DNA from: Acidobacteriota bacterium
GTDB lineage: Bacteria; Acidobacteriota; Terriglobia; Bryobacterales; Bryobacteraceae
Direction: 5' to 3'
Length of the DNA stretch: 64,000 nucleotides
Assembly: GCA_016213775.1 (NCBI GenBank)
Contig: JACQZR010000155.1
Coordinates: 1 to 64,000, forward strand
Shown here: piece after piece, positions 1-64,000 of the stretch
Numbering within the stretch: position 1 is the first letter of the stretch
Layout of the letters: each line of letters begins with the position of its first letter
Program-made: the position numbers and the translations under genes
Notes under the pieces: generated by a model
Databases searched by the model: none
Told to the model about the DNA's origin: nothing
Seen by the model: the letters and a program-made list of their open reading frames with translations, nothing else

Positions 1-282
1 CGGGCTCAAGGAATGATTTCTCGCAAAGTCCGCAGAGGCTCGCAAAGAGCGAATACACGGTTGGGAGAGACGCGTAAACGCCCGAGTTGAGCTGCCCCGG
101 AGGGGCCACTTTTTAGCGGCGCAGTCCGCGAAAAAGCGTAGGCGCTTATCCGGTGCGCAACGAGAATTCTGTTCTCGTAACGCATCTTGTCAGGCTGCGG
201 CTTTCATTCTGGCTTCTGGCTCCTTACTCCTGGCTCCTATATCCCGAAGGGATACCAAGGCGAAGCCTTGCCTAGTATAGAT
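1..282. other. Left-edge intergenic region, no gene seen
   Basis: No convincing coding frame is visible on either strand before the end of the NHL-repeat gene. The stretch holds imperfect purine-rich repeats of a TCTCGCAAAG type near 19-52, a short inverted repeat (CGAGAA...TTCTCG, near 160-176) without a T-run, and a GGAGCCAG-type repeat at 206-240. It lies downstream of the minus-strand NHL gene, so a transcript end is likely here, but I see no clear intrinsic terminator. Confidence 0.5.
206..240. repeat. GGAGCCAG-type short tandem repeat
   Basis: On the minus strand the sequence is built from repeated units of GGAGCCAGGAG / GGAGCCAGAAG, three imperfect copies in 35 bases. It sits about 45 bases past the stop of the NHL-repeat gene. 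Its low complexity and position suggest a dispersed intergenic repeat; no second copy is seen elsewhere in this window. Confidence 0.4.
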
Positions 283-3200
283 CTAAGGCTGCGGCGTCAG
301 CTTGCGCACCCGGTGGTTGTTGCCGTCGGCGACGTAGAGGTTGCCGGCGGCATCGATCACCATCGATGTGATGCCGTCGAAGCGGGCCTCTATGCCGGTA
401 CCCTCTTCGCTGTCGAAGCCGAAGTCGCGGGTGCCGGCGATGGTGGCAATGATGCCGCTGGGGGACACTTTGCGGATGCGGCTCGCCTCGGCGATATAGA
501 CGTTGCCAATGCTGTCTACGGCCACGGCAACCACATCGTCGAGGTCCGCCTCAATGGCGTTGCCGCCGTCCACCGAGGGCCCGCCGCGGCGGCCGGTCCC
601 GGCAATGGTGCTGATGACACCGTTCACCATCTTCCGCACGCGCAGGTTGCCGCGGTCGGCAATGTACACATTGCCGCTGCGGTCGTTGACCGCGCTCGAA
701 GGACCGTTGAGCGTGGCGAACAGGCCGGGGCCGCCGTCGCCGGTGAAGCCTGCCGCGCCTGTGCCGGCGGTCGCGATGAGCACCGTCCCCTGAAGCCTCT
801 GAACGGCGTTGCCGTTGCACACCGTGAGTTCGTTCGCGGCGCTTACCGACAGGCACGTGATCTGTGTGATCGGTGTGTTGGTGCTGATGGGAACCGTCAC
901 GATGGCGCCGCTGCGGTCGATGCGGCGAATCTCATTGGACGCCGTTCCGATGTAGACATTGCCGGCGGTGTCGGCTGCCGCGGCAATCGCATCCACGTTG
1001 GTTGCGATGGTGCGGATCACCAGGTCCGGCGAGACGCGGCGGACACTGCGGCTGGTGGCGTCGCCAATGTACAGGTTGCCGGTGGCATCCACCGCGACCG
1101 CCGTTGGCGCGTTGAGGATGGTCAGCACCGACTGCTCTCCATCCCCATTGGTGAAGGCCCGGCCCGTGAGTGTTTCCAGCGTGCCGCCGGCATCCAAGCG
1201 GCGGATGAGATGATTCCCTGTGTCGGCGATATAAAGGTTGCCGAGCGTGTCAACGGTGATGCCGCGAGGGCCCGATACGATGTCCTTGGCGATGTCCGTG
1301 CCGTCGCGCGTTATCTGCGATCCAGTGGCGGTGTAGAGCACGCCGCTCGAATCGAATGCGATCGCGTTGACGCCGGAGGCGCCGGTGGATGCCAGTGTGC
1401 CATCGGCGGCGATGTAGCGTACCTCGCCTTCCTCCACGAAGTAGAGCGTCCCGTTGGGATCGAGGGCGAGTGATCGCACGGTGCCGATCGTGGTGCCATC
1501 GGCTGGGGCTCCATCGGGGGCGATGCCTTGCGTGCCGTTGCCGGCGACATTCACCAGCGTGCCATCGGTGCGCAGCAGGCGGATGCGGAAGTTGCCGGTG
1601 TCGGCGATGTAGATCTGGCCGGCGCCATCAATGGCCAGCGCGGACGGCGCCTTCAATCCATCGGCCAGGACCACTTCAAACACCTGATCGCCGGTGATGC
1701 GGCAGATGCGGTTGTTATCACGGTCCGCGAAGTACACGTTCAAGTTCGGGCCCATGGTGACGCCGGTGGGGCTGTTCAGACGGACGCCGAAGCCAAAGTC
1801 GCGAGCGGTGTCTGCGCCGCGAACCCCAGTCCCTGCGAATGGCCGCACAGGGCCGTCCTTGCCGCGTGCCAGGATGCGATGTGTCGCTGAGTCAGAGAAG
1901 TAGATGGTGCCCTCGGTGTCGACGGCGATGCTGTCCGGTGTTTGCAGCAGCGCTCCATCATCGCTGGGATACGGCATGCCGGCGTAAGTGATGACCGAGT
2001 AGTTCGTTCCGCTGGGGCCAGAGGGTGTGCTGCGCGGAATGATCGTGATGGTGAACGGCACCGGGGTGAGGCCGAGCGTGCTCGCAGCCATCCGCACTGT
2101 GCCCGGATTAGGCCCGAGCTTCACGCCCATTGCTGCCGTGCCGTCAACGCCAGTGAGCGCTGTGGGCGCATCAGGGAAGGCGACGCCGGAGAGGACATAG
2201 AAGTCCATCGGCACGCCACTGACCGGGACGCCCTCGGTATCCTCGAGCCGTACCACCAACTTGTCCAGCAGAACAGAATCGGTGCCGCCTGTTTGGTTGT
2301 CGCCGCTGACGTAAACGACCTTTGCGGGTGTTTGCGGTGCCAGCTTGCCGACGATATCGAGGCCGGAATCAGCAAAGAAGATCTGGCCGCTGCTGTCCAC
2401 CGCGAGCCCGCTGATCTGGCCAAAGGCCGCGTTCAACGCCTGGCCCGCAAGCAGCGGATCGGACGTGGCGGCCGTACTGCCGGCAACGGTGCGGATGATG
2501 CCATCGCGCGAGATGCGGCGTATGAGACTCCCGGAAGCATCGGCAACGAAGATGTTGCCTTCGGAATCCGTCGCGACCGCCTTCGGGCTGTTCAGCAGCG
2601 CCGAGAGCGCGGTGCCGCCGTCGCCGGAATAACCGGGGCGATTGGGGCTGCCTGCAATCAACTGCACATTGCCACCGCTGATGCGGCGTACCACGTGAGA
2701 GACATCGTCGCTGACGATGATATTGCCCTGGCTATCGGCGGCGATGCCGCTGATACGGCCGTCGGAGGCAACGGGGATGATGCGCGTCCCGCCGCCGCTA
2801 CTGATCACGGTGACGCTGGCGCCGGTTGCCACGTAGAGGGTGCCGCTGATGTCGGTGGCGATTGCGCCCGCGTTGGGAAGCTGCGTCAACAGGTTAATCT
2901 GGCCGTTTGCGGAGAGTGTTCGAATGCGATCGGTGTCCGAGATATGGACGGCGTTCTGCTGCCCGGCAGCCAGTGAGGACGGTGTCCTAAGCGTCGCGGC
3001 AGTACCTGCGCCGCCATCACCGGCGGTGCCGAAGCCACCGGTGCCAGCCACGGTGCTGATGATGCCGTTGAGGCCGACGCGGCGGATGCGCGAGTTGTTC
3101 GTATCGGCGATGTAGACGTTGCCGATGATATCGAAGGCTACCGATGAGGGGCCGTTGAGCAATGCATCGACACCGCGGCCGCTGTCGCCACGGAAGTGTG

Positions 3201-4266
3201 AGACGCCGGCGTAGGCGGCGATGCTCGGCACGAAGCCTCCACTCACTCTACGGATGCGGTGGTTGCCGGTGTCGGCGATGAGGATGCTCCCATCACGATC
3301 GGTGAACAGGCCGCTGGGCGCGTTGAAGCGTGCGCCGCCGATTGAGCCGCCGTCACCCACGTCGCCGGGCGCACCGGAAGAGCCTGCGAACAAGCTGATG
3401 CTGCTGCCCACCGTGAAGCGGCGGATGCGATGAAACGTCGGCTCGGTGAGATAGATAAAGCTGTTGCCATCGACCGCGATTCCGCCGACAGGCTCGATAC
3501 GCGCCGTGACCGCAAGCACGCCATCGGCAATGGAGGAGCCGCCGCCGGCCACCGTGTGGATCACGCCATCCGTTGTGATGCGGCGCACCGAAGACGGCGC
3601 GGCATCGTAGATCAGCAGCGCGCCGGTGTTATCGACGGCGAGGTGCGTTGGCGTGATCTGGGCCTGAACCGCGGGGCCGCCATCACCACTGGAGCCGGGC
3701 GTGAACGTGCCGGCCACTGTGCGGATGATGCCGTCACCACCGATCCGGCGAACGACACCGAGGCTGCGGCATGACACATAGATGTTGCCGGCGCGGTCGC
3801 TGGTGATGCCGCTGATACAGCCGAGATCCGACTGTGTGGCGGGGATCCCATCGACGTAGACGCCTCGCGGTCCACCGCCGCCGATGAGCACCTGCGGACC
3901 GGTAGAGAAGCGGCGATAGAGCAGGGCGCCACTGCCGACCAGCACCTCGCCGGTCGGGTCATTCGAGACGATGGCAGTGTTCAACCCGAGCCGCGGGTTG
4001 GGTGTCTTGTCGCCGGTGAGCAAGCGGTATTGGCCGGCGGTTGTGACCATGTTGAGCCCGCTCGAGTCGGAGATGTAGATGTTGCCTGTCCGGTCCTGGG
4101 CCAGACTGAAGGGACGTTGCAGCATTGCCTCGGCGGCCGGAACGCCATCGATGCGGATCTGCGGAACACCCGCGACACGCGAAACGACGTAACTGGCGAC
4201 CGGGAAGGAAGTGGTCTGCGCAGAGAGATGCGCGGCGAGAATGCACACTGACAGAGCAATTCGCAT
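283..4266 (-). CDS. Secreted NHL-repeat beta-propeller protein with a central Ig-like domain
   Basis: A 1327-residue protein that starts with a cleavable signal peptide (MRIALSVCILAAHLSAQ). Most of its length is NHL-type propeller repeats, recognisable by many copies of units such as NIYIADTNNSRIRRV and GxISTVAGTG. Around residues 640-745 the propeller is interrupted by a beta-sandwich-like segment (KVVYVSGDNQTGG to PVPFTITIIP) resembling bacterial Ig-like (Big_1) domains, after which the NHL blades resume. It is probably extracellular or periplasmic and binds a ligand or a surface partner; no catalytic motif is visible. It is a single-gene unit on the minus strand, 27 bases downstream of the formate dehydrogenase operon. 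Function beyond the fold is unknown. Confidence 0.85.
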   Translation of the reverse strand: MRIALSVCILAAHLSAQTTSFPVASYVVSRVAGVPQIRIDGVPAAEAMLQRPFSLAQDRTGNIYISDSSGLNMVTTAGQYRLLTGDKTPNPRLGLNTAIVSNDPTGEVLVGSGALLYRRFSTGPQVLIGGGGPRGVYVDGIPATQSDLGCISGITSDRAGNIYVSCRSLGVVRRIGGDGIIRTVAGTFTPGSSGDGGPAVQAQITPTHLAVDNTGALLIYDAAPSSVRRITTDGVIHTVAGGGSSIADGVLAVTARIEPVGGIAVDGNSFIYLTEPTFHRIRRFTVGSSISLFAGSSGAPGDVGDGGSIGGARFNAPSGLFTDRDGSILIADTGNHRIRRVSGGFVPSIAAYAGVSHFRGDSGRGVDALLNGPSSVAFDIIGNVYIADTNNSRIRRVGLNGIISTVAGTGGFGTAGDGGAGTAATLRTPSSLAAGQQNAVHISDTDRIRTLSANGQINLLTQLPNAGAIATDISGTLYVATGASVTVISSGGGTRIIPVASDGRISGIAADSQGNIIVSDDVSHVVRRISGGNVQLIAGSPNRPGYSGDGGTALSALLNSPKAVATDSEGNIFVADASGSLIRRISRDGIIRTVAGSTAATSDPLLAGQALNAAFGQISGLAVDSSGQIFFADSGLDIVGKLAPQTPAKVVYVSGDNQTGGTDSVLLDKLVVRLEDTEGVPVSGVPMDFYVLSGVAFPDAPTALTGVDGTAAMGVKLGPNPGTVRMAASTLGLTPVPFTITIIPRSTPSGPSGTNYSVITYAGMPYPSDDGALLQTPDSIAVDTEGTIYFSDSATHRILARGKDGPVRPFAGTGVRGADTARDFGFGVRLNSPTGVTMGPNLNVYFADRDNNRICRITGDQVFEVVLADGLKAPSALAIDGAGQIYIADTGNFRIRLLRTDGTLVNVAGNGTQGIAPDGAPADGTTIGTVRSLALDPNGTLYFVEEGEVRYIAADGTLASTGASGVNAIAFDSSGVLYTATGSQITRDGTDIAKDIVSGPRGITVDTLGNLYIADTGNHLIRRLDAGGTLETLTGRAFTNGDGEQSVLTILNAPTAVAVDATGNLYIGDATSRSVRRVSPDLVIRTIATNVDAIAAAADTAGNVYIGTASNEIRRIDRSGAIVTVPISTNTPITQITCLSVSAANELTVCNGNAVQRLQGTVLIATAGTGAAGFTGDGGPGLFATLNGPSSAVNDRSGNVYIADRGNLRVRKMVNGVISTIAGTGRRGGPSVDGGNAIEADLDDVVAVAVDSIGNVYIAEASRIRKVSPSGIIATIAGTRDFGFDSEEGTGIEARFDGITSMVIDAAGNLYVADGNNHRVRKLTPQP

Positions 4267-4293
4267 TTACTAGGATGATAGCGGAGAAACACT

Positions 4294-4908
4294 CTACTTG
4301 CGTTGGACTGCCCGGAACCACTTGGCGTGGTGCGATGCGGCCCAACCAGGTGTGACCCAGCCGCGGAGCATGGCGTTGAGCGCGCCAGGGACTACCAGGG
4401 TAGTCATGTACACGTGTACCACGATACCTCCGAGCGAGGCGACGGCCGCGAGAGGATGCGTGAGTATGGCAATCAGGCGTAGGCCGCGTGGCATCAGCTC
4501 GGGGAACCATAGCACGATGCCCGAGGCGAACAGTACGATGGCGCTTACCGACTGCACCCAGAACAGCATCTTCTGGCCGGCGTTGAAACGGCCGGATTCG
4601 GGGACTCCTGCCTCGTCGTGAATGGCGTACTTATGGCTCACCGCGAGCCAGCGGCGGTCGTCCGCGTCGATCTTCATTTGCGTCGCCCAGCGGCGAAACA
4701 TGAGAGCAAGCAGCAGCGCGAAGACCACGCCTCCAATGGGATGCCAGGCGCGGATGGTCTCGCCGCCGCCGAGCACCGAAGCGGTCCACCACATCTTGCG
4801 CGACCAGAGGGCGGTGCCGCTCAGACCCGCATAAACAAAGCTGATGGCGGTGAGCCAGTGGGTCATGCGCTCGGGGAAAGTGAAACGCTCGATGCGGGGC
4901 TTATTCAT
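4294..4908 (-). CDS. fdnI: Formate dehydrogenase cytochrome b (gamma) subunit
   Basis: Membrane cytochrome b subunit that passes electrons from the iron-sulfur subunit to the quinone pool. About 204 residues with four hydrophobic segments; histidines suited to haem b ligation lie in ERMTHWL, RAWHPIGG, ILTHPL and VVHVYMT. The start was chosen at the ATG of MNKPRIERF because it overlaps the end of the beta-subunit gene by eight bases, giving translational coupling; the longer reading adds MGQRRRTA, which is antisense-free but lies wholly inside the upstream gene. Third gene of the fdnGHI-type operon. The family assignment (FdnI/FdoI) follows from the topology, the histidines and the context. 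Confidence 0.9.
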   Translation of the reverse strand: MNKPRIERFTFPERMTHWLTAISFVYAGLSGTALWSRKMWWTASVLGGGETIRAWHPIGGVVFALLLALMFRRWATQMKIDADDRRWLAVSHKYAIHDEAGVPESGRFNAGQKMLFWVQSVSAIVLFASGIVLWFPELMPRGLRLIAILTHPLAAVASLGGIVVHVYMTTLVVPGALNAMLRGWVTPGWAASHHAKWFRAVQRK

Positions 4909-5686
4909 CGCGGTGCGCCTCCTTTGGCCCAACCTTTATGTAATGGACGAGCGCCGTGAGTAGACCTCCGAAGAAGACCGCATTGCCGAGCCACTTTACA
5001 GGCCCTTTCCATAACGACACGGTCCAGGGAATGTGCGGGTCTTTCGGCAAGCCGTAATCTTGCGGCCTGTCGGCGTGCTTCAGCACGTAGATAACGTTAG
5101 TGCCTCCCACGCCGGGCCCGTCATAGACTCCGGCTTGTGCGTGGCCGTCCGCGCGAAGCTCTTCGGCGCGCTTGCTGGCGTTGTGATGCAGTGCATCGCG
5201 TGTTCCGAACGACAGGCAGCTTGTGGGGCAGGCCTTGATGCAGCTTGGTTCGAGGCCGACTGCCACACGGTCAGAGCAGAGCGAGCACTTGTAGACCTTC
5301 TTCGTCGTGGGTGACAGGCGGGGCACGTCGAACGGGCAGCCCGTAATGCAGTAGCCGCAGCCGATGCAGTTGTCCTGGTTGAAGTCGACGATGCCGTTGG
5401 CGTTTTGGACGATTGCACCCGGGGCAGGGCAGGCCTTGATGCATCCCGCGTCGGCGCAGTGCATGCACTGATACTTGGCCATCAGCCAACTCTGCGCGCC
5501 GTTGATCTCGAGCTCATTGAATTGGATGAGGTTCCAGAAGTTGTGGGCCAGCGATGGCATCGTCTGGTACGTGTTGTTGAACACGCCCATCGTGAACTCC
5601 TGGTCGTTCCACTGCTGGCAGGCGACCTCGCAGGCTTTGCAGCCAATGCAGAGGGTGGTGTCGATGAGCTTTGCTACCTTCTGCAT
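4901..5686 (-). CDS. fdnH: Formate dehydrogenase iron-sulfur (beta) subunit
   Basis: A 261-residue ferredoxin-like subunit that relays electrons from the molybdo/tungsto-selenoprotein to cytochrome b. Four cysteine clusters are visible: CIGCKACEVAC near the N-terminus, CMHCADAGCIKACP, CIGCGYCITGCPF and CSLCSDRV...CIKACPT, which together can hold four [4Fe-4S] centres as in FdnH/FdoH. A single hydrophobic helix near the C-terminus (WLGNAVFFGGLLTALVHY) would anchor it. Its ATG overlaps the stop of fdnG (TGATG), and its stop overlaps the start of fdnI, so the three genes are translated as one unit. Confidence 0.93.
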   Translation of the reverse strand: MQKVAKLIDTTLCIGCKACEVACQQWNDQEFTMGVFNNTYQTMPSLAHNFWNLIQFNELEINGAQSWLMAKYQCMHCADAGCIKACPAPGAIVQNANGIVDFNQDNCIGCGYCITGCPFDVPRLSPTTKKVYKCSLCSDRVAVGLEPSCIKACPTSCLSFGTRDALHHNASKRAEELRADGHAQAGVYDGPGVGGTNVIYVLKHADRPQDYGLPKDPHIPWTVSLWKGPVKWLGNAVFFGGLLTALVHYIKVGPKEAHRDE

Positions 5687-8682
5687 CAGGCTTTCTCCAG
5701 GTTCACCAGGAACCCTTTGTATTCTGGCGTTCCCGAGTTGGGATCGTATGCCGACGGCGTCAGGTTGTTCACCAGCGGCCCTCTTGTCCGGCCGATGAAG
5801 CCCCAGTGGATGGGGATGCCGACTTGATAGATGGTCTTGCCTTCGACTTTCAACGGGCGGATTCGTTTGGTAACCAGCGCCGGACCTTCGACGTGACCTC
5901 GGGCGGAAGAGACCTTTACCATATCTCCACCTTTGATGCCCTTTTCTTTGGCCAGTTCTTCGGGCACTTCGACGAAGAAGTTGCTCTGCAGCTCCGCTCC
6001 TGACGCGACGTGTTTGGTCCAGTAGTGGAAGTGTTCGGTCAAACGGTAGGTGAGTGCTACGTATGGATACTTGTCGGGTGCGCCGAGCCTGTCGTTGGGA
6101 CCGGTGAATACCGGCGCCATCGGGTTGGACGAGACGTTCTTGTGAAAGGGATTCTGTACGGGTGATTCGACTGGTTCGTAGTGTTCAGGGAAGGGCCCCT
6201 CCAGCAGGTCGGCTGCGTAGAGCTTGGCTACGCCTTCGGGGAGCATGATGAAGGCCCCGTAGTCAGTTGGTTTGGCATCGCCTTTGTAGTCCGGGACGTC
6301 TCCGGTCCAGCGAGTGCCATCCCATTTGATGGGAGTGCGAGTGGGGTCCCAGCCTTTGCCCTCGGCGTCCTCGGCGGCGCGGTTATACAAGATACGCCGG
6401 TTGGCCGGCCATGACCAGGACCAGTTGGGGAAGAGACCGAGTCCGGTGGGATCTTCCTGGCCGCGGCGGGCCATCATGTTTCCGTTTTCGGTCCAGGAGC
6501 CGGCGTAGATCCAGCAGCCGCAGATGGTGCTGCCATCGTCTTTCAGCTCGCCGAAACCATTCACCTGTTTGCCAGTAGTGAGGTCGCGGCCGTTGACTTC
6601 GCGGGCGACTTCTTCGAGCGACGGATTAAAGGGATTCGCGTAGTCCCACGACATGTCGCGCAGTGGCTGGACGGCCTTGCCGCCCTCTTTCTCGTAAAGC
6701 TCCCGGACCCTGAGGAAAATGCGTGCCATGATTTCCTGGTCTGGCTTTGCATCGCCCGGCGGCGGTGCGGCGGCGCGCTTCCATTGGAGCCAGCGCGAGG
6801 AGTTGACGAAGGCGCCGTCCTTTTCGGCGAAGCATGCCGCGGGGAGCAGGAACGCCTCGGTCTGAATCTCAGACGGGTCTTTGTAGGTGGGATAGTATTT
6901 GTCGCCGAGCTTCTTTGCGTTCCAGAAGCTGGCCGTTTCGGTTTCGAAGTTTTCCACGACCACCATCCACTTGAGCTTCGAGAGGGCATCGAGCATTTTG
7001 GGAGAATTGGGTCCGCCCGCCACCGGGTTCATGCCGAAAGTGATGAAGCCTTCAATACCGCCGCGCTGCATCTTATCGAAGAAGAACCCCCAGCCGTAGT
7101 TCTCCGTCTCGCCGGGCTTGGGGATGTTGCCGTAGCCGTAGCCGTTTTCCTTGGTGGCGTGCTTGCCGTAGTAGGTCTTCAAGAGGCTCGTCATGAACTT
7201 GGGCGTGTTGCCCCAGTAGTTCATGGAATTGGGCCGTAGGGCTTTGGGGGTATTCGCTTTGAGGTAGTCGTCGAGAGTCTGATGATTGGCGCGCGGGATT
7301 TTGAGATAGCCGGGCAGGTTGTTCCAGGAGCCCATGTCAGTGGAACCCTGGATGTTGGAGTGGCCGCGCTGTGCGTTGACGCCGCCGCCGGGGCGTCCGA
7401 TATTGCCGAGCAGGAGTTGCATCATTGCCGCGGTGTGGATGAGTTGCACTGCGTGACTGTGCTGCGTCCAGCCGAGGGCGTAAAGGACCGTCCCAGACCT
7501 ATCGGGCCTGCCGGAAGCGCAGATCAGGGCCGCGGCTTTCTTGTACTCTTCGGCCGTGCAGCCGCAGATGTTAGCGACAGCCTCCGGGGTGTATCGCGCG
7601 TAGTGGCGCTTCATTAATTGAAAGACGCAGCGCGGGTTCTCCAGCGTCGCATCGACTTTAGCGTGGCCTTGCGCGTCGAGTTCGTACTGCCACGACGAGC
7701 GGTCGTAGTTCTTCTTAGTGTCGTCCCAACCGGAGAAGTGTCCTTCGGCGAAATCGAATCCGTCCTTGATGAGGAATGCGGCGTTGGTGTGCAGGCGCAC
7801 GTACTCGTCGTGATAGAGCTTGTTCTCGATGGCGTAGTGGATGATGCCGCCGAGGAAAGCGATGTCTGTACCGGCTCGCATGGGCGTGTAGGAGTCGGCT
7901 ACGGCGGCGGTGCGATTGAAGCGCGGATCGACGACGATCAACTTCGCTTTGCGCTTGCGGCGTGCTTCCATGACGAAACGGAAACCCACCGGGTGGTTCT
8001 CTGCCGGGTTGCCTCCCATCACGAGGATGACGTCGGCGTTGGCGACGTCGGTCCAGCCGTTGGTCATGGCGCCTCTGCCGAAACTTGCGGCCAAACTGGC
8101 CACCGTGGGGCCGTGTCAAAGCCGGCTTTGATTCTCGTAAGAAAGAATGCCGAGGCCGAAGCGGAATTTGCTCAGCAGGTAGTTGATCTCGTTGGTGTCG
8201 GTGCAGCCGCCGATCATGGCGATGCCGGGGAGCCTGTTGACTGTTCGTCCCTGGTCGTCTTTTTCGACGAAGGAGCGGTCGCGCGTGTCCTTAATGTGAC
8301 GGGCGATTTTGTTGATGGCGTCGTCCCAGGGGATGGGCTTCCATTCGGCTGCGCCTGGCGCGCGGTGCAGCGGCGTTGTGAGGCGCCGGTCGTTGACGAT
8401 GAATTCCTTGAGACTGATGCCCTTGGAGCAAAGGGTGCCGCGATTGATGGGGCTATCGGGGTCGCCTTCGATGTGGACGACGGCGGGCTGCACGTTACGG
8501 GACTTATCTCCCAGGGTATGGATGACGACTGAGCAGCCGACGGCGCAATAGGGGCAGACGCTGTTTGTTTGGGTAGTGCGGGCGATCTTGAGTTCGCGGG
8601 CGGCGGCGATGGCTGGAGTGAGGTCGAAGCCAAGGGCCGTGACAGCGGCGCCAGCACGGATAAGATCGCGACGGGTGATCAT
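5686..8682 (-). CDS. fdnG: Formate dehydrogenase catalytic subunit, selenocysteine-containing
   Basis: Oxidises formate to CO2 at a bis-MGD molybdenum or tungsten site. The N-terminus has a Tat signal (MITRRDLIRAGAA), then a [4Fe-4S] motif CPYCAVGC...CSKG. At residue 189 the frame holds TGA (8116-8118, minus strand), flanked by ENQSRL and HGPTVASLAASFGRGAMTN, exactly where E. coli FdnG carries selenocysteine; a stem-loop follows at once. Read through, the product is 998 residues, close to the family length (about 1015). A conventional gene caller will split it at 8116. The molydopterin-binding stretches NADVILVMGGNPAENHPVGF and GFITFGMNPV are intact. First gene of the operon; it is divergent from the serine hydrolase gene. 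Function requires SelA/B/C/D, which are not in the window. Confidence 0.94.
8087..8118 (-). promoter_or_regulatory. SECIS element: UGA codon and downstream hairpin in fdnG
   Basis: On the minus strand the TGA (8116-8118) is followed after 12 bases by a hairpin: GUGGCC (8103-8098) pairs with GGCCGC (8092-8087), one U-G wobble included, closing a five-base loop AGUUU. Bacterial SECIS elements are short stem-loops just 3' of the UGA that recruit SelB through loop residues including a GU pair. The position and the GU in the loop fit; the bulged U of the E. coli fdhF element is not obvious. The protein context makes selenocysteine decoding very likely. Confidence 0.75.
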
Positions 8683-8780
8683 GAATGTACTCTTTCGTGC
8701 AGTTGTATCACATCGGGCGAAGTAAAGACCAATGGCGATTCGACGAACTTGACGGGTTGTCGATTCGTATACCGTGGGGA

Positions 8781-8786
8781 GAGGAG
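8781..8786 (+). promoter_or_regulatory. Ribosome binding site deciding the GTG start at 8793
   Basis: The purine run GGGGAGAGGAGAAAC ends six bases before GTG 8793, an ideal Shine-Dalgarno spacing. The longer reading from ATG 8685 would place 36 extra hydrophilic residues before the hydrophobic signal sequence and would start only three bases from the divergent fdnG start. Confidence 0.75.
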
Positions 8787-8792
8787 AAACGT

Positions 8793-10421
8793 GTGCTTCG
8801 CGGAACTATCTGTTTACTGATGGCGTGCGCGCTGGCTATGGCCGCGCAGGTGGACGAGATCTTCAAGGACTGGAGCAAGCCCGATGCACCAGGGGCCTCG
8901 GTGGCGGTGATTCGGAACGGCGAACTCATCTTCCAGAAGGGGTACGGAAGCGCCAACCTGGAGTACGGTATTGCGAACTCGGCGGACACTGTGTTCCACG
9001 TTGCGTCTGTATCGAAGCAGTTCACGGCGATGGCGCTGGTGCTGCTCGAGCAGGATGGCAAGCTGTCGCTTGAGGACGACATTCGCAAGCATCTGCCGGA
9101 GATGCCCGGCTACGGCCAGTCCGTCACTATACGGCACCTGTTGCAACATACCGGAGGCATCCGCGATCAGTGGCAGACGCTGGCCGTCGCGGGCTGGCGG
9201 CTGGACGATGTCATCACACAGAAGCAGATCCTCCGAATCCTGTTTCGTCAGAAGGAACTGAACTTCCTGCCCGGCAAGGAGCATCTCTACTCGAACGGTG
9301 GATACACGCTGGCGGCGGAGATCGTGGCGCGCGTTTCGGGGAAGCCCTTCCCACAGTTCTGCGAGGAGCGCATCTTCAAGCCGCTCGCCATGACCCGTAC
9401 GCATTTCCACGATGATCACAAGCGGGTGGTCCGGGACCGCGCGTATTCGTATTCCAGGAGCGGTTCCGGCTGGGAAGCCGCTCCGCTAAACTACGCCAAT
9501 GCCGGCGCAACGAGCCTCTTCACGACCTCGCCGGACCTGGTGCGCTGGCTGGACAACTTCCGTGAGCCGAAGGTCGGAAAACGCGCCGGCGTGGACCGAT
9601 TGCAGGAACAGGCCGTGCTCGCCGATGGCAAGAAGATCGAGTACGCACTGGGCGTGTCTGTCGGCAAGTATCGAGGACTCAAGACCGTGTCGCACGGCGG
9701 CGGCGATGCCGGCTATCGCACATATGTCGTCTGGTTTCCGGAGCAACAACTCGGCGTTGCTGTGCTGGGGAATGCCGGAAACTTCAACCCCGGTGGTGTG
9801 GCGAATCAAGTGGCTGCGGCGTACTTGGGCGACCGCATGGAACCCGAGACGAAGAAGACGGTGAACGCTCGGCAGTATGTTTCGGTAGAAGCAGCGACGC
9901 TGGACCGGTACGCCGGCGCCTACCGCATCACCAACGGAATGATGGTGGAACTTGAGAGCAAAGACGGCAAGCTGATGGGAGCGCCTTTGGGGCAGGCGAA
10001 GGCCGAATTCAAACCGCTGGGGGCGAACCGGTTCTTTGTGGAGCAAGCAGGCAGCGAGGTTGAGTTCACTTCCAAGCCGGCCGGCGGCATGGCGATCAAG
10101 ATCATGCAGGGCCCAGGGGCGATGGAAGGCGAGCGAGTGAATCTGGAGCGGTTCAATTCCGCTGACGCGCCGCAGTACGCCGGTACTTACTGGAGTGAGG
10201 AGCTCGAAGCGCGATACACAGTCACGGTCCGAGAGGGAAAGCTGTTTGCGGAGCACGTCCGCCACGGCGAAGTTTCGCTCACGCCGCTCGCCCGCGACCA
10301 GTTCACCGGTGGGCAGTGGTTCATGCAGCAGGTACGGTTTGCTCGAGACAGCTCGGGCCACGTCAATGCGATGACGCTCGGCGGTGGCCGCATCCGCGGC
10401 ATCCGATTCACCAAGCAGTGA
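8793..10421 (+). CDS. Secreted serine hydrolase, beta-lactamase (class C/PBP) family
   Basis: A 542-residue penicillin-binding-protein-like hydrolase. The GTG start gives a signal peptide (VLRGTICLLMACALAMAAQ). The active-site motifs are present: SVSK (nucleophile Ser72, Lys75), the YSN triad at Tyr166 and HGGG in the KTVSHGGGDAGY segment, replacing the KTG box as in many esterase-like members. The catalytic domain ends near residue 350; about 190 residues follow, predicted to form beta-rich C-terminal domains as in Pab87-type peptidases. The substrate cannot be told: D-amino-acid peptides, peptidoglycan or small esters are all possible. Monocistronic, divergent from the formate dehydrogenase operon. 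Confidence 0.88.
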   Translation: MLRGTICLLMACALAMAAQVDEIFKDWSKPDAPGASVAVIRNGELIFQKGYGSANLEYGIANSADTVFHVASVSKQFTAMALVLLEQDGKLSLEDDIRKHLPEMPGYGQSVTIRHLLQHTGGIRDQWQTLAVAGWRLDDVITQKQILRILFRQKELNFLPGKEHLYSNGGYTLAAEIVARVSGKPFPQFCEERIFKPLAMTRTHFHDDHKRVVRDRAYSYSRSGSGWEAAPLNYANAGATSLFTTSPDLVRWLDNFREPKVGKRAGVDRLQEQAVLADGKKIEYALGVSVGKYRGLKTVSHGGGDAGYRTYVVWFPEQQLGVAVLGNAGNFNPGGVANQVAAAYLGDRMEPETKKTVNARQYVSVEAATLDRYAGAYRITNGMMVELESKDGKLMGAPLGQAKAEFKPLGANRFFVEQAGSEVEFTSKPAGGMAIKIMQGPGAMEGERVNLERFNSADAPQYAGTYWSEELEARYTVTVREGKLFAEHVRHGEVSLTPLARDQFTGGQWFMQQVRFARDSSGHVNAMTLGGGRIRGIRFTKQ

Positions 10422-10441
10422 AGTGGGCGCCGGAGCTTCCG

Positions 10442-12232
10442 TCAGCGGTGCAAGAGAGACAGCCGGAATGCGGCCATTTCCTGGCTGTTGCGAACCAGTA
10501 GGCGGTCCCCGGTCAGCACCGGGTGGTTCCAGGTTTTACCCTGTATGGCCGCGAACCTCGCCAGCTCGTTAAACTGGTCCGGGGTCGCTCCGACGAGCGC
10601 GAGTTCCCCCTACTCGGAGAGCACCAGAAGCAAGTTCTGGTCGGGCAGGAGGACGAGTTGGCCGCCGCCGTATCGTCCGCCCTTCCATTTGCGCCGGCCG
10701 TCCTGGAGATCGATGCACGCGAGGATGGAGCCGTCGAAGCCGTAGGCGTGGCTATTGTGAACGACGAAGTCGTTGAACTTGGGCTTCAACCCGGTGGAGG
10801 TCCAGCGCTCCTGGACGGTCCATCCGCCGGGTCTCTGTGCGACCGCCAGCCGGCGCAGGCCGCTCCCTCCCATTCCCGAATCGCCAAGGGACATAAGGAT
10901 TTCGCCATCCGAGGCAAGGGCCGGCTGCACGATGCGCATGCCGCTCGGCAAGGCGTAGTCCCAAAGCAGCTTGCCGTCGGCTGGGGCAAGGCTGGTAGCG
11001 CCGTGCGCAGTCAGCAGCAGGACTTGCGTGACTCCGCCTATGGTGAAGAGATGCGGCGAACTGTAGCCGCCGCCGCCGGTCCGGGCTTGCCAGCGCGGGT
11101 TGCCAGTGGCGGCGTCGTAAGCGATGAGCCTGCCGGACGCTGCAACGATGACGATATCGCCGGCCAGCAGTGGTGAGCTCGCGAAGCCGTACTCCGGTAT
11201 CTTCGCCCCTGTGTCGGACGACGCGTTGCGTGACCACAGGACCGTGCCGTCATTGGCATTGAGCGCGTTCACGATCCCGGTTGCGCCGAATGCGTACACG
11301 CGGCCATTTTGGAGTGCCGGGGTGCTGCGCGGACCTGCGCCGCTCCCCGACTCGTAGAACCGTGTCAGGTCACGATGGCTCCACACCGGCTTGCCGCTGG
11401 CGGCGTTGTAGCAGGAGACCACCTCGTCGTCACCGCGCTGCTCCTGGGTGTAAATGAGGCCGCCGTGGACAGCATACGACGACCAGCCTGGTCCGATGGC
11501 CCGGCGCCAAAGCTCCACCGGCGGCGACGCAGCCCAGTCGGTTACAATCTGCACGCCGGGGATAATCCCGTCGCGACGTGGTCCGCGAAACCCGGGCCAC
11601 TCGGGCACCGCTGCTGCCGGGGTCTCTTTGGGCACCTCGGCCACCTTGGCCGGCGGAGGAGTCGCCGTTGCGGGAGCTGCCGGAAGCGCGACGGGCTCCT
11701 TGGTTGCCTGGGCTAAGAGACGTTCCTCGGGAGTCTGCGTCCAGCGCCAATGCAAGTCGGGGGTGAAGTCGTTTGCGACGCCCCCTGTCCGGACGCCGGC
11801 CCACCCTCCAATGGCGATCAGAATGGTAGCCGCCATCGTCGTGCGACGAAGCCCGTCCGAGAGACCACGAGTGGTTATCGCCCACACGACAAAGGCGAGG
11901 CCCAGCGCCGGGAGTGCCAAGAAGAGGAACAGGATCGGAACCCGTCCGGTGCCAAACGATGCATGGAGTAGGCGCGAGGTCACGAACAGCGCCACGATGA
12001 TCAGGAGCACCGCGCCGAGGCGCTCGGACCACGGCGCCCGGCTGAGGAGCAGCCACCATAGAAGGATCGCTACCGCGCAACTCACGCTGCCAAGAATCGA
12101 GACGATCAGGGCGTCGGGAGCGGCGATGGGGACGAGAAACTTGAAAACCAATAACAGTACCGCGAGAGCTACGCCGGGCGAGAGGCGGAGCGGCTTCAGA
12201 GGAGTCGGTTCGCTGGGCGGGGCGATATTCAT
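10442..12232 (-). pseudogene. PQQ-like beta-propeller membrane protein interrupted by an in-frame TAG
   Basis: The N-terminal ~180 residues contain four to five hydrophobic helices; the rest is a WD/PQQ-like propeller of the pyrrolo-quinoline-quinone repeat type (PEWPGFRGPRRDGI, then blades such as NAASGKPVWSHRD and NANDGTVLWSRNA). The frame stops at TAG (10610-10612) after LLLVLSE, giving 540 residues, but the same frame goes on for 55 more codons, [19 protein letters not shown] to [13 protein letters not shown], ending at TGA 10442-10444. That tail is typical propeller closure, so a CAG (Gln) to TAG change is the simplest reading. The truncated protein lacks the last blade strand and may misfold. 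Sequencing error or amber suppression are alternatives. A caller would annotate 10610..12232. Confidence 0.8.
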
Positions 12233-12320
12233 GCAGTGGGTGATACGCTCGTCACCGGCAGTTTGTTCACGCTCTTTACCGGGATGCTACGCCAGAACGC
12301 CGAGCAGTCGGTGGAACCAC

Positions 12321-12343
12321 AAAAAGCGAGGCTGAAGCCTCGC
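12321..12343 (-). terminator. Intrinsic terminator after the DUF1501 gene
   Basis: Read on the minus strand, GCGAGGC-TTCA-GCCTCGC forms a perfect seven-base stem with a tetraloop and is followed directly by TTTTTG. It lies about 30 bases past the DUF1501 stop and before the start of the propeller gene, so it separates the two transcripts. Confidence 0.75.
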
Positions 12344-12360
12344 GCAAGCTTGAAGCTTGC
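12326..12360. repeat. Two adjacent perfect hairpins (REP-like)
   Basis: Two palindromes lie side by side: 12326-12343 (GCGAGGC/GCCTCGC) and 12344-12360 (GCAAGCT/AGCTTGC, three-base loop). The first works as the terminator stem. Doublets of this kind resemble dispersed palindromic elements; only this copy is found in the window. Confidence 0.55.
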
Positions 12361-12370
12361 CCCACATTCG

Positions 12371-13690
12371 CTACGCGATGATGTCTTTGGCGACGATGCC
12401 GTGGACGTCCGTAAGGCGGAAGTCGCGGCCACCGTACCGGTAAGTCAGCTTGGTGTGATCGAGGCCCAGCAGGTGGAGCATCGTCGCGTGCAGGTCGTGG
12501 ATGTGGATCTTGCCGTCGATGGCTGAGCCGTTCATGCCGTCGGTGGCACCGTGCCGGTAGCCGCCTTTGACTCCGCCGCCGGCCATGAACATGGAGAATC
12601 CGCGGTTGTTGTGGTTGCGGCCGTCGTTGCCCTGGCCGTTGGTGGTGCGGCCGAATTCTCCGCCCCAGACGATGAGCGTGTCCTTCAGCATGTCGCGCTG
12701 TTTCAGGTCCTGGATGAGCGCGGCGATGGGCTGGTCGATTTCGCCGGTTGTCTGACGGATGCGCTGGCGGAGGTTGGCGTGATGATCCCAGTTCCCGTGG
12801 CTGAGCTCGATGAAACGGACGCCGGCTTCGGCCATGCGGCGGGCGAGCAGACACTGGATGCCGAACTGGCGTGTGGCGGCGGTGTCGACTCCGTACATCT
12901 TCTTTATGTGGTCGGGCTCCTTACCGATGTCGAGGATGCCGGGTACGGCGGATTGCATGCGGAAGGCGAGCTCGTAGGTTTCGATGACGCCGTCGATTTC
13001 GGGATCGGTGGTTGCCTTCTTCAGGTAGTCCTGGTTGAGGGACTGGATGAGGTCGATCTGCTTCCGCTGCTCGTCGGTCTTCATCTCGGGGTTGGAGATG
13101 TTGGGGAGCTTGCCGGTGCGGGTCAAGTAGGGGGTTCCCTGGAACGCGGCGGGGAGAAAGGCGGAGCCGTAGTTCTGGGAACCACCAAGACCGTTGGGGT
13201 TGATGGTGATGTAGCCGGGGAGGTCCTGATTGTCGGTGCCGAGGCCGTAGACGGTCCATGCGCCCATCGAGGGACGGACGAAGTTGAAGCTGCCGGTGTG
13301 GAGTTCGATGGTGGCCTGCGGGTGGGCGGGCGAATCCGTCACCATGCCGTTGAGGAGACATAACTCGTCGGCGACCTTACCGATGTTGGGAAGCAGTTCG
13401 GAGATGTGGAGTCCGCTGGTGCCGCACTGTTTGAACTCGAACGCAGGGGCGGTGAGGTTCTTGGACGATTCTGCCGCTTTGACGAGCTCGGGGTTGTAAT
13501 CGAAAGTCTCGTACTGGCTGGGCGCGCCCTGCATGTAGAGGAAGATGACGCGCTTGGCCTTCGGCGCGTAGTGAGGCTGCTTGGGCGCCAACGGGCTGCG
13601 GTAAGCGGTGGCAGCCTGGGTGCTGATTCCGGCGAATGCGGCGTAGCCGAAGCCGGCAGACAGAGTTTGAAGCAATTGACGGCGGTTCAT
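12371..13690 (-). CDS. DUF1501 secreted sulfatase-like protein
   Basis: A 439-residue protein of the DUF1501 family, which has an alkaline-phosphatase/sulfatase-like fold. It begins with a Tat-like signal (MNRRQLLQTLSAGFGYAAFAG), followed by the family signatures KRVIFLYMQGAPSQYETFDY, TGSFNFVRPSMGAW and IVWGGEFGRTTNGQG, and ends in RYGGRDFRLTDVHG. The catalytic activity of the family is not established. It is 24 bases downstream of the DUF1549/DUF1553 cytochrome gene; this pairing recurs in Planctomycetes and Acidobacteria, implying that the two exported proteins act together, perhaps on complex polysaccharides. Confidence 0.9.
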   Translation of the reverse strand: MNRRQLLQTLSAGFGYAAFAGISTQAATAYRSPLAPKQPHYAPKAKRVIFLYMQGAPSQYETFDYNPELVKAAESSKNLTAPAFEFKQCGTSGLHISELLPNIGKVADELCLLNGMVTDSPAHPQATIELHTGSFNFVRPSMGAWTVYGLGTDNQDLPGYITINPNGLGGSQNYGSAFLPAAFQGTPYLTRTGKLPNISNPEMKTDEQRKQIDLIQSLNQDYLKKATTDPEIDGVIETYELAFRMQSAVPGILDIGKEPDHIKKMYGVDTAATRQFGIQCLLARRMAEAGVRFIELSHGNWDHHANLRQRIRQTTGEIDQPIAALIQDLKQRDMLKDTLIVWGGEFGRTTNGQGNDGRNHNNRGFSMFMAGGGVKGGYRHGATDGMNGSAIDGKIHIHDLHATMLHLLGLDHTKLTYRYGGRDFRLTDVHGIVAKDIIA

Positions 13691-13714
13691 TTCCTTGTCT
13701 CCCTCTACTTGGTG

Positions 13715-16222
13715 TTAACTACGATACCGGAATTCAGCGCTGGCGAAAAGGGCCTGATAGAGCCGGGCCCAGGCGGTCTTCTCGTCGTTGTGTTCGGAGG
13801 TGTTGGAGCGCATCGCGTCGATGAATGAAAGGGAACGGTCAATTTCGGCCTGGGTAGCGTCGCGCGAAAGGACTTCACGATAGACACGCAGGACGCGGTC
13901 GCGGCCGGTGGTTTGCGCGTCGGCAAGGAGTTTCTCGGCGGCCGACTTGGACTGCGTAATTGCGAAGTTGGAGTTGACAAGGAAGAGCGCCTGGGTGGGC
14001 ACTGTGGTAACTTCGCGGCGGCCCTTGGGTTCGCTGGGTTCGGGGAAGTCGAAGGTCTCGTACATGGCTGGAAGGAAGTTGCGGAGGACCGGCACATAGA
14101 CGCTGCGCGAATCCATTTTGACAGCGTAATCTTCGGGGTAGGTGCCACGGCCGCGGCCAAGGTCGAAACCGCGGACAAAGCCCATGGTGGGGGATTCGGC
14201 GGGCCGCTGAAGGTTGAGCTTGCCGGCGACCATCATGATGGAATCGCGGATGGCTTCCACTTCCAGGCGATTGCGGTTCTGACGCCAGAAGAGGTTGTTG
14301 TCGGGGTCGGCTTTGGCGTTGCGGTCGTTGTAGGCGGTGCTCATGCGGTAGGACTTGGAGAGGACGACTTCACGGACAACCTTCTTCACTGACCAGCCCT
14401 GTTCCATGAAGCGAACGGCGAGGTAATCGAGGATGTCCTGATGGGTGGGCTGTTCGCCCATCTTGCCGAAGTTGTCCACCGTCGGGACGATGCCGCGACC
14501 GAAGGTGTGGAGCCAGACGCGGTTGACCATGACGCGTGCGGTGAGCGGGTTATCCTTGCGTGCAAGCCACTTGGCGAGTTGGAGGCGGCCACTATCTTTG
14601 GGCCCGATCTCAAAGCCGGAATCGTTGGGGCGGCTGACCACTTGCACGAAGCCGCGGGGGACTTTGCGGCCAAGGTCCTTGACGTCGCCCTTGATGTGGA
14701 TTTCGCAATCGTTGGATTCGCCTTCGCGGGCAGCCATGGCGAGGTCTTTGGGGAGCGGGAACTTGTCCATCTGCGCGAGGACGACGTTAGCTTCCTGACG
14801 GAGCTTGGCGGCAACCGCAACCTGCTGGCCGGGCGCGATGGGCTGGCCCTTCTTGAGATTGCGGCGGGCCTGTAGGAGCGCCGGGCTGCGGCCGCTACGG
14901 GAATCCTCGAGCTTCTTCATGAGCTCGTTCCATTCGGCGATTTTGGCGGGGTCCTTGATCCAGGCGTTGGCCTGCTCTTCCGGGGTGAGCTTCAACCTGG
15001 CGAGGAGGTTGATGTCGAAGTAGGAGGCGTTGTCGCGAGGGCGGCGGCGGAGTCCGCTGAGCATTTCGGTGCTGCGGAAGATGCCGGCCATAGCGTAGTA
15101 GTCGGCTGTGGGGATGGGATCGAATTTATGGTCGTGGCAGCGGGCGCAGCCGACGGTGATCCCCATGAAGGCTTTCGATACGGAGTGGATTTGTTCGTCG
15201 ACAACGTCCATGCGGAAGACGCTGGGATTCTGTTCGATCAGGTCGTGGGAGCCGAGGGAGAGAAAGGCAGTGCCGGTGAGCTGTTCATTGTACTGTTTGT
15301 CGTTGGAGGCGGGGAGGAGATCGCCCGCGATCTGCTCCATGACGAATTTGTCGTAGGGCTTATCGGCATTGAAAGAGTCGATGACGTAGTCGCGGTAGCG
15401 CCAGGCATAGGGCATGATGTAGTTGCGGCCGCGGCCGACGGATTCGGCGTAGCGGGCGACATCGAGCCAGTGGCGGCCCCAGCGCTCTCCGTACTGCGGC
15501 GAGGCGAGGAGGCGGTCGACGAGCTTGGTGTAGGCGTCGGGATGCTTGTTATTGAGGAAGGCGGTGACTTCGGCCGCGGTTGGTGGGAGACCGGTGAGGT
15601 CCATGGTGACGCGCCGGATGAGGGTGGCTTTGTCCGCTTCAGGGGATGGGGTGAGGCCTTTGGATTCGAGGCGGGCGAGGAGGAGGCGGTCAACGGGCTG
15701 GGTGGACCACTTGGCGTTGCGCACTTTAGGAGAGGCGGGTTTGACGGGGTTTTGGAAGGCCCAGTATTGACGGCCCTTCTCGATGTCGACCTTGGATTCT
15801 TTCCATTCGGCGGCGGCGCCGACCCGGGGATCGGGGGCGCCCATTGCGACCCACTTTTCGAGGTCGGCGATGGCGGCGTCGGGGAGTTTGCCCGCCGGAG
15901 GCATCTTCCGGCCTTCGTGGCGGACGGCCTTAATAAGGATGCTCTCATTTGGGTTGCCAGGGATGAGCGCTGGTCCATTGGCGCCGCCTTTCATGAGGCC
16001 GGCTTTAGTGTCGAGGAAGAGGCCGCCCATGGCGTTCTTGGTGCCGCTGCCATGACAGGCATAGCAGTTCTTGGCGAGCACTGGGCGGATCTTGGCTTCG
16101 AAGAATTCCAACTGTTCGGCGGTGGGTTTGTCAGCGGGCTTGGCGGCATCGGGCTTTTGCTGATTCCAGGCGAGCGAAGCCCCAAAGAGAACACTAATCG
16201 AACAGAGGGTTTTCCAGCGCAT
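13715..16222 (-). CDS. PSCyt1/DUF1549/DUF1553 cytochrome c-domain protein
   Basis: An exported protein of about 835 residues. After a signal peptide (MRWKTLCSISVLFGASLAW) comes a cytochrome c domain with the haem-binding motif NCYACHGSG (CxxCH), then DUF1549 (VDRLLLARLESKGLTPSPEA, YGERWGRHWLDVARYAES, CARCHDHKFDPIPT with a second CxxCH) and C-terminal DUF1553 (LARKDNPLTARVMVNRVW, FDFPEPSEPKGRREVTTVPT). ATG 16220-16222 was chosen over the upstream ATG because it places the positively charged n-region directly before the hydrophobic core. First gene of a two-gene unit with the DUF1501 gene. Electron transfer linked to extracellular polymer breakdown has been suggested for the family; no substrate can be read here. 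Confidence 0.9.
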   Translation of the reverse strand: MRWKTLCSISVLFGASLAWNQQKPDAAKPADKPTAEQLEFFEAKIRPVLAKNCYACHGSGTKNAMGGLFLDTKAGLMKGGANGPALIPGNPNESILIKAVRHEGRKMPPAGKLPDAAIADLEKWVAMGAPDPRVGAAAEWKESKVDIEKGRQYWAFQNPVKPASPKVRNAKWSTQPVDRLLLARLESKGLTPSPEADKATLIRRVTMDLTGLPPTAAEVTAFLNNKHPDAYTKLVDRLLASPQYGERWGRHWLDVARYAESVGRGRNYIMPYAWRYRDYVIDSFNADKPYDKFVMEQIAGDLLPASNDKQYNEQLTGTAFLSLGSHDLIEQNPSVFRMDVVDEQIHSVSKAFMGITVGCARCHDHKFDPIPTADYYAMAGIFRSTEMLSGLRRRPRDNASYFDINLLARLKLTPEEQANAWIKDPAKIAEWNELMKKLEDSRSGRSPALLQARRNLKKGQPIAPGQQVAVAAKLRQEANVVLAQMDKFPLPKDLAMAAREGESNDCEIHIKGDVKDLGRKVPRGFVQVVSRPNDSGFEIGPKDSGRLQLAKWLARKDNPLTARVMVNRVWLHTFGRGIVPTVDNFGKMGEQPTHQDILDYLAVRFMEQGWSVKKVVREVVLSKSYRMSTAYNDRNAKADPDNNLFWRQNRNRLEVEAIRDSIMMVAGKLNLQRPAESPTMGFVRGFDLGRGRGTYPEDYAVKMDSRSVYVPVLRNFLPAMYETFDFPEPSEPKGRREVTTVPTQALFLVNSNFAITQSKSAAEKLLADAQTTGRDRVLRVYREVLSRDATQAEIDRSLSFIDAMRSNTSEHNDEKTAWARLYQALFASAEFRYRS

Positions 16223-16383
16223 GATTACTTTATATATCACAGCGTGCCTTGGAAAGTTGCGGTGGGGAGTGAAATTTCAGTTTCATTCCGACCGTAGTGG
16301 GATTGTGACGTCCTGACGCAGCTTCCCCATCTCGATGATTGGGTTGCCTCTTGCAGCTACAGAATCATCTTTACACCCAACAA

Positions 16384-16411
16384 AAATGCGGGCCTCCGAC
16401 GGCCCGCATCT
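16384..16411 (-). terminator. Intrinsic terminator, probably the original tRNA-Pro terminator
   Basis: On the minus strand ATGCGGGCC-GTCGGA-GGCCCGCAT is a perfect nine-base stem followed by TTTTG. It lies 10 bases beyond the displaced 3' half of tRNA-Pro, in the orientation of that tRNA. The intact tRNA copy at 19914-19990 has no such hairpin behind it, so this looks like the ancestral terminator of the tRNA gene, now cut off from it. Confidence 0.8.
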
Positions 16412-16421
16412 TTACGATTCC

Positions 16422-16470
16422 ATTGGTCGGGGCGGTGTGATTCGAACACACGACCCCCTGCGCCCAAGGC
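16422..16470 (-). repeat. Displaced 3' half of tRNA-Pro (island attachment repeat, distal copy)
   Basis: These 49 bases match 19912-19960 at 47 positions. They hold the anticodon 3' side, variable loop, T arm, acceptor 3' strand and the encoded CCA of tRNA-Pro, but no 5' half. The two differences (C to T and G to A in tRNA sense) face each other in the T stem, so pairing is preserved. This is the structure expected of an attachment site left when an element integrated into the tRNA 3' end. Confidence 0.85.
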
Positions 16471-16857
16471 GGTGCTGCATGCCGACCTGAAGTGCCCTGT
16501 TTTCAAATGCTTACGATTCAATAGGATACGGCCCGGCTGTGTCGGTGTGCTCATGTCCGGGTGCGTGGAATGCTTCGGGCAGCTACAAAATCATCTACAG
16601 TTGCCCAGTATGGCGGCAGCGTTCAAAATGCCGTTTTTGCGCTCCGGACAACGCACCCGCCTTTTCGACATTTTCAGGCCGACCCGGATTCAAGCGCTTA
16701 CGTCGCCTTTCGGTGGTGAAACTTGTGGTCCCTCGATGTTCTGGCGTCTACGGATTATCTACAAAGGCACCTGTCCCTGTGTCACTTTGGTCGAAGGACG
16801 GGGCCCCGGCGGCGATGGCACAGGACCACCCATTGCGAAGTCTGCCGCCGCCTCCGT
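16471..16857. other. Island stretch without a recognisable gene
   Basis: No frame on either strand gives a recognisable protein. A segment near 16580-16600 (GCAGCTACAAAATCATC) resembles 16353-16370 outside the repeat, and ACGATTCAATAGG at 16515 resembles ACGATTCCATTGG at 16414, so the left flank may be partly duplicated. It may be what is left of a deleted integrase end. Confidence 0.4.
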
Positions 16858-17166
16858 TCAGCGGTCCCGGATGCTGATCACAAGGCTTTTGCCGAGCACT
16901 TTCGCGGCACGAGCCATTGTCTCCAAGGACACTGACAAATTGAGGGGATCGAGTAAGCGGTCAAGCTGAGACCGGCTGGTGTGAAGCTCACGTGCCATCG
17001 CCTGCTTCGTTTTGTTCTGCTGCTGCATCTCTTGTTGAAGCTGCCATGCCAACACTCGCTTGATTGCCACAGCCTCCACTTCTTCGCGCATTCCTTCTTC
17101 CTCCAGGAAGCTGTCGAAGCTGGATCCACTATGGTCCAAAACCTTCTTCTTCGCTTGCCTTTTCAT
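16858..17166 (-). CDS. XRE-family helix-turn-helix antitoxin (HigA-like)
   Basis: A 102-residue protein with a C-terminal HTH: QQQNKTKQAMARELHTSRSQ is the helix-turn-helix core and LNLSVSLETMARAAKVLGK the following helices, as in HigA-type antitoxins. The N-terminal ~40 residues are charged and would wrap the toxin. It starts four bases before the stop of the HigB-like toxin gene (17163-17166 overlap), the usual toxin-first order of higBA. It should neutralise the toxin and autorepress the operon; no operator can be pinpointed. Confidence 0.85.
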   Translation of the reverse strand: MKRQAKKKVLDHSGSSFDSFLEEEGMREEVEAVAIKRVLAWQLQQEMQQQNKTKQAMARELHTSRSQLDRLLDPLNLSVSLETMARAAKVLGKSLVISIRDR

Positions 17167-17507
17167 TGCAGACCTCTTTCGTGTTTGCTTTTGTTTGCGC
17201 GCGCCAAATTCAAATCCGACGGCGGAGTGCGTTGTGTCTTTTTGATAAAGCCATGCAGCAGCACCATACGGCCCAACTTGTCGATGTAGAACAGAACCCG
17301 CGCGATACGGTTCTGCCCGAGGTCAGTACGGACTTCACAGATTCCGTCATCGAGTCGCCGGCACACTGGCATCCCGATCGGCCAACCGAACTCCACCGTT
17401 TCGATGTCATAACCAATGCGTTTGCGGTCATCGCGCGAGGGAAGGCTCTTGAGCCAATCCCGGACGGGCTCGCCACCGGCTTCGGTGCGATAGAAGATCG
17501 CCGGCAT
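17163..17507 (-). CDS. HigB-like / phage-derived Gp49 toxin (RelE fold)
   Basis: A 114-residue protein of the phage Gp49-like HigB family, a ribosome-dependent mRNA interferase group. The N-terminal MPAIFYRTEAGGEPVRDWL, the central VEFGWPIGMPVCRRLDDGI and the C-terminal RIARVLFYIDKLGRMVLLHG strand with FIKKTQ are family hallmarks; the Arg and Lys residues of the last strand carry the usual basic catalytic surface. The ATG at 17507 lies inside the end of the truncated PIN reading frame, so this pair replaced the rest of that toxin. Partner of the HTH antitoxin at 16858-17166. Confidence 0.87.
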   Translation of the reverse strand: MPAIFYRTEAGGEPVRDWLKSLPSRDDRKRIGYDIETVEFGWPIGMPVCRRLDDGICEVRTDLGQNRIARVLFYIDKLGRMVLLHGFIKKTQRTPPSDLNLARANKSKHERGLQ

Positions 17508-17682
17508 CTCTGTCGATTTCGCCTGACCGGACCTTTACCGCAAATGCCGATTGCGCCTCCACAAATCCGAGCATGGAGATCAGGTTTTGCCGTCCTTGCA
17601 TAACCCCGGTGACGGCTGCTGTTCCAGCTTCGGCATGGTAATACTTCACGAGTGCGCTTGTGTCGTAGAATAAGGCGGACAC
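17428..17682 (-). pseudogene. Truncated PIN-domain (VapC-like) toxin
   Basis: The frame begins with a good PIN N-terminus (SALFYDTSALVKYYHAEAG, first catalytic Asp) and the second acidic residue (GFVEAQSAFAVKV), but after about 60 codons it runs into the start of the HigB-like gene and ends 25 codons later in unrelated sequence. Intact VapC proteins have about 130-150 residues and need a third and fourth acidic residue, which are missing. The GTG start overlaps the stop of the DUF104 antitoxin (TGATGTG). A non-functional remnant whose 3' part was lost when higBA was joined here. Confidence 0.75.
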
Positions 17683-17683
17683 A

Positions 17684-17965
17684 TCAATACTCTCCGCGTT
17701 CTTCCACTACAACCTCGGACATGTTCCCTTTGATCGGCGATAGAGCTGCTCTGACCTCATCAATTGCCGGGTGTCGTTGCATGACAGCGACTTCTGCGCG
17801 AACCTCAGCCAGAAGCCTTTGGTCGATCAACCGCTCAAGCGGACGGGTCGTAACGACTGGGAAGTCCGATACTGTAATGTGCACCTTCTGTGCCTCATAT
17901 AAAGGCAGGGGTTCCAGTGGACGGAGCACACCGTTCTCGTAAACGGCGTCGAGTTCTCGAATCAT
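17684..17965 (-). CDS. DUF104 (AF2212-like) antitoxin
   Basis: A 93-residue protein matching the DUF104 antitoxin pattern: MIRELDAVYENGVLRPLEPL followed by EAQKVHITVSD. These short beta-rich proteins pair with PIN toxins. The ATG at 17965 was preferred over an upstream start at 18025 because family members begin exactly with this motif. The gene is directly coupled to the truncated PIN toxin, so the antitoxin is now an orphan. The C-terminal part (residues ~35-93) would have contacted the toxin. Confidence 0.8.
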   Translation of the reverse strand: MIRELDAVYENGVLRPLEPLPLYEAQKVHITVSDFPVVTTRPLERLIDQRLLAEVRAEVAVMQRHPAIDEVRAALSPIKGNMSEVVVEERGEY

Positions 17966-18025
17966 CTTCGCCTCCCAGTTTCGTTCCGGGCGAGCACGTC
18001 GGCGCAGGCGGTCAACCAGCGACAA

Positions 18026-18330
18026 ACGCGCACCAGTTCGATTTTACCTCGAAACGGGTGGGCGGATCCGGCTTCATCATGGGTGCACCTGCCTCAAGTG
18101 GCAGGCGCGTCCGGCAAAATGGAACAGCCCTGAGTAGCTGAAAATAAGCTGGTTAGGTGCGAGTGCCAGGCGCAGATTTGGCTCTTGCGGAGACAACTGT
18201 AGCTGCTGCAAACACCCAGTTCGGCGCAGTCTCAAAGTTGACCATGGGTCTGAGAGCGGCAATCACCACTACTGTCCCCGCGTGCGGGCGATCCCAACGA
18301 GAGTGCCCGGTCGGTGAGCGCCGGGAACCC
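18026..18330. other. Intergenic stretch inside the island, no gene seen
   Basis: About 300 bases between the DUF104 antitoxin and the AlbA-type gene. Short frames exist on both strands but none has a plausible start, composition or family resemblance. It presumably carries the promoter of the DUF104/PIN unit and the end of the AlbA-type transcript. Confidence 0.4.
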
Positions 18331-19731
18331 TCAGTGACCATTACCCCTCTTCATCTGCCAAGCCGAAGAAAAACCGGACCGGCCCGGAACCGGTTCGATC
18401 AACTCCCGATCTCGAAGCCGCAGGAACACGCTCTTCATTGAGTTCTCCGACTTGATCCCAGTTAATCCCCTGGCGATGCGATTCGTGATCAACGTATTAT
18501 CCGGGTTGTCCAGGTACTCCATAATCAAGTCTTCTGCCGAAGCCAGCTTTTCATGTTTGATCTGGACGACGACGGAATTGTCGCGCTCAAGGACCACCGG
18601 ATCCTTTAGTCGCAGATTTCGCATCGCCTCAAATGCCGTGTTCAGCCCCTCCCCTACATCCTTATTTGGAGGATCGGGAAACTTGTTTACGATTCGCACC
18701 ATGCTGCCATTCCTTGCAAAGCGCTCTGCGAGAATATTCTTCGGCGTGATGTGCCCTGGAAGGCGACCTGGGCTCTCTACCTCAACTCGGTTATCGAAGA
18801 TTCTGACATGGACATCGTCAGCAACAGAATAATCGCGATGCAAGACGGCGTTCGTGATTACCTCATGCAGAGTTTCGGTGGGGTAGTTGACCGGTTCCAA
18901 ACCGCGCGTTCCGAGGACTTGAATTCTGCTGATGACTTCTCTTGTTGTTCGTACCGCCTCTTTGATCAGATCATAAGTGCACCCTTCAATTGTCAATGGA
19001 TCACCTACAAGAGTGTCGCGGTTCCCGTCTGCCTCACCGGTTTTGTAGCGATAGATCTTGATCCCGCAGCGCTTGGGGAGAATGGCCTGTGGCAAGTCGG
19101 CAAACAAAACTACCCCGGCAACCGTCGGCCTTTCATTTCGAACAAGCTCCTGTTTCTTCAGCCATAGTTCGGGTTCGGATGTTGGTATCACGTCCAAGAT
19201 GAACTTTATTGTTGTGGCCGAGTTGTAGATGTTCGCCAAGTCCGTTGAAACGGGCTCGTTCTCAAAGGAGGTAATGCCCTTGTTTCGTTCAAGAATCGCC
19301 AGTTTCGCGGGAGTGTCAACCGGTAGATTCTGTGCCCCGCGCCGAATGTACGGGGTCCTGTCATTGGCCGCGACTATGGATCTGGTCTTGCGAACAATCA
19401 CCTGAAGGATGACACCGGTTTGTCTTGGATGCGAGAGGAAATTGTAGAGATAATCCTCCCCGAGCGGAAACAGCGCCTCGAAGACCTGGAGGTGTGCATT
19501 GGCGTCCTCCGGGTCCGCAAACCCATCCCATTTGTGCGGGAATGGCAACGATACGGATTCGGATATCCCGACGTAGACTTCACCACCATCCGCATTTGCA
19601 AAGGCAGAGATGGTTCTTGTCAGCTTAGACGGTCTTATCTCCTTGGATTTCACGTCCAGGAAGTGACCTTCGGTGTAAGAAAGAACTTCCTGAAGCTGCT
19701 TGTCTGTGAGTTCAAGAACCGATATGGGCAT
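18331..19731 (-). CDS. AlbA_2-domain ATP-binding protein (Schlafen-type regulator/defence ATPase)
   Basis: A protein of about 466 residues. The N-terminal AlbA_2/Schlafen-like domain shows EGHFLDVKSKEIRPSKLTRT followed by SAFANADGGEVYVGI; the C-terminal half has a GHKL-type ATPase segment (YPTETLHEVITNAVLHRDYS, VRIFDNRVEVESPGRLPGHI, GEGLNTAFEAMRNLRL) and a winged-helix-like end (TNRIARGLTGIKSENSMK). Such proteins are annotated as ATP-dependent transcriptional regulators and are common on mobile and defence islands. ATG 19731 is preferred; a TTG at 19770 is possible. It is the largest intact gene of the tRNA-Pro island and reads toward it. Actual role unknown. Confidence 0.8.
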   Translation of the reverse strand: MPISVLELTDKQLQEVLSYTEGHFLDVKSKEIRPSKLTRTISAFANADGGEVYVGISESVSLPFPHKWDGFADPEDANAHLQVFEALFPLGEDYLYNFLSHPRQTGVILQVIVRKTRSIVAANDRTPYIRRGAQNLPVDTPAKLAILERNKGITSFENEPVSTDLANIYNSATTIKFILDVIPTSEPELWLKKQELVRNERPTVAGVVLFADLPQAILPKRCGIKIYRYKTGEADGNRDTLVGDPLTIEGCTYDLIKEAVRTTREVISRIQVLGTRGLEPVNYPTETLHEVITNAVLHRDYSVADDVHVRIFDNRVEVESPGRLPGHITPKNILAERFARNGSMVRIVNKFPDPPNKDVGEGLNTAFEAMRNLRLKDPVVLERDNSVVVQIKHEKLASAEDLIMEYLDNPDNTLITNRIARGLTGIKSENSMKSVFLRLRDRELIEPVPGRSGFSSAWQMKRGNGH

Positions 19732-19913
19732 CTGGGCGCTTTCCACGAGGGAGCCGGTTGTGAAATTCAACCCCTGTGAAGTTCACCACCAGCGTTACCC
19801 GGGAGTTCTTCGTCATCGCTCCGCCTCCGCAAATCAGGGACGTGGTTACGTCACAAGTCATGTCACAACGCAAGTTTGGGCGACTTGTTTCAAGCCTATT
19901 TCCATAATCCTAT

Positions 19914-19990
19914 TGGTCGGGGCGGCGTGATTCGAACACGCGACCCCCTGCGCCCAAGGCAGGTGCGCTACCAGGCTGCGCTACGCCCCG
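19914..19990 (-). tRNA. tRNA-Pro (anticodon TGG)
   Basis: The minus strand folds into a full cloverleaf of 77 bases: acceptor CGGGGCG/CGCCCCG, D arm GCGC...GCGC, anticodon arm CCTGC-CTTGGGC-GCAGG with anticodon TGG, five-base variable loop, T arm GCGTG-TTCGAAT-CACGC, discriminator A and an encoded CCA. Its 3' half is duplicated at 16422-16470. No terminator follows directly downstream, which fits displacement of the original one. Confidence 0.96.
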
Positions 19991-20071
19991 ACTTCATCCA
20001 TCTTACCAGCAGGCTGTACACGTCCGCTGAGCAACGCAACGCGGCACTCCGCAACCGTATAGGAAGGTCAT

Positions 20072-20533
20072 ATGAAACAGCTCTGTCCGCTGCATCTTTC
20101 TGCTGTCCGCTCTTGCCGTCGCGCTTGCCCCAAACGCCTCCGCGCAGAAGGTCGCTGGTGCCGGGGAGCTTTCCAATAAGAGAGAGGCGGACGCGATGAC
20201 GGCACCTGTCGGATCACTCAAAACACCGTTAACGTGTCGAACGCTCTTTTCGAAATGTGAGTCTATTCTTGCGCCGATCCTTATCAAGCGACATTGGGCC
20301 TCAACCAAGACGATTTCTTCCAGGTCGGAGTAGGTGGGGCGCACTCCTACATGACCACAATCTCTGTGGATAGCGCGGGCGTGAACGACCGATCACCGGC
20401 GGCACCTCGCAGATCGGGACCATCAGCTTCGACCGCATCACCGGTACCGTCTCCTCATGCGCGCATGCTCATTCCGCCTCAAGGGGAGAATTCGGTGCTA
20501 CCATCGGAACGGGAATCTCCCGCGGCGCTTTGA
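20072..20533 (+). pseudogene. Decayed gene for a small secreted protein
   Basis: A ribosome site (AGGAAGG) precedes ATG 20072. The first codons read MKQLCPL, and the next frame then gives a good signal peptide (IFLLSALAVALAPNASAQ). Further protein-like pieces follow in shifting frames: [20 protein letters not shown] near 20296, then [20 protein letters not shown] near 20400, ending in [14 protein letters not shown]. At least two frameshifts separate them. I do not recognise the family; the gene is read as a recently decayed secreted-protein gene. Confidence 0.45.
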
Positions 20534-20542
20534 AAGGACTCT

Positions 20543-20767
20543 ATGAGCACAAACAGATTGTTGAAACGCCACAAACGGCAGGTCGCCCGCGCCAAAGCCA
20601 ACGCCAAAACATCCGAGCCCGATGTTCGCACGCCCGAACAGATCCGGGCGGCGCGCGAAGCCAGCCGGCCTCAGGCCGGACGCACCGGCTCAGTCACTCC
20701 TCTCTATTCCACTGCCCCCCGCAGCATGGGCGGCCACGCTGGCTCCAAGGCCAAAACCGATGCTTAG
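20543..20767 (+). CDS. Small basic protein of unknown function
   Basis: A 74-residue, Lys/Arg-rich protein (STNRLLKRHKRQVARAKANA, later VTPLYSTAPRSMGGHAGSKA). The ATG is preceded by GAAAGGACT at a workable spacing. Its last codons overlap the start of the next gene (ATGCTTAG, eight bases), so it is co-translated with the zinc-ribbon gene and very probably a real gene. No domain is recognised; the composition suggests nucleic-acid or ribosome binding, but nothing specific supports that. Confidence 0.55.
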   Translation: MSTNRLLKRHKRQVARAKANAKTSEPDVRTPEQIRAAREASRPQAGRTGSVTPLYSTAPRSMGGHAGSKAKTDA

Positions 20768-20963
20768 CGGCATCCTTCGCGGCATGGGCGGCATGTTCTC
20801 CAGTCGGTGTCCCTTCTGCCGGTCCATTGATTTCCGGAGCGTCGGAGCCCTTACGGCCATCGAGTCGGCACTTTTCCGCTTACTGCAGCCCTGCCATTGT
20901 GAGCTATGCGGCCGTCGTTTCCACCTGTGGCGCTGGCAGACCCCGGTCACTGACCCGGCGTAG
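20760..20963 (+). CDS. Small zinc-ribbon-like protein
   Basis: A 67-residue protein with two CxxC pairs, SSRCPFCRS near the start and CHCELCGRRF near the end, spaced for one zinc ribbon. Between them lies a hydrophobic helix (VGALTAIESALFRLL). It overlaps the preceding small gene by eight bases and ends six bases before the transglutaminase start, so it belongs to this compact cluster. Function unknown. Confidence 0.55.
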   Translation: MLSGILRGMGGMFSSRCPFCRSIDFRSVGALTAIESALFRLLQPCHCELCGRRFHLWRWQTPVTDPA

Positions 20964-20969
20964 TCCACC

Positions 20970-21827
20970 GTGTTCGTCTCGGTTGAGCACAGCACCAACT
21001 ACGCGTACAGCTTCCCTGTCTACCTGGAGCCGCACTTTATCCGCCTGCAGCCGCGCATGACCAGCACCCAGCGTCTGCTCGCGTGGGATCTGCAAATCGA
21101 CCCCCTCCCCACCGGCAAAACGGAATGCCTCGATCAGGATGGGACCCTCTCGTCGTTCGTCTGGTTCGACGGCCCCACTTCGTACCTGAATGTGATTAGC
21201 CGCTTCCAGGTAGAACTGCTCCGCGCAAACCCATTCGATTTCTTCGTTCCCGCCGAATCCCTCAGCCTGCCGCTCTGGTATCCCGATTCGTTGTCCTCTG
21301 CTCTGGCCGCCTACCGCACAGATGGCCACGTCGCCCAGCCGGTGAAAGACTTCGCCCATTCCGTTGCCGCCGATGCCAGTTGGAACTCGCTCGCCTTCCT
21401 CGAAGCCTTGACCCAACGGATCTTCCACACTACCCACCACATCCACCGGCAGGAAGGCCCACCATGGCCGTCGCACCAGACCCTTCAGAATCGGGAAGGT
21501 TCCTGCCGCGACCTGACAGTCCTGTTCTGTGACGCCTGTCGCGTGATGGGCATCGCCGCACGGTTCGTCAGCGGCTATGAATGCGCCGCCGCCGGCCGCT
21601 ACGATTCCTACATGCACGCCTGGGCCGAAGTGTACCTTCCGAGCGCGGGGTGGCGTGGGTACGATCCCTCGCGTGGATTGCTGGTGGCCAACTCCCACGT
21701 CGCCGTCGCCGCCGGAGCCGACTACACCCTTGCCGCCCCCATCGCCGGTCTCTATTCCGGCGGAGCATCGTCATACCTGCAAGCTGCTGTCCGTATGGAG
21801 TTGAGTGGAGCTACAATCAACTCATGA
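20970..21827 (+). CDS. Transglutaminase-like cysteine protease-fold protein
   Basis: A 285-residue bacterial transglutaminase-like protein. The N-terminal beta domain (FVSVEHSTNYAYSFPVYLEP...RLQPRMTSTQRLLAWDLQ) is the family's Bact_transglu_N, and the core carries the triad: Cys in NREGSCRDLTVLFCDACRVM, His in SYMHAWAEVYLP and Asp in GWRGYDPSRGL. Start is a GTG at 20970; no signal peptide is seen, so it is cytoplasmic. Usually such genes sit with DUF403/DUF404 circularly permuted ATP-grasp genes, which are absent here. Its stop overlaps the next ATG by four bases. Confidence 0.88.
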   Translation: MFVSVEHSTNYAYSFPVYLEPHFIRLQPRMTSTQRLLAWDLQIDPLPTGKTECLDQDGTLSSFVWFDGPTSYLNVISRFQVELLRANPFDFFVPAESLSLPLWYPDSLSSALAAYRTDGHVAQPVKDFAHSVAADASWNSLAFLEALTQRIFHTTHHIHRQEGPPWPSHQTLQNREGSCRDLTVLFCDACRVMGIAARFVSGYECAAAGRYDSYMHAWAEVYLPSAGWRGYDPSRGLLVANSHVAVAAGADYTLAAPIAGLYSGGASSYLQAAVRMELSGATINS

Positions 21828-22171
21828 AATTCGCATTGCTTCTCCTCCTCGCCGCGCTGCCATCCCTGCAGAGCCAAACCAAGAGCGCCGATCTCGTGGG
21901 TACATGGGATGTGGTAGTGAGCGTCGATCAGGAAATCCACGACGCACGACTCGTTTTCAAGGAAGATGCCGGCAAACTCACCGGCAGAGTCCAAGCCGGA
22001 GAGCGTGACCTGGAACTGCTTTCGCTCAAAGCCGAGGGCGACACCGTGAGCTTCAGCGTCACCACAGGAGAGCGCACCGTCGCCTTCACGATCAAGGTGA
22101 CTGAGCGCACCATGGACGGCACACTCAAAGTGGGCGATCAAACGGGTCGAATTACCGGCAAGAAGAGTTAA
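21824..22171 (+). CDS. Small secreted beta-rich protein
   Basis: A 115-residue exported protein: signal peptide MKFALLLLLAALPSLQSQ, then a lipocalin-like beta pattern (DLVGTWDVVVSVDQEIHDAR, GKLTGRVQAGERDLEL, ERTMDGTLKVGDQTGRI). The GTWD-type opening and repeated strands occur in many acidobacterial secreted proteins of unknown function. Start ATGA overlap with the transglutaminase stop indicates coupling. It ends eight bases from the convergent esterase gene. Confidence 0.7.
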   Translation: MKFALLLLLAALPSLQSQTKSADLVGTWDVVVSVDQEIHDARLVFKEDAGKLTGRVQAGERDLELLSLKAEGDTVSFSVTTGERTVAFTIKVTERTMDGTLKVGDQTGRITGKKS

Positions 22172-22178
22172 TCGGTCC

Positions 22179-23912
22179 TCACAGCCGCGGCACCGGTGGC
22201 TTCACCACGTTCCACGCCACCGTCCCCTTCCGGTTCACCTTCCGCTTACACACGCGGTCACCGGCCGTGACAAACAGCGTCTGCATATCCGCGCCGCCGA
22301 TCACGCAATTGGACAACGCCCCGCCATGCGGCTTGTTCAAAATCGCCACCACGCGCCCCGGCTGATCGCAGATCTGCACCCCGATCCGCGTTGCCACCCA
22401 AAGGTAACCTTCCGTATCCACCGTCATCCCATCCGCTTGGCTGACCGAGCTATCGTCGGGCGTTTCCAGCCGGTAGAACGCCTGTTCGTTCCCCAACCCG
22501 CCGTCCGCTTTCACCTGGAACGACCACACCCACTTGGTCCTCATATCCGCCACAAACACCAACGACTGGTCAGGCGACAACCGCACGCCATTGGGAAAAC
22601 CCAACCCCTCGTGCACCACCCGTTTGTTCCCTTCGGCGTCCACAAACCACACTTTCTTCGCGCCCGGCTCGGTGAAGTAGAATTCGCTCTTCGCATTGAG
22701 GGCGATATCGTTCGAGCCCACGCCTTCGCAAACCACTTGCTCCTTTCCATCCATCGTATATGCGACGATCCGTTTCCGCCCGTTCTGGCAGGCATACAAA
22801 CGGTCGTCCGGGCCGACCATCAACCCGTTCGCAGCGCCGGTGTCTTCCTTGAAGACGGTCACCTTCCCGTCCACACCGATCCGGTGTATCCGGCTGTTCG
22901 GAATATCGCTGAAGAACACGTTGCCGTTGCGATCCACCGCCGGGCCTTCAGTAAACTTGTGCCCGGAAGAGACAACCTGCCATTCCGAATCCGGCGGCAA
23001 AATCTCCTTTACATAACTCCGCTCACCCACCGGATAAGGCTTCGCGATGGGCTTGCCGTGATCGCGCCACAGCCATCGCATCGCATCGGGCAGAATCGCC
23101 GAGCCGTGCTTGCTGTTATGTCCCTCCGTCCCGGTGACAAACTGATAATCGTAGCCCGCATATTCCAACCCCAGCGCCATATCCTGATTCGACTGGAACC
23201 AACTCCCCGAGTAAATGTTCTGATCGTTGCTGCCGTCCTGCAGAAACACCCGCAGCGGCTTGCCCTCCGTCTTCCGTAGCAGAGTCGGATACACCGTCCC
23301 GCCGCGAAGATTCGTATAGCTGCCTACAAAGCTCAACACGCGCCGGAACGCATCGGGCCGGTTCCAGGCGGCGGTGAATGCGGCAATACCACCCGAACTC
23401 GACCCGGCAATGCCATAGTCATCCGGATTGTGCGAGAGGTTGTACTCCTTGCGTACTTCCGGCAGAATCTCCTCGATCAAGAATCGCGCGTAACGGTCTC
23501 CGAGGGCGTCATATTCGAAACTGCGGTTGTAACGAGCCTGCGCATCCGGCGACGTAGCAGGCAAGACTCCGGGGTTGATGAAGATGCCAACGGTAACAGG
23601 CATCTCCTTTTTGTGGATCAGATTATCCATCACCACCGCAGCGCGAAATGCCCCTTCTGGGCGTACCATGCCACCCCCGTCCTGGAAGATCATCACCGCG
23701 GCTGGTTGGGAAGGGCTGTATTGGGATGGTTGATAAATCCACCAGTCGCGTTCGGTGCCAGGGAAAATCCTGCTGGCCCATTTCTTCGTGATGATTTTTC
23801 CTACAGGTACGCCTGATTGTCGTTGGGAATCAGCACCTATCTTATATTCCTCTCCAAATAGAGGGGTAGCAAAAAATAGTGAAGAGCGAAGCAGTGTTCT
23901 GCGGCTGGTCAT
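22179..23912 (-). CDS. Secreted esterase fused to an SMP-30/gluconolactonase domain
   Basis: A 577-residue two-domain hydrolase. ATG 23912 gives a Tat-like leader (MTSRRTLLRSSLFFATPLFG). Residues ~45-285 are a putative esterase of the Fes/esterase-D type: nucleophile Ser172 in GSSSG, acid in LQDGSNDQN, histidine in GTEGHNSKHG. Residues ~305-565 are a SMP-30/gluconolactonase six-bladed propeller (FTEGPAVDRNGNVFFSD, GLMVGPDDRLYACQNGRKR, FPNGVRLSPDQSLVFVAD). The pairing suggests stepwise hydrolysis of an ester and then a lactone of a sugar-derived substrate, but that is inference. A longer frame reaches 24083, but it would run through the divergent hoxE promoter region. Confidence 0.88.
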   Translation of the reverse strand: MTSRRTLLRSSLFFATPLFGEEYKIGADSQRQSGVPVGKIITKKWASRIFPGTERDWWIYQPSQYSPSQPAAVMIFQDGGGMVRPEGAFRAAVVMDNLIHKKEMPVTVGIFINPGVLPATSPDAQARYNRSFEYDALGDRYARFLIEEILPEVRKEYNLSHNPDDYGIAGSSSGGIAAFTAAWNRPDAFRRVLSFVGSYTNLRGGTVYPTLLRKTEGKPLRVFLQDGSNDQNIYSGSWFQSNQDMALGLEYAGYDYQFVTGTEGHNSKHGSAILPDAMRWLWRDHGKPIAKPYPVGERSYVKEILPPDSEWQVVSSGHKFTEGPAVDRNGNVFFSDIPNSRIHRIGVDGKVTVFKEDTGAANGLMVGPDDRLYACQNGRKRIVAYTMDGKEQVVCEGVGSNDIALNAKSEFYFTEPGAKKVWFVDAEGNKRVVHEGLGFPNGVRLSPDQSLVFVADMRTKWVWSFQVKADGGLGNEQAFYRLETPDDSSVSQADGMTVDTEGYLWVATRIGVQICDQPGRVVAILNKPHGGALSNCVIGGADMQTLFVTAGDRVCKRKVNRKGTVAWNVVKPPVPRL

Positions 23913-23960
23913 GGCGTCCAGAATACACGCAGTGGCAGAGGGATTGCAGCCCTCCCTTCC

Positions 23961-24488
23961 GTGAACAACCAACCCAAGCGGCAACTGGACGCACGGGATT
24001 CCGTTTCCAGGTCCGGCGCACGCGAAACCGCGCCGAAAAAAGATCCGCGCGCGGTCAGTCTCGAATCGGCCATGGCACGCCACGGCTACGCTGCCGATGC
24101 GTTAATCGAGATTCTGCACCACGCACAAAAACTCTATGGGCACCTTGATAAGCCCATGCTCCTCAAGATCGCCCGCAGGCTCAAGCTACCACCCAGCCGC
24201 GTCCTGGGCGTCGCCACCTTCTATCACCTGTTCCGGTTGACGCCCCCGGACCGCCATAATGCCACGGTCTGCATGGGCACCGCCTGTTATGTCGCCGGTG
24301 CCGCCGAACTGCTCGAGTTTCTTGAGAAGCGCTGCAAATCCGCTCCCAACGGAGGGGTGAAAGTCGGCTGCGGGCGCTGCATCGGTTCATGCGGCCTTGC
24401 GCCGCTGGTGGTCTACGACGGCGAAACCGTGGCCGACGTCACCCGCCGCAAACTCGAAAAGCTCCTCGACGAAGCAGGTGCCAAATGA
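23961..24488 (+). CDS. hoxE: HoxE, NuoE-like [2Fe-2S] subunit of bidirectional hydrogenase
   Basis: A 175-residue NuoE/HoxE thioredoxin-like subunit that links the diaphorase to electron acceptors. The ligands of its [2Fe-2S] cluster are visible as CMGTAC and, about 40 residues later, CGRCIGSC. The sequence ADALIEILHHAQKLYGHL and VLGVATFYHLFRL are HoxE/NuoE signatures. The GTG at 23961 is taken; the 30-residue lead before MARHGYAAD has no strong ribosome site, so ATG 24072 is possible. First gene of hoxEFUYHW; it ends in a four-base ATGA overlap with hoxF. Only 48 bases separate it from the divergent esterase start. Confidence 0.9.
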   Translation: MNNQPKRQLDARDSVSRSGARETAPKKDPRAVSLESAMARHGYAADALIEILHHAQKLYGHLDKPMLLKIARRLKLPPSRVLGVATFYHLFRLTPPDRHNATVCMGTACYVAGAAELLEFLEKRCKSAPNGGVKVGCGRCIGSCGLAPLVVYDGETVADVTRRKLEKLLDEAGAK

Positions 24489-26122
24489 TGATTGAAGAGC
24501 TGAACGAAGCTGCCGAACGCGAGCGCGACCGGCAGAACCAATTCGAAGATCGTATCCTCTGCTGCACTGTGGCCGGGTGCCATTCCTGTGGATCGAAGCC
24601 TATCCGCGCGGCCATTGCGCGCGAGATCGAAGCCCAGGGCCGGCAAGATGAAGTCGAACTCTGCGGTACTGGCTGCCTTGGTCTGTGCGGGGAAGGCCCG
24701 CTCGTCAAATCGCGTGCCGCCAACGCCATCTACGCCCGCGTCCAACCCGGCGACGCCGCCGACCTTGTCGCAGGACGTCACGATATTCTCACTTCCAAGC
24801 GTGTGGACAACCTCCCGTTCTACGCCGGACAACACCGTCTCATCCTCTCCAACTCCGGCGTCGCCGACCCCGAGAGCGTCTTCGATTACATCGCTGCCGG
24901 GGGTTACGGTGCGCTCTCCAAAACCATCACCGAGATGGAGCCGAACGAGGTGGTGGAAGAGATCAAACGCAGCGGACTGCGCGGACGTGGCGGCGCAGGC
25001 TATCCCGCCGGCGTCAAATGGGAGCTGGTCGCCCGCCAGAACTCCCCGGTCAAATACGTGGTCTGCAACGCGGACGAGGGCGACCCCGGAGCGTTCATGA
25101 ACCGTAGCGTGCTCGAAGGCGATCCCCACCGAGTGTTGGAAGGGATGGCCATCGCGGGCTGGGCCGTCGGAGCTTCGCAAGGCTACATCTACGCGCGCGG
25201 CGAATCGCCCCTGGCCATCGAACGCCTCACCACCGCCTTGCAACAGGCCGAACGCGAAGGCCTACTCGGCCACCGCGTGCTGGGCCACAAGTTCCAGTTT
25301 CGTATCGACCTCCGCATCGGCGCGGGCGCTTATGTCTGCGGCGAGGAGACTTCGCTCATCGCCTCCATTGAAGGACAACGCGGCCAGCCCCGTCCGCGAC
25401 CACCCTACCCGCCCGAGCGCGGTCTTTGGGAGCAACCGACGCTCATCAACAACGTCGAAACCTTCGCCGCCATCCCTAGCATTATTCTTAACGGCGCCGA
25501 TTGGTACCGCAAAATCGGCTCTCCCAACAGCCCCGGCACCAAGGTGTTTGCCCTTGCCGGACGCATCGTGCACACCGGTCTGGTGGAAGTTCCGCTCGGC
25601 ACCACGCTGCGCAAGGTGCTCTTTGAAATGGGCGGCGGCATCGCCGGCGGCCATCAGTTCAAGGCTGCGCAAACCGGAGGTCCCGCGGGAGGCTGCATCC
25701 CGTCTGAACACCTCGACCTGCCGCTCGACTATGACTCCCTCCGCACCATCGGCTCAATGATGGGTTCCGGCGGACTGATCGTGCTCGACAGCACTACCTG
25801 TATGGTCGACATGGCCCGCTTCTTCATGGAATTCTGCATGGACGAATCCTGCGGCAAGTGCACTCCGTGCCGCGCCGGAACCGTCCAGATGCACCACCTG
25901 CTACACCGCATCACCACCGGCCAAGGGACTGAATCCGACGCCGCCACGCTGGAAGAGCTGGCCGATCTGCTCAAGGAAACCAGCCTCTGCGGATTGGGCC
26001 AGGCCGCTCCCAACCCGGTGATCAGTACACTGCGCCACTTCCGCGGCGAATACATCGCCCACATCCGCGAGCATCGCTGTCCGGCGGGTTCGTGCGAAAT
26101 GCGAAGGGAGGTCACCGTATGA
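24485..26122 (+). CDS. hoxF: HoxF, NADH-binding diaphorase subunit
   Basis: A 545-residue flavoprotein that exchanges electrons with NAD(H). The N-terminus has a ferredoxin-like [2Fe-2S] motif (CHSCGS...CGTGCLGLC), followed by NuoF-like FMN/NADH-binding segments (GLRGRGGAGYPAGVKWELV, CNADEGDPGAFMNRSVLEGD, GAGAYVCGEETSLIASIEG) and the [4Fe-4S] motif ESCGKCTPCRAGT...CGLGQAAPNP. Length and order match the NuoF-like subunit of group 3d hydrogenases. Coupled to hoxE (ATGA) and to hoxU (ATGA). Confidence 0.95.
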   Translation: MMIEELNEAAERERDRQNQFEDRILCCTVAGCHSCGSKPIRAAIAREIEAQGRQDEVELCGTGCLGLCGEGPLVKSRAANAIYARVQPGDAADLVAGRHDILTSKRVDNLPFYAGQHRLILSNSGVADPESVFDYIAAGGYGALSKTITEMEPNEVVEEIKRSGLRGRGGAGYPAGVKWELVARQNSPVKYVVCNADEGDPGAFMNRSVLEGDPHRVLEGMAIAGWAVGASQGYIYARGESPLAIERLTTALQQAEREGLLGHRVLGHKFQFRIDLRIGAGAYVCGEETSLIASIEGQRGQPRPRPPYPPERGLWEQPTLINNVETFAAIPSIILNGADWYRKIGSPNSPGTKVFALAGRIVHTGLVEVPLGTTLRKVLFEMGGGIAGGHQFKAAQTGGPAGGCIPSEHLDLPLDYDSLRTIGSMMGSGGLIVLDSTTCMVDMARFFMEFCMDESCGKCTPCRAGTVQMHHLLHRITTGQGTESDAATLEELADLLKETSLCGLGQAAPNPVISTLRHFRGEYIAHIREHRCPAGSCEMRREVTV

Positions 26123-26835
26123 AGGTAAAAACGCTCGAAATTGACGGCAAGCTCGTCACCGGCGGTCCGGAGGAAACCATCTTCCAGGCCGCCTGGAACA
26201 ACGGCATCCGCATCCCGCGGCTCTGCCACATCGGGGGCCTCTCCGACATCGGCGCATGCCGCCTCTGCCTCGTCGAGGTGGAGGGCCAAAACCGCCTTCT
26301 CGCCTCCTGCCTTACGCCTGTTGAGGAGGGCATGAAGGTACGCACCAACACCGAGTCCCTGCGCCGTTACCGCAAACTCCTGATCGAACTCCTGTTCGCC
26401 GAACGCAACCACGTCTGCGCTGTCTGCGTAGCCAACGGTGCTTGTGAGCTTCAGGATCTCGCTATGTCCCTGGGCGTGACGCACATTCGCGTCCCGTCCC
26501 AACTGCCCCACCTCCCCGTCGACATCAGCCACGATCGCTTCGGCGTCGATCACAACCGCTGCGTCCTCTGTTCGCGCTGCCTCCGCGTTTGCGACGAGGT
26601 GGAAGGCGCGCACACCTGGGACATTGCCGGGCGCGGCCGCAAGTCCATGATGGTCTGCGACCTCGGCGAACCCTGGGGCGTTTCCCAGTCCTGCACCGGC
26701 TGCGGAAAATGCGTCCAGGTCTGCCCCACCGGCGCGCTCTTTCTCAAAGGAAAGACCGTCGGCGAAATGCGCAAAGACCGGTCCTTCCTCAACTTCATCG
26801 TCACCGCAAGGGAGAAGCACATATGGATTCGATAG
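26119..26835 (+). CDS. hoxU: HoxU, NuoG-like iron-sulfur subunit
   Basis: A 238-residue electron-relay subunit. The N-terminal plant-type [2Fe-2S] domain shows PRLCHIGGLSDIGACRLCLV with a later Cys in SCLTPV; next come the NuoG-type C/H motif (HVCAVCVANGACELQDLA) and two ferredoxin [4Fe-4S] motifs, CVLCSRCLRVCDE and CTGCGKCVQVCPT. It carries electrons between the diaphorase and the hydrogenase small subunit. A good ribosome site (GGGAGG) precedes the ATG, which overlaps the hoxF stop. Confidence 0.94.
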   Translation: MKVKTLEIDGKLVTGGPEETIFQAAWNNGIRIPRLCHIGGLSDIGACRLCLVEVEGQNRLLASCLTPVEEGMKVRTNTESLRRYRKLLIELLFAERNHVCAVCVANGACELQDLAMSLGVTHIRVPSQLPHLPVDISHDRFGVDHNRCVLCSRCLRVCDEVEGAHTWDIAGRGRKSMMVCDLGEPWGVSQSCTGCGKCVQVCPTGALFLKGKTVGEMRKDRSFLNFIVTAREKHIWIR

Positions 26836-27359
26836 TTCGTAAGCCCAAGATCGCCACGGTGTGGCTGGGCGGCTGTTCCGGATGCCACATGTCCTTCCTC
26901 GATCTCGACGAACGCCTCATCGAACTCGCCTCCAAAACCGAGATCTGTTACTCGCCGGTCATCGACATCAAAGAGTTCCCGCGCGTCGACTTCGCCCTCG
27001 TCGAAGGCGCGGTCGCCAACGAGGATCACCTCCACGAGATCCACCACATCCGCGAACGCTGCCGCGTCCTCATTGCCTTTGGCGATTGCGCCGTCACCAG
27101 CAACGTCACCGGAATGCGCAATCTCTTTCCGCTCCAGGATCTGATGCGCCAGGTCTACAAAGACGAAGCCTCCCCAAGCGCCGGCATCCCATCCGGCGGC
27201 GTGGTTCCCAAACTCCTGGAACGTGTCCGCCCGCTGCATGAAGTAGTGCATGTCGATCACTTTCTCCCCGGCTGCCCACCCTCCGCGGATGCTATCTGGA
27301 ACCTGCTGATGGAAGTCATCGCAGGCAATCCGCCGAACGAGCCAAGGAGGTTCGGATGA
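26823..27359 (+). CDS. hoxY: HoxY, [NiFe] hydrogenase small subunit
   Basis: A 178-residue small subunit carrying the proximal [4Fe-4S] cluster: WLGGCSGCHMSFLDLDE holds the first two cysteines, AFGDCAVTSNV the third and HFLPGCPPSADAIW the fourth. It has no Tat leader, consistent with a cytoplasmic group 3 enzyme. The ATG lies inside the last codons of hoxU (13-base overlap). Followed after 36 bases by hoxH. Confidence 0.94.
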   Translation: MDSIVRKPKIATVWLGGCSGCHMSFLDLDERLIELASKTEICYSPVIDIKEFPRVDFALVEGAVANEDHLHEIHHIRERCRVLIAFGDCAVTSNVTGMRNLFPLQDLMRQVYKDEASPSAGIPSGGVVPKLLERVRPLHEVVHVDHFLPGCPPSADAIWNLLMEVIAGNPPNEPRRFG

Positions 27360-27395
27360 CGTTTTCATCGGGTTCCCCTCGGAGGCTCAAATAAC

Positions 27396-28814
27396 ATGGC
27401 ACAACGAATTCTCATCAACCCCGTCTCGCGCATTGAAGGACACGCCAAGGTCTCCATCTTTGTCGACGACCACGGTAAGGTGCAATCCACGCAACTCCAC
27501 ATCGCCGAATTCCGCGGCTTTGAGAAGATCTGCGTCGGCCGCCCTTTCCACGAAATGCCCGGTCTGATGTCGCGCGTCTGCGGCATTTGCCCGGTGAGCC
27601 ACATCGTCGCCAGCGCCAAAGCCTGTGACGAGTTGCTCAGCGTGGCCCCACCTCTGGCTGCCGTGCTCCAGCGCCGTCTCATCAACGACGCGCAACTGCT
27701 CCAGTCGCACGCCCTCAGCTTCTTCCACCTGTCCTCGCCGGATCTTTTGCTAGGCTTTGACGCTCCACCGGAATCGCGCAATGTCTTTGGCGTTCTGGAG
27801 AAGCATCCGGACCTCGCCCGCCGTGGCATCCGGTTGCGCCAGTTCGGCCAGACCGTCATCGAGCGCATCACAGGCAAGCGGATTCATCCCAACTGGGGTG
27901 CGCCCGGTGGCGTCCTGTCTAAAGTGTCGGAGGAAATGCGCGACGAGCTCCTCGCCTGGATTCCCGAGGCTCGCGAAACCTGCAAAGCCGCAATGGATCT
28001 GTGGAAGGGCATTGCGGACCGCTTCACCGCCGAAGCCGAGCACATGGGTAAATTCGATTCGCTTTTCCTTGCCACTGTCGATGATGACGGCGTTGTCGAC
28101 TACTACAACGGCAAACTCCGTATCGTCGATGCCCAGGGTGCAATCGTCGCCGATGGCCTGGACCCGAAGGAGTATTACGAATACATCGGGGAGGCCTGCG
28201 AGACTTATTCGTTCATGAAGTTCCCCTACTACAAACCGCTCGGCTATCCGGCGGGGATGTATCGCGTGGGTCCGCTCGCGCGCCTCAACGTTGCTACGTC
28301 GATGGGCACTCCGTGGGCCGACGCCGAACTCGCCGAGTTCAAACAACGCGGCACTGTCAATGAGTCGTTCGCCTACCATCCGGCGCGTCTGGTTGAAATG
28401 ATCGGCGCCGCCGAACGGATCGAGCGCATTCTGGAAGACCCCGAGCTTCTCACTGAGACCACACGCTCGCGTGCGTTCCTCAACCGGCAGGAAGGCGTCG
28501 GCGCGTCGGAAGCCCCGCGCGGCACGCTCTTTCATCACTACCGCGTCGATTCCAACGGTCTGATGGAGCATGCCAACCTGCTGATCGCCACCGCCAACAA
28601 CAACCTCGCCATGCAGCGCGCCGTCCAACAGACCGCCGAGCAATACGTTCTACCGCAGAAGCTGGAAGAAGGGATGCTCAATCGCGTGGAAGCTGTCATC
28701 CGCTGCTACGACCCGTGCCTGTCGTGCTCCACGCATGCCCTCGGGCAGATGCCGCTCATCCTGCAACTGCACTCGCTCACCGGCGAAATCATCGACGAGG
28801 TGCGCCGCATGTGA
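27396..28814 (+). CDS. hoxH: HoxH, [NiFe] hydrogenase large subunit
   Basis: The 472-residue catalytic subunit that binds the NiFe(CN)2CO site. The L1 motif SRVCGICPVSH and the C-terminal L2 motif DPCLSCSTHALG supply the four nickel-ligating cysteines. Residues after STH (ALGQMPLILQ onward, about 25 residues) form the extension normally removed by a maturation protease, the product of the next gene. Together with hoxEFUY the family is the NAD(P)-linked bidirectional group 3d hydrogenase. The last codons, ATGTGA, overlap the start of hoxW. Confidence 0.96.
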   Translation: MAQRILINPVSRIEGHAKVSIFVDDHGKVQSTQLHIAEFRGFEKICVGRPFHEMPGLMSRVCGICPVSHIVASAKACDELLSVAPPLAAVLQRRLINDAQLLQSHALSFFHLSSPDLLLGFDAPPESRNVFGVLEKHPDLARRGIRLRQFGQTVIERITGKRIHPNWGAPGGVLSKVSEEMRDELLAWIPEARETCKAAMDLWKGIADRFTAEAEHMGKFDSLFLATVDDDGVVDYYNGKLRIVDAQGAIVADGLDPKEYYEYIGEACETYSFMKFPYYKPLGYPAGMYRVGPLARLNVATSMGTPWADAELAEFKQRGTVNESFAYHPARLVEMIGAAERIERILEDPELLTETTRSRAFLNRQEGVGASEAPRGTLFHHYRVDSNGLMEHANLLIATANNNLAMQRAVQQTAEQYVLPQKLEEGMLNRVEAVIRCYDPCLSCSTHALGQMPLILQLHSLTGEIIDEVRRM

Positions 28815-29131
28815 AGCATCTCATCATCGCCATCGGCAATCCACTTCGGGGCGAGGACAACGTCGCCCACGAGGCTGCTCTCAAGGCGCCGTCGGACGCC
28901 ACAGTCCTTCACGTTATTCAACTGACGCCGGAGCTCGCCGCCGAATTCCCCGGTTATGACACTGTGGTATTTCTGGATGCCGATACCGGTGCGCCCCTGG
29001 AAGTTGCAGTCGCCACGGGCCCGCTGTCTCACCACTGCTCGCCCCAATACATCGTCGCCCTCGCCCGCTGCTTGTATGAGTGGCAAGGCGAAGCCCACGT
29101 CCGCGGCATCCCCGCGTGCCAATTTGATTAG
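28811..29131 (+). CDS. hoxW: Hydrogenase maturation protease, short HoxW
   Basis: A 106-residue HycI/HoxW-family endopeptidase that should remove the C-terminal peptide of HoxH after nickel insertion. GTG 28811 overlaps the end of hoxH. The N-terminal IAIGNPLRGEDN, the middle VVFLDAD and the SHHCSP histidine segment match the three nickel-binding positions of the family. Typical members are about 150 residues; here the frame stops at TAG after GIPACQFD, where the family usually continues with a FGEGLS-like motif and a final helix. It may be truncated, and the frame does not resume after the stop. Confidence 0.85.
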   Translation: MKHLIIAIGNPLRGEDNVAHEAALKAPSDATVLHVIQLTPELAAEFPGYDTVVFLDADTGAPLEVAVATGPLSHHCSPQYIVALARCLYEWQGEAHVRGIPACQFD

Positions 29132-29174
29132 TTAAAGCGACCGTTGATTTTGCTCAGCTCAAAAGACAGCGGCC

Positions 29175-29708
29175 TCAGAGGGTTTCCTGCTCCACCAACA
29201 TTCGAATGTTTGGCAATGACGGCATCCCGATCACTTCGTCAACCAGACCCAGCCAATACGCGTCCGTGGCCGACAGGGGATTCTCCCCTTCCTGCAGGGA
29301 GTGGCAGAGCGCAATGAAGAATTGCCACAAGGGGCGCATCCCGGTTTTCACTTCTTCCGCGCCGGTCTCTCCCTTCTCTGCGCTCTTGGTGGCTCCAAAA
29401 TACGGCGCCCATATCCTGCCGAGATCTTCGATGATTTCGTTACGCTGGTAAGTGAGGTGGTCTATGAGCAGATGGAAGTCTGCCTCCACCAGAGCTAGCC
29501 CTCCCCCTGAGAATGTCCACTCCGGCGATGGATGAGTTTCCAGTTCGAATTGGATTACACCCGCTAGAAGTGCAGCTTCCAGCACGGCAAGCCGCTCACT
29601 TCTGGTACCCACACCCGACAACTCCCCGGACACGGAGCGCAGCAGGCCTTGATTCCGCTCATATCGTTTGAGTGCGGCATCCAATATTGCCGCGCTCCCC
29701 TGACTCAC
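29175..29708 (-). CDS. C-terminal part of a split ClpP-like protease
   Basis: A 177-residue frame opening with a GTG (MSQGSAAILDAALKR) in exactly the same frame as the ClpP-like gene upstream, from which it is separated only by TGA (29715-29717) and two codons. The last 40 residues (NPLSATDAYWLGLVDEVIG) resemble the end of ClpP (LSAPEAVEYGLVD), the part that normally closes the active-site handle. The middle is a ~100-residue helical insert (VEADFHLLIDHLTYQRNEII). The parsimonious reading is one 356-residue protein cut by a stop; independent translation from the GTG is possible, since AAAGAGA precedes it. Confidence 0.65.
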   Translation of the reverse strand: MSQGSAAILDAALKRYERNQGLLRSVSGELSGVGTRSERLAVLEAALLAGVIQFELETHPSPEWTFSGGGLALVEADFHLLIDHLTYQRNEIIEDLGRIWAPYFGATKSAEKGETGAEEVKTGMRPLWQFFIALCHSLQEGENPLSATDAYWLGLVDEVIGMPSLPNIRMLVEQETL

Positions 29709-29714
29709 TCTCTT

Positions 29715-30245
29715 TCATGAATCCTCTACAAATGCCTGTACGCCAGGAATCTCCGGCCATTTGGAACTCAGCAGAAGATAGCGATGCAAGAATCGCGAAA
29801 AGCACCTTTGCGCCATAACGCGAGCCATCTTAGCGTTGTGGTCCTTTAGCAACTCCGTCATCCAAAGCGCGTCTTCCTGCGTGATGTTCTCTCGAACTGG
29901 ATACCGGACACCATGAAAATGGACCACAGTCTCGGGCTGGATCATGGCATAGTCACCGCTGCACAAAAGATGCGCCGCGGCACTGGCCACAAGTCCACTC
30001 GCAGCGGTAAGAATTCGGCATGGAGGTGTGTTGTCTTGGTCTGAAGCACGTAGAAGCCGGAGGAGAAGGTCGGCACTTTCGATACTGCCGCCTGGGCTGT
30101 CAATGTACACCGTGATGGGTGAACGGTTCTCGAATTGTAGTGCAAAAACGGCAGGCGCCACGCTGTCAACCAGACGTTGGCCGATTTCTCCGCGAATGTG
30201 GATAGACCGATTCGGATTGGCTCGAAAGTCAGGATTCCAGCCCAT
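29715..30245 (-). CDS. ClpP-like serine protease, N-terminal part
   Basis: A 176-residue ClpP/crotonase-fold protein. Beta strands and the oxyanion region PITVYIDSPGGSIESADLLL, the nucleophile in GLVASAAAHLLCSGDY and the histidine in VVHFHGVR are in ClpP order and spacing. The usual C-terminal handle and acidic triad residue are missing here but can be found in the next frame (29175-29708), past an in-frame TGA. ATG shares one base with the stop of the small gene upstream (TAATG). No ClpX/ClpA partner gene is nearby. Function unknown. Confidence 0.75.
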   Translation of the reverse strand: MGWNPDFRANPNRSIHIRGEIGQRLVDSVAPAVFALQFENRSPITVYIDSPGGSIESADLLLRLLRASDQDNTPPCRILTAASGLVASAAAHLLCSGDYAMIQPETVVHFHGVRYPVRENITQEDALWMTELLKDHNAKMARVMAQRCFSRFLHRYLLLSSKWPEIPGVQAFVEDS

Positions 30246-30439
30246 TACGCTGACGCGTTACGTACCTGACTGCCCTTGCGGGATTGATTCCGTGAGTCTG
30301 TGATAGACCGATAGTAGGCGGCAAGGTCGTTCCCGAATCGATCATGAGCACGGAGGACGGCCACCCGCAAAGCTTCCATTGCCGGACTCAGCTTGCGAGC
30401 CTGCCTCCTTAGGGCATTGCTTTGGTTCTGCTCGGACAT
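30245..30439 (-). CDS. Small protein coupled to the ClpP-like gene
   Basis: A 64-residue, charged, helix-prone protein (SEQNQSNALRRQARKLSPAM, AHDRFGNDLAAYYRSI). ATG 30439 follows a strong ribosome site (GAAGGGAGGGAGA), which decides it over longer readings. It is followed without gap by the ClpP-like gene (TAATG), so it is co-translated and may be an adaptor, inhibitor or substrate of that protease. No family is recognised. Confidence 0.6.
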   Translation of the reverse strand: MSEQNQSNALRRQARKLSPAMEALRVAVLRAHDRFGNDLAAYYRSITDSRNQSRKGSQVRNASA

Positions 30440-30718
30440 TCTCCCTCCCTTCACTCTATCGGAGAAAACCCAAGTCCACAATAGGAAAATCTACCGGCCG
30501 CGAATCAACGCCTGCAGTGTCGTCCGAACGACGATTCCGTTCTTGCCATTGGCGGTGGACACGGACCGATCGCCTCGGAAAACAAGCCGCCGCGCTGCAC
30601 CGCGAGGCATTCGAATCCGGAGACAACCCTTACGCTTACAATCGCCTTGTCGGCTGGTTTCTTTGTGGCTGACGGCTGCGGGAAAGCGGCCCTGCCAAAC
30701 GGCGCATTAGACCCAAGC
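30440..30718. other. Intergenic region, no gene recognised
   Basis: About 280 bases between the divergent start of the small gene and the end of the kinase gene. On the plus strand a fragment ending in HREAFESGDNPYAYNRLVGW reads like protein, but it has no start and stops at 30672; it may be an old gene remnant. No terminator hairpin with a T-run was seen. Confidence 0.4.
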
Positions 30719-33388
30719 TTACCACTTACTTCCAGGACTCCCGTCTGGCTGGCCCTTCGGCAGCAGCATCGTCCAATCGCTCAGAAACTGCGTTTCCAGC
30801 TCTTCCGGTTCGTCGGTGGAAAGCAGCAGCATCCGCCCATCCCGCGCGATGGTGCCGATCTTGCCGTAGCCTGACATCTGCGCAGTCACCGAAGCGAACT
30901 GGACCACCGGCGGGCCCAGTTCCGGCATGCGTCCTGGAGCCAACTGCACGCTGTGACAAACGATCGCGTCCTTGAGGCGTGGCACACCGCACAGCTTCCG
31001 GCCGTCATGAGAGAAGAACGGACCGGCCAGGTAGAAGTTGAAAGCGCCGCCGGTGGCAGGTTCCGCTTGTGGTTCGGGGCGCCACGGTACGAATCTTGCC
31101 ATAGCCCCGCCCAGTGGTACCAGAAGCCAATTCCCGTCTGGAGTAAAACGGGCCTTGGGACCAGGGAAAGGCTCACTACGAGTCGCAAGCCAGGTTTCCG
31201 GACGCGACGTTCCCGTGCCGCTCGTAGACAGAACCAGGAGGCTCGTTCCCGCGATTTGAGACGGCCCAAACAGCAGGTACCGGCCGTCCCTGGAAATTTC
31301 CATCAGCGTGAGTGGTGCCTCCGACCGGCCAACCGGCTCTGGCCGGCTGACCCCCTCGATAGGATGCCGAACGGTCTGCCACGATCCGTCGGCCTGCTCC
31401 GCCTGGTAGTAGAGCATCCGGCTGTCCGGGGTCCACGCCAGACCCTGTCCCACGTTGTCCCAAGGCCCCGTCAGCCGCCGCGAGTTGCCGCTGCGCGCAT
31501 CGTATAGCGTCACCCCTTTCCTCGGATACCCTGTGATGGCGGCGACCTGCTTCTCATCCGGCGACAATAGGATCTCGTTCGAGGCGATCCGGTCTGCCAG
31601 AGTCGCCAGCACCGTCCCATCCATCGCATGCCAGCGGATGCGGAAGACCGGCGCGGCCATGAAGTTTCGCCGGAAAACCAACCGCCCATTCTCGCTCACC
31701 TCAAACGTCGGCCTCCGCTGAGGGAAATACGCCCCGACCCCGTCCACCAATTGCACGGGCTCGCCGATCTTTTGTCCCGTGACCGGATCGACGGCAACCG
31801 CCATCAGCCGTGGAGACTCCTCGGGTGTGTAGAACATATGCCACTGCCCGCTTTGCGGATGGCGCGCGAATTGGACGCGTAATCCCAGGCGCATCAGTTC
31901 CACGGGGCTTCCGCCTTTCACCGAGCCGCGGTAGAGCGTCTTGCGTTCCGCAGGCGGGCCGGCGGTAAAAACAAAATCGCTCCCGGCGGGAAGCAGCGTG
32001 GGGTTCAGTATTACATGGCCCGGCGGCAATCGGATGAGCAGTTCCCTGCTCGCACCCGTCGCCAGGTTGAGGTGATGCAATTTTGCGGACGAGACAAAAA
32101 CAATCTCTCCCGAACGGAGCGATCCTCGCCAGGCGGCGCCTCCCGGCTCTGGCGCCGTGGCCACCTCGCGGACCTCCGATGTCGCCACCGGCATGATGCA
32201 AAGCTTGCCTTGCCGGAAGAATCCGATCGCGGAAGAATCGCCCGACCAGAACGGCCAAAACGCCCCCTGGGTGCCGGGAAGCGTCCGCGGCAGGAGTTCA
32301 GAAAAATATCGCAGCGACAGCCCGTCCAGAGACATACTCACCATCGCGGCCCCATCGGGGCTTATTGGGGAAGTCGTCCGGCTCCCATCCACGTTGAATC
32401 TCAACGGTGGCGGCGGATTGCGCCGTACTCCGGCTCGCAGCCACAAGAAAGCGAATGCCACCGCCAAAACGGCCGCGGCGCCCACCAGCGCCATCCACAA
32501 AACCGGCCGGCCCACAGGCGCCAGTGCCGGGGTGCTCTCCACCATCGGAGCGCGCAACTCCAGCACCACATCGCGCATCGACTGCCAGCGGTCCTCCGGA
32601 TCCTTCGCCAGGCATCGCCGCACCAGCCGCTCCAGCCACGCCGGCGTCACCGGCTTCACCGCCATCGGCACCGGATCCATCGACAGAATCGCCCCCACCA
32701 GGCTCGAGTAGCTCTTCCCCTCAAACGCCTTCCGCCCCGTCACCATCTCGTACAGCACCGCGCCGAAGGCCCAGATATCGCTCCGCGCATCGGCTTCTTT
32801 GCCTTCAAACTGCTCCGGTGCCATGTACTGCGGGGTCCCCAGCACCGTGCCTTCCGTGGTTAGCGATTTGACGATAGTGGCATCCGTCGGTCCCGGCTTA
32901 GCCGTCGATTTGGCCAACCCGAAGTCGAGCACCTTCACCCCATCGCGCGTCAGCATGATGTTGCCCGGCTTGATGTCTCGGTGCGTCACGCCAGCCCGAT
33001 GCGCCCGGTCCAACGCATCGGCCGTCTGCTGCGCATAGGCAACGGCTGTCTCCAGCGGAAGCGCCCCACGTCCGATGCGTGCTTCCAGCGTCTCTCCCTC
33101 CAGATACTCCATCACCATGTAGCCCCCGACACCTTCCTGATTGCCGATGTCGTACAGCGTGCAAATATTCGGATGATTCAGCGAAGCCACCGCGCGCGCC
33201 TCGCGCTCGAATCGCGCCCGCAACTCTTCACGCTGAGCGATATGCGCTGGCAGCACCTTGATGGCAACCGTCCGGTCGAGCCGCGTATCGCGGGCTTTGT
33301 ACACCTCGCCCATGCCGCCCGCCCCAATCGGAGCGACGATCTCGTACGGACCCAGTTTGTCGCCAGCCGTTAGAGCCACGGGATTCAT
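30719..33388 (-). CDS. Membrane Ser/Thr protein kinase with C-terminal propeller sensor (copy 1)
   Basis: An 889-residue PknB-type kinase. The N-terminal kinase domain shows the glycine loop [11 protein letters not shown], Lys in VAIKVLP, the catalytic [10 protein letters not shown] and DFGLA, and the activation segment ending [10 protein letters not shown], so all key residues are present. One transmembrane helix ([20 protein letters not shown]) leads to a ~550-residue periplasmic TolB/WD40-like propeller ([24 protein letters not shown]). This layout is common in Acidobacteria and presumably senses envelope signals. ATG overlaps the stop of copy 2 by four bases; its kinase half is almost identical to that copy, its sensor is not. 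Confidence 0.92.
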
Positions 33389-35973
33389 TTCTCCAGCCGC
33401 GCCGCATAATTCAGCACCACCACCATCGGCGCCTCCTGCGCATCGCCAGCCGGCTCCAGCACGAGAAACCGCTTCCCGTCACGCGCCGGCGCAAAGGAAC
33501 TCGCCCTGCTCACACGGAACAATGTCTCTGCTTTCCCCACCCGGACCACCGACTGCTGCAAGCCTATGGCGGCCGACATTACCTTGCGCTCCGCACCGTA
33601 CCAATACAACTCTTTGCCGTCAGCTCGCCAGTGGGGGTTGCTACCCCCGGCGACCAACCACTTGCCGCTACGCTCCGGAAATCCTTGCACATAGATTTCT
33701 GGTCGCCCCGATTCCTGAGACGAGTAGGCTACCCACCGCCCGTCCGGTGAGAACGCACCAAAGCCCTCGGCCGCCCTCGTCTTCAGATATTCCCGCGGTT
33801 TCTGTTCCCCTTCTATCGGAAAGGCCACAATGTCCACGCTGCCCAGTAAGAGGAACTTCCCGTCCGGTGACACCGAGCTGATAGTGCCGCCGTTGTCGAG
33901 GTCGTGTCCAAGTTCTTCCTCCTCTCCGGCCCCATCGCTCGATTTCCGAAACAAGCCTCTCGTCTTGGCGTAGTAGAGATACTTCCCATCCGGCGACCAT
34001 CGAGGAGCGACACCGCCCTTGAACGTAATACGAGTGCGCGAGCCATTCGTCAGGTCCATCACCCAAACATCGGACTCCCGCCGGCTTGCCCCTGTCGAGT
34101 AAGCAACCCTCTTGTCATCGTCCGACAGGCTGATAAAACTCGTGGATACCACCGGCTCTCCGATTTTCTCCAGTATCCTCCCCGTGCGGTCGCACCATGC
34201 GAACTGACTCAACGGCTCTTTCTCGGGCTGCGAGTAGAACAATGTCCCGTTTCCCGATACGGAAAAATCCGAGTAGCGGTTGGCAGTGCCCAAGCGAAGC
34301 GAATCGGCGACTCTGGCCACCTCCCCCGTCATCCGCGGCGGGTCCAATTGCAGCCGTTGTGCCATCAGCGATCCATCCTCCTGGACATACAGAAGCCGGC
34401 CGGAGTAGGGATCATAGACTCCGCGATATCTTGTCGACATGAGGAATGTCGCTGGTTTGCCGTCCAGAGAGCCGATCGCTAAGCCGGATCTTTTCTCGTC
34501 CTTATTCCGAGTCAGGTAAAGGAACCGTTTGCCGCCGGGGAGAAACTGCGGATACGTATGACCCGTTTCCCCTTCTGCCTCGTTGATCCGTGTCACTGGC
34601 GAGGGCGCACCACCCGAGGCCGAGATACGAAACAGACCCACCCTCTCCTCGCCAAACAGAATCTGCCCGGCTTCATTCCACGAACCACCGCGGCCAGGCC
34701 CGGCGTCGCAGAGATTCGTGGGAGCGCCTCCACCCAGATCGATCCGTTTCAACTTCCCTTGGGCCACAAACCCAATGGACTTACTGTCCGGCGACCAGAA
34801 CGGACGGGATGCTCCATCCGTCCCGGAGACTGGTTGCGAATTCAGCGAATCCAGTGACCGCACGTATAATAATCGTTCGCGCCCCGTCGCGGCCACGAAT
34901 GCGAGTTTCCGGCCGTCCGGCGAGATGGCCGAACCCCCTACTCCCAGAAAGCTTTGGATAGCTGCCCAATTGGTCCCTTCCGGCGGCGTCACATCCAGAT
35001 GAACCGCACCCGCCTGATCCACTGGCCTGCTGCCTCTCCACGCCCAGGCGCCCCAGCCCAACACTGCCGCCAGCAACGCCGCGGCCGCGATTCCCCACGC
35101 CCAGCGGTTCGCTCCACCCGATGCCGGTGTCGTTTCCCGTGGCGGCGTTGCCAAGTCCAGAAAAACGTCCCGCATCGATTGATAGCGTTCCTCGGGGTCC
35201 TTTGCCAGACACCGCCTCACCAGCCTCTCCAGCCATGCGGGCGGGAACGGCTGCACCGCCATCGGCGCAGGATCGGCCGAAAGGATCGCTCCCACCAGGC
35301 TCGAATAGCTCTTCCCCTCGAACGCCTTCCGCCCCGTCACCATCTCGTACACCACCGCGCCGAACGCCCAGATGTCACTCCGCGCATCGGCTTCCTTGCC
35401 TTCAAACTGCTCCGGTGCCATGTACTGCGGGGTCCCCAGCACCGTGCCTTCCGTGGTCAGCGATTTGACGATAGTGGCATCCGTCGGTCCCGGCTTAGCC
35501 GTCGATTTCGCCAAGCCGAAGTCGAGCACCTTCACCCCATCGCGCGTCAGCATGATGTTGCCCGGCTTGATGTCGCGATGCGTCACCCCAGCCCGGTGTG
35601 CCCGGTCCAACGCATCGGCCGTTTGCGTGGCATACCGTAAAGCAGCATCCACCTCCAAGGGTCCACGATCGATCCGACCCGCCAGCGTCTCGCCTTCCAG
35701 ATACTCCATCACCATGAAGGCCGTGCCGTCCTGCTCGCCGATGTCGTACAACACGCAGATGTTCGGATGATTCAGCGAAGCCACCGCGCGCGCCTCGCGC
35801 TCAAACCGCGCCCGCAGATCCTCGCGTTTGGCAATGTGTTCCGGCAACACCTTAATCGCGACCGTCCGCTCCAGTCGCGAATCCCGCGCTTTGTACACCT
35901 CCCCCATGCCGCCCGCCCCAATCGGAGCGAGAATCTCGTACGGACCTAGCTTGTCGCCAGTAGTGAGAGGCAT
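33385..35973 (-). CDS. Membrane Ser/Thr protein kinase with C-terminal propeller sensor (copy 2)
   Basis: An 862-residue paralogue, first gene of the two-kinase unit. Kinase motifs are intact ([51 protein letters not shown]). The stretch from [10 protein letters not shown] to [19 protein letters not shown] is nearly identical to copy 1 in both protein and DNA (for example 32821-32960 versus 35419-35558). A membrane helix ([22 protein letters not shown]) precedes a TolB-type propeller ([32 protein letters not shown]). The overlap ATGA with copy 1 means they are co-translated. Substrates unknown. Confidence 0.92.
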
Positions 35974-35999
35974 TAGCGCGTACAGATCAGTCTATCCGA

Positions 36000-36857
36000 T
36001 CACCGCACTTTTATCCCCAACCACCGCGCCATCGTCTCCCCGTACACCTTCTTCCGGATCGCTTCCGGCACCTCGCAGGCATTCAGCATCGCCTCATAGC
36101 GCCCCAGGACGATGTCCAGGTTCTCCGGCGGTTCGTCGGTACCAAACACAATCTTCTCGAACGCCGGCACCGCCTCCGGCGAGCTGTGTAACTGCGGACC
36201 CTCCCACCACAAATACTCACGAAACACCGAAAGATTCTTCGCCTTCTTGATCAGCGTCGATCCCGTCAGATCGAAGTACAGCCGCGGAGCCCACCGCGCC
36301 GCCTCCGCCGCTTCCTCGTACCATGGATTCCCCAGATGCGCTCCCTGAATCACCAACGCCGGAAACGCCCGGCTCAGCGTGTCCAGATGCGATGGCCGCA
36401 TCCGCTCCATCGAAGTGAACTGCACTCCTCGGCTGTGCGACGCGATCCCCGTATGAAACAGCGCCAGCAGTTTGTGATGCAGCAACCGCTCGTACAAAGG
36501 GAAATATTGCGGGTCGTCCCAGTTATGCCGCGGCGAATGCATCTTGATCCCCTTGAACCCCGCGGCCGCAAACTCGTCGATCTCCCGCAGCGCCGTCGTA
36601 TCATCCAGATTTATCCGCCCGTACGGAATCACCACATCCGGATTCGCTGCCGCAGCTCTCCGAATCACACCCAAGTCCTTATAGAAACCGTTCACGCATG
36701 CCATGGCGTTTCGCGCCCGGTAAATCTTAGTGAGCCTGTCAAAGAAATCCGGCTTCGCCTCATAGTGGATATGAGAGTCGATGATGAACCGCTTTGGTAC
36801 AGTCTGCGCCGGCAGCAGCGCCGCCGCGCCGGCAAGGAGCAACAGGAGAATCGGCAT
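36000..36857 (-). CDS. Secreted amidohydrolase-2 family protein
   Basis: A 285-residue TIM-barrel hydrolase of the amidohydrolase-related (Pfam Amidohydro_2) family. After a signal peptide ([18 protein letters not shown]) the metal-binding motif appears as [37 protein letters not shown] and the late Asp in [12 protein letters not shown] fit the remaining ligands. Members hydrolyse or decarboxylate small ring or acid substrates; the substrate is not known here. Divergent from the Gfo/Idh/MocA gene, 71 bases apart, suggesting joint regulation. Confidence 0.85.
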
Positions 36858-36928
36858 GAAGCGAACCTACCACTTCGAAACCTCCCACGCAAACGCGGTA
36901 CATTGAAGCCACAGGAGAGAACTGCATA

Positions 36929-38149
36929 ATGTCTTCCGATATCAGCCGCCGGGCCGCCCTCGCCGGGGCATCGTTCACCGCCTTTTCCTACCAGCGCATT
37001 CTTGGAGCAAACGACCGCATCAATATCGGTCTCATTGGCTGCGGCGCACGAGGCATCGGCGCGTTGCTCAAAGGCGCAATGGAATTCCGCGAGCAGACCA
37101 ACGTCCAATTCCCCGCGGTGTGCGACATCTGGCGTCAGCACCGCGAAGAAGCCGCCGACCTGATCAAGTCCAAAACCAACGTTGAAGCCAAGCAGCACAA
37201 GGCCTATCGCGAACTGCTCGCGATGAAGGACATCGACGCCGTCATCATCGCCTCGCCCGATCACTGGCACGCCACCATGCTCACCGACGCCGTTCGTGCG
37301 GGCAAGGACGCCTACTGCGAGAAGCCCCTCGCCATGGATATGAAGGAACTCCTCACCTGCGTCGACACGGTGAAAAAGTCCGACCGTGTCGTGCAGATGG
37401 GCACGCAGATCCGCAGCCTCCCCAGCTCCATGGCCGCGAAGAAATTCGTCACCTCCGGCGCAATGGGCAAAGTCTTTAAGGTGGAGCAGGAACGAAATTC
37501 ACTGAAACCCTACTGGCACAACTACGGCAAGCGCGAACTGAAGCAGGAAGATACTGATTGGAAGGCCTTCCTGGGCAACCGCAAAGACCGCCCCTTCGAC
37601 GCCAATCAACAGACGGGCTGGTACGGCTACCGCGAATTCTCGCGCGGACCGCAATCCAATCTGATGGTCCACTTCATCGACCTCATGCACCACATCACAG
37701 GGCTCCAGTTGCCCAAGCGCTGCGTCACGCTCGGCGGTTCGTACCGCTTCAAGGATTCCTACACCGCGCCCGATTCCGTCGAGACCATCCTCGAATACGA
37801 CGATTGCCTCGTCCGCTACTCCAGCGCCTTCGGCACCGGCAATGGCAACTACCTCAAATTCTTCGGCACCAAGGCCACACTCGACGCCTCCAACTGGTCC
37901 GGCAAGCCCTTCACGCTGGAATTGAAAGGCGCTGAAGAGCCGTTGCCGGAAGGTAGCACCATCCCGGAGATGGAAAGCGACGCGCACATGCTCAACTTCC
38001 TCAAGTGCCTCCGTACGCGCCAGCAGCCCAACGCCCCCATCGACGCCGGATACAGCCATTCCGTCGCCGTGATCATGGCCGACGACGCTTTTATTCGCGG
38101 ACGCCGGATGGTCTACGACGCAGCCCGCCGCATCATCAAAGAAGGATAG
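36929..38149 (+). CDS. Gfo/Idh/MocA-family oxidoreductase, Tat-exported
   Basis: A 406-residue NAD(P)-dependent sugar oxidoreductase. It starts with a Tat leader (SDISRRAALAGASFTAFSYQ), then a Rossmann fold (INIGLIGCGARGIG), the EKPLAMD segment with the family's catalytic Lys and the C-terminal dehydrogenase domain (HFIDLMHHITGLQLPKRC). Exported members of this family are common in Acidobacteria and Planctomycetes and often act in sugar breakdown. Followed six bases later by the ThDP enzyme, so the two are probably one operon. Confidence 0.9.
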   Translation: MSSDISRRAALAGASFTAFSYQRILGANDRINIGLIGCGARGIGALLKGAMEFREQTNVQFPAVCDIWRQHREEAADLIKSKTNVEAKQHKAYRELLAMKDIDAVIIASPDHWHATMLTDAVRAGKDAYCEKPLAMDMKELLTCVDTVKKSDRVVQMGTQIRSLPSSMAAKKFVTSGAMGKVFKVEQERNSLKPYWHNYGKRELKQEDTDWKAFLGNRKDRPFDANQQTGWYGYREFSRGPQSNLMVHFIDLMHHITGLQLPKRCVTLGGSYRFKDSYTAPDSVETILEYDDCLVRYSSAFGTGNGNYLKFFGTKATLDASNWSGKPFTLELKGAEEPLPEGSTIPEMESDAHMLNFLKCLRTRQQPNAPIDAGYSHSVAVIMADDAFIRGRRMVYDAARRIIKEG

Positions 38150-38155
38150 TCCGCA

Positions 38156-39688
38156 ATGAAACGTACAGCCGTCGAATGGCTCGTCGAAGCCATGCAGCAG
38201 CGCGGAGTGGAGCACATCTCCGCGCTCTGTGGCCACGGCCTCGACCCGCTCTTTGATGCCGCCACCCGCGCCGGCATCCGCATCATCGACACCCGCAATG
38301 AGCAAACCGCCGGCTACATCGCCGAATGTTACGGCCGTCTCACGCGCCGGCCCGGTGTCTGCGCATCCTCCAGCGGAGTAGCCGTCGCCAACGCGCTCAC
38401 CGGCGTGCTCGACGCCTGGCTCGACCGCGCGCCGATGATCTACCTCAGCGGCTCCGCCAACCTCCCCACGCTCGGTCTCGGCTGCTTCCAGGATCTCGAT
38501 CAGGCCGGCCTGCTCAAGCCTGTCACTCTCTACTCCGAACTGGTTACAGCACCCGCGCGCATCGTCCAGATGTGGGACGACGCCTGGCACGCCGCGCTCT
38601 CCCCCGGGCCCGTCCACTTGCAACTCCCCATGGACATCCAGCGCGCCAGCGTTGACGCGTCCGACCTCGTGCAGCCCAACTTGCGCCCGCGCCACAACGG
38701 CGAAGATCCCGACTCGGTTGACCTCGTGGCCAAGGCCATCAATGCCTCCGAGCGGCCGATCCTTGTAGCCACCAGCGCCGTCTACTATTCCGGCGAATGG
38801 GTTCATCTCAAACGCGCCGCCGAGGACCGCTGCATTCCCGTCGTCACGCCCATCTGGGACCGCGGTATCTGCGAATCCGACGCAGACTGGTTTCTCGGCG
38901 TCGTTGGCGCGCTCAGCGTCGATAGCGGACTGCTCGCCAAATCCGATTGCGTCATCATTGCAGGCGACGTGCGCGACTATCGCCTCGGCTACCTCCAGCG
39001 CGGCAACGTCTACCGCCTCGACCACGGCTGGCGCGAAATCTCGAAAGCCTTTTCCTCGTTTGAGGAATGGCTCGAAGAAGCCCGCGCTCTCCGCTCCGCC
39101 CTCACTGCGCAGGTCCGCGCCACCGCCGTCGCGCAGCGCGTCGAAGGCCGCACACACGCAGTGGATATCATCGACGCCATTGCTGCCGAACTCTCGCCCG
39201 TCGGCACACTCATCATCGACGGCGGCAGCATCGGCCAATGGGCCCATCATCTCCTCACCGAGCGCCGCTACCCCGGCCACTGGCTCACTTGCGGACGCGG
39301 TGGTGTGGTTGGGTACGGACTCGCCGGCGGCATGGCCGCTCGCCTCGCGCGCCCTGACGCGCCTATTCTCCTGCTCTCCGGTGATGGCGCCTTCACCTTC
39401 ACCGTTGCGGAAATCGAATGCGCTGTGCGTCAACGCCTCCCGTTCGTGATCCTGGTTGCTGACGATCAGTGTTGGGGCATAACGCATTCCGGCCACCTGC
39501 GCCAGTTCGGCAAGGGCCTCGCTACGCAGCTCGGCGCCGTTGATTTTCCCAAGCTTGCCGAGAGCTTGGGTGCGCGAGGCGTCAGCGTTACCTCCGCAAC
39601 CCAAATCGCTCCGGCTATTCGCGATGCTCTCGCCCACAACACGGTCACCCTGCTGCACGTCCCGATCTCGGGCGGTAATCCGGCCTGA
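38156..39688 (+). CDS. Thiamine-diphosphate-dependent enzyme, acetolactate synthase-like
   Basis: A 510-residue ThDP enzyme with the three-domain order of the acetolactate synthase/benzoylformate decarboxylase superfamily. The activating Glu lies in NEQTAGYIAECYGRL, and the ThDP motif begins GDGAFTFTVAEIECA and ends about 27 residues later in ADDQCWGI. The central domain runs around residues 190-330. The precise reaction cannot be assigned; acetolactate synthase, glyoxylate carboligase-like and sulfo-acid lyases share this look. Its neighbour, the exported oxidoreductase, hints at sugar-acid chemistry. Six bases separate them. Confidence 0.85.
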   Translation: MKRTAVEWLVEAMQQRGVEHISALCGHGLDPLFDAATRAGIRIIDTRNEQTAGYIAECYGRLTRRPGVCASSSGVAVANALTGVLDAWLDRAPMIYLSGSANLPTLGLGCFQDLDQAGLLKPVTLYSELVTAPARIVQMWDDAWHAALSPGPVHLQLPMDIQRASVDASDLVQPNLRPRHNGEDPDSVDLVAKAINASERPILVATSAVYYSGEWVHLKRAAEDRCIPVVTPIWDRGICESDADWFLGVVGALSVDSGLLAKSDCVIIAGDVRDYRLGYLQRGNVYRLDHGWREISKAFSSFEEWLEEARALRSALTAQVRATAVAQRVEGRTHAVDIIDAIAAELSPVGTLIIDGGSIGQWAHHLLTERRYPGHWLTCGRGGVVGYGLAGGMAARLARPDAPILLLSGDGAFTFTVAEIECAVRQRLPFVILVADDQCWGITHSGHLRQFGKGLATQLGAVDFPKLAESLGARGVSVTSATQIAPAIRDALAHNTVTLLHVPISGGNPA

Positions 39689-39702
39689 CAGCGAATCCAC
39701 TC

Positions 39703-39900
39703 GTGGCCTTCAGCCGCGGCGACATCGCCTTCGTGATGGACAAAATGTCCGACGACATCGTCATCGAAGGAAAGGCGCGTACAACGTGCCATTCACCGGC
39801 ATCATGCGCGGCAATTGGCCTTGGTCCCTACGCCACCACGGCAAAACCATACACCATCGCAACTACACCAAAATGGTCGGCTGTGGCCGACGCGTACCGC
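39703..39900 (+). pseudogene. Frameshifted SnoaL/NTF2-like fragment
   Basis: The frame reads VAFSRGDIAFVMDKMSDDIV IEGK, then shifts by one base near 39775, and the next frame continues YNVPFTGIMRGNW. These pieces match the N-terminal half of NTF2-like (SnoaL) proteins, which are about 130 residues; here about 50 remain. No start codon with a ribosome site and no C-terminal half. A dead remnant downstream of the ThDP enzyme. Confidence 0.6.
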
Positions 39901-39967
39901 TAAACGCCAACCGCTAGACACATCCCCACCTCGCGTACTGTGATAGACTGCTACGCACGGAGGATGC

Positions 39968-40561
39968 ATGTCTAAAACTCTACTCTCTCTTCTGCTTGCC
40001 GTCCCGGCATTTCTGCCGGCGGCGACAATCTTCTCGAGTATCTCGTCAACCCAAGGGGTCACTTCGGGATCCGTAGGTGCGGGCTTCGCGCTCTCGTCTA
40101 CTTGGAACAATGTTCTGATCCGAATGGACCTTGCAACGAACATCGGTCCTGCCGGATCTAGCGTCACCGCATTTCTCACATCATCCCTCGGGCCGGGCGC
40201 CACTAATATCGTTCCGAGCGCGGTGATTCCCGTGCCGAATGTGCCCACCACGCAGACCCTGTTCTCACTCCCAACCCTCGGCCCGGGCAACTACTTTTTC
40301 TCAATCCTCCCCGCGGACGGATTGACCGGCGCACTCGGAGGCGGCGCGATTGCTCCCATCGTGCTCGGCCCCGGCGTGACCTCGCTCGGACTGTTTACGT
40401 TAGCTGGCCCAGCGCCCACTGGAAATCCCTCGCCAAGTACATTCGGCCTCCGTTTTGTAGTCACCGGAGACCCGGACACCACCATTCCCGAGCCTGGCAC
40501 GCTGGGGCTGTTCACCGCTGGCGCTGTCATTCTTGCCGCGGCCTATCGCAAACGCAAGTAG
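39968..40561 (+). CDS. PEP-CTERM exosortase-sorted surface protein
   Basis: A 197-residue secreted protein. The signal peptide MSKTLLSLLLAVPAFLPAA is followed by a Ser/Gly/Thr-rich low-complexity domain and ends with IPEPGTLGLFTAGAVILAAA-YRKRK: the PEP motif, a hydrophobic helix and a basic tail, i.e. a PEP-CTERM sorting signal. Such proteins are cleaved by exosortase (EpsH/XrtA) and anchored at the surface, often in polysaccharide-making cells. The sortase is not in this window. Monocistronic; converges on the deaminase gene. Confidence 0.88.
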   Translation: MSKTLLSLLLAVPAFLPAATIFSSISSTQGVTSGSVGAGFALSSTWNNVLIRMDLATNIGPAGSSVTAFLTSSLGPGATNIVPSAVIPVPNVPTTQTLFSLPTLGPGNYFFSILPADGLTGALGGGAIAPIVLGPGVTSLGLFTLAGPAPTGNPSPSTFGLRFVVTGDPDTTIPEPGTLGLFTAGAVILAAAYRKRK

Positions 40562-40579
40562 CCGCTCGCGGTTCGTTGC

Positions 40580-41029
40580 TTAACACCGCCGCACAATCAC
40601 ACCGGCCTCGCTAAACAACACTTCCGAATTCCCAAAGTGCTGATCGTAGTAGTCGCTCGTGTACTCCGCCATCCGCTGTTGCGATACGATCACTTCGCGA
40701 ATGCCCGCCTGCACCACGGCCCGCGCGCAGTCCATGCACGGCATGATCTCCACATACAGCGTGCACCCTTCCAATGGCGTGCCGCAACGCGCCGCATTAC
40801 AGATCGCATTGCGCTCGGCATGCTCGATCCACAGATACTTGGTGGGCCGTACCAGCCGCTCCGGCACATCGTCGCGAATGCCGCGCGGGAACGAATTGTA
40901 TCCCGTCGTCCGGATCTCATGCGCCGGCCCGACAATGATGCAGCCCAGCTTCGTATTCGGATCCTTGCTCCGCGCCGCCACTACGCGGCAGATGGAAAGG
41001 TAGTATTCATCCCAGTTCGGTATGCTCAT
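40580..41029 (-). CDS. Deoxycytidylate (dCMP) deaminase family protein
   Basis: A 149-residue zinc deaminase. The catalytic signatures WIEHAERNAICNAARCG (His/Glu) and EIMPCMDCARAVVQAGI (two Cys) are intact, and the N-terminal DEYYLSICRVVAARSKDPNTKLGCIIV is typical of dCMP deaminases (ComEB/CDD1-like), which make dUMP for thymidylate synthesis. Four-base overlap with the enolase-like gene upstream (41026-41029), so the two are co-transcribed. Confidence 0.9.
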   Translation of the reverse strand: MSIPNWDEYYLSICRVVAARSKDPNTKLGCIIVGPAHEIRTTGYNSFPRGIRDDVPERLVRPTKYLWIEHAERNAICNAARCGTPLEGCTLYVEIMPCMDCARAVVQAGIREVIVSQQRMAEYTSDYYDQHFGNSEVLFSEAGVIVRRC

Positions 41030-42294
41030 GCGTGCCCCTGCAATTCGCGATCAATCTCCAGTAGCCGATTGTACTTGGCCAACCGCTCGCTGCGTGTAAT
41101 CGACCCGATCTTGATCTGTCCCGCGCCGGACGCCGTCGCCAGGTCCGCGAGAAAGCTGTCCTCCGTCTCGCCGCTCCGTGCCGATATCACGGCGCGGTAT
41201 CCAGCCTCCCGCGCCCGATCAATCACCGCGAACGTCTCGGTCAACGTCCCTATCTGATTCATCTTCACCAACACCGCATTCGCGCAGCCCTCACGGATGC
41301 CGCGATCCACCCGTGCAAGGTTCGTCGTGAAGAAATCATCCCCTACCAACTGCTGCGAAGCCCCCAACCGGTCCGTGAGAATCTTCCACCCCGCCCAGTC
41401 ATCTTCATGCAGACCATCTTCAATCGACCGCACCGGATAACGTCCGGCCCAATCCGCCAACAGGTCCACCATCTCCGCGTTCGACAACACGCGCTTTTCG
41501 CTGCGCAAATGATACGCATCGTCCTGATAAAAGTGTGATGCCGCGACATCAAGCGCAATCGAGACCTCATCCCCCGGCGCATAGCCGGCCCTCTCAATGG
41601 CTGCCGTCAGAATCGCCAACGCCCTCTCATTCGATTCCAGATGCGGACCCCAACCGCCCTCATCGGCCACACCCGTCAGCACACACCCGGCTTCTTCCAG
41701 CAGCATACGTGTCTGGCGGTGAATCGCCACGATCGCCTCCAATTGCGCCGGATACCCGTCGATTCCCTGCGGCATCACCAGAAAATCCTGGAACTCCATG
41801 TTGTGTCCCGCATGAAGCCCGCCCGAGAGAATATTGGTCATCGGGAGAGGCTGCTTTGCCGCACGCCCACCGGCGAGATACCGCCACAACGGAATCCCCC
41901 GCGCCACCGCCGCCGCGCGAGCCACCGCGCACGACACCGCAAGAATCGCATTCGCCCCGAGGTTCGATTTATCCGCCGTCCCATCCAGCGCCAGCATCGC
42001 CCCTTCAACGCCAGCCTGATCCTCGACCTGGAAACCCGCGACAGCGGGCGCGATGCGCTCGCGCACATTCGCCACAGCTCGCAGCACACCCTTCCCGCAA
42101 TACCGCCGCGGATCGCGATCACGCAACTCCACCGCCTCATGAGTCCCAGTGGAAGCCCCCGAAGGAGCATGCGCCTGCACTCGAATCCCATTGCGCAAAG
42201 CGCATGAAGCGGCAACCGTCGGATTCCCGCGCGAATCCAGAATCTCCCAGGCATCAACAGCCGCAATCCGAATCGCCGTCTTATCAGTGTTCAT
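41026..42294 (-). CDS. eno: Enolase family protein lacking two catalytic residues
   Basis: A 422-residue enolase-superfamily protein; ATG 42294 (MNTDKTAIRI) was chosen because the family opening IRIAAVDAWEILDSRGNPTV follows. The phosphate and metal sites are mostly kept: Ser in APSGASTGTHE, Glu in DEGGWGP (E212), Asp in IALDVAASHFY (D249), Glu in SIEDGLHE (E292), Lys in VLVKMNQIGTLTET (K344), Lys in GQIKIGSITRS (K395). But the Glu of the IQEFM motif is Asp170 (EFQDFLVMP) and the His of SHRSGETED is Ala372 (SARSGETED). In yeast enolase Glu168 and His373 are needed for catalysis. It could be a paralogue with another reaction. Operon with dCMP deaminase. Confidence 0.85.
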   Translation of the reverse strand: MNTDKTAIRIAAVDAWEILDSRGNPTVAASCALRNGIRVQAHAPSGASTGTHEAVELRDRDPRRYCGKGVLRAVANVRERIAPAVAGFQVEDQAGVEGAMLALDGTADKSNLGANAILAVSCAVARAAAVARGIPLWRYLAGGRAAKQPLPMTNILSGGLHAGHNMEFQDFLVMPQGIDGYPAQLEAIVAIHRQTRMLLEEAGCVLTGVADEGGWGPHLESNERALAILTAAIERAGYAPGDEVSIALDVAASHFYQDDAYHLRSEKRVLSNAEMVDLLADWAGRYPVRSIEDGLHEDDWAGWKILTDRLGASQQLVGDDFFTTNLARVDRGIREGCANAVLVKMNQIGTLTETFAVIDRAREAGYRAVISARSGETEDSFLADLATASGAGQIKIGSITRSERLAKYNRLLEIDRELQGHA

Positions 42295-42386
42295 CTGTGT
42301 GCATCGGTGGCCAAAAGATTTTGCCTTAAACCGCGTCATCAATCATCGCACGCAGCCATCGTGGGTATCATATGAGGGTGACCCAA

Positions 42387-43565
42387 ATGAACGAAGCCGT
42401 CATTGTCGATTGCCTCCGCACCGCGGTCGGCAAGGCAGGCCGCGGAACCCTGCGCAACACGCGCCCCGACGACATGGGCGCCGCCGTCGTCCGCGCTCTC
42501 CTCGCCAAGTACCCGCAAGTCTCCCCTGATTCCATTGACGACGTTATCATCGGCTGCGCAATGCCCGAGGCCGAATCCGGAATGAACATGGCGCGAATCA
42601 TCGCCCTCCGCGCCGGACTCCCCGTCAGCGTCCCCGGTGTCACCATCAACCGCTTCTGCTCCTCCGGCCTTCAGGCAATCGCCATGGCAGCCGACCGCAT
42701 TCGCGCCGGCGGCGCCGACATCTTGATCGCCGGCGGTGCGGAATCCATGAGCATGCTCCCCATGAGCGGCAACAAGTTCGCTCCCAACCCCTGGTTCGTC
42801 GACAACCAGCCCGAAATCTACATGGGCATGGGACTCACGGCCGAGGCCGTCCGCCGCAAATACGGCATCACACGCGAAGAGCAGGATGCGTTCTCCTATC
42901 GCAGCCATCAGAACGCCCTCAAAGCACAAGCCGAAGGCAAGTTCGACGACGAGATCGTCCCGCTGCAAGTGGAGACCACCGCGCTCTCCAACGGCAAGCC
43001 CGCCACCAAATCCACCACCTTCGCCAAGGATGAAGGCCCGCGCGCCGACACCTCCGTCGAAGCGCTCGCCAAGCTCAAAGCGGTCTTCGCCGCTGACGGC
43101 ACCGTCACCGCCGGCAACTCCTCGCAGACAAGCGATGGCGCCGCCGCGGCGCTCGTCATGTCCGCGCGCAAAGCCGAAGAGCTCGGTCTCAAACCCATCG
43201 CCCGCTATGCCGGATTCGCGGTCGGCGGAGTACCTCCCGAAATCATGGGCATGGGGCCGGTGGTCGCGATCCCCAAAGCTCTCAAGCAGGCAGGCATCGC
43301 CCTCAGCGGCATCGATGTCACGGAGCTGAACGAAGCTTTCGCCGCGCAAGCCTTGGCCGTGATTCGTGAATCCGGTCTCAACGCTGACACCGTAAACGTC
43401 AACGGAGGTGCAATCGCTCTGGGCCATCCCCTTGGCTGCACCGGAGCCAAGCTCACCGCGACGCTGCTGCGCGAAATGCAGCGCCGCAACTCGCGCTACG
43501 GAATGGTCACCATGTGCATTGGCGGCGGCCAGGGCGCCGCGGGAATCTTCGAACGGTTGAACTAG
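42387..43565 (+). CDS. Acetyl-CoA C-acyltransferase (thiolase)
   Basis: A 392-residue thiolase of the beta-ketoacyl-CoA/acetoacetyl-CoA type. The nucleophilic Cys is in [15 protein letters not shown], the His in [14 protein letters not shown] and the second Cys in [17 protein letters not shown] 42387 follows GAGGGTG at a fair distance and begins the family motif [17 protein letters not shown]. It is 13 bases upstream of the acyl-CoA dehydrogenase gene, so both enzymes probably serve fatty acid beta-oxidation. Divergent from the enolase-like gene. Confidence 0.93.
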
Positions 43566-43578
43566 AGAGGACACATCA

Positions 43579-45348
43579 ATGGCGGCAACTGCAATCGCAA
43601 TCCCCAAAACCAAAGGCGGCGCGTTCCTGTTCGAATCCCGCCTTCCCGAAGAAATCTACTCGCCGGAAGACTTCACCGAAGAGCACCTCGCCGTCGCCCG
43701 CACGGCCGAGGAGTTCTGGACCAAGGAAGTCCAGCCCAACGTCGAGAAGATCCAGCATCAGGAACCGGGAGTCGCCGTGGGACTCCTCAAGAAATCCGCT
43801 GAGCTCGGCCTCACCGCCGTCATCCTTCCGGAAAAATTCGGCGGCATGGAGCTCGACCTCACCTCCATGATGATCGTCGCCGAAAAGCTCTCCCGCGACG
43901 GATCCTATTCCGCGTGGCACGGCGCCCACACCGGCATCGGCACCCTCCCGCTTCTCTTCTACGGCACCGAAGCGCAAAAACAGAAGTATCTCCCCAAACT
44001 CGCCAGCGCCGAGATGATCGCCGCCTATTGCCTGAGCGAAGCGCACGCCGGCTCTGACGCACTGGCCGCCAAGACCCGCGCCGACCTCTCCGCCGATGGC
44101 ACCCACTACGTCCTCAACGGCCAGAAAATGTGGATTACCAACGGCGGCGCGGCCGACCTCTACACAGTCTTCGCGAAGGTGGGCGGCGAGAAATTCACGG
44201 CCTTCCTGGTGGAGCGCGCCTGGCCCGGCGTCAAACCCGGCAACGAAGAAAAGAAGATGGGCATCAAGGGCAGTTCCACCACGCCCGTCTATCTCGACAA
44301 CGTTCAAGTCCCGGTGGAAAACGTCCTCGGCGAAGTGGGCAAAGGCCATCACATCGCTTTCAACATCCTGAACATCGGCCGCTTCAAGCTCGGACCCTTC
44401 GCCACGGGCGGAGCCAAAAATGTTTTAAACACCTGCCTCAAGTATGCCCGCGAGCGCAAGGCGTTCGGCAAATCCATCGCCGACTTCGGCATGATCCAGC
44501 ACAAGCTCGCCCAGATGGCCATCAAGATCTACGCCGTCGAAACCATGAGCTACCGCGTGCTTGGCATGATCAATGCCGCTCTCGGCGAATTTTCCTGGGA
44601 CATGCCCGACGCGAGCGACCGCATGCTCAAAGCCGTCGAAGAGTTCGCCATGGAGTGCTCGTACATGAAGGTGTACGGCTCCGAAATGCTGGACTATGTC
44701 GTCGACGAAGGTGTCCAGATCCACGGCGGCTACGGCTACCATCAGGATTACGCCGTCGAGCGCGCCTATCGCGACGCCCGCATCAACCGCATCTTTGAAG
44801 GCACCAGCGAGATCAACCGCATGCTCGCCACCGGCATGCTCCTCAAGCGTGCCCAGCGCGGCCAACTGCCACTCGTCGAAGCCGTAAAGAAGGTGCAGGC
44901 CGAAGCGCTCGCCGGCCCCGCGCTCGGCGCAACGCTCGACGAGGCCACCCTCGTCTCCAACGCCAAGAAGGCGATGCTACTCTGCCTCGGTGTCGCCTAT
45001 CAAACCTTCCTAACTGAGCTCGATCAGCAGCAGGAAGTTCTCGCCGGCCTCACGGACATGGGCATGAACGCCTTCGCCATGGAATCGGTCTATCTCCGCA
45101 CTCGTAAACTCGCCGCCGCCGGCAAGGGCGAGGCCGCCGCCGATATGCAGGCCGTCTTCCTTGCCGAGTCGATGGAGGCCATCGAAAAATCCGGACGCTA
45201 CGTCCTCTCGGCCTGCTCCTCCGGCGATTCCCTCCGCGCCAACCTCGCAGTCTTGAAGCGCTTCACCAAGTGCGAGCCGGCAAACAGTATGGCCCTACGC
45301 CGCAAACTAGCCCAGCGTCTGTTGGACGCGGACCGTTATATCGTCTAA
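43579..45348 (+). CDS. Acyl-CoA dehydrogenase with C-terminal extension
   Basis: A 589-residue FAD-dependent acyl-CoA dehydrogenase. FAD and substrate motifs are present (AYCLSEAHAGSDALAA, KMWITNGGAADLYTVFA, GVQIHGGYGYHQDY, NRIFEGTSEINR). The extra ~190 C-terminal residues, as in very-long-chain dehydrogenases and some bacterial FadE proteins, would fold back on the dimer. The N-terminal 40 residues resemble bacterial VLCAD-type members. Cotranscribed with the thiolase; a ribosome site (GAGAGG) sits in the 13-base gap. Catalyses the first step of fatty acid beta-oxidation. Confidence 0.92.
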   Translation: MAATAIAIPKTKGGAFLFESRLPEEIYSPEDFTEEHLAVARTAEEFWTKEVQPNVEKIQHQEPGVAVGLLKKSAELGLTAVILPEKFGGMELDLTSMMIVAEKLSRDGSYSAWHGAHTGIGTLPLLFYGTEAQKQKYLPKLASAEMIAAYCLSEAHAGSDALAAKTRADLSADGTHYVLNGQKMWITNGGAADLYTVFAKVGGEKFTAFLVERAWPGVKPGNEEKKMGIKGSSTTPVYLDNVQVPVENVLGEVGKGHHIAFNILNIGRFKLGPFATGGAKNVLNTCLKYARERKAFGKSIADFGMIQHKLAQMAIKIYAVETMSYRVLGMINAALGEFSWDMPDASDRMLKAVEEFAMECSYMKVYGSEMLDYVVDEGVQIHGGYGYHQDYAVERAYRDARINRIFEGTSEINRMLATGMLLKRAQRGQLPLVEAVKKVQAEALAGPALGATLDEATLVSNAKKAMLLCLGVAYQTFLTELDQQQEVLAGLTDMGMNAFAMESVYLRTRKLAAAGKGEAAADMQAVFLAESMEAIEKSGRYVLSACSSGDSLRANLAVLKRFTKCEPANSMALRRKLAQRLLDADRYIV

Positions 45349-45355
45349 CCGGCAA

Positions 45356-45850
45356 GTGAAACTCATCCTCCTTGTGGGCTTACCAGGTTCCGGCAAGTCC
45401 ACGTATGCCGCGGCGCAAAAGCTCCCCGTGTTGTCCTCCGACGACACCCGCGCGCTGCTGCTCGACGACATCACCAATCAATCCGCCAACCGGATCGTCT
45501 TTGCCATGCTGCGCCGCCTCCTCCGCGCCCGCCTCGAGCTCCGCCGCCCCGTAACCTGCATCGATGCCACAAACCTCACTCGTGCCGAGCGCCGTCAATA
45601 CATCCGCACCGCTCAACTCTACGGAGCGGCCATTGAAGCCGTCTACTTCGATGTTCCATTAGACGTCTGCAAACAACGGAATCTCGCCCGCGAGCGCAAC
45701 GTGCCCGACGACATCATGGACCGCATGGCCGCCCGCCTCCGCGTCCCAACGCTCGAGGAGGGATTCACGCGGGTTGAGTATGTCCGCGCCACAGACGCTG
45801 CGCCGCCAACCACCCCAGCCCCGGCAGCAACATCAACACTCCCGCGCTGA
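45356..45850 (+). CDS. P-loop kinase, AAA_33/polynucleotide-kinase-like
   Basis: A 164-residue zeta-toxin/polynucleotide-kinase-like P-loop protein. Walker A is GLPGSGKST, followed by LSSDDTRALLLDD and the T4 PNK-like CIDATNLTRAERRQYI; a Walker B-type FDVPLDVC. GTG 45356 is the only plausible start. The last 86 bases overlap the convergent MFS gene, so its tail (residues after ~136, Pro/Ala-rich) may not be constrained. Substrate unknown: nucleic acid 5' ends or a small metabolite. It directly follows the acyl-CoA dehydrogenase gene. Confidence 0.8.
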   Translation: MKLILLVGLPGSGKSTYAAAQKLPVLSSDDTRALLLDDITNQSANRIVFAMLRRLLRARLELRRPVTCIDATNLTRAERRQYIRTAQLYGAAIEAVYFDVPLDVCKQRNLARERNVPDDIMDRMAARLRVPTLEEGFTRVEYVRATDAAPPTTPAPAATSTLPR

Positions 45851-47066
45851 TCACAACCGTCTCCAGCGGAATACCCCGATCAATGAAAACCCCCGCCAAC
45901 ATGCTGGACAGTGACATCGAAAACGTCATGAACGCGAACTCCGCCGAAAACACCCGCCCCCGAAATTTGTCCTCGGAGTTCATCTGCAACAACGTAGTCG
46001 AGAACACCCAGATAATCGACCCGCCCGAATGCGCCAGCACCAGGCACAGCGCCGCCGGCAGCAGCGTGGGACTTACCCCCAGCAGCATATAACCGCCCGC
46101 TGACATCGCAAATCCAAAGATGATCCCGAGCCGCAGCCGCCGCTGCACATGACCGGCGACAAACGTCCCAATGCTCGGCCCAATCAGCGCTCCAAATCCC
46201 CGCGCGCCCATCAGAACACTCATCCCCATCATGCCGGCCGATTTCGGATCCAACCCCGCAAACGTCATCGGGAACTTGCGCTCTCCCAGCATCGTCACCA
46301 GCACCCAATTGGCGCCCATGAATCCGAGTCCGGTCTTCACCAGCATAGTTGCCATCAGCCGCGTGTCGCTCGATACATATCGCACGCCATCGGTGATCTG
46401 CGAGAAATCAAACAGCGCTTTCAGCCGGAATGGCGGCAGATGATCCAGGTGCGGCTCGCGGAATCTCGTTCGCGTAATCAGCACCGCGCTCGCCAGAAAC
46501 GATAGCGAGTTCAACACGAACACCGCCTGCTTGCCGGCAATCGCCGCAATGAATCCGCCAATCGAAAAACCCACCGCGAAGTTAAAAGACCACGTGATCG
46601 ACGACAGGCTGTTCGCCGTCAACGTATCCTCGCCTTTCGTGATATTGGGGATCACCGCCCCTCGCCCCGGCTCAAACGTCGCCCAAAACACAGTCTCCAA
46701 AAACAGCAGTACGTAAATCAGCGTGATGGCTTCCATCCGCAGCGCCACCAGCATCAACGCCACGATGATCGCCCGCGCAACATCGGAGTAAATCATCACC
46801 TTGCGCCGGCTCATCAGATCGTTCAACACGCCGGCCATCGGCGAGATGAGCATTTGCGGCAGCACCTGCATCGTGAACGCCAGCCCGATCGACTTCGCCG
46901 CCCCGCCTGTCATATCCAACAGGTGCGAGTAGATGGCGACTGTGTACATCCAGTCGCCGATTTCGCTGATCACCTGCGCCAGCCATAGCCTGCGAAAATT
47001 CGTGTTCGTGCGGACCAGCCGCACATACGAACCGAATGTGACCTTCCGCGGGCTGGCTACTTCCAT
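45765..47066 (-). CDS. MFS transporter (EntS-like MFS_3 family)
   Basis: A 433-residue major facilitator protein with about twelve hydrophobic segments. The N-terminal NFRRLWLAQVISEIGDWMYT, the loop PMAGVLNDLMSRRKVMIYSD and the later MGMSVLMGARGFGALIGPS match the MFS_3 (enterobactin exporter-like) subgroup, mostly drug/proton antiporters or exporters. The start lies two bases downstream of the trpS stop, so trpS and this gene are likely one transcript. Its 3' end overlaps the convergent P-loop kinase by 86 bases. Confidence 0.88.
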   Translation of the reverse strand: MEVASPRKVTFGSYVRLVRTNTNFRRLWLAQVISEIGDWMYTVAIYSHLLDMTGGAAKSIGLAFTMQVLPQMLISPMAGVLNDLMSRRKVMIYSDVARAIIVALMLVALRMEAITLIYVLLFLETVFWATFEPGRGAVIPNITKGEDTLTANSLSSITWSFNFAVGFSIGGFIAAIAGKQAVFVLNSLSFLASAVLITRTRFREPHLDHLPPFRLKALFDFSQITDGVRYVSSDTRLMATMLVKTGLGFMGANWVLVTMLGERKFPMTFAGLDPKSAGMMGMSVLMGARGFGALIGPSIGTFVAGHVQRRLRLGIIFGFAMSAGGYMLLGVSPTLLPAALCLVLAHSGGSIIWVFSTTLLQMNSEDKFRGRVFSAEFAFMTFSMSLSSMLAGVFIDRGIPLETVVISAGVLMLLPGLGWLAAQRLWRGHTQPA

Positions 47067-47068
47067 CT

Positions 47069-48058
47069 TCAGGCACTCGTGTAGATTCCCATCCGCTGTT
47101 TGACGAGATTCACCGTGGAACTCGCGATAGGATTCACGCGCTCGCGGCCTTCGGCCAGTATGCGATCGACATATCCGGGATCGCTTGTGATCTCGTGGTA
47201 CCGCTTCTGCATCGGCTCCATCGAGGAGACCACCATCTCGGCCACTTGCTTCTTCATATCGCCGTAACGCATTCCCGAGAAGTGCTTCACCATCTGATCA
47301 TCGGTCCAATCGGAAAACGCCTGGAAGATAGTCATCAGGTTTTTCACGCCCGCGCCCATCGTTTCAAAGTCCACAGCCGGGTTCGAATCCGTTGTCGCCC
47401 GCATGATCTTCTTCCTGATCACGCCAGGAGGATCGAGCAGCGCAATCGCATGCCCCGCCCCGGGCTCCGACTTGCTCATCTTTTTCTCCGGATCATCCAG
47501 CCCCATCACGCGCGCGCCCACAGCGGGCAGATACGTCTCCGGCATCACAAACGTCTCGCCATATAGTGAATTGAACCGCTGTGCGATGTCGCGGGTCAGT
47601 TCCAGATGCTGCCGCTGATCCTCCCCCACGGGCACGCAATTGGCCTGATAGATCAGGATGTCCGCGGCCATCAGCACCGGATACTGTAGCAGCCCATCTC
47701 CGATTGTTTCCTGCGCCTCACTCTTCGCTTTGTACTGCGTCATCCGCTGCAGCCATCCCACCGGCGTCACGCAGGTGAGCAGCCACGCCAGTTCCGCATG
47801 ACCGGGCACCGTCGATTGCGCCACGATTGCCGAATGCTTCGGATCAATCCCCGCCGCTACAAATAGCGCCGTCAGTTCCAGAATCTTCGACCGCAACTCT
47901 TCCGGCTGCTGATACACCGTGATTGCATGCAGATCGACAATACAGAAAATGCTCTCGTAGTCGTGCTGAATCTTCACCCAGCTTCGCAGCGCGCCGAGGT
48001 AGTTTCCGATATGGAGGTTGCCGGTCGGCTGTACGCCGGAAAGGACACGTGGTTTCAT
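47069..48058 (-). CDS. trpS: Tryptophanyl-tRNA synthetase
   Basis: A 329-residue class Ic aminoacyl-tRNA synthetase that charges tRNA-Trp. The HIGH-type signature appears as GNLHIGNYLG and the KMSKS loop as KKMSKSEPGAG; residues ALLVAVPVGEDQRQHLELTRD-like segments (ANCVPVGEDQRQHLELTRDI) complete the Trp-binding core. Length is normal. Divergent from rlmD with a 39-base gap between the starts; cotranscribed with the downstream MFS gene. Confidence 0.95.
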   Translation of the reverse strand: MKPRVLSGVQPTGNLHIGNYLGALRSWVKIQHDYESIFCIVDLHAITVYQQPEELRSKILELTALFVAAGIDPKHSAIVAQSTVPGHAELAWLLTCVTPVGWLQRMTQYKAKSEAQETIGDGLLQYPVLMAADILIYQANCVPVGEDQRQHLELTRDIAQRFNSLYGETFVMPETYLPAVGARVMGLDDPEKKMSKSEPGAGHAIALLDPPGVIRKKIMRATTDSNPAVDFETMGAGVKNLMTIFQAFSDWTDDQMVKHFSGMRYGDMKKQVAEMVVSSMEPMQKRYHEITSDPGYVDRILAEGRERVNPIASSTVNLVKQRMGIYTSA

Positions 48059-48097
48059 GTTGGCAGGGAAAGGAGGATAATTCTTAATCGTAGCTTG

Positions 48098-49330
48098 ATG
48101 GACACCTCAGAAACAAACCCAGACGCCGCCCACTTCGATGGCGGACCCCTTGATATCGAAAAGCTGGTTTACGGAGGCGACGGCCTCTCCCGTTCTTCCG
48201 GCCATGTGGTGTTCACCCCATATGTGCTCCCTGGCGAGCGCGTCAGTGTCACCGTCACCGAGCGCAAAGCCCAGCATGTGCGCGCCGCGCTAGACGACGT
48301 CCTCACGCCTTCCCCGCACCGTGCCACCCCGCCTTGTGCCCATTTCACCCATTGCGGCGGCTGCCATTATCAGCACACGACCTACGAAAATCAGGTCGCT
48401 CTCAAAGTCGAGATCCTCAAAGAGACCCTGCAGCGAGTCGGCAGGATCACACCGCCGGATCACATCGACACCATCACCGGACCGCCGCTCGCCTACCGCA
48501 ACCGCGCCCAGTTCCATATGGACCATCGTGGCATCGGCTATCACGAAGAAGGCTCGCGCACCGTCCAACCCATCACGCGCTGTGAAATCATCTCGCCCAA
48601 ACTGCTACACGTGTTCGAGAGACTGCGCGGCATGCGGGGCGACCGCCGCTGGCCAAACTTCCTGCGCACCCTCGAAGTCTTCACCAATGAAACAGAAGTG
48701 CAGTTGAATGTTTTAAACGCGTCCCAGCCCATCGCCAAGCGTTTCTTCGGCTGGTGCGCCGAAGAGATCCCGGTGCTGGCCTCCTCATCGCTTACCTACG
48801 CCGCCGCCGGGTTCGACTTCCGCGTCTCGCACGACTCGTTCTTCCAGGTGAACCGCTTCCTCATCGACCCGCTCGTCAATGCCGCGCTCGAAGGTGCCGA
48901 AACGGGCCGCGCGCTCGACCTCTACTCCGGCGTCGGCCTCCTCGCGCTCCCCCTTGCGAAACGCGGCGCCCAGGTCACCGCCGTGGAGAACGGCAGGGCC
49001 GCCTGGCACGATCTGCAGTTCAACGCGCAAACCGCAGGCGTGTCCTTGGAAGGCCTGCAAGCCTCCGCTGAAGATTACCTCGCCACCGCCGAAGGCCCCT
49101 TCGATTTCGTCCTCGCTGATCCGCCCCGCGCCGGCCTCGGCAAGAAAGTGGTGGCCCGGCTGCTTGCACTCAAACCGCGCCTGCTCACCATCGTGTCCTG
49201 TGATCCGGCCACGCTCGCCCGCGACCTCGCCGCGCTGGTTCCCACCTACGCCATCGAGAAGCTGACGATGGTCGATCTCTTCCCACAGACCTATCACCTG
49301 GAAACCATCGTCCGCCTGCGCAGTGAATGA
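48098..49330 (+). CDS. rlmD: 23S rRNA (uracil-C5)-methyltransferase, RlmD/RumA family
   Basis: A 410-residue SAM-dependent RNA m5U methyltransferase. The iron-sulfur cysteines are in CAHFTHCGGCHYQH; the SAM site is ALDLYSGVGLLALPLAKRG, and the catalytic Cys with the conserved motif is in IVSCDPATLARDLAAL with the ADPPRAGLG loop before it. ATG 48098 was preferred to a start at 47927 that would run antisense through the whole start of trpS; the strong AGGAGG at 48071-48076 is about 22 bases away, which is unusual. A partial copy of its 3' end lies at 50642-50797. RlmD, RlmC and TrmA cannot be told apart with certainty. Confidence 0.88.
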   Translation: MDTSETNPDAAHFDGGPLDIEKLVYGGDGLSRSSGHVVFTPYVLPGERVSVTVTERKAQHVRAALDDVLTPSPHRATPPCAHFTHCGGCHYQHTTYENQVALKVEILKETLQRVGRITPPDHIDTITGPPLAYRNRAQFHMDHRGIGYHEEGSRTVQPITRCEIISPKLLHVFERLRGMRGDRRWPNFLRTLEVFTNETEVQLNVLNASQPIAKRFFGWCAEEIPVLASSSLTYAAAGFDFRVSHDSFFQVNRFLIDPLVNAALEGAETGRALDLYSGVGLLALPLAKRGAQVTAVENGRAAWHDLQFNAQTAGVSLEGLQASAEDYLATAEGPFDFVLADPPRAGLGKKVVARLLALKPRLLTIVSCDPATLARDLAALVPTYAIEKLTMVDLFPQTYHLETIVRLRSE

Positions 49331-49340
49331 ATGCCTATGC

Positions 49341-49490
49341 GAACGACTGGTGAGACAGCGGATGGACTTCCTCCTCCTCCTCTCGGTCTGTGAGCGGATC
49401 GTTATAGAAGTAGACGGACCGCAGCACTACTCCCAAGATGGCGCGGCCGATCCCAGGCGTTATGGGGCAATGGTTGCCGAGGATACTGTG
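49341..49490 (+). pseudogene. Fragment of a DUF559-like nuclease domain
   Basis: Right after the rlmD stop the frame reads CERLVRQRMDFLLLLSVCER, IVIEVDGPQHYSQDGAADPR and RYGAMVAED, which matches the catalytic half of DUF559/Vsr-type endonuclease-like proteins (the EVDG motif with D and H near the catalytic centre). The rest of the domain, including the final helix and its Arg, is absent and the sequence then turns unrelated. It has no own start. A fossil of a nuclease or AbiEi-like gene. Confidence 0.6.
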
Positions 49491-49592
49491 CCTGATGAGA
49501 AAGCACGGACTCCTCGGATAAGAAACGGGACAATAGGGCGGAGGCCGATTTCCGTCAGGCCGCAGAATCTCCAACAGTGGTTCAATAGAGGT

Positions 49593-49868
49593 ATGGCAAG
49601 GCCACGCAAGCTTGTGTCGCTTCCACCCGAGATCGTTGCCGAGATCGACACCCTCGTGGGCGTCCAACAACGCAGTGCCTTCCTTGCGGAGGTGTTGCGG
49701 CTCGAACTGAAACGTGGAAAGCAACTCCGGGCGCTCGATGAAGCCGAAGGCTGTTGGAAAGATGCTGACCACCCTGAACTTTCTGAGGGTGGTGCGGCCT
49801 ATGTTGAGCGAATTCGGTCCGAGCGCGACGACAGATTCGAGTCGGCTCTCCACCATCAGGAGAGTTGA
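49593..49868 (+). CDS. Ribbon-helix-helix antitoxin (VapB-like)
   Basis: A 91-residue antitoxin. The N-terminal ARPRKLVSLPPEIVAEIDTL forms the ribbon-helix-helix DNA-binding unit; the rest is charged and would embrace the toxin. ATG 49593 is chosen because the RHH motif begins at once; a longer frame includes the nuclease remnant upstream. The stop lies two bases before the GTG of the PIN toxin. It should autoregulate the pair. Confidence 0.82.
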   Translation: MARPRKLVSLPPEIVAEIDTLVGVQQRSAFLAEVLRLELKRGKQLRALDEAEGCWKDADHPELSEGGAAYVERIRSERDDRFESALHHQES

Positions 49869-49870
49869 TA

Positions 49871-50263
49871 GTGATCGTTCTCCTTGATAGCAGCGTCATT
49901 TTCGACGCGCTAAATGGCAAGCGAGGACGCGCTGAGTATCTTCGTACCCTGATTCGAGAGGGCCATGTGCTGGGCTGTTGTCCAGTGAACAACACAGAGG
50001 TCTACGCTGGCATTCGAGACTCGGAATTTCATAAAACCGCGGACTTCCTCAGCAGTCTCGACCTGATCCCCATTGACGCCGCCACCGCCCGCCGGGCCGG
50101 CCTCCTCAAAAGGGACTGGGCAAAGGGTGGACATACCCTAGCCTACACCGACGTCACCATTGCGGCAGCCGCGCTGCAAAACAATCTGCCCCTCCTTACC
50201 GACAATCGCAAACACTTCCCGATGCAGGATCTCGTTCTCTTCCCGCTGCCCCCCACCGCGTGA
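49871..50263 (+). CDS. PIN-domain toxin (VapC-like)
   Basis: A 130-residue PIN ribonuclease toxin. The four acidic positions are visible: IVLLDSSVIFDALNG, NNTEVYAGIRD, AYTDVTIAAAA and LLTDNRKHFP. GTG 49871 is the most likely start (a TTG lies two codons upstream). Length and motif spacing are normal, so this copy is probably active, unlike the PIN remnant in the tRNA-Pro island. Pairs with the antitoxin directly upstream. Confidence 0.87.
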   Translation: MIVLLDSSVIFDALNGKRGRAEYLRTLIREGHVLGCCPVNNTEVYAGIRDSEFHKTADFLSSLDLIPIDAATARRAGLLKRDWAKGGHTLAYTDVTIAAAALQNNLPLLTDNRKHFPMQDLVLFPLPPTA

Positions 50264-50389
50264 TTCTGCCGCCCTCGCACACTCTTCCTCCCTTGAACCC
50301 GCAACACCGCCATCCCCCAACAAAGAGGCTTCATCGACAATTGTCCCAACCCCATCGACAACCCGGCATTAATGCCAATTCCCTAGCTG
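50264..50389. other. Short intergenic gap, no gene
   Basis: About 125 bases rich in CCC and CACC between the VapC-like stop and the DUF433 remnant. No reading frame resembles a protein and no hairpin with a T-run was found. Confidence 0.4.
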
Positions 50390-50604
50390 ATGGCACGGCT
50401 CACCATCAATCCCGAAGTCCGATTGGGCAAGCTATGCATCCGCAGTCATCGCATCACCGTTTAAGAACCCCTAGTGGCTCTCCTCTGGTGCCACCCAGTA
50501 GCAGATTCTCCGATGATTACTCCCAGATTGAGCCAGAGGATCTCCTCGCCGTGTATGCCTACTCCGCTGAGCTTGCGCCGGGCCGCAAACTCTCCGGACA
50601 ATGA
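50390..50604 (+). pseudogene. Broken DUF433 antitoxin
   Basis: The frame from ATG 50390 gives MARLTINPEVRLGKLCIRSH-RITV then stops at TAA 50462; this is the typical start of DUF433 antitoxins (xxINPxVxxGKPCIRGxRITV). A second frame then carries the typical end, YSQIEPEDLLAVYAYSAELA, and stops at TGA 50602-50604. The central part is lost or frameshifted. Its stop overlaps the ATG of a DUF5615-like start (ATGA), as in intact DUF433-DUF5615 pairs. Confidence 0.75.
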
Positions 50605-50640
50605 AGCTTCTCTTCAACGGAGCCTTTCCCAAAAGCTCGC
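50601..50640 (+). pseudogene. Remnant of a DUF5615 PIN-like toxin start
   Basis: From ATG 50601 the frame reads MKLLFNGAFPKSSLA, resembling the MKLLFDxNLSP start of DUF5615 toxins, and then runs directly into the duplicated rlmD segment. Only some 13 codons remain, so the toxin is dead. Translational overlap with the DUF433 remnant supports this reading, though the match is short. Confidence 0.45.
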
Positions 50641-50641
50641 T

Positions 50642-50797
50642 TGCAAGCCTCCGCTGAAGATTACCCCGCCACCGCCGAAGAAAGTGGTGGCCCGGCTGCT
50701 TGCACTCAAACCGCGCCTGCTCACCATCGTGTCCTGTGATCCGGCCACGCTCGCCCGTGACCTCGCCGCGCCGGGTTCCTACTCCACCATCGCGCAG
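50642..50797 (+). repeat. Partial second copy of the rlmD 3' end
   Basis: This stretch copies rlmD from 49056 to about 49256 in the same orientation. It is nearly identical (for example GGTGGCCCGGCTGCTTGCAC and the segment around CCGGCCACGCTCGCCCG), except for a clean 50-base loss matching 49095-49144 between AAG microhomologies, and it fades after CCTCGCCGCGC. It codes for nothing complete. The copies are about 1.4 kb apart, flanking the PIN pair and its remnants. Confidence 0.88.
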
Positions 50798-50904
50798 ATC
50801 CAACGGTGACGATATCCACTCTGTCTTGTTCCTGCCTCATGCAGCCTCCCCCTCACTCTCTCTGAATGCAAACTTCTTTGCGATACAAAGTAATATGTGT
50901 TCCA

Positions 50905-53418
50905 ATGGTGAATATGTTTACGTGTATCTGGAGCGATTTCGTTTATGCCGCCCGCTCGCTGGCGAAGGCTCGAGCGTTCACATTCGTGTGTGTCGCCTCA
51001 CTCGGTATCGGCATGGCGCCAGTCATCGCGGTTCCCTACGTCTCACGGATCCCGAAGATGCCTCCTCCCGGGGTGAATACGCAGGGACTGGTCGAAGTCA
51101 TCACGACGACCAACAAGTCACGGCCGGCGACCAACTCGTGGTCGTATCCCGACTTCATTGACCTGCGCGACGCGGCTACTGGCATTGCGATCTTCGGGTG
51201 GGCGACCGCGCCAAACGAAATCACGCTTCCGGGAGGACGGAAGATGGCGACGTACCCCATGTACGTATCGTCCAGCTACTTCAAGACGATCGGTGTGACA
51301 CTCGCGCGGGGACCTGGATTCGAAGGCCGGGCGACGGACGCCGTCGTGGTTCTTGGCTACCGGTTCTGGCAGAACGAGCTGAGTTCCGATCCCGAGATTA
51401 TCGGTAAAACGCTCAAGCTGGATAACGTTCCCTATGTCGTGGCCGGCATCGCGCCAGAGCAGTTCGAAGGGCACCTTGGCATGCAGGGAAGAGCGATGTT
51501 TGTTCCGCTGGAGCGGTATCCGGATCTGCTTGCAGACAGCAAGACTCGTTTCGACCGCGGCAAGGAGTGGCTGCACATCCACGGCCGGCTCTCGCAGGGG
51601 GTGAGCGTTGCGCAGGCGAGCGCGGCGGTTGCAATCATCACATCGCGACTGGCCAAAGAGCATCCGGCGACGAACGAGCTCAAGGCCGGAAGCGTCGAGG
51701 CTTACGACCCTTTGGGCGTTCTCGATCGGTCGCAATTCCGGGTCATTCAGACCGTGGCGCTCACCCTGACCGGGCTTGTGCTGCTGGTCGTGTGCCTCAA
51801 CCTCTCGGGCATGATGCAGGTTCGCAGTGCGATGCGTGAGAAGGAACTATCGATACGCCAGGCAATCGGCGCGAGCCGCCTTCGGCTGGTCAGGCATCTT
51901 CTGGCTGAAGCCGTATTGCTGGCGGCCGCCGGAGGGACTATCGCTTCGCTGGTGCTTTTTAATGCTCCAGCGGTACTCTCCCGGCTTTCCGGGCAACCTA
52001 TACCGACTCAAGTCCATGCCGCGCTGAAGCTCGATCTTTCCATGCTCGCGATATGTATCGGGATCTGCCTGATAACAAGCCTGGTCTTCGGATTCCTGCC
52101 CGCGGTTCGTTTCAGTCGTCCCGTGATTATCTCTGCGCTGAAGGACGACGCCGGAGCAGGCGGATTGCGAGTTGGCCGCGTTCATCGCTTCACCGCTGCG
52201 TTGCAGATCACAATCGCGGTCCCCTTGCTGGTCTTGGGTGGCATCAGCCTGGATCGAGTGCGCTCGACGGCAATAGCTGATCTGGGATTCGAGTCCGACC
52301 TGCTGTACGTAGCGCCGTTGGAGCTGGACGCCGGTCCTGAGACTCGCGCTGCCGGGAACATCGACTTCCAAATCCGGAAACTTCAGGACAGTCTCGCTCA
52401 CGCGAACGGGATTGCATCCGCCACAGTTGCGGATGGCCTGCCGCTGGGCTCCGGAGGCCGCGGAACAACCGTGTCGCTGCAGTCAGATTCGAACGGAGCA
52501 CCGGTGCCCGTCCGCGTCCGGGTGACCCGCGTCGGTGACAGCTACCTGAACACAATGGGCATTCCGCTTTTGAGCGGCCGCGATTTCAGTGGCGATGACG
52601 GCCCAGGCGCCGAGCCGGTGACGATCATCACGAAACTGCTCGCCGATCGACTCTTCCCGAATGCCGGAGCCGGCGAAGCGATCGGAAAGCGACTGTCGTT
52701 CGGCGTGGCCAAAAGCGATTCACCGCCCCAAGCCCTCACGATCATTGGAGTCACCGGCGATTTCCCGACTTCCCAAATGAGCACGGACCGGGCGCAGTTG
52801 CTGACGCCGTTGGCGCAGTCGAATATCCGCCCGAAGTCCATAACCACCGACGAAAGCGGACATCGACTGCCGGACTTAATGCTGATCGCCCGCAGCGCCG
52901 CCGGGGAACAACCGGGGAAAATAACCGCGGCCCTCGAGAATGTGGTTCGGGAACTCGATCCGGAATTTCGCCGCGACCGTATCGTCACCGGCGTTTCCCT
53001 TCGGAAAAACAGCATGAACGACTTTTTGAAGCAGTCGGCGATCGCGGGCGCCACCGGCGGCGTGATCCTGTTACTGTCTGCGCTTGGAATCTACGGCGTC
53101 GTCGGATTGATGGTCGCAACGCGCACTCGCGAAATCGCCGTCCGCGTTACGCTGGGCGCCTCGCGCCCCCGCATACTGCGTATGATCCTGTTCGACGTCG
53201 TGAAGCTCATCACACCGGGAGTCGCCGTTGGACTCCTTCTCACCGCCGCCCTCATTCGCTTCGACCCTGAAAGATTCGGCATCCCGCTCAGCAGTGTGGA
53301 AACGCTCGCATATGCCGTCGGCGGTGCGATTGCCGTACTCGTTGCGGTTCTTGCGAGCCTCGCCCCCGCGCGTCGTGCCGCGTCGGTACTGCCGATGGTC
53401 GCCATGCGCTCGGAATGA
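50905..53418 (+). CDS. MacB/FtsX-type ABC transporter permease (ADOP family)
   Basis: A permease of about 837 residues, lacking its own ATPase domain, of the acidobacterial duplicated orphan permease type. Two FtsX-like halves are visible: an N-terminal helix (ARAFTFVCVASLGIGMAPVI), a periplasmic MacB-like domain, then helix clusters (VALTLTGLVLLVVCLNLSGM, MLAICIGICLITSLVFGFLP) and a second set (GATGGVILLLSALGIYGVVG, LAYAVGGAIAVLVAVLASLAP). The start is uncertain: 50866, 50905 and 50914 are all in frame, none with a strong ribosome site. No ATPase gene is adjacent. Its 3' end runs against the remnant at 53425-53568. Substrate unknown. Confidence 0.8.
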   Translation: MVNMFTCIWSDFVYAARSLAKARAFTFVCVASLGIGMAPVIAVPYVSRIPKMPPPGVNTQGLVEVITTTNKSRPATNSWSYPDFIDLRDAATGIAIFGWATAPNEITLPGGRKMATYPMYVSSSYFKTIGVTLARGPGFEGRATDAVVVLGYRFWQNELSSDPEIIGKTLKLDNVPYVVAGIAPEQFEGHLGMQGRAMFVPLERYPDLLADSKTRFDRGKEWLHIHGRLSQGVSVAQASAAVAIITSRLAKEHPATNELKAGSVEAYDPLGVLDRSQFRVIQTVALTLTGLVLLVVCLNLSGMMQVRSAMREKELSIRQAIGASRLRLVRHLLAEAVLLAAAGGTIASLVLFNAPAVLSRLSGQPIPTQVHAALKLDLSMLAICIGICLITSLVFGFLPAVRFSRPVIISALKDDAGAGGLRVGRVHRFTAALQITIAVPLLVLGGISLDRVRSTAIADLGFESDLLYVAPLELDAGPETRAAGNIDFQIRKLQDSLAHANGIASATVADGLPLGSGGRGTTVSLQSDSNGAPVPVRVRVTRVGDSYLNTMGIPLLSGRDFSGDDGPGAEPVTIITKLLADRLFPNAGAGEAIGKRLSFGVAKSDSPPQALTIIGVTGDFPTSQMSTDRAQLLTPLAQSNIRPKSITTDESGHRLPDLMLIARSAAGEQPGKITAALENVVRELDPEFRRDRIVTGVSLRKNSMNDFLKQSAIAGATGGVILLLSALGIYGVVGLMVATRTREIAVRVTLGASRPRILRMILFDVVKLITPGVAVGLLLTAALIRFDPERFGIPLSSVETLAYAVGGAIAVLVAVLASLAPARRAASVLPMVAMRSE

Positions 53419-53424
53419 GAATCC

Positions 53425-53568
53425 GAAGGGGGACCAGTCGTTGCGGAGCGCATCCATCTCGCGATGCTCCTGCTCGGCGAGTGAGCGGTGGAACTCCAGT
53501 TCCTCGGCGAGTTCCTGTTCGAGGCGATTGCGGTGGATCAGATACTTCAGTCTTCGCAGCAGGCGCAT
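53425..53568 (-). pseudogene. N-terminal remnant of an ADOP permease
   Basis: On the minus strand the frame MRLLRRLKYLIHRNRLEQEL-AEELEFHRSLAEQEHREMD matches the N-terminal prefix helix of PadR-linked ADOP permeases. After about 48 codons it runs antisense into the end of the plus-strand permease gene, so ~800 residues are gone. It lies 13 bases downstream of the PadR regulator, as intact ADOPs do. The regulator has lost its permease partner here. Confidence 0.7.
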
Positions 53569-53581
53569 GTCCGCTGTCCTT

Positions 53582-53923
53582 TCAGGCGGTTCGCAGAACG
53601 CTCTGGATGGCGCTCACCACGAGGTCGAACTCGCGGGTCTGGCTGGCAAGATGCTTGCGGCCGGCGCGAGTCAGGGTGTAATAGCGCGCGCGGCGGTTGT
53701 TCTCCGAGGCGCCCCATTCATCGGTGACCCAGCCATTCAGGAGCAGGCGTTGAAGGGCCGTGTAGAGGGAACTCTCGCCTAGTTCCAGCACGTCGTTCGA
53801 GGAGGCGCGTATGAACTGCGTGATCGAGTAACCGTGGCGCTTCCCTCCGGCGAGCGATTTGAGGATCAACAGGTCGACGGTGCCGCCGGGCAGATCGGGT
53901 GTTTCCTTGTCTCTTGTTCCCAT
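53582..53923 (-). CDS. PadR-family transcriptional regulator
   Basis: A 113-residue winged-helix repressor. The PadR signature LPGGTVDLLILKSLAGGKRH, GYSITQFIRASSNDVLELGE, SSLYTALQRLLLNGWVTDEW and the wing RRARYYTLTRAGRKHL are intact. Regulators of this kind sit directly upstream of acidobacterial ADOP permeases and respond to small molecules or envelope stress; the original downstream permease is reduced to a fragment. It probably now regulates itself, or the permease at 54014-56449 upstream on the same strand is part of the same locus. Confidence 0.9.
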   Translation of the reverse strand: MGTRDKETPDLPGGTVDLLILKSLAGGKRHGYSITQFIRASSNDVLELGESSLYTALQRLLLNGWVTDEWGASENNRRARYYTLTRAGRKHLASQTREFDLVVSAIQSVLRTA

Positions 53924-54013
53924 CGTAGTATGAGGGGAGTATGAAGGAATGTCGCGCCGTTGTCAAGACCCATCGCGACACGAGGGGAGAATCGCCCAGC
54001 CAGGTCCACGAGG

Positions 54014-56449
54014 CTAATCGGCGCGGAGGGCGATCATGGGGTCGATGCGCGCGGCCCGGCGGGCGGGCAGATAGCCGGCCAGCGAAGAGACCGCCGTCAG
54101 CACCAGAAGCATTCCCACATACGTGGCCGGATCGCCCGGCGTGATGCCGAACAACAGCGTCCCGAGTGCCCGCGCGAGGAACCACGAGGCGATCATGCCG
54201 ATCGCCATGCCTGTCGCGGCGAGCACAAGTGTCTCGCGCAGTACCTTCATCTGGAGGCTGGCGGCGCTGGCGCCGAGAGCGGCACGAATGCCGATCTCCT
54301 GGGTCCGCCGCGTCACCGAATAGGAAATCACTCCGTAGATTCCGAGAGAAGCCAGCATGAGCGCGAAGGCCGCGAAGCCGGCAAGGAAGAGCACGACGAA
54401 CCGCCGCGGGGAGACGGACTTGTCCACCAGTTGCTGGAGGGTCCGGAACTCCTTGGAAGGCAGGTTGGGATCCAGGGACTTGAGGGCAGCGCGCACCATT
54501 GGCGCCAGATCAGCGGTGGAGTGCGTGGAGCGGACGACAAGGTCGACGGAAGCATAGTCGTTGGTCTGGCGGATAGGGATGTAGAACTCCGGGCCCGAGG
54601 CTTGTTCGAGAGCGATGTGGCGAACATCACCGACCACGCCGATGATCTCCCGTTCGGGGCGGAACTGGAGCAATTTGCCGATGGCGCTTTCGTTGGGCCA
54701 AAGCGATTTAGCCAGCGTCTCATTGATGATGATGACACCCTTGTGGGCCGGATCGTCCGTTGGTGCGAAATCGCGTCCTTCGCGTAACGAGATGCCCATC
54801 GACCGGAAGTATCCATCGCTGATCACGCGCACGAAACCGGAGGGATATGTGCCTCGCGCAAAAACGCGGCCCTTGACACCGAATCCCCAGGAGCGATTGC
54901 GGCCCAGGGGCAGTGCGTCGCTCAGCCCCGCACCTTCCACTCCAGGCAGCTCGCGAACCACGCGGAGCGCTTCGTCGAAATAGGCGTTGCGTTGCGGTTG
55001 CGTGGAATAGTTACGGCCCGGATCGATGCGGACCATGGCGGCGTGTTGGGGGCGGAATCCGAGGTTCACATCGAGCACCTGGAGGAAGCTTCTCATCAAC
55101 AGGCCGGCACCCACCAGGAGCACGCAGGCAAAAGCGATTTCCGATACCACGAGGGCGTTGCGAATCCAGGCGTGGCGGCGTCCGGAGCTGGAGCCGCGCG
55201 TGCCATCCTTCAACGCCTCATAGACGCCGAAGACGCGCACCTGGAGCGCGGGCATCAATCCGAAGATGATGCCGGTGGCCACGGCCGTGAGCAGGGTGAA
55301 TGCCACCGCCTCCGAGTCCAGCCGCACGCTGTCGAGCAGCGGGATGCTGACGCCTTGCAGTTGCGTCAGGGCGCGCGTTCCGGCCCATGCAAGAAAGAGG
55401 CCGAGTACAGCACCCGAGCAGGACAGCACAATGCTCTCGGTGAGCAGTTGCCGAATGAGGCGGTAACGGCCGGCGCCGAGGGCGGTGCGGATGGCCATTT
55501 CTTTCTGGCGCGCGGCCATGCGGCCGAGTTGGAGGTTGGACAGGTTCGCGCAGACGATCAGCATCACCACCGCGACGGCGCAGCCGAGGACGAACAGCGC
55601 CGGCTTCACCCGGCCACTCACCTTCTCTTCCAAAGGCGTGATGCGGGGACGGAGAGTGTTCCGCTCCGGATGGCGGCGTTCGATTTCGGCCGCGAGCGGA
55701 GTCAATTCGGCCTGAGCGCCTCCTGGCCCGACACCCGGTTTGAGGCGGCCGACGACCGCGAGGGTGTTGCCCCAACGGTTGGTTTCCGGGGACAACGGGA
55801 AGGCGGAGAAGAGATCGATACGGGAGCCTGGCGCGAAGACGGAACCGAAATCGAAAGACTCGGGAAGCACCCCGATGACAGCGGCGGGTCTGTCGTTGAT
55901 TGTGAGGCTACGGCCTACGATGGTTGGGTCGGAGGCGAAGCGGCGCTTCCAGAATCCGTGGCTCAGGAGCACGGTTTTCGGCGCGTTCCACTTGGATTCC
56001 TCGTCGTTGAAGGTGCGGCCCAGAACCGGCTTGACGCCCAGGACCGGGAAAAAGTTCTGGGAGACGGGCACTTCGCTGAGGCGTTCCGGTTCGCCGTTGG
56101 AGGTGAGTTTGGCGTCGCCGACCCCGTAGAACGCAAAATAGCCCGCCAATTCCGCAAACGACTTGTTGGTATCGCGCAGATCGATCAGGTGGCCCACCTG
56201 GAGGGTCACACCGGATAGGTTGCCATCCTTGGCGTCACCGGCGATCCACATGAGGCTTTTCGGATCGTGAAAGGGCAGGGGACGCACGAGGAGCGCGTTG
56301 ACGACACTGAACACGGTCGAACTGGCGCCAATCCCCAAGCCGGCGATGAGGACAGCGAAGGTGGTAAACCCGGCTTCGCGGCGCAAGGTGCGGAAGGTGT
56401 ATTGGAGGTCTTGAATGAGGTCGTTGAGCCAGTTGGGTGCGGAGGTCAT
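54014..56449 (-). CDS. MacB/FtsX-type ABC transporter permease (ADOP family)
   Basis: An intact 811-residue permease. N-terminus NDLIQDLQYTFRTLRREAGF, then helix 1 (TTFAVLIAGLGIGASSTVFS), a large periplasmic domain, three helices around residues 280-420 (ALFVLGCAVAVVMLIVCANL, FGLMPALQV), a second periplasmic part and three C-terminal helices (RFVVLFLAGFAAFALMLASL, LVLAATGMAIGMIASWFLAR) ending in YLPARRAARIDPMIALR. All features of ADOP permeases. No ATPase gene is linked. The head of the divergent antitoxin gene lies 180 bases upstream. It is paralogous to 50905-53418. Confidence 0.9.
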   Translation of the reverse strand: MTSAPNWLNDLIQDLQYTFRTLRREAGFTTFAVLIAGLGIGASSTVFSVVNALLVRPLPFHDPKSLMWIAGDAKDGNLSGVTLQVGHLIDLRDTNKSFAELAGYFAFYGVGDAKLTSNGEPERLSEVPVSQNFFPVLGVKPVLGRTFNDEESKWNAPKTVLLSHGFWKRRFASDPTIVGRSLTINDRPAAVIGVLPESFDFGSVFAPGSRIDLFSAFPLSPETNRWGNTLAVVGRLKPGVGPGGAQAELTPLAAEIERRHPERNTLRPRITPLEEKVSGRVKPALFVLGCAVAVVMLIVCANLSNLQLGRMAARQKEMAIRTALGAGRYRLIRQLLTESIVLSCSGAVLGLFLAWAGTRALTQLQGVSIPLLDSVRLDSEAVAFTLLTAVATGIIFGLMPALQVRVFGVYEALKDGTRGSSSGRRHAWIRNALVVSEIAFACVLLVGAGLLMRSFLQVLDVNLGFRPQHAAMVRIDPGRNYSTQPQRNAYFDEALRVVRELPGVEGAGLSDALPLGRNRSWGFGVKGRVFARGTYPSGFVRVISDGYFRSMGISLREGRDFAPTDDPAHKGVIIINETLAKSLWPNESAIGKLLQFRPEREIIGVVGDVRHIALEQASGPEFYIPIRQTNDYASVDLVVRSTHSTADLAPMVRAALKSLDPNLPSKEFRTLQQLVDKSVSPRRFVVLFLAGFAAFALMLASLGIYGVISYSVTRRTQEIGIRAALGASAASLQMKVLRETLVLAATGMAIGMIASWFLARALGTLLFGITPGDPATYVGMLLVLTAVSSLAGYLPARRAARIDPMIALRAD

Positions 56450-56627
56450 GATTTAGCTAATACGCTGGCGGCGAGAAAGCGTTGCAGAAAAAGTCGTAGA
56501 TTGACTGGAGTGAGGACACATTGCCGTCGTTGTGTTCCTAGAGAGCATAATGACTCACGCATCGCGAAACCCACAAGTGACACCGTCGCTTCGATACAAT
56601 ACTACTAGAGATCACTCTGGAGCCTGT

Positions 56628-56897
56628 ATGGTACATCATGTCAAGGATCTTTCCGCGGAGCAGCGACGGGCAATCGAAAATCTGCTGGGGCGGACGCTGC
56701 TGGAAGAAGAGAGCCTCACCATACGGCCGGCACGTATGCTGAAGGATGCGCCGGTGGGTGAAGTTCGAACCCGTTTGTTCGGGCAGTATAGGCAGGATCT
56801 GGACCGCCTTGCGGATCGAGTGAAGGATGTTCCGGAAGAAGAACTTGATGCGGCGGTTGACGAAGCCCTCCGCCACATCCGACGCAAAGGCGAATGA
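56628..56897 (+). CDS. Antitoxin of a PIN-domain toxin pair
   Basis: An 89-residue helical, charged protein (VKDLSAEQRRAIENLLGRTL, later DRLADRVKDVPEEELDAAVD). It lies directly upstream of a PIN toxin with a four-base ATGA overlap (56894-56897), the usual antitoxin position. No DNA-binding motif is evident, so the antitoxin family is uncertain. ATG 56628 is chosen over upstream frames because it begins at the first helix; no strong ribosome site is seen. Confidence 0.75.
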   Translation: MVHHVKDLSAEQRRAIENLLGRTLLEEESLTIRPARMLKDAPVGEVRTRLFGQYRQDLDRLADRVKDVPEEELDAAVDEALRHIRRKGE

Positions 56898-57343
56898 TCG
56901 TCACCTTCGACGCCTCCATCCTGGTACGCGCCACCGAACGCTCAGCAGGACCTGCGCGCAAAGTGATTGAGTCGCTGGCTGCTAATCCCGAACATGTGAT
57001 CGCGCTGTCTCCATTCATTCTCGGCGAGGTAGGGAAGGTTTTGAGCTATCCACGCATGCAGGCGTTGTACAAGCTCAGCGGGGATGCCATCCAGCGGCAT
57101 GTCGAGTTCCTGCGATCAATTTCTCGAATTTTCGAACCAGCAACTGGTACACCCGTCGTGCTTACTGACCCCGGCGATGATCCCGTAGTGTATACCGCGG
57201 TTGCCGCAGGCGCTGATGTGCTGTGCGTTAAGGACCGGGATTTCTATACGCCGAACGTTAAGGCGTTCTGCGCTCGACAGGATATCGAGATCATGGATGA
57301 CGTTGCACTTCTACAGTTGCTTCGAGGCATGGCCGGTTCTTGA
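56894..57343 (+). CDS. PIN-domain toxin (VapC-like)
   Basis: A 149-residue PIN ribonuclease. Acidic residues are in VTFDASILVRATE, FILGEVGKVLSY, DPGDDPVVYTAVAAGADVLC and CVKDRDFYTPN. Length is normal and all four acidic positions appear present. It cleaves RNA in characterised relatives. Paired with the upstream antitoxin by a four-base overlap. Confidence 0.88.
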   Translation: MIVTFDASILVRATERSAGPARKVIESLAANPEHVIALSPFILGEVGKVLSYPRMQALYKLSGDAIQRHVEFLRSISRIFEPATGTPVVLTDPGDDPVVYTAVAAGADVLCVKDRDFYTPNVKAFCARQDIEIMDDVALLQLLRGMAGS

Positions 57344-57661
57344 GGGAGGTCAAACAGACCGGAGTTGGCGATCACGTGTGCCGGGGGTGTCCTCGGCCAA
57401 CTCGAAGTAGCGCGGAAAGATTTGCAGATTGACGAAAGCACCAGGGCGCGTGAGACTCGGCGGTAGTTCTCGCGGATGTCCGAGTTCGTTGCGCTGGCAA
57501 CGGAGCAGGTCGTAGATCGCGACTGTGAACCCAATCAAGCGGGCTTCATAGGGAACGCTTTCAGGCGCTTGCTGAATTCGGCTTTCTCAGGAGGGCCCGC
57601 CAGAGCGGGCGCACTCGCATAGCAGCAAGGTCGGCGTTCTTCCATGTGGGCGTCGCCCTGT
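57344..57661. other. Intergenic stretch with a gene fragment
   Basis: Between the PIN toxin and the glycosyltransferase gene. Apart from the minus-strand fragment at 57350-57538 nothing gene-like is seen. GGGCCCGCCAGAGCGGGC near 57592 is a weak inverted repeat without a T-run; no clear terminator. Confidence 0.4.
57350..57538 (-). pseudogene. Fragment of a hypothetical protein
   Basis: The minus-strand frame AIYDLLRCQRNELGHPRELP-PSLTRPGAFVNLQIFPRYFE has a protein-like, conserved-looking pattern (RNELGHP reminds one of HEPN/DUF-type helical proteins). It has no proper start or end and spans only 62 codons. I do not recognise the family. Remnant of an older gene. Confidence 0.4.
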
Positions 57662-58450
57662 TTACTTGACGCAGAGCCGGAGGACTTGCTCCACTGCGAG
57701 GTCCTGAATGCGGCCGGCGCGCAGCACCGAAACGTTTGGCCCGAGTGGGGCCCAGATGGCGGGATCGGTTGGCCCGAATAGCGCCACCACCGGCACCCCG
57801 GTTGCGGCGGCGAGGTGGGTGATTCCCGAATCGTTGCCAATGTAGAGGGACGCGGTGGCGATCCACTGTGCGAGATCCCAGAGATTGTCGAAACGGATAG
57901 CGCCATCCAACTCCTCCTCGGGACCGGCGGTGAAGTGAACCGGCATGTCCAATGACCGGGCTAACTCGCGGAAACGGTGGAGGGGCCAGTTCTTGTGACG
58001 GCCTCCACTGAACGGGTGGATGACGGCGAAGGGTTGAGGGCGGCGCGTCACGGGTAAGCGTGGGATGGCGCCGGTTGCAGCGCCGGCTTGGATGAGATAG
58101 TAATCCACCGCGTGACACGAGCAGCCGTGCGGCGGCAGGGCGGTGTGGAACTCGAAGGGCAATCCGCGGACGGCGTCGCGGAAATCGTCGCGGGCCGCGC
58201 CGTACCAACTGACGATCGAATCGAAGCCACCAAGCGCCTCCATCAATCGCGGATCCGGGTTGATACCAGGGATGCCGAGGGTATCAATGCCGGTGGAAGC
58301 GAGCGTGCGTACACCATCGGCGAAACGAACCAGGGGGAGATTCACGTCCGTGGTCCAAACCTCGGTGTAGTCGGCCCGCAAATGCTCCAGGGCAGGCAGC
58401 GAGACGAGGAAATCGCCGATGGCTCCGGGGCGAAGGATGAGGCGCCGCAA
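57662..58450 (-). CDS. Glycosyltransferase family 9 (heptosyltransferase-like)
   Basis: A 262-residue GT-B glycosyltransferase of family 9. RRLILRPGAIGDFLVSLPAL at the N-terminus and the NDP-sugar-binding segment IGNDSGITHLAAATGVPVVALFGPTDPAIW are diagnostic. Family members add heptose or other sugars to lipopolysaccharide inner core. Slightly shorter than classic WaaC/WaaF (about 320-350), with a reduced N-lobe. Last gene of the redox cluster on the minus strand, three bases after the DsbD-alpha-like gene; the link is probably transcriptional only. Confidence 0.88.
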   Translation of the reverse strand: MRRLILRPGAIGDFLVSLPALEHLRADYTEVWTTDVNLPLVRFADGVRTLASTGIDTLGIPGINPDPRLMEALGGFDSIVSWYGAARDDFRDAVRGLPFEFHTALPPHGCSCHAVDYYLIQAGAATGAIPRLPVTRRPQPFAVIHPFSGGRHKNWPLHRFRELARSLDMPVHFTAGPEEELDGAIRFDNLWDLAQWIATASLYIGNDSGITHLAAATGVPVVALFGPTDPAIWAPLGPNVSVLRAGRIQDLAVEQVLRLCVK

Positions 58451-58453
58451 GCG

Positions 58454-58933
58454 TCAATTGATGATGTCGACAGGGAGCCGCACTTCCACGGTCCTGGGAG
58501 GGAAGCACTCCTTGTCGGTGCAGGCCTGGTAGCGCAGCTTCCCGCTGATCACTTGCATCCCAGGGCTGGCGCCGGCAGGGGCTTTGAACCGGGTGACGAT
58601 GTCGAAATCGCCGCTGAACACGCTCAACGGCTTCTCCGAGAAGGTATACTTCTCCTTCTTAGGGACGGGGTACGTGATGGTTTCCACTTCCAGCGGCGTG
58701 GCGGTCCAGGTGAGTTTCAGCGGGATGAGGTATTCATCAGACGGCGTGTTGCTGTTGACGTGATAGCCACTCCGCAACTGCACGGGCAGTTTCACGGCCG
58801 TGGTGACGTTCTTCTTGATGGCGACCTTCGGCGGCGAGACCACCGTCAGGATGCTACTTTGCGCCGCCAGCGGGTTTGGCGCCAGCAGTAGAAGAGCCGC
58901 CGGAATTGTTAGCCAACAGATGTTCAATCTCAT
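58454..58933 (-). CDS. Secreted DsbD-alpha-like domain protein
   Basis: A 159-residue exported protein: signal peptide MRLNICWLTIPAALLLLAPN, then a beta-sandwich like the periplasmic alpha domain of the disulfide reductase DsbD (SGYHVNSNTPSDEYLIPLKL, GKLRYQACTDKECFPPRT). The Cys pair in CTDKEC is the expected redox centre. Standing alone, it could pass reducing power to the TlpA-like protein next door. Its start overlaps the end of the TlpA gene by 80 bases. Confidence 0.8.
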   Translation of the reverse strand: MRLNICWLTIPAALLLLAPNPLAAQSSILTVVSPPKVAIKKNVTTAVKLPVQLRSGYHVNSNTPSDEYLIPLKLTWTATPLEVETITYPVPKKEKYTFSEKPLSVFSGDFDIVTRFKAPAGASPGMQVISGKLRYQACTDKECFPPRTVEVRLPVDIIN

Positions 58934-59453
58934 TTTGATATACGCTCTTGCTCACCAGACCGATGTGGGTGCTGGCGATCTTGCCCTGACGATCCACCAG
59001 GAACGAGGTGGGCAGCGAGGATACACCACCGTAGATGTCGGCGGTTTCTTCGGTACCAATCACCACGCGGTAGTTCATCTTCTTCTCTTCGATGTAGGGT
59101 TTGACTGACTCCCAGCCGTCGTCGTCCATGGAAACACCAATGACCGCGAACCCTTTGTCCTTGAATCGTTGCTCGAAATCGGCAAACCAGGGAATCTCGA
59201 TTTTACAGGGACCGCACCAGGTGGCCCAGAAATTGACGAGGACGACCTTGCCTTTGTAGTCGGAGAGTTTTGCAACCCTGCCATGCACGTCCTTGAGCGC
59301 GAATTCGGGGGCTTTCTTACGGTCGGATTCCGGTTTGACAGCGGCGCGGACGGTGCGCGAACCGCAGCCGGCGAGCCAGGCCGCGCAGGAAGCCAAACCG
59401 CTAGCGATGTAGGTTCGCCGTGTGAAGGAAAGCATCCGGGGTGAACTCCTCAT
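58854..59453 (-). CDS. TlpA-like thiol-disulfide oxidoreductase
   Basis: A 199-residue thioredoxin-fold protein anchored or exported (YIASGLASCAAWLAGCGS is lipobox-like). The active site is WATWCGPCKIE with the thioredoxin strand pattern VVLVNFWATW and a cis-Pro loop near SSLPTSFLVDRQGKIA. Such proteins reduce cytochrome c apoproteins or other periplasmic disulfides. Its 3' end overlaps the next gene by 80 bases; the final GGSSTAGAKPAGGAK tail is low complexity. Confidence 0.88.
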   Translation of the reverse strand: MRSSPRMLSFTRRTYIASGLASCAAWLAGCGSRTVRAAVKPESDRKKAPEFALKDVHGRVAKLSDYKGKVVLVNFWATWCGPCKIEIPWFADFEQRFKDKGFAVIGVSMDDDGWESVKPYIEEKKMNYRVVIGTEETADIYGGVSSLPTSFLVDRQGKIASTHIGLVSKSVYQNEIEHLLANNSGGSSTAGAKPAGGAK

Positions 59454-59481
59454 GTAGATTATAGCTGAGCCGTCTCAATAG

Positions 59482-60057
59482 TCAGATGCGAAGCGGGCCC
59501 ATTTGTAACAGGCAGTCGAAAAAGCGCTTCCGCCGGGCGCGGTGACGCGGAGCCAGCGTGTGTTCCGAATGTCCGGTTCCGAAATACCATGCGGCAGTGT
59601 CGCAAAAGCTCTCACAGACATATTGACGCCAGCGGCGGCTTTTCGATTCCTGATCCCGCACGTCAAGCGCATCTTTTCGCCATTCGGCGGACCAACCCAG
59701 TTCGCCGCGAGCCCGAACCATCCGTTCCGCCACCAACAGTAAATGATAGTCGCCGCGGGTTTGATTCCCGAGCCTGCGCCAGACGAAGTGGAAAAGTTCG
59801 TGCAGCAGGATGCGGCGAAACTCGGGGGGAGTATCGAGAAGCTCGGCATCGAGGATCATGCGGCGTCCAAGGAGAAAGCTGGCGGCACTGACGGGAGTGC
59901 CCTTGCCGGAGCGGGAATGGAGTTTTCCTCTGGCGACAGTGAGGTGCGGACGAACGGAGAGGCGGATGGGTTCTCCGAGAAACAAGGGCAACTTGCCTGA
60001 GGCACGGCTGAGGTGCGAGCGCAGTTTGGCGGAGCGGGTGATCAACGGGAAGCGCAT
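59482..60057 (-). CDS. HExxH metallopeptidase-like protein
   Basis: A 191-residue protein with a zincin motif LLHELFHFVW (HExxH) followed after about 50 residues by ESFCDTAAWYF, where Glu could be the third ligand. The N-terminal ~70 residues are basic. No secretion signal is apparent. It sits between SCO1 (three bases upstream) and the TlpA-like gene, within the same minus-strand unit; its substrate cannot be inferred. The family is close to uncharacterised SprT-like or minigluzincin proteins. Confidence 0.65.
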   Translation of the reverse strand: MRFPLITRSAKLRSHLSRASGKLPLFLGEPIRLSVRPHLTVARGKLHSRSGKGTPVSAASFLLGRRMILDAELLDTPPEFRRILLHELFHFVWRRLGNQTRGDYHLLLVAERMVRARGELGWSAEWRKDALDVRDQESKSRRWRQYVCESFCDTAAWYFGTGHSEHTLAPRHRARRKRFFDCLLQMGPLRI

Positions 60058-60060
60058 GGA

Positions 60061-60696
60061 TCAGACTTCCGGCACAGGCTGCGGACGCGTCGGCGAGGCT
60101 ATGAGACGAGCGAGATCGGCGACGATTTCCTCGCGACGCCCGGGCTGCGTCATGGAGTAGATCTCGCGAATATACCCTTGATTATCAATCAGATAGAACT
60201 GTTGGCTGTGTGAAGTGATTTCCTCAGGATCAAGGTGGCGCTGTGTCTTGACCTGGATCTGGCGGATTACGGTTTTGTCACCGGTGAGGAAGCGCCAGCG
60301 GGCGGGGTCGGCGTGGTAGCGTGAGGCGAATTCGGCGAGGCGGGTAATGGTATCGTAATCAGGGTCGATAGATATGGATAGGAGACCTACTTTCGGAGTA
60401 GCGGCAGTCAGTGTCTGGAGTGCTGCCATCTCGTGAGTGAGGCGCGGACAAACAGCGGTGCAGCGCGTGAATATGAAATCGACTATCCAAACGTTACCAT
60501 CCAGGTGCGAATTGGTGAAAGGCCGCCCCATGTGGTCGATGAGTTGAAAAGAAGGGAGTTGTCCAAAATCGGGGAGCAACCCGGCGGAGGCAGGCACCGT
60601 TTCGGCGACCGGTGATCGCTGCCTCTTGCAGGCGAAGTGAGCAAACCAAGTGACTGAGCCGAGAGTGATCCAGCAACGGCGTGAAAAATCCGACAT
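60061..60696 (-). CDS. SCO1/SenC copper-chaperone family lipoprotein
   Basis: A 211-residue SCO1/SenC/PrrC protein. The copper/redox motif is [18 protein letters not shown] (CxxxC), with the distal His ligand in [20 protein letters not shown]. The N-terminus, [23 protein letters not shown], carries a lipoprotein-like signal. SCO1 proteins deliver Cu to the CuA site of cytochrome c oxidase. First gene of the redox cluster. Its ATG (60694-60696) overlaps the ATG of the divergent histidine kinase. Confidence 0.88.
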
Positions 60697-63600
60697 GCGG
60701 CAATGCCTCACCAACTATTCTCGCCTGTTTTCCGTATATAGTAATAGCACGTTGTTACTTGTGGGCTTGCTCGCAACGCTGACGCCGATCAGCTTGCTTG
60801 GAAAGTGTGGCGGGCTGTTGCCGACCCAATTCGTGGTGGATCGCTGGGGACCGCAAGATGGTCTGCCCGAAGAGCGAATCCTCTCCATCACTCAATCCAG
60901 TGACGGGTTCCTATGGCTTGCCAGTGCCAACGCCCTGGTGCAGTTTGACGGAAGAAGCTTCCGCGCCATTCAACAAAGGGAAATTCCGTTTCTGCCTCCG
61001 TTCTACCTGCGCACCGTCTTCGGCGTGAAGACCGGCGAACTCCTGGTGATGGGCGCCGACATGTCTGTTTCGGTGCTGGCCGGGAATCAGAACAGGCCGT
61101 TGATTCCCGCCAGCCCGTCTGCGCCCCTGCGGCGTGTCCCTTTTCGCGAAGACAGCCAGGGCCGGGTTTGGATCCCAACTGCCAGGGGAATCTACACCTT
61201 CTTTCAGCATACGGCCGAGTTGGCGGGGATTGAGCCGGCATGGCTCAAGGGACACACAATGGTGGTGCAACCCGATGGCAGCGGCAAGGACTCGCGGCTC
61301 TATATAGGAACGGACGACGGACGGGTGCTCCTAATGTCGACATCCGGAGCGTTGCGGCGCGAATGGAAAGTGGCCGGCGAGGTCCGGACGATCACGCGAT
61401 TACGCGACGGAATCTGGATTGGAACCGCCAATGGACTATACAGACTGGCGGGCGACACGCTGGTGCAAGTGGGACACGACGCCGTGAGTGCGATCCAACA
61501 GGATCGCGAGGGAGTCATCTGGTTGGGAACGGACCACGGGCTGGCATGCCGGGATGCGAGCGGGCAGTACACCTTAGGGCCGAAAGAAGGGTTGCTCACC
61601 GACCGCGTTCATGAAGTCCACGAGGACCGTGAAGGGAACCTCTGGACCACGTTTACTACAACGGGGTTGTATCGCATCAAACGGCCGAAGTTCCCGACAA
61701 TCGGCCAGCCGGAGGGCCTACCTTCGGATCGCGTGTACGGGGTAAGAGTACACGGCGAGACGACGTGGGTGGCCACGGACAGCGGGTTGAGCCGTATCAC
61801 TGCCGAAGGCGTAAAGAGCGTCGTCCTGCCGGCAGGCTTGATCAGGCCCCGGTCCCTGGCGGTGGACGGCAGCGGCGGAGTTTGGGCAGCCAGTCTGAAC
61901 CAGGCCGCCTACATCCATCCGGCGACCCGCAAGGCATCCCCACGGCGGTTGGCTCGTGAGGCGGCCATCGTCAATCTATATTCGCGGCGGGACGGGAGTG
62001 TGTGGGGATTGGACCGCGAAGGGATATTCCGCGTGGAGGGGGGAGATCTGCGGCCAGTCCGCGTGGATGGCCTACCACCGCTGACGAACCGCTCACAACT
62101 TGCGGAGACAACCGACGGGCGATTGTGGGTCGCCTCGCGCGATAACGGGCTGTTCCTCGTGGAGCATGGACATGCGCGGAGAGTGTCCGCCGGCGACGCG
62201 CCCTGGAACCTGATCCATGCTGTCTATCCGGGCGACAATGGTGAACTCTGGATTGGCTTCGACGGAGCCGGACTGGGGCGGCTGCGCAACGGCCAACTGC
62301 GGCGCTTCGGGAGCGAACCGGACGCTGCCGACAATTACGTCTACTACATAGGCGAGGACTATTCCGGCTATTTCTGGGTTGGCCTCAGGAAGCACCTTTT
62401 GCGGGTATCAAAGACGGAGTTGAACGACTACCTGGATGGCAAGCGGGAGGACGTGACCCGTCAGACCTTCGATATCTCCGATGGCTTGCGCAGTTCGAAT
62501 TTCGGCCTCGCATTCCTGCCATCTGCGCAGGGCCCGTCGGACATTATCTGGGCGCCATACCTGCGCGGGGTTGTCAGGATTGACACCCGCCACATCCCGA
62601 AGAACACAGTGGTGCCGCCGTTGGTCCTGCGCCGTGTGCAGGCCGATGGGGTGGAGATCCCACTGATCGACGGAACTGCGCGTATTCCCAGTCACGTGTC
62701 CAGGTTCCAGGTAGAGTTCTCCGCCAACAGCCTCACTGAAAACAGCCGCGTACACTACCGCCGCAAGCTGGAGGGCTTCGATGAGGATTGGCAGGGACCG
62801 GACATGAGTTCCACCAGTTCATACACCAACGTCCCACCCGGTTCCTATCAATTACGCGTACAGGCCAGCAACAACGACGGTGTGTGGAACGAGTCCGGAT
62901 TAACGGTACCCATCATCTGCCTTCCGGCCTTTTACCAGACATGGTGGTTTCGCCTGGCAGTCGGGTTCGTTTTGTTGGCCGGAATAGCGGGGGTGATTGC
63001 CTGGCGCACCCGATCGCTGCAGCGGAGAACGCTCGATCTCGAGGCGCATGTACGCAGCCGGACCACTGAGTTGGAGAAGGCCAAGTTGGCGGCGGAAGCC
63101 GCGGCGCAGGCAAAGTCGGACTTCCTCGCCACGATGAGTCACGAGATACGCACCCCGATGCATGGAGTGCTGGGGACTTTGGAACTCCTCGCTGAGACAA
63201 CATTGGATAGCGAGCAGCAGGAACACATCTCCGTCATTCGCACCTCCTCCAACTCTCTTCTAACACTGCTCAACGACATCCTGGATCTGTCGAAGCTCGA
63301 AGCGGGTAGGATGGACTTGGCGAAGAAGCCTTTCTCCTTGTCCACCACGGTGGAGGAAGTGGCGCGCATACTGGATTCGACTGCAAAGCTCAAAGGGCTG
63401 AAGATAAAAGCCTGCTTTGACGACCGTTTGCCGACCCACTTTCTCGGCGATGAATCCCGCATCCGCCAGATCCTCTTCAATCTCGCGGGGAACGCCGTGA
63501 AGTTCACTGATGCCGGGAGCGTGGACATAGTTGTTTCAGCCGCCAGCGCCGGAGAAATGATCTGGGATCTGCGGTTGAGCGTGCGTGACACGGGTATTGG

Positions 63601-64000
63601 AATTCCGTCCGATCGCATCGGGTCGCTCTTCCAGAAGTTCTATCAAGTGGATGGCTCGTTCAGCCGCCGGCACGAAGGTACCGGGCTGGGGCTGGCAATC
63701 TGTCAGAAGCTCGCGCAGGCGATGGGCGGCCGGATCGAAGTGGCAAGCGAGCAAGGTCGAGGAAGCGCGTTCACGCTCTGCTTGCAACTCACCCAAACAC
63801 AAGCCCCGGCCGAGCATCCGCACAGAGGCAACGGACTGGCCAGCAGGTTCCACGGCCACATCCTTCTGGCCGAGGACAACGCAGTGAGCCGCCGGCTGGG
63901 AGAAAGCCTGTTGACGAAGCTGGGGTGCAATGTGCACTCCGTCTGCAACGGCGCCGAGGCGGTGGAACAGGCCCGATCGGCGGAATATGATCTGGTGCTG
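60695..64000 (+). CDS. Hybrid sensor histidine kinase with Reg_prop propeller, truncated by the window edge
   Basis: An open frame of 1102 codons up to the right edge. After a hydrophobic leader ([19 protein letters not shown]) come repeats of the two-component propeller type ([43 protein letters not shown]) and a Y_Y_Y-like domain ([35 protein letters not shown]). A helix ([21 protein letters not shown], near residue 750) leads to HisKA with His816 in [11 protein letters not shown], HATPase ([28 protein letters not shown]) and the start of a receiver ([19 protein letters not shown]); the phospho-Asp would lie just outside. Chimeric one-component-like sensors of this kind are common in Bacteroidetes and Acidobacteria and often control polysaccharide use. 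The ATG at 60695 is uncertain. Confidence 0.9.

Follow-up and report, generated by a model that had tools for sequence, protein, structure and literature searches.

A formate dehydrogenase operon of canonical FDH-N type with a predicted in-frame selenocysteine codon in an acidobacterium

Selenoproteins have been on record in the Acidobacteria for some time. Passages of a 2006 report (PMC1794560) give three selenoprotein families and four selenoproteins for the phylum and name FdhA and SelD as the selenoproteins that occur most widely, a ranking that a section of PMC5029168 repeats for formate dehydrogenase alpha and SelD. For Occallatibacter riparius, also of the Acidobacteriota, an excerpt of a 2025 paper mentions three known selenoprotein genes (PMC12013277). 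Because selenoproteins have been reported in Acidobacteria since 2006, the locus described here is a further case of a known arrangement. To judge by its sequence, it belongs to the canonical FDH-N selenoproteins, here in a soil acidobacterium whose nearest named relatives are Bryobacterales, and the arrangement itself is well known.

The window (the whole stretch of DNA that was analysed, 64,000 nucleotides) carries on its minus strand an operon of three genes, fdnG (5686..8682), fdnH (4901..5686) and fdnI (4294..4932). The product of fdnG, the FDH-N alpha subunit, matches TIGR01553 over nearly its full length (residues 10-997, 1373.8 bits against a cut-off of 814.2). With phmmer it matches 1kqf_A, the major subunit of a nitrate-inducible formate dehydrogenase that we take to be that of E. 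coli, with 1141.6 bits over residues 10-998. The iron-sulfur beta subunit encoded by fdnH has 261 amino acids (TIGR01582, 358 bits, cut-off 334.7; PF09163, Form-deh_trans), and the cytochrome b gamma subunit encoded by fdnI has 212 amino acids if it starts at TTG 4932 or 204 if it starts at ATG 4908 (TIGR01583, 165.9 bits, cut-off 115.85; PF01292). Each subunit exceeds its NCBIfam cut-off (FDH-N alpha, FDH beta, FDH gamma), and the Pfam domains agree. The make-up of an FDH-N complex is found in the operon, with an Fe-S beta subunit that has a C-terminal transmembrane segment and a cytochrome b gamma subunit. An earlier note on this DNA had stated that the three genes overlap, and they do: fdnG and fdnH share base 5686, while the overlap of fdnH and fdnI is 32 nt if fdnI starts at TTG 4932 and 8 nt if it starts at the in-frame ATG 4908. 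A putative Tat-type N-terminal signal (8584..8682, minus strand; read from the translation, its end being a guess) includes RRDLIRAG at residues 4-11, presumably a twin-arginine motif.

Other genes of the window were recorded in passing. On the plus strand, positions 23961-28814 hold NuoE/NuoF/NuoG-like, small-subunit-like and [NiFe]-hydrogenase large-subunit genes (NuoF and the hydrogenase by Pfam domains, the rest read by eye), a set that resembles an NAD-linked (Hox-type) hydrogenase. On the minus strand, a DUF1501 gene adjoins a PSCyt1/PSCyt2/PSD1 gene at 12371-16240, a pairing known from planctomycetes. Two neighbouring large proteins with serine/threonine kinase domains, one of them also with WD40-like repeats, are encoded at 30719-35973 on the same strand.

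The minus-strand frame from 8682 to 5686 contains a single internal TGA (8118..8116) and ends with a TGA stop. If the internal codon is read as selenocysteine (Sec), the product has 998 residues and Sec is residue 189; both this length and the position of the TGA between ENQSRL and HGPTVASL are as the earlier note had described them. In the alignment, U189-H190 of FdnG stand opposite X-H of 1kqf_A (Sec at the metal-ligand position, then His), and HGPTVASL is common to both proteins, so the selenocysteine context of E. coli FdnG that had been claimed for this site holds. The fdnGHI operon almost certainly encodes an FDH-N type formate dehydrogenase, bound to the membrane and facing the periplasm, in which UGA 189 is read as Sec. 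This reading draws on gene structure, homology, codon conservation, hairpin covariation and the presence of selA, selB, selC and selD, all computed here.

Known families also suggest how the codon would be decoded, where the enzyme would lie, how its metal would be bound and which path its electrons would take. SelD would make selenophosphate and SelA would convert Ser-tRNA-Sec to Sec-tRNA-Sec, which SelB would bring to the ribosome while gripping an mRNA hairpin at positions 16-32 (counting the U of UGA as 1) via U17 and the loop bases G23/U24. Sec189, next to His190, would then be a ligand of the Mo (or W) in the bis-MGD cofactor. Electrons would travel by way of the Fe-S clusters in FdnG and FdnH to FdnI, the cytochrome b, and from there to the quinone pool.

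Among the alternatives, the one that survives best accepts that Sec is inserted and holds that the enzyme is inactive or works without canonical sulfuration by FdhD; we regard it as possible, though rather unlikely. Excerpts of PMC10609526 state that active FDHs in E. coli depend critically on fdhD and fdhE, and that fdhD is nearly always near fdh operons. A search of the 98.5% complete draft genome gave no TIGR00129 match at E <= 0.001 (the control matched in 8 of 14 genomes), so the genome-encoded FdhD that maturation of the E. coli type requires was not found in this draft. Because E. coli formate dehydrogenases need FdhD, activity is not assured. When the fetched fdnG stretches of 39 relatives (11-20 kb, several cut by a contig end) were searched by tblastn with E. 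coli FdhD and the two homologues found with it, FdhD was absent from all 28 stretches from the family and present in two, both from outside it (2 of the 11 other phylum members).

The second maturation factor was followed through the neighbouring genes. ORFs from the 39 relatives and the window were clustered and the 25 largest clusters (each with at least 8 regions) listed. An FdhE-like gene alone stands out among them, occurring in 29 of the 40 regions and, in 18 of the 28 family relatives, behind fdnI; the other large clusters lie, by position, on fdnGHI or on other frames of these genes. No FdhE-like gene was found beside the operon of the window by this clustering, and E. coli FdhE as a tblastn query (E <= 0.01) matched in the stretches of 28 of the 39 relatives and nowhere in the window. 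A higher figure obtained with ORF queries, 36 of 39 relatives, is inflated and set aside, since several of those ORFs extended from stop to stop across fdnH or fdnI and their match in the window falls on fdnH. At the place after fdnI where those 18 relatives have the FdhE-like gene, the window encodes a 1327-aa NHL-repeat protein (4266-283, minus strand). Against an inactive enzyme stands the operon itself, since conserved and undamaged fdnGHI genes speak for activity. Moreover, an fdhD could lie in a genome gap, be unlinked or be very divergent, the relatives having been covered only near fdnG. A tentative and somewhat doubtful proposal would be that Bryobacteraceae make an active Sec-containing FDH-N without FdhD, either because some other protein sulfurates the Mo-bisMGD of FdnG or because none is needed. 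The missing FdhD is the only part of this locus that a specialist might want to follow.

It is very improbable that the TGA really terminates translation or is a scar of sequencing or mutation, which would make fdnG a pseudogene or two genes. A mechanical ORF list does cut fdnG in two, giving frames of 188 aa (8682-8116) and 805 aa (8103-5686), and the local fold of the sequence itself is unremarkable. Against this, the homologue alignment proposed in the earlier note shows TGA at codon 189 in all 153 distinct FdnG loci read and a Cys codon in none of them, so that TGA here is more than chance. These loci remained after removing 9 that duplicate others from 162 fetched; eight of the GTDB loci coincide with family loci. 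In the family, 51 of 121 genomes (our own included) have an FdnG match covering the site, and TGA is present in 51/51 (G080 and G103, with C-terminal FdnG fragments only, were left out of this count). In the phylum sample, TIGR01553 matches at E <= 1e-100 in 43 of 396 genomes. TGA occupies the site in 30 of 30 fetched loci, the window itself being one of them, and the remaining 13 genomes each have one TGA listed in the piece spanning the site, which was not read individually. The GTDB scan gave TGA in 80/80 loci (the best 80 of 593 confirmed stretches); the nearest named FdnG relative among these 80 is that of the Bryobacterales MAG UW1SPNA014, at 80%. E. coli MG1655 fdnG, fetched by accession, also has TGA at this site. 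Identity to two FdnG copies of the same genus is alike before and after the codon (73% and 80% for L030, 77% and 76% for L031). For annotation, this means that fdnG needs recoding, since it may otherwise be called as two fragments.

The hairpin after the codon also speaks against a stop or scar. In bacteria, the SECIS is a stem-loop within about 16-37 nt of the UGA whose apical loop has a G close to its beginning. The candidate here is a stem of seven pairs at 16-32 (8103-8087 of the window, minus strand), which begins 12 nt past the UGA and carries the apical loop G23 U24 U25 at 8096-8094 and U17 at 8102. The earlier note had placed a hairpin directly after the TGA, and comparison with relatives upholds it through covariation and loop conservation. 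Support for this putative SECIS comes from covariation and not from folding energy: taken alone, the sequence is no more stable than its shuffles (z +0.17; 105 of 200 are at least as stable). Rfam at gathering scores reports only one tRNA in the window (tRNA-Pro by ARAGORN) and no SECIS family at the hairpin, and the hairpin was therefore tested by alignment.

The alignment holds 80 sequences (51 from the family, 29 from the phylum), 76 of them distinct. Pairing is seen in 96.8% of 532 cells, and the covariation score is 0.379 against a mean of 0.146 for shuffles, which ignore kinship and none of which (0/500) reaches it. Cells with double changes number 60, compared with 21.7 in shuffles, and there are 10 further pair types compared with 7.9 (one shuffle in 500 reaches 10); the number of pairs changed on both sides is two, no higher than in shuffles. 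Slid registers are 27-57% paired, none exceeding 57%. Pair 18-30 holds in all 76 distinct sequences, as GC, CG, AU, UA, GU or UG, and pair 19-29 in 75; pair 17-31 is broken in 15 of the 76, and positions 15 and 33, which might form an eighth pair, do not match in the window. Position 17 is U in 153/153 loci because the Val codon requires U there. Codon 22-24 is AGT in 122 of the 153 distinct loci, GGT in 30 and GGC in one. Ser is encoded at this codon by 67 of the 80 family and phylum genes, invariably as AGT (67/67, where the Ser codon usage of the individual genes predicts 4.8); protein constraint does not explain this choice. The hairpin of E. coli fdnG lies in the same register, and U17, G23 and U24 are, we assume, the bases that SelB contacts in E. 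coli fdhF.

The possibility that UGA is read as an amino acid other than Sec, by a near-cognate tRNA or under a reassigned code, is more improbable still and can be set aside, given that fdnG itself ends with TGA, that a full Sec pathway with a tRNA-Sec of anticodon tca is present and that the solved structure 1kqf has Sec (X) here.

With UGA 189 read as Sec, a decoding pathway is implied, as the earlier note had argued in proposing a search for sel genes. All four were found in the assembly (11.0 Mb in 314 contigs, 98.48% complete, 4.6% contamination as listed), each above its curated cut-off: tRNA-Sec (selC) on contig C312 (77.6 bits, cut-off 47; anticodon tca by ARAGORN), SelB on C267 (379.6 bits, cut-off 242.25), SelA on C174 (493.9 bits, cut-off 267.9) and SelD on C118 (349.7 bits, cut-off 125). 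The controls for tRNA-Sec, SelB, SelA and SelD match in 14, 14, 4 and 14 of 14 genomes at E <= 0.001, so many because related families match, but exceed the cut-off in only 5, 2, 1 and 2. As the contamination of the assembly is not zero, the kinship of the sel genes was checked. Among the 10 other members of the genus (the only group searched for these two proteins), SelB has matches of 62-70% in eight and SelA of 60-67% in nine. In the family sample, the best other match is 68% for SelD and 79% for FdnG, both in the same genus. The matches of 60-70% for SelA, SelB and SelD within the genus argue against contaminant contigs; tRNA-Sec is also found in the same-genus genomes G042 and G098.

Compared with the bacterial Sec-decoding trait as a whole, all four genes are present here, but on four separate contigs. 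A search with our own SelA, SelB and SelD (tblastn) and ARAGORN found no local sel cluster in the window, nor in the fdnG neighbourhoods of 38 of the 39 relatives. In the remaining stretch, from another family of the same class (L254, genome G512), selD, selA, selB and tRNA-Sec stand together beside fdnGHI as a compact selenium island.

SelD appears to be a selenoprotein in its own right. The gene (C118, 30600-31625; minus strand of the fetched stretch L024, 1417-2442) carries a TGA in frame at residue 15, at the place where 3u0o, the nearest solved SelD structure and one that we take to be from E. coli, has a Cys motif. A strong hairpin follows the TGA (-21.2 kcal/mol, z -3.84). This resembles the selenoprotein form of SelD, with Sec at the active-site Cys. 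The TGA in fdnG together with the TGA and hairpin in selD thus suggests at least two selenoprotein genes in the genome. Among 102 SelD matches in the family, 83 have one internal TGA and 19 have no stop, although two of these 19 (G056 and G069) do not reach the site.

The Sec trait is common in the phylum, with losses. We found tRNA-Sec in 97 of 121 family genomes at E <= 1e-8 and in 236 of 396 phylum genomes at E <= 1e-10. The family figure includes four genomes whose best match is under 60 bits. At the family threshold the control matches in 5 of 14 named genomes, three of them bacteria other than E. coli, which means that a match of about 50 bits may come from another tRNA; at the phylum threshold it matches in 2 of 14. 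Strict E filters can also lose true tRNA-Sec. The earlier note had called the trait patchy in the phylum. This stands as far as losses in some groups are concerned (genus label g79 has one genome with and 12 without tRNA-Sec among those listed, a listing that leaves out 140 no-match phylum genomes), and does not stand if patchy is taken to mean rare, given the 236 of 396.

Within the family, tRNA-Sec was found in 46 of the 51 FdnG genomes and in 51 of the 70 others, which have no FdnG match covering the site. Since these 51 keep tRNA-Sec, FdnG alone does not keep the trait, and FdnG is likely not its sole client in the family. In 36 of them SelD has one internal TGA, in 10 it has none and in five no SelD was found (these are counts of internal TGAs, whatever their place within SelD). 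In the phylum sample, tRNA-Sec accompanies FdnG in 37 of 43 genomes. At these same thresholds it was not found in five family genomes with TGA-containing fdnG (G006, G046, G062, G077 and G102) and in six phylum FdnG genomes; in two further TGA-fdnG genomes, G053 and G096, the match is only 50-54 bits. The TGA-fdnG genomes without tRNA-Sec are drafts, 65-97% complete, and the filters are strict; the absences were not explained individually. Fisher tests on these co-occurrence counts (p 0.003, 0.049 and 0.0001) take no account of kinship, and no conclusion here rests on them.

Together, these results point to probable selenium-dependent formate respiration in a Bryobacterales lineage of the uncultured type. 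Set beside FDH-N of E. coli (FdnGHI; PDB 1kqf), the operon differs in having no FdhD found in its genome and no FdhE-like gene beside it, in a one-base overlap of fdnG and fdnH where E. coli MG1655 has a 12-base gap, and in the SECIS stem pairs, which are not those of E. coli fdnG. The likeness extends to the three subunits in the same order, a leader that we take to be of the Tat type, TGA/Sec at the equivalent position and the putative SECIS bases U17 and G23/U24 in the same register.
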